DNA of 10,231 nucleotides, taken from assembly GCA_030616165.1 (NCBI GenBank), contig JAUWXV010000129.1:1-10231 (forward strand), read 5' to 3'. A program made the translations under genes and the position numbers. How positions within the stretch are numbered: position 1 is the stretch's first letter; every line of letters starts with the position of its first letter. Below the pieces are notes generated by a model. That model saw only the letters and a program-made list of their open reading frames with translations, was not told the DNA's origin and did no database searches. The DNA is from a bacterium (lineage in GTDB: Bacteria; SM23-31; JAUVVT01). This document shows positions 1 through 10,231 of this stretch, one piece after another.

Positions 1-62
1 ATGAAGTAAAACAAAAGATAAAAGAACTTTCTGCTAATTTCCCTATTTATGATTTTATCTGA
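1..62 (+). CDS. glyA: Serine hydroxymethyltransferase, C-terminal end only (partial)
   Basis: The third forward frame is open from the window edge to a TGA at 60-62 and reads EVKQKIKELSANFPIYDFI. The pattern of a helix, then hydrophobic residue, then F-P-x-Y just before the stop is how serine hydroxymethyltransferases typically end (E. coli GlyA ends similarly, with a P-x-Y motif). The enzyme makes glycine and 5,10-methylene-tetrahydrofolate from serine. Only 19 codons are visible, so the call rests on this tail and on the neighbour: glyA directly upstream of nrdR is a recurring arrangement in several bacterial groups. The nrdR start lies 25 bases downstream with no terminator between, so the two genes are probably co-transcribed. 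Confidence 0.6.
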   Translation, partial: EVKQKIKELSANFPIYDFI

Positions 63-87
63 TACCTTTTCAGGAGTTGGAAAAATT

Positions 88-537
88 ATGAAATGTCCAT
101 TTTGCGGTAATATAGAGGATAAAGTAATAGATTCAAGAAAAGCAAAAAATGGAATGGTTATTAGAAGAAGGCGGGAATGTACAAACTGTAAAAAAAGATA
201 TACTACTTATGAATATATTGAAGAAATATCTTTAATGGTAATAAAAGCCGATGGGAGGAGGGAATCATTTGATAGAAAAAAATTGAAAAATGGTATACTG
301 CTTGCATGCACAAAGAGACCCATCTCTATGGAGGTAATTGATGACGTAGTAGAGCGCATTGAAGAAAAGGTAAACAACAATTTTATCAGAGAGGTGAAAT
401 CAAAAGTTATTGGCGAATATGTTATGAAAGAACTGAGAAAGATAGATGAGGTAGCATACGTGCGATTTGCATCGGTTTATAGGAAATTTCAGGATAAAAT
501 AGAATTCTTAAAAGAATTGGATGAACTTAAGCAATAA
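88..537 (+). CDS. nrdR: Transcriptional repressor NrdR
   Basis: This is a 149-residue protein of normal NrdR length. NrdR is a nucleotide-sensing repressor that binds NrdR boxes upstream of ribonucleotide reductase operons. An N-terminal zinc ribbon is visible with C3-x2-C6 and C31-x2-C34, and between them the basic stretch around R26-R29 that contacts DNA. An ATP-cone domain follows at about residues 46-136 and ends in the typical YVRFASVYRKF segment. The start is placed at the ATG at 88 because NrdR proteins begin MKCPFC. An AGGAG at 72-76 precedes it, with a longish 11-base spacer. An in-frame ATG at 49 would add 13 unconserved residues and overlap the end of glyA. No ribonucleotide reductase gene or NrdR box pair was recognised in the window, so its targets lie elsewhere. 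Confidence 0.96.
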   Translation: MKCPFCGNIEDKVIDSRKAKNGMVIRRRRECTNCKKRYTTYEYIEEISLMVIKADGRRESFDRKKLKNGILLACTKRPISMEVIDDVVERIEEKVNNNFIREVKSKVIGEYVMKELRKIDEVAYVRFASVYRKFQDKIEFLKELDELKQ

Positions 538-575
538 AAAAATCGTATAATTTTTTAATTTTTGTATTTGCTTTT

Positions 576-606
576 GGGGAAACTTTTTTTATGTTTCCCC
601 CTTTTT
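576..606 (+). terminator. Intrinsic terminator after nrdR
   Basis: A perfect 8-base-pair stem is formed by GGGGAAAC (576-583) and GTTTCCCC (593-600), with a 9-base loop made mostly of T. It is followed by C and then five T (602-606). This ends the glyA-nrdR transcript and separates it from the phosphatase operon. Confidence 0.85.
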
Positions 607-611
607 ATAAT
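606..611 (+). promoter_or_regulatory. Possible -10 element of the phosphatase-peptidase operon
   Basis: An exact TATAAT lies immediately after the nrdR terminator and 20 bases before the ATG at 632. If used, transcription would start near 618 and leave a leader of only about 14 bases, fitting the lack of a Shine-Dalgarno sequence before that gene. No good -35 hexamer sits 16-18 bases upstream (the position falls in the terminator loop), and TATAAT is frequent by chance in sequence this AT-rich. Confidence 0.35.
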
Positions 612-631
612 ATAATTAAAATTTTATTTAG

Positions 632-2575
632 ATGAAAGTACATATAACAAAAACTCTATTTTATATATTATTTATTTTTTTGCTTGGTGGATTATTTTAT
701 ATTGTTTTTCTATCAATGGGAATTTTTTTTGATGAATGGGGCATAATATCACAGGTGATATTCTTTCTTACTTGCTCAGCATTTTTAACTTTATTCCTGA
801 AGCAAATATTAACCTCTTTTGAAGTCTATACTAATAAAATAATTTTCCCGGAACAAAAGAAATTTGAAAATGAGATTGGTGAACTTTGTAATAAAGTGAT
901 TAATTTTGTTAAATATAATGAGATTTTTAATATTTTTTTAAAGAGTTTATCAGAAAGTATAAATAATAAAAACATTATCATATTTTACTATCAACACAAC
1001 GATATTTACACTCTTGAGAAAAATGAAGAATTGAATAGTGAAATATTAAATGATAAAAACGATTCCTTGTTGGAAATCCTAAAATCAGAAAACTCTATAA
1101 AAATATTTGATATTTATAATGATATTAAAGAAAAATCTGCTCTTCGGGAAAAACTTTTATCACTCAAATTTAAAAATATAATTACGCTTGGAAATAGTAA
1201 TGAGATGCTCGGATGGATAGCACTTGGAGAATTGAAAAGAGAAAAAATAAATCCGCAAAATTTTAATAAAATGCTCCTTAAACTTGCTGACAAATTAACA
1301 CAGGCAATCGAACATGCAAGACTTTATCAGGAGGCTAAAAGAGAATCTGTTGAAAAGGGAATATTAATAGAAGTTGGTAGAAGAATAAGTAAGAGTAGAG
1401 ATTTACAAGAAATATTAAATCTAATTGTAGATTCCCTTGCAGAGATTGTGCCCTATGATGCAGCTGGTATATTTTTAATTGATCCTGAACAGCCAAGAAA
1501 TATGACATACAGCGTATTGCGGGGATATAGTAAAAAGAGTTTTGAGGGGGTTTCAATGAAAGTTGGTAAAGGATTAGTTGGATGGTCAGCTCAATATGGA
1601 AAGGGTGAAATTGTATCAGATGTTTCAAAAGACAAAAGATATATAACGGTGAAAAAGGAAACAAAATCCCAAATGGTTATCCCAATAAAATGCGGTGAAG
1701 ATATAATCGGAGTATTTTGTCTTGAGAGTAATAAACTTAACTTTTTTACTGGGAGCCATTATGAAGTTGTAAAAACTTTTGCCAGTCAGGCTGCAATTGG
1801 CATTGAGAATGCAAGATTGTATTTTGAAATTCAGAAAAAGGAAGAGTTATCACAGGAAATAAAAAAAGCAAGTGATATACAAAGGGCTCTTTTCCCTAAA
1901 AAAATACCCAGGATTCCGGGCTATGAGATATCTACATTTAATCAATATAGTATGGAATTGGGAGGGGATCTTTACGATTTGAAAAAAATCGATGGGAAAG
2001 AACTTGGTGTTGCTATAGGTGATGCTTCGGGTAAAGGAGTTCCAGGAGCAATCTTAATGTCAACACTTTACGCTACTTTCAGAATGGGGAGAAAAGGTTA
2101 TTTGGAAATTAACGAAGTCATTGAAAAATTGAATGATTCTATAACAAGTTTAACTCAGCCAGATACATATGCCACTTTTTTTTATGGGATTTTGGATATC
2201 CAAACTGGAATATTCAGATATACAAATGCTGGACATAATCCGCCATATCTAATAAAAAGTTCAGATGGATTTAAAAAATTGGAAATTGGAGGTACTGTTC
2301 TGGGATTCTTTAAAGAGATTAAGTATAAAAAAGGTGAAGTAAAACTTGAAATCAACGATGTTTTAGTATTATATACTGATGGAATAACCGAGTGCAAAAA
2401 TAAGTGGGATGAAGAATTTGGAGAAAAAAGATTTTTAAATATTATACTTAAAAACCGTTCTCTTGCACCAAAAAAGTTGCAAGAAAAAATAGTTAATGCC
2501 CTCCATGTATTTGCTGAAAAAAGCGTATTCAGTGATGACATATCACTTGTGATAATTAAAAAAGTTTCAGAGTGA
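632..2575 (+). CDS. Membrane-anchored GAF-domain PP2C (RsbU/SpoIIE-type) serine phosphatase
   Basis: The 647-residue protein begins with two hydrophobic membrane helices (about 8-32 and 36-59). Next comes a poorly conserved, GAF-sized region (about 85-230), then a clear GAF domain (about 245-397), and a linker with the DIQRALFP motif (415-422) that precedes this phosphatase class. The catalytic PP2C domain spans about 430-645. Metal-binding aspartates are visible: D446 in GGDLYD, D464 in IGDASGKG, D583 in YTDG, and D635/D636 near the end; TNAGHNPPYL (531-540) is also typical. Family members dephosphorylate phosphoserine on anti-anti-sigma (STAS) proteins, releasing a sigma factor. The GAF domains probably sense a small ligand or redox state. 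No STAS or anti-sigma gene is present here, so the target is unknown. There is no Shine-Dalgarno sequence. The next gene starts 7 bases after the stop. Confidence 0.93.
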   Translation: MKVHITKTLFYILFIFLLGGLFYIVFLSMGIFFDEWGIISQVIFFLTCSAFLTLFLKQILTSFEVYTNKIIFPEQKKFENEIGELCNKVINFVKYNEIFNIFLKSLSESINNKNIIIFYYQHNDIYTLEKNEELNSEILNDKNDSLLEILKSENSIKIFDIYNDIKEKSALREKLLSLKFKNIITLGNSNEMLGWIALGELKREKINPQNFNKMLLKLADKLTQAIEHARLYQEAKRESVEKGILIEVGRRISKSRDLQEILNLIVDSLAEIVPYDAAGIFLIDPEQPRNMTYSVLRGYSKKSFEGVSMKVGKGLVGWSAQYGKGEIVSDVSKDKRYITVKKETKSQMVIPIKCGEDIIGVFCLESNKLNFFTGSHYEVVKTFASQAAIGIENARLYFEIQKKEELSQEIKKASDIQRALFPKKIPRIPGYEISTFNQYSMELGGDLYDLKKIDGKELGVAIGDASGKGVPGAILMSTLYATFRMGRKGYLEINEVIEKLNDSITSLTQPDTYATFFYGILDIQTGIFRYTNAGHNPPYLIKSSDGFKKLEIGGTVLGFFKEIKYKKGEVKLEINDVLVLYTDGITECKNKWDEEFGEKRFLNIILKNRSLAPKKLQEKIVNALHVFAEKSVFSDDISLVIIKKVSE

Positions 2576-2582
2576 AACATTT

Positions 2583-3854
2583 ATGAAGAACGTAATTGAA
2601 TTCGATATAAAAAAATTTAATCTTCAAAATGGACTGAAAGTTTTGACATTGGAAAATCATTTTATACCAATAGTCAGTTATTATACTTTTTACAAAGTTG
2701 GCTCAAGAAATGAGATTCCGGGTATTACAGGCATATCTCATCTTTTTGAACATATGATGTTTAAAGGTTCTAAGAAATTTAAAAATATTTCTTTTGATAA
2801 AATCCTTGAACCGATGGGTGGTTATTCCAATGCTTACACTTCGAGGGATATGACTGTTTATTATGAGAACTTTCCACCAGATGTATTAAAACTTGTTGTT
2901 GAACTTGATTCAGATAGAATGGGAAGTCTTAATCTCGTTTCAAAAGAACTTGATTCTGAAAGGGAAGTGGTTAAAGAGGAAAGAAGATATCGAACAGAGA
3001 ATTCTATTATAGGTAAAATGGATGAAGAACTTTATTTAGCAGCGTATTCTGCACATCCGTACCGATTTCCAATAATAGGATGGATGTCCGACCTTAGTAA
3101 TATTAATATTGACGATTGTCATGGTTACCTTGAAACATACTATAATCCTGCAAACTCCTGTATTGTTTTAGTTGGTGATTTTAATACTAATACCGCATTA
3201 TCAATTATAGAACAAAATTACAGTAAGATTCAGGTCAATCCTGTTAAAAGACAATGTATAACAAAAGAACCGACACAAACAGGGGGAAAAAGAGTTGAGT
3301 ATCGTAAACCTGCAGAAGTTTATTCTTTTATGGTCGGGTTTCATGCTCCTGATATTAACAATCCGGATATATTGGCATTGGAAATCCTCCGCACTATTCT
3401 TACTGATGGTGAAAGTTCGAGATTGCAAAAAAAACTTATTTATGATAAAGAAATAGCATTATCTGTTTATTCAGATTTTACCTGGAGAATAGACCCTACT
3501 CTTTTTGTATTGTATGTTCAGATGAAACCTAATTATTCCTCTGAAGAGGGCGAAAAGCTGCTTTATGATGAGATTGAAAAAATAAAAAATGGTGATATTT
3601 TAGATAAAGATATTATTAAGGCAAAAAATAAAATCGAAAGCTATTTTTTTAAAAGTATTAAAACCACATTAGGATTGGGTGAAAAAATTGGTTCATCCGA
3701 AATATTATTCGGTGATTATAATTTTATCTTTAAAGTTTTGGATGAATTTAAAAAGATTGAGAAAAATAATTTGATTAAGGTAGTAAATAAATATTTTATA
3801 AAAGATAATAGGACTGTTGTTACTCTTGTTCCAAAATCTAATGAAGGAAGTTGA
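2583..3854 (+). CDS. M16 family zinc metallopeptidase, catalytic subunit
   Basis: The 423-residue protein is the size of a single-chain M16B subunit (processing-peptidase-like). The zinc site is intact: H53-x-x-E56-H57, in the context GISHLFEHMMFKG, with the third ligand E133 exactly 76 residues after H57, the spacing seen in mitochondrial processing peptidase beta. A second M16 half-domain runs from about 235 to 420. Where partner subunits carry R-G-x-x-Y, this protein has E290-I-A-L-S294, so the substrate-gripping arginine and tyrosine are missing and should come from the downstream gene product. No signal peptide is visible, which suggests a cytoplasmic location. The start codon lies 7 bases after the phosphatase stop, so translation is probably coupled. 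The substrate cannot be told from sequence; pqqF-type and processing-peptidase names would be over-calls. Confidence 0.95.
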   Translation: MKNVIEFDIKKFNLQNGLKVLTLENHFIPIVSYYTFYKVGSRNEIPGITGISHLFEHMMFKGSKKFKNISFDKILEPMGGYSNAYTSRDMTVYYENFPPDVLKLVVELDSDRMGSLNLVSKELDSEREVVKEERRYRTENSIIGKMDEELYLAAYSAHPYRFPIIGWMSDLSNINIDDCHGYLETYYNPANSCIVLVGDFNTNTALSIIEQNYSKIQVNPVKRQCITKEPTQTGGKRVEYRKPAEVYSFMVGFHAPDINNPDILALEILRTILTDGESSRLQKKLIYDKEIALSVYSDFTWRIDPTLFVLYVQMKPNYSSEEGEKLLYDEIEKIKNGDILDKDIIKAKNKIESYFFKSIKTTLGLGEKIGSSEILFGDYNFIFKVLDEFKKIEKNNLIKVVNKYFIKDNRTVVTLVPKSNEGS

Positions 3855-3913
3855 TCTATCTAACCAAATAATACTGATACTGTGAACTTTTAATCTATTG
3901 TAATTTTTTTCTT

Positions 3914-3917
3914 GGAG
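3914..3917 (+). promoter_or_regulatory. Ribosome binding site that fixes a TTG start
   Basis: GGAG lies 10 bases before the TTG at 3928. It is one of the clearer Shine-Dalgarno sequences in the window and supports reading TTG as the start of the second M16 gene; no in-frame ATG occurs before codon 23. Confidence 0.7.
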
Positions 3918-3927
3918 TTAAATTAAA

Positions 3928-5247
3928 TTGAAAGAAATAAAGTTACCAGAATATAAGAAAATAAAATTAGACAACGGATTAATCGTATTTTTAATGAAAT
4001 ATACTAAACTACCTCTTGTAAATTTTAGATTTCTTTTAAGAAGGGGTTCGGTTTATGATTCACCAGGAAAAGAAGGTCTGGCAAGAATTACAGCATCCCT
4101 TTTAAAAAAAGGAACCTCACATCTTAATGCAGTTGAAATTTTTAATGAGATAGACCTGTTAGGAGGTGAAATTGAATGTTCAGCAGACCTTGATTATTCA
4201 ATTGCTGTCGGAGAATTTTTATCAAAGAATTGGGATAAAGGTTTTGACATATTTACAGATATTATATTAAATCCAGTGTTTGATGAAAAGGAGGTTGAAA
4301 GGAAGAAAAAAAAGACACTTGGAGAGGTAATCGCAAGAAAAGACAATCCAGGTATTGTTGCAAACCTTCATTTTTCAAAGTTTCTTTTCAAAGAACATCC
4401 ATACGGAAAACCAATCTCTGGAACAGAATCATCCATAAATAATATAACCAGAAACGATATAATTAATTTTTACAACAAACACTATTCACCTGAAAATTCA
4501 ATCCTTGTAATAGCAGGTGATTTTGAAGAAGAAAAGGCTATGAATAAATTGTATTCCACTTTATCAAAATGGGCTGCAAATCCAGATAAGGATAAACCTG
4601 TTGTAAAATCGCCGTCTCTTGAGGGAATTAATATATTAATAGTTGACAAACCAGATTTGACCCAATCACAGATAAGGTTTGGTAATGTTGGAATAAATAA
4701 AAACAGTGATGATTATTTTGCTGTTCGTGTTATGAGTAAAATATTGGGAGGTGGATTTAATTCTCGTTTAAACAATGAAGTCAGAGTCAAAAGAGGTTTA
4801 ACATATGGTATAACAAGCAGATTCAATACTCCACTTTATCCTGGAGAATTTGTAATAAGTACTTTTACAAAAAATAAAACAATACTCGAAACTATCGAAA
4901 TAATTCTTGGAGAAATTAAAAAAATAAGAACAGAAAATGTATTTGAAAAAGAATTGGAAGGGTCTAAAAAGTATATCACAGGTTTATACCCACTTAGTAT
5001 CGAGACTTTAGAGTTAATGTCAAAGCAATTAACAGATATAGAATTTTATGGATTAGATAATAAATATATAGAAAATTATCGTAAAAATACTTTGTCTGTT
5101 GGGATTGATGATGTGAAGTATTCCGCACAGAAATACCTGCAAACTGATAATTTAGCAGTTGTTGCAGTGGGTAATATGAAAGAGATTAAAAAAGATTTAG
5201 AAAAATTAGGGAAAGTAGTTTGTAAGAGTTATAAAGACGAATTATAA
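3928..5247 (+). CDS. M16 family peptidase-like protein, non-catalytic partner subunit
   Basis: The 439-residue M16 protein has lost its zinc site: where active members read H-x-x-E-H, it has R53-I-T-A56-S57 in the context GLARITASLLKKGT. It keeps the R289-G-L-T-Y293 pair that in two-subunit M16B enzymes binds substrate from the inactive chain. The second half-domain begins near 230. The start is a TTG at 3928-3930, preceded by GGAG at 3914-3917 with a 10-base spacer. The first in-frame ATG is codon 23, inside the conserved first strand (NGLIVFLMKYTKLP), so an ATG start would truncate the fold. No signal peptide is visible. It follows the catalytic subunit after 73 bases without a terminator, and the two very probably form a heterodimer, as in known bacterial M16B pairs. 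Confidence 0.93.
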   Translation: MKEIKLPEYKKIKLDNGLIVFLMKYTKLPLVNFRFLLRRGSVYDSPGKEGLARITASLLKKGTSHLNAVEIFNEIDLLGGEIECSADLDYSIAVGEFLSKNWDKGFDIFTDIILNPVFDEKEVERKKKKTLGEVIARKDNPGIVANLHFSKFLFKEHPYGKPISGTESSINNITRNDIINFYNKHYSPENSILVIAGDFEEEKAMNKLYSTLSKWAANPDKDKPVVKSPSLEGINILIVDKPDLTQSQIRFGNVGINKNSDDYFAVRVMSKILGGGFNSRLNNEVRVKRGLTYGITSRFNTPLYPGEFVISTFTKNKTILETIEIILGEIKKIRTENVFEKELEGSKKYITGLYPLSIETLELMSKQLTDIEFYGLDNKYIENYRKNTLSVGIDDVKYSAQKYLQTDNLAVVAVGNMKEIKKDLEKLGKVVCKSYKDEL

Positions 5248-5265
5248 AGAGCAAATTAAAAAAAT

Positions 5266-5967
5266 ATGAAAAACAATGATAAGAAATTAGTATTATTTGA
5301 TATAGATGGAACCTTGATTCATCCGGGGAACGGAGCAAAAAGGGCTCTATCAAAAACTATCTTAAAAAACTTTGGAATAAAAATAAAGGTTACCTACGAG
5401 AATACTGCAGGTAAAACTGATCGCTGGATAATTAAAGATATTCTATTAGAATCTGGTGTAGAACAGAATATAATTGATGAAAAAATGGGCAAAATAATCG
5501 ATGATTATCTTACGTTTATTAAGGAAGAATATAATAAAGACAATGATGCAAAGGTTTTTGAGGGCATTTTTGAACTACTTGAAAAATTAAACAAAATAGA
5601 AAATGTTTATCTTGGATTACTGACAGGAAACGTTGAGCATGGTGCAAGGATTAAACTTTCTCCATTTAATCTCAATAGATTCTTTCCTTTTGGAGCATTC
5701 GGAAGCGATGGTATGTATCGGGATGGTCTGGTAGAGGTCGCTTTAAAGAGAGCAAAACATCTATATGGTATTTCTTTTTATGGTAAAAATTTAGTTATAA
5801 TAGGGGATACGGTAAATGATGTTACTTGCGGAAAAAAATTTAATGCTAAATCGATTGCTGTGGTGAGACGACCTGAATATTTAGAAAAGGTAAAAAAGGC
5901 AAAGCCAGATTTTTTATTTACAGAATTTGAGGAAATTGATAAAGTTGTCGGAGCAATATTATTATGA
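5266..5967 (+). CDS. HAD superfamily phosphatase, phosphoglycolate-phosphatase-like
   Basis: The 233-residue protein shows the HAD catalytic motifs in order. Motif I is FDIDGT with nucleophile D12 and acid/base D14. Motif II is LLTGN with T120. A basic stretch around K161-K164 is the likely motif III lysine. Motif IV is IGDTVND with D181 and D185 for magnesium. A helical C1-type cap lies between motifs I and II (about 20-95) and includes AGKTDRWIIKDIL, a segment seen in phosphoglycolate-phosphatase-like members. These cytoplasmic enzymes hydrolyse phosphate monoesters of small metabolites; the exact substrate cannot be assigned, so no gene symbol is given. It starts 18 bases after the second M16 gene with no evident Shine-Dalgarno sequence. 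Its TGA overlaps the ATG of the next gene by four bases, indicating translational coupling. Confidence 0.9.
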   Translation: MKNNDKKLVLFDIDGTLIHPGNGAKRALSKTILKNFGIKIKVTYENTAGKTDRWIIKDILLESGVEQNIIDEKMGKIIDDYLTFIKEEYNKDNDAKVFEGIFELLEKLNKIENVYLGLLTGNVEHGARIKLSPFNLNRFFPFGAFGSDGMYRDGLVEVALKRAKHLYGISFYGKNLVIIGDTVNDVTCGKKFNAKSIAVVRRPEYLEKVKKAKPDFLFTEFEEIDKVVGAILL

Positions 5968-8051
5968 AAAATGCAATTGAAAACTTAAAGCGAATTTTAA
6001 GTAAAACTGCTTTATTTAATCTGTTAATTATATTTATTTTCTCTGTGAATAAGAGCTTATCTCAGGATTATGTTTGGCCAACTAATGCCAGCAGATATCT
6101 TACTTCAACTTTTTGTGAATACAGAGATTATCATTTTCATTCAGGGATTGATATTAAGACGTGGGCAAAAACAGGATATAATGTATTTGCAGTAGATTCA
6201 GGTTCACTCTGGAGGTTGAAAGTCTCTCCATATGGTTATGGAAAAGTGTTATATATTCATCACAATGATGGAAAATATTCTGTTTATGGTCATTTGCTGA
6301 AGTTTTCGGATAAAATTCAGAATTTAGTAAAAGAGGAACAAAAGCGGCTAAACAAGTTTAGTATAGAAATGTTTTTTCAAAATGGTGAAATTCCTGTTAA
6401 AAAGGGGGAGTTAATTGGATACACTGGAAGGAGTGCAACAAGATCTCCTCACCTGCACTTTGAGATTAGGGATGCATATAGTAATCCTTTAAACCCGAAT
6501 ATATATGGATTCAAGGTTAACGACAGCTTTTCTCCGATAATTAAATCGGTTTCTTTTTCTCCACTTGATCATAATTCATTTGTGGAAGATGATTATAAAC
6601 CTTTTGTTTTGCCGGCACAGAAAGTTTCAGAGGGCAAATTTAATATTTTAGAAACAGTCGAAGTTTGGGGGAATATTGGTATAGGAGTTTCTGTTTATGA
6701 TATGGATGGAAATGTTGCGAACATGTATGGCCCTTATTTTATTGACTTTTTTATTGATGATGAAGAGGTTTTTAAGGTAAAATATGATGAATTCTCTTTT
6801 GATGAAACCAGAAAAATTATTCTGGATAGGGATTTTCGACTGTTGAAAAGAGGATTTGGGATATATAATAAATTATACAGAGATATTGGAAACAATCTTA
6901 AATTTTATGATAAATACGAAACCTATGATGGTGTAATTCGCGCCTTTTTTTCAGAACAGGGTGGAATTGGAGATGGTGAGCATTCGTTTCGCATAGTTAT
7001 TGGAGATGTTTCTGGGAATATATCTGTTTGTTCAGGTAAATTCAATGCAATAAATCATAAAGTGATAGATGTTTCTGAGGTTGCTGAAAATGATTATTCA
7101 GTTTCGAGTGGTGACATAATTTCAAAAGAAATTTTATACCTTAAGGGCGATTTATATGATAATTATTTAAGGTTAGAAATAAACTCTTTAGAGGATTTGA
7201 AATCAAATCCCGAAATAGAAGTGTATAATAATGAGAGTTTTGAATTAAAATTAAAATCAAGAGAAATAGACGAAAATATATTTGTCTGTTCATATCCACT
7301 AATTGGTGAAAGTATAAAAAATCTCCATTTTATTGCAAAAGGTGAATTGTATTCAGGGAATATTGTTAAAAGTGAATATTTTATTAAACTCTTTCCAGTT
7401 TCTAAAGAAGGAGGCAGGATAATTTCGGGAAATGGAAATTGTATCTTAGAATTTTCCAGGGAATCGGTCTATAATAAGTTCTGGGGAAGAATAACTGAAC
7501 TTGAGAACAAAAATTCGAAAGATTCAGTTTTTATAGGAAATATATATTCTTTAGAACCTTTTGATATACCTTTGAATAATAGAGCAAAACTCTTTATAAA
7601 ATATCCTGATAGTATTTCAAATCCTGAAAAATTTGGTATTTATAGTTTTGAAGAAAATAATCACGTAGGATACTCAGAAAGTAAACTAAATAGTTCATTT
7701 TCTCTGATAGAAAGTAATATCAATGAATTAGGAAGATATACCTTAATAAAAGATACAGAACCGCCTGTTATTTACAAAATTATTCCAAGAAAAGGAACAA
7801 AGATTAAAAACAGAACCCCCAAAATAACGGTTTATTTTGATGATAAACTTTCGGGGATTGAGAGTGATGAAAGCATTATATTAAAACTGGATGGAAAAAG
7901 GGTAATATCTGAATATGACCCGATTATGGAGAATGTATTTTATGTTCCGGAAGAAGCACTGTCATATGGCGAACATATTGTGGAATTTGAAGTAGTAGAT
8001 AATATGAATAATAAATCTTATATAAAATCAGTATTTAACATAATTCCATAA
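5964..8051 (+). CDS. Exported M23 (LytM-type) zinc peptidase with long C-terminal extension
   Basis: The 695-residue protein starts at an ATG overlapping the HAD stop (ATGA). A signal peptide is visible: basic residues K9, R10 and K14, a hydrophobic core at about 15-28, and a possible cleavage after SLS (31-33). The M23 domain lies right behind it (about 38-180) with zinc ligands H59 and D63 (HSGID) and H165 (HLHFE), plus the catalytic histidines H110 (YGHL) and H163. M23 enzymes cut peptide cross-links in peptidoglycan, so it should act in the periplasm. The order WP...LTSTF.EYR..HFHSGID is typical of an FCB-group family that puts the peptidase domain first. The remaining roughly 515 residues look beta-rich. 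The last hundred (about 598-695, beginning DTEPPVIYKIIPRKG) resemble an Ig-like domain of surface proteins. The middle part was not recognised. Confidence 0.93.
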   Translation: MKNAIENLKRILSKTALFNLLIIFIFSVNKSLSQDYVWPTNASRYLTSTFCEYRDYHFHSGIDIKTWAKTGYNVFAVDSGSLWRLKVSPYGYGKVLYIHHNDGKYSVYGHLLKFSDKIQNLVKEEQKRLNKFSIEMFFQNGEIPVKKGELIGYTGRSATRSPHLHFEIRDAYSNPLNPNIYGFKVNDSFSPIIKSVSFSPLDHNSFVEDDYKPFVLPAQKVSEGKFNILETVEVWGNIGIGVSVYDMDGNVANMYGPYFIDFFIDDEEVFKVKYDEFSFDETRKIILDRDFRLLKRGFGIYNKLYRDIGNNLKFYDKYETYDGVIRAFFSEQGGIGDGEHSFRIVIGDVSGNISVCSGKFNAINHKVIDVSEVAENDYSVSSGDIISKEILYLKGDLYDNYLRLEINSLEDLKSNPEIEVYNNESFELKLKSREIDENIFVCSYPLIGESIKNLHFIAKGELYSGNIVKSEYFIKLFPVSKEGGRIISGNGNCILEFSRESVYNKFWGRITELENKNSKDSVFIGNIYSLEPFDIPLNNRAKLFIKYPDSISNPEKFGIYSFEENNHVGYSESKLNSSFSLIESNINELGRYTLIKDTEPPVIYKIIPRKGTKIKNRTPKITVYFDDKLSGIESDESIILKLDGKRVISEYDPIMENVFYVPEEALSYGEHIVEFEVVDNMNNKSYIKSVFNIIP

Positions 8052-8086
8052 AGTAATACATTATATATCCAGTTTAAAATTATCGT

Positions 8087-8115
8087 TTGATTTTTTGGAA
8101 TAGTTTTATTATATT
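8087..8115 (+). promoter_or_regulatory. Sigma-70-type promoter of the initiator tRNA gene
   Basis: TTGATT (8087-8092) and TATATT (8110-8115) are separated by exactly 17 bases. They place the start of transcription near 8122, a few bases before the mature tRNA 5' end at 8125. A TAAAAT at 8115-8120 is an alternative -10. It implies the tRNA can be made independently of the peptidase operon upstream, which has no terminator of its own. Confidence 0.6.
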
Positions 8116-8124
8116 AAAATAGAT

Positions 8125-8198
<74 letters not shown>

Positions 8199-8207
8199 CA
8201 ATATTAA

Positions 8208-8250
8208 AAAGGGTATTCTTAAAAAGTATTAAGAATACCCTTTATTTTTA
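8208..8250 (+). terminator. Strong intrinsic terminator after tRNA-fMet
   Basis: A 13-base-pair perfect stem (8208-8220 with 8231-8243, core GGGTATTCTT/AAGAATACCC) extends by two A-T pairs into a 6-base loop. It is followed by TTTATTTTTA. It ends the tRNA transcript and any read-through from the peptidase operon. A-rich sequence on the left flank means it could also work on the opposite strand. Confidence 0.9.
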
Positions 8251-8388
8251 TGGTAATAAAAAAATAAGTATTTTTTTAAATGTATAATTAATTTTCATTA
8301 TTTGTATAGTTAAAAAGAATTATATAAAAAAAAATTGTTAAAAAATAAATATATAAGTATAAATTAAACGATAAATTTACAAAAATCC
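8251..8388 (+). other. Very AT-rich non-coding stretch upstream of a strong promoter
   Basis: No open frame of useful length, repeat array or RNA gene was recognised here. The stretch is almost entirely A and T with several A-tracts, for example around 8325-8345. Together with the gene-free 8389-8685 it makes a 435-base gap. Its position directly upstream of the promoter at 8389 would allow a curved-DNA or UP-element-like role, but that is only inferred from composition. Confidence 0.4.
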
Positions 8389-8417
8389 TTGACAATAATT
8401 TAAAAAGTTATTATAAT
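8389..8417 (+). promoter_or_regulatory. Exact-consensus sigma-70 promoter
   Basis: TTGACA (8389-8394) and TATAAT (8412-8417) both match the consensus perfectly and are separated by the optimal 17 bases. Transcription would begin at about G8423 or A8424. The first start codon downstream is the GTG at 8686, so either a leader of about 260 bases is made or a separate small RNA is transcribed first. It is the best promoter in the window. Confidence 0.82.
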
Positions 8418-8422
8418 ATATC

Positions 8423-8610
8423 GAAATTTTCTGAAAGTAAAATTAATTAGTGATTGCACTCACTAAAGCATTTCTATATATATCTGCCATAATAAATGAA
8501 ATTTATAACTGCCCTAATGATTATTTATATATTTAAATTGATTTTATTTTGCAAAAGCATTCTTTTTTAACTTCAAAAGGCAAAAGTACGTGCTCTTTTA
8601 CTTTTTTATT
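8423..8610 (+). ncRNA. Candidate structured small RNA or long 5' leader
   Basis: No reading frame is evident between the promoter at 8389 and the GTG at 8686. The first roughly 190 transcribed bases can pair in an organised way. The ends form a 10-base-pair helix (8433-8442 with 8596-8605, one G-U). GCAC (8456-8459) can pair with GTGC (8590-8593), and ACT (8462-8464) with AGT (8585-8587). AATTTA (8500-8505) can pair with TAAATT (8534-8539), continuing outward through further A-T pairs to about 8485/8553. A competing local hairpin, TTAGTGA/TCACTAA (8447-8453 with 8460-8466), has 7 pairs. A T-rich run (8602-8617) could end the RNA. Length, strong promoter and rod-like shape are compatible with 6S RNA, but the 5' side is asymmetric and low complexity makes chance pairing likely. 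A regulatory leader of the downstream gene is the alternative. Confidence 0.3.
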
Positions 8611-8643
8611 ATTTTTACATTTTAAAATATAGTTTTTCTGTTA

Positions 8644-8659
8644 ATTAATTTCTATTAAT
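8644..8659. repeat. Paired ATTAAT motif before the oxidoreductase gene
   Basis: ATTAAT occurs at 8644-8649 and again at 8654-8659, separated by TTCT, with a 10-base centre-to-centre distance of about one helical turn. Because ATTAAT is its own reverse complement, the pair is both a direct and an inverted repeat. It lies 27 bases before the GTG start and could be an operator, but such motifs are common by chance in DNA this rich in A and T. Confidence 0.2.
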
Positions 8660-8685
8660 CATTTAAAAATCGTTTAAGGTATAAA

Positions 8686-10231
8686 GTGAAAGGTATATTA
8701 TCTACATGTGGTGGATGCGGCTGTGGTTGTGGGGTATACTTGTATGGAGAAGAAGGAAGAATAAAGAATGTTGTCCCGGTGAAAATTCATCCAGCAAGCA
8801 GGGGTAATCTTTGTATAAAGGGCTGGCATATTTATCAAAGTATAAACAGCAGTGAAAGGCTGAAAAAACCGTTGATTAAAAGAAATGGTACATTTCAAGA
8901 GGCTACATGGGAAGAAGCTGTTGGCTTTGCTGTAAAAGGATTTAAAAAGATTTTAAAAAGGGAAGGGGGAAAAGGAATCGGAGTAATTGGGTCACAAAAA
9001 ATAACAAATGAAGAAAATTATTCTTTGATGAAATTTGCAAGAACTGTCCTTGGAACTAACAATATTGACCTATGCGGAATGTTTTATTGTTTCTCGCTTC
9101 AAAGTGAACCTTTTAATGTATTTTACGGTGGTTCTATTTATGATTATATTGATGAACTTCAGGAAAATGATATTGTTTTTATTATTGGTGCTAATCCCGC
9201 CGAAGAAAGCCCCCAAATTGGAGCAAGAATTTTAAAGGCATTAAGAAGAGGAGTAAAACTATTCATAGTTAATCCGAGGGAAATTCAGTTTGGAATGTTT
9301 TCTGAAATTTATTTGAAAAATATACCTGGAAGCGAAATCGGAGTTATTAACAGCATTTTAAGGCTGATTCTTGAGGGCAGAGAAGATACAGAAGAAAAAG
9401 AATTGTTCGAATTTCTTGAATTATATAATCAAAAGTTTTTCGAGGAGTTATCCGGAGTAAGTTTTGAAGAACTTAAAAAAATTGCAGAAGATTTAAAAAA
9501 GCCTGTTAAAAAATTAATACTTTTTTCATCTGGTTTAGTTTCGAACGAATTTTTACCAGATTCTGTAAATAGCATTTTATATATAGCAAAACTTACCGGT
9601 TCAAAGGTATATTCTTTAGGCGGTCAGAATAACTTCAGAGGAGCAGTAGAAATGGGTGTTCAGCCCGGGTATCTGACTGATTATCAATCAATTGATGAGG
9701 TAAGGAAAAAATTTGAGAAAGCCTGGGGAAGAAGCTTTCCTGATGAAGTAGGATTAAATGTTTTTGAAATGTTTGAAGAAGCTTTAAAATATGCTCTTAA
9801 GGGTATGTATATTGTAGGAGAAGATATTGTTGTTTCTGCTCCTGATACAAACCGAACAAAAAGAGCATTATCTAATCTTGAATTTCTCGTTGTTCAGGAT
9901 ATTTTTATGAGCGAGACTGCACAGTTTGCTGATGTTATACTGCCCGCATCAAGTTTTGCAGAAAAGGATGGAACATTTACTAATCTCGAAGGAAGAGTCC
10001 AAAGGGTAAGAAAGGTAATTGAGCCAAGGTTTGAATCCAAACCAGACCTGCAAATTTTTAATCTTCTTGAAGTAGGATTTGGAAGAAAACCAAAGTCTGA
10101 TATACCGACAAAAATTATGAAAGAGATTTCATCGCTTTCCCCACATTATAAAAATGTCAATTATGAAGAACTTGATAAGGGATTTGGTATATTGGTTGAT
10201 TTCCCTCTTGATGGCAAAGTTCCGAAGGTAC
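8686..10231 (+). CDS. Formate-dehydrogenase-like molybdopterin oxidoreductase with altered active site (3' end beyond window)
   Basis: The open frame runs from a GTG at 8686 (AAGG at 8676-8679; upstream in-frame TAA at 8656, no ATG between) through 515 codons to the window edge without a stop. It resembles the catalytic subunit of Mo/W-bis-PGD formate dehydrogenases, close to E. coli FdhF. The N-terminal [4Fe-4S] site is C8-x2-C11-x3-C15-x27-C43 with the electron-conducting K45, and an extra C13. FARTVLGTNNID (117-128) and GGQNN...EMG (312-324) are family landmarks, as are DVILPASSFAEKDGTFTN and the VQRVRK that follows. The catalytic residues are not conserved: an ungapped alignment puts Y134 at the Sec/Cys, C135 at the histidine, and G312 at the arginine of FdhF. 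No in-frame TGA suggests selenocysteine. There is no N-terminal [2Fe-2S] domain. It probably binds the cofactor and passes electrons, but formate oxidation is doubtful and the substrate is unknown. Confidence 0.88.
   Translation, partial: MKGILSTCGGCGCGCGVYLYGEEGRIKNVVPVKIHPASRGNLCIKGWHIYQSINSSERLKKPLIKRNGTFQEATWEEAVGFAVKGFKKILKREGGKGIGVIGSQKITNEENYSLMKFARTVLGTNNIDLCGMFYCFSLQSEPFNVFYGGSIYDYIDELQENDIVFIIGANPAEESPQIGARILKALRRGVKLFIVNPREIQFGMFSEIYLKNIPGSEIGVINSILRLILEGREDTEEKELFEFLELYNQKFFEELSGVSFEELKKIAEDLKKPVKKLILFSSGLVSNEFLPDSVNSILYIAKLTGSKVYSLGGQNNFRGAVEMGVQPGYLTDYQSIDEVRKKFEKAWGRSFPDEVGLNVFEMFEEALKYALKGMYIVGEDIVVSAPDTNRTKRALSNLEFLVVQDIFMSETAQFADVILPASSFAEKDGTFTNLEGRVQRVRKVIEPRFESKPDLQIFNLLEVGFGRKPKSDIPTKIMKEISSLSPHYKNVNYEELDKGFGILVDFPLDGKVPKV

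Follow-up and report, generated by a model that had tools for sequence, protein, structure and literature searches.

A formate dehydrogenase-like subunit without the residues of formate chemistry heads the operon of an energy-converting [NiFe] hydrogenase

The last gene of the window (the whole stretch of 10,231 nucleotides that was analysed, which is the entire contig C255 of the source genome) opens an operon that encodes an energy-converting [NiFe] hydrogenase resembling formate hydrogenlyase (FHL). Its product has the FdhF (MopB) fold and has lost the catalytic triad of formate dehydrogenase (FDH), its iron-sulfur ligands are conserved, and the hydrogenase encoded further downstream has intact [NiFe] ligands. 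Most genomes that carry these genes lack synthesis of the molybdenum cofactor (Moco). We consider it probable that the subunit derives from an FDH, no longer handles formate and serves an ion-translocating, NAD(P)H-linked hydrogenase as a [4Fe-4S] connector that works without the cofactor.

The gene starts with a GTG codon at 8686 and its first 515 codons were called as an open reading frame on the forward strand (8686..10231), with the 3' end open at the contig end. The final ~110 codons lie on the minus strand of C226, another contig of this genome (L072:9382-9714), and ~24 codons are absent between the two contigs. Because the truncated gene ends match, C226 is probably the continuation of C255. 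A complete gene of 649 codons is present in L036 (JAUVVT010000036.1), from a metagenome-assembled genome; the locus is also present in G001, which belongs to the same family as the window genome. Upstream of the operon on the forward strand lies a tRNA-Met (CAT) gene (8125..8199), an outside neighbour that is parted from it by a terminator-like hairpin (8208..8243). The hairpin is followed by a sigma-70-like consensus promoter, TTGACA-N17-TATAAT, matching at 12/12 positions (8389..8417, forward strand), the sole perfect one of six promoter-like sites, against 5.8 expected. It would give a leader of ~260 bases (8424-8685) before the GTG. A regulatory RNA in this leader was considered and dropped, since no Rfam family matched, the fold was no better than that of shuffled sequences (z 0.70) and the leader is poorly conserved in L036.

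Behind the MopB gene, L036 encodes a HydB/AsrA-like [4Fe-4S] protein and a HydG/AsrB-like flavoprotein, together the diaphorase pair, and a HycI-like protease. Farther downstream are two Mrp/NuoL-like proteins and then a fused NuoC/NuoD-like large subunit. A search with the L036 proteins traced their counterparts in the window genome to contig C226. The remainder of the gene and the genes downstream, which a preliminary description of the window had pointed to as informative, are therefore available from C226 and L036, and they include hydrogenase, protease and diaphorase genes. The best match of the large subunit among solved structures is HycE of E. coli FHL (E=1.6e-129), and both Ni-binding CxxC motifs are retained (RICGICG and DPCFSC); these motifs and the maturation protease gene place the operon in group 4 of the [NiFe] hydrogenases (FHL/HycE-like). 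The protease scores above the cut-off of the maturation-protease superfamily, but below that of the HycI equivalog (105 vs 119). In L078, a collinear locus from another phylum-level group, the operon extends with NuoH-like, NuoI-like, third antiporter-like and NuoB-like subunits. In the window genome a gene between those of the flavoprotein and the protease (L072:7029-7343, minus strand) encodes a protein of 104 residues that has a signal-like start and a hydrophobic C-terminal helix; Pfam gave no match for it, and no counterpart was seen in L036.

The large subunit was searched for in 386 genomes spread over the domain, and then in two phyla. The operon module is present in three phylum-level groups. 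The same gene order was found at 12 loci of one other group (L078, L143, L161-L165, L167, L169-L172), at two of which the contig ends inside or before the MopB gene; three further genomes of that group contributed shorter contigs. The third group has the large subunit in 8 of 10 genomes. There the order is rearranged: in all five examined the MopB gene lies downstream of the large subunit, directly behind the small-subunit gene in two. The reading of G134 and G271 as operons without the subunit was rejected, as their MopB gene stands behind the small-subunit gene and has lost the triad there too. Other group 4 hydrogenase operons (L146, L148-L150) have HydB/HydG-like genes and no adjacent MopB gene of this type. 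Catalytic FdhA-AsrA-AsrB loci were found as well (L080, L081), and no hydrogenase genes were found next to them.

Aligned to E. coli FdhF (L206), which serves as the reference for residue numbering, the window protein has Tyr134 for Sec140 and Cys135 for His141 (9085..9090, forward strand) and, in the GGQNN region, Gly312 for Arg333 (9619..9621, forward strand), in place of the Cys/Sec140-His141-Arg333 set that marks FDH alpha subunits. All three replacements had been proposed in the preliminary description and are confirmed here, together with the gap-free alignment: the spacing from NN to D is 38 residues in both proteins. L036, the sole close homologue (67% identical), has Tyr, Tyr and Gly at positions 140, 141 and 333, so the window residues are no sequencing error. 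The Cys/Sec-His-Arg set is complete in 22/22 catalytic relatives vs 0/20 operon homologues, a loss that is not due to chance; the earlier conclusion that the protein is no formate dehydrogenase holds.

The replacing residues vary. Among the 15 collinear-operon proteins position 140 is Y (8), D (3), T (2) or H (2) and position 333 is M, H, L, G or Y; neither original residue is retained in any of them, and His141 is retained in 6. The five proteins of the third group have S, G, C, C and T at 140 and M, T, M, M and A at 333. Cys at 140 thus occurs in 2 of the 20 operon homologues, both without the His or Arg. The drift at the three positions indicates that the site is no longer under selection. 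The suggestion that Cys135 or Cys130 might reach the metal did not survive: the residue equivalent to Cys135 is Tyr in L036, and Cys130 corresponds to the Cys that true FDHs normally have in their HCARxC/U motif. Both were ruled out as metal ligands.

The [4Fe-4S] binding region (8707..8820, forward strand) is intact, in agreement with what had been described: Cys8 (8707-8709), Cys11 (8716-8718), Cys15 (8728-8730), Cys43 (8812-8814) and Lys45 (8818-8820) are all present. All five residues are kept in 15/15 collinear-operon homologues. The third group (n=5) keeps the four cysteines and has Arg at the Lys45 equivalent, so that the cysteines are conserved in 20/20 operon homologues. Their presence with Lys45 is no proof of a bound cofactor, because L003, a NuoG-like protein of the window genome, keeps them, as do homologues in genomes without Moco synthesis.

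A search for MoeA, MoaA and MoaC covered 19 genomes, of which 17 carry the collinear operon and two belong to the third group. The same seven genomes have all three and the same twelve have none. The three are missing from 12/17 collinear-operon carriers, nine of which are at least 90% complete (97, 97, 95, 97, 98, 96, 91, 94 and 90%). HypD, which is needed for the [NiFe] site, was found in 17/19 genomes, including every one that is at least 90% complete (it is missing from two genomes of 85 and 78% completeness), and in 10 of the 12 Moco-less carriers. As three markers are jointly missing while HypD is present, random assembly gaps are no explanation. Unless these carriers import Mo/W-bis-PGD, their subunit must function in its absence. 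The window genome does have MoaA, MoaC and MoeA, on contig C53. Near them (L076) is a Sec-containing FDH-like gene of 1020 codons with an in-frame TGA, which would explain the Moco genes of this genome. Because the window genome makes Moco, loss of the cofactor in the window's own case is argued from homology, by which this subunit most likely no longer carries Mo/W-bis-PGD.

The best curated family for the protein is TIGR01591 (formate dehydrogenase alpha). The window fragment scores 419.9 bits against a cut-off of 666, the full-length relatives L036, L078 and L165 also stay below it (458, 522 and 594 bits), and the catalytic controls L079 and L081 reach 869 and 867 bits. Scores for NuoG (TIGR01973) are 159 bits for the window and 172 for L036 vs a cut-off of 470. 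The reading frame starts at the MopB [4Fe-4S] domain and Pfam finds PF04879 and PF00384 only; the NuoG-type N-terminal [2Fe-2S]/ferredoxin-like domains are absent, as had been noted before. In place of the partners of a quinone-reducing complex I, the neighbouring large subunit has both [NiFe] CxxC motifs. Lacking these three defining features, the subunit is NuoG-like in its working, yet it is no NuoG. Nor is the operon a formate hydrogenlyase, with the triad lost and a HydB/AsrA-like partner in place of HycB, and its gene content does not supply the OmeB, HupX, HupSL and RdhA partners of OmeA.

Between the window genome and the second group MopB identity is 33-38%, whereas the HydB-like protein reaches 46-49%, the large subunit 61-69% and the flavoprotein 63-67%. 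MopB is thus among the fastest-changing subunits of the operon, and only the protease is similarly variable. In catalytic FDH-AsrA-AsrB loci, for which there was one control pair only, MopB was the slowest (60%, vs 34% for AsrA and 43% for AsrB). An AlphaFold2 model of the L036 protein, made with an alignment of 16 sequences (pLDDT 80.8), has a full-length FDH fold; Foldseek matched it to formate dehydrogenases (1fdi, TM 0.87 normalised to the query). The segment directly behind the former Sec-His positions, residues 136-154, has a pLDDT <50, of which the shallow alignment may also be a cause. In a MopB tree the triad-less proteins are all on one side of a branch (93/99). Support for the 17 grouped together is 54, and a tree that groups the window pair with the catalytic FDHs is not rejected either (p-AU 0.40); the pair may thus have lost the triad together with the other groups or separately.

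In the mechanism that we propose, NAD(P)H would exchange electrons at the HydG/AsrB-like flavoprotein, which would hold FAD and one iron-sulfur cluster, and the HydB/AsrA-like [4Fe-4S] dicluster protein would be the next carrier. The single [4Fe-4S] cluster of the FdhF-fold subunit would link the HydB-like clusters to those of the NuoI- and NuoB-like subunits. The NuoI/HycF-like and NuoB/HycG-like subunits would pass electrons to or from the Ni-Fe site of the HycE-like subunit, and the Mrp/NuoL-like subunits would couple electron transfer to ion movement, with either direction of flow possible. NAD(P)H is the probable electron partner, and the operon products would assemble into a single complex. 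The products of an operon do not always assemble together, however, and, as Moco is made in the window genome, its protein could still bind the cofactor; both points count against a cofactor-free connector. We give slightly better than even chances to a position of the cluster on the electron path, and slightly less than even ones to a position off it, like that of N7 in complex I.

A subunit of purely structural, docking function, its [4Fe-4S] cluster an off-path relic like N7, is a special form of the connector that we propose, and a possible one at clearly less than even chances. The HydB/HydG-like operons without such a subunit (L146, L148-L150) suggest that it may be unneeded as a conductor. 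FdhF is loosely bound in FHL, and N7, in the NuoG homologue, has been described as lying too far away to participate (PMC9474812). Against a mere docking role stand the cluster cysteines, conserved in 20/20 proteins that otherwise share only about 33-38% identity. Off-path clusters tend toward loss, as in mitochondrial NDUFS1. A subunit that had retained Mo/W-bis-PGD for another reaction, with Tyr134 or Cys135 as a new metal ligand or with no protein ligand, would fit the capacity of the window genome for Moco synthesis and the state of the cofactor domains, which retain their fold and many conserved glycines. Changes of ligand are also normal between families of the MopB superfamily. We nevertheless regard it as unlikely: the operon homologues have Y, T, H, D, S, G or C at position 140 and G, H, Y, M, L, T or A at position 333, so that no new ligand is under common selection, and twelve carriers have no Moco synthesis. 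The preliminary description had left room for electron transfer only, as in NuoG, and for a different reaction with the cofactor kept. The operon, the drifting site and the Moco-less genomes speak for the former; the latter is contradicted by the lack of Moco in most carriers, the unconserved site residues and the Tyr that replaces Cys135 in the 67% identical L036.

With no catalytic residue left and a conservation among the lowest in the operon, the subunit has traits that would be expected of a decaying remnant without function. Such a remnant is very improbable, because reading frames are intact in three phylum-level groups, the cluster ligands are complete, and the gene has kept its position at the operon head or behind the small-subunit gene. 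Least probable of all is an active formate dehydrogenase misread through an assembly error or a wrong alignment. FDH-alpha is the best family match, and one HMMER alignment moves Cys135 onto the metal position; this shift needs a +1/-1 gap, the next residue is then Phe and not His, and L036 has no Cys to shift. An active enzyme is refuted by L036, an independent assembly and close homologue without the Cys/Sec-His-Arg set, and by 18 further operon homologues without the triad; the scores of full-length homologues below the FDH-alpha cut-off also speak against it. A cofactor-free connector remains our preferred reading.

Word searches, which left subscription literature mostly uncovered, found no description of an inactive FDH-like subunit in such a hydrogenase, and as far as the searched papers show, triad loss across groups and Moco-less carriers are apparently undescribed. 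The nearest system is a region of Saganbacteria RX5A (PMC6349859), which likewise combines a group 4 [NiFe] hydrogenase, Mrp-like subunits, asrA, asrB and MopB. Its MopB was a formate dehydrogenase by HMMs that phylogeny failed to place; the region was called enigmatic, and an Mbh-like function alone was proposed (PMC6349859). The comparison is by description, and the main text of that paper contains neither an active-site analysis nor a Moco test. E. coli formate hydrogenlyase (FdhF-HycBCDEFG) shares the HycE-type large subunit, NuoH-, NuoI- and NuoB-like partners and an FdhF-fold subunit. There, however, FdhF is a Sec/Mo enzyme with HycB as partner, whereas the window operon has lost the triad and has a HydB-like dicluster partner and an extra HydG-like flavoprotein.

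NuoG/NDUFS1 also has an FDH-derived fold without catalytic residues and one [4Fe-4S] cluster in its MopB part, placed on the input side of a complex-I-type machine. The window subunit differs in lacking the N-terminal ferredoxin domains and in having as partner a hydrogenase with intact Ni ligands. The FdhF-like domain of StnC, in the StnABC transhydrogenase, is again an FdhF-fold part of an NAD(P)H electron-transfer complex and is stated to be catalytically inactive, but it is one part of a fusion of 1172 residues, and its complex is soluble and bifurcating and has no hydrogenase (PMC10482914). OmeA of Dehalococcoides is an FDH homologue associated with a [NiFe] hydrogenase in a respiratory complex; it is drawn with a putative bis-MGD and is set apart, by description, by its OmeB, HupX, HupSL and reductive dehalogenase partners (PMC10772276, PMC6258894). 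The FdhA-AsrA-AsrB loci L080 and L081 resemble the window operon in having MopB beside AsrA- and AsrB-like genes, but they retain U/C-H-R, and L081 lies above the FDH-alpha cut-off (867 bits).

The route by which a formate-dehydrogenase ancestor gave rise to NuoG, the NADH-side subunit of complex I, is still open, and this operon bears on it: it combines intact hydrogenase ligands with an FDH subunit that has lost its chemistry and with an NAD(P)H module. The authors of the FHL structure make the case that the FDH-like subunits of FHL and of complex I were acquired independently (PMC9474812). We see an even chance that the operon is a living parallel to the step from FDH to NuoG, that is, an H2-active, ion-translocating complex with a Moco-free former FDH subunit and an added NAD(P)H module. 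The Moco-less carriers make cofactor-independent working of the subunit directly testable. The case is also a warning for annotation, since the best HMM match labels such genes formate dehydrogenase and genome surveys would wrongly credit the carriers with formate oxidation.

Related proteins were seen elsewhere. In two Dehalococcoidales loci (L038:9341-17166 and L043:9329-17177) NuoG-type ferredoxin domains occur with an FDH-type MopB part in which the triad is absent (Y, C or S, Q). The genes that follow in L038 encode NuoE-like, NuoF-like, MetV-like and MetF-like proteins, the NuoF-like one as a fusion with a pyridine nucleotide oxidoreductase, and the cluster possibly encodes a methylenetetrahydrofolate reductase complex with an inert FDH part. 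The window genome (G000) itself encodes, on contig C215 (L075:3034-6433), an 871-codon NuoG-like protein without the triad, with a weak AsrB-like neighbour.
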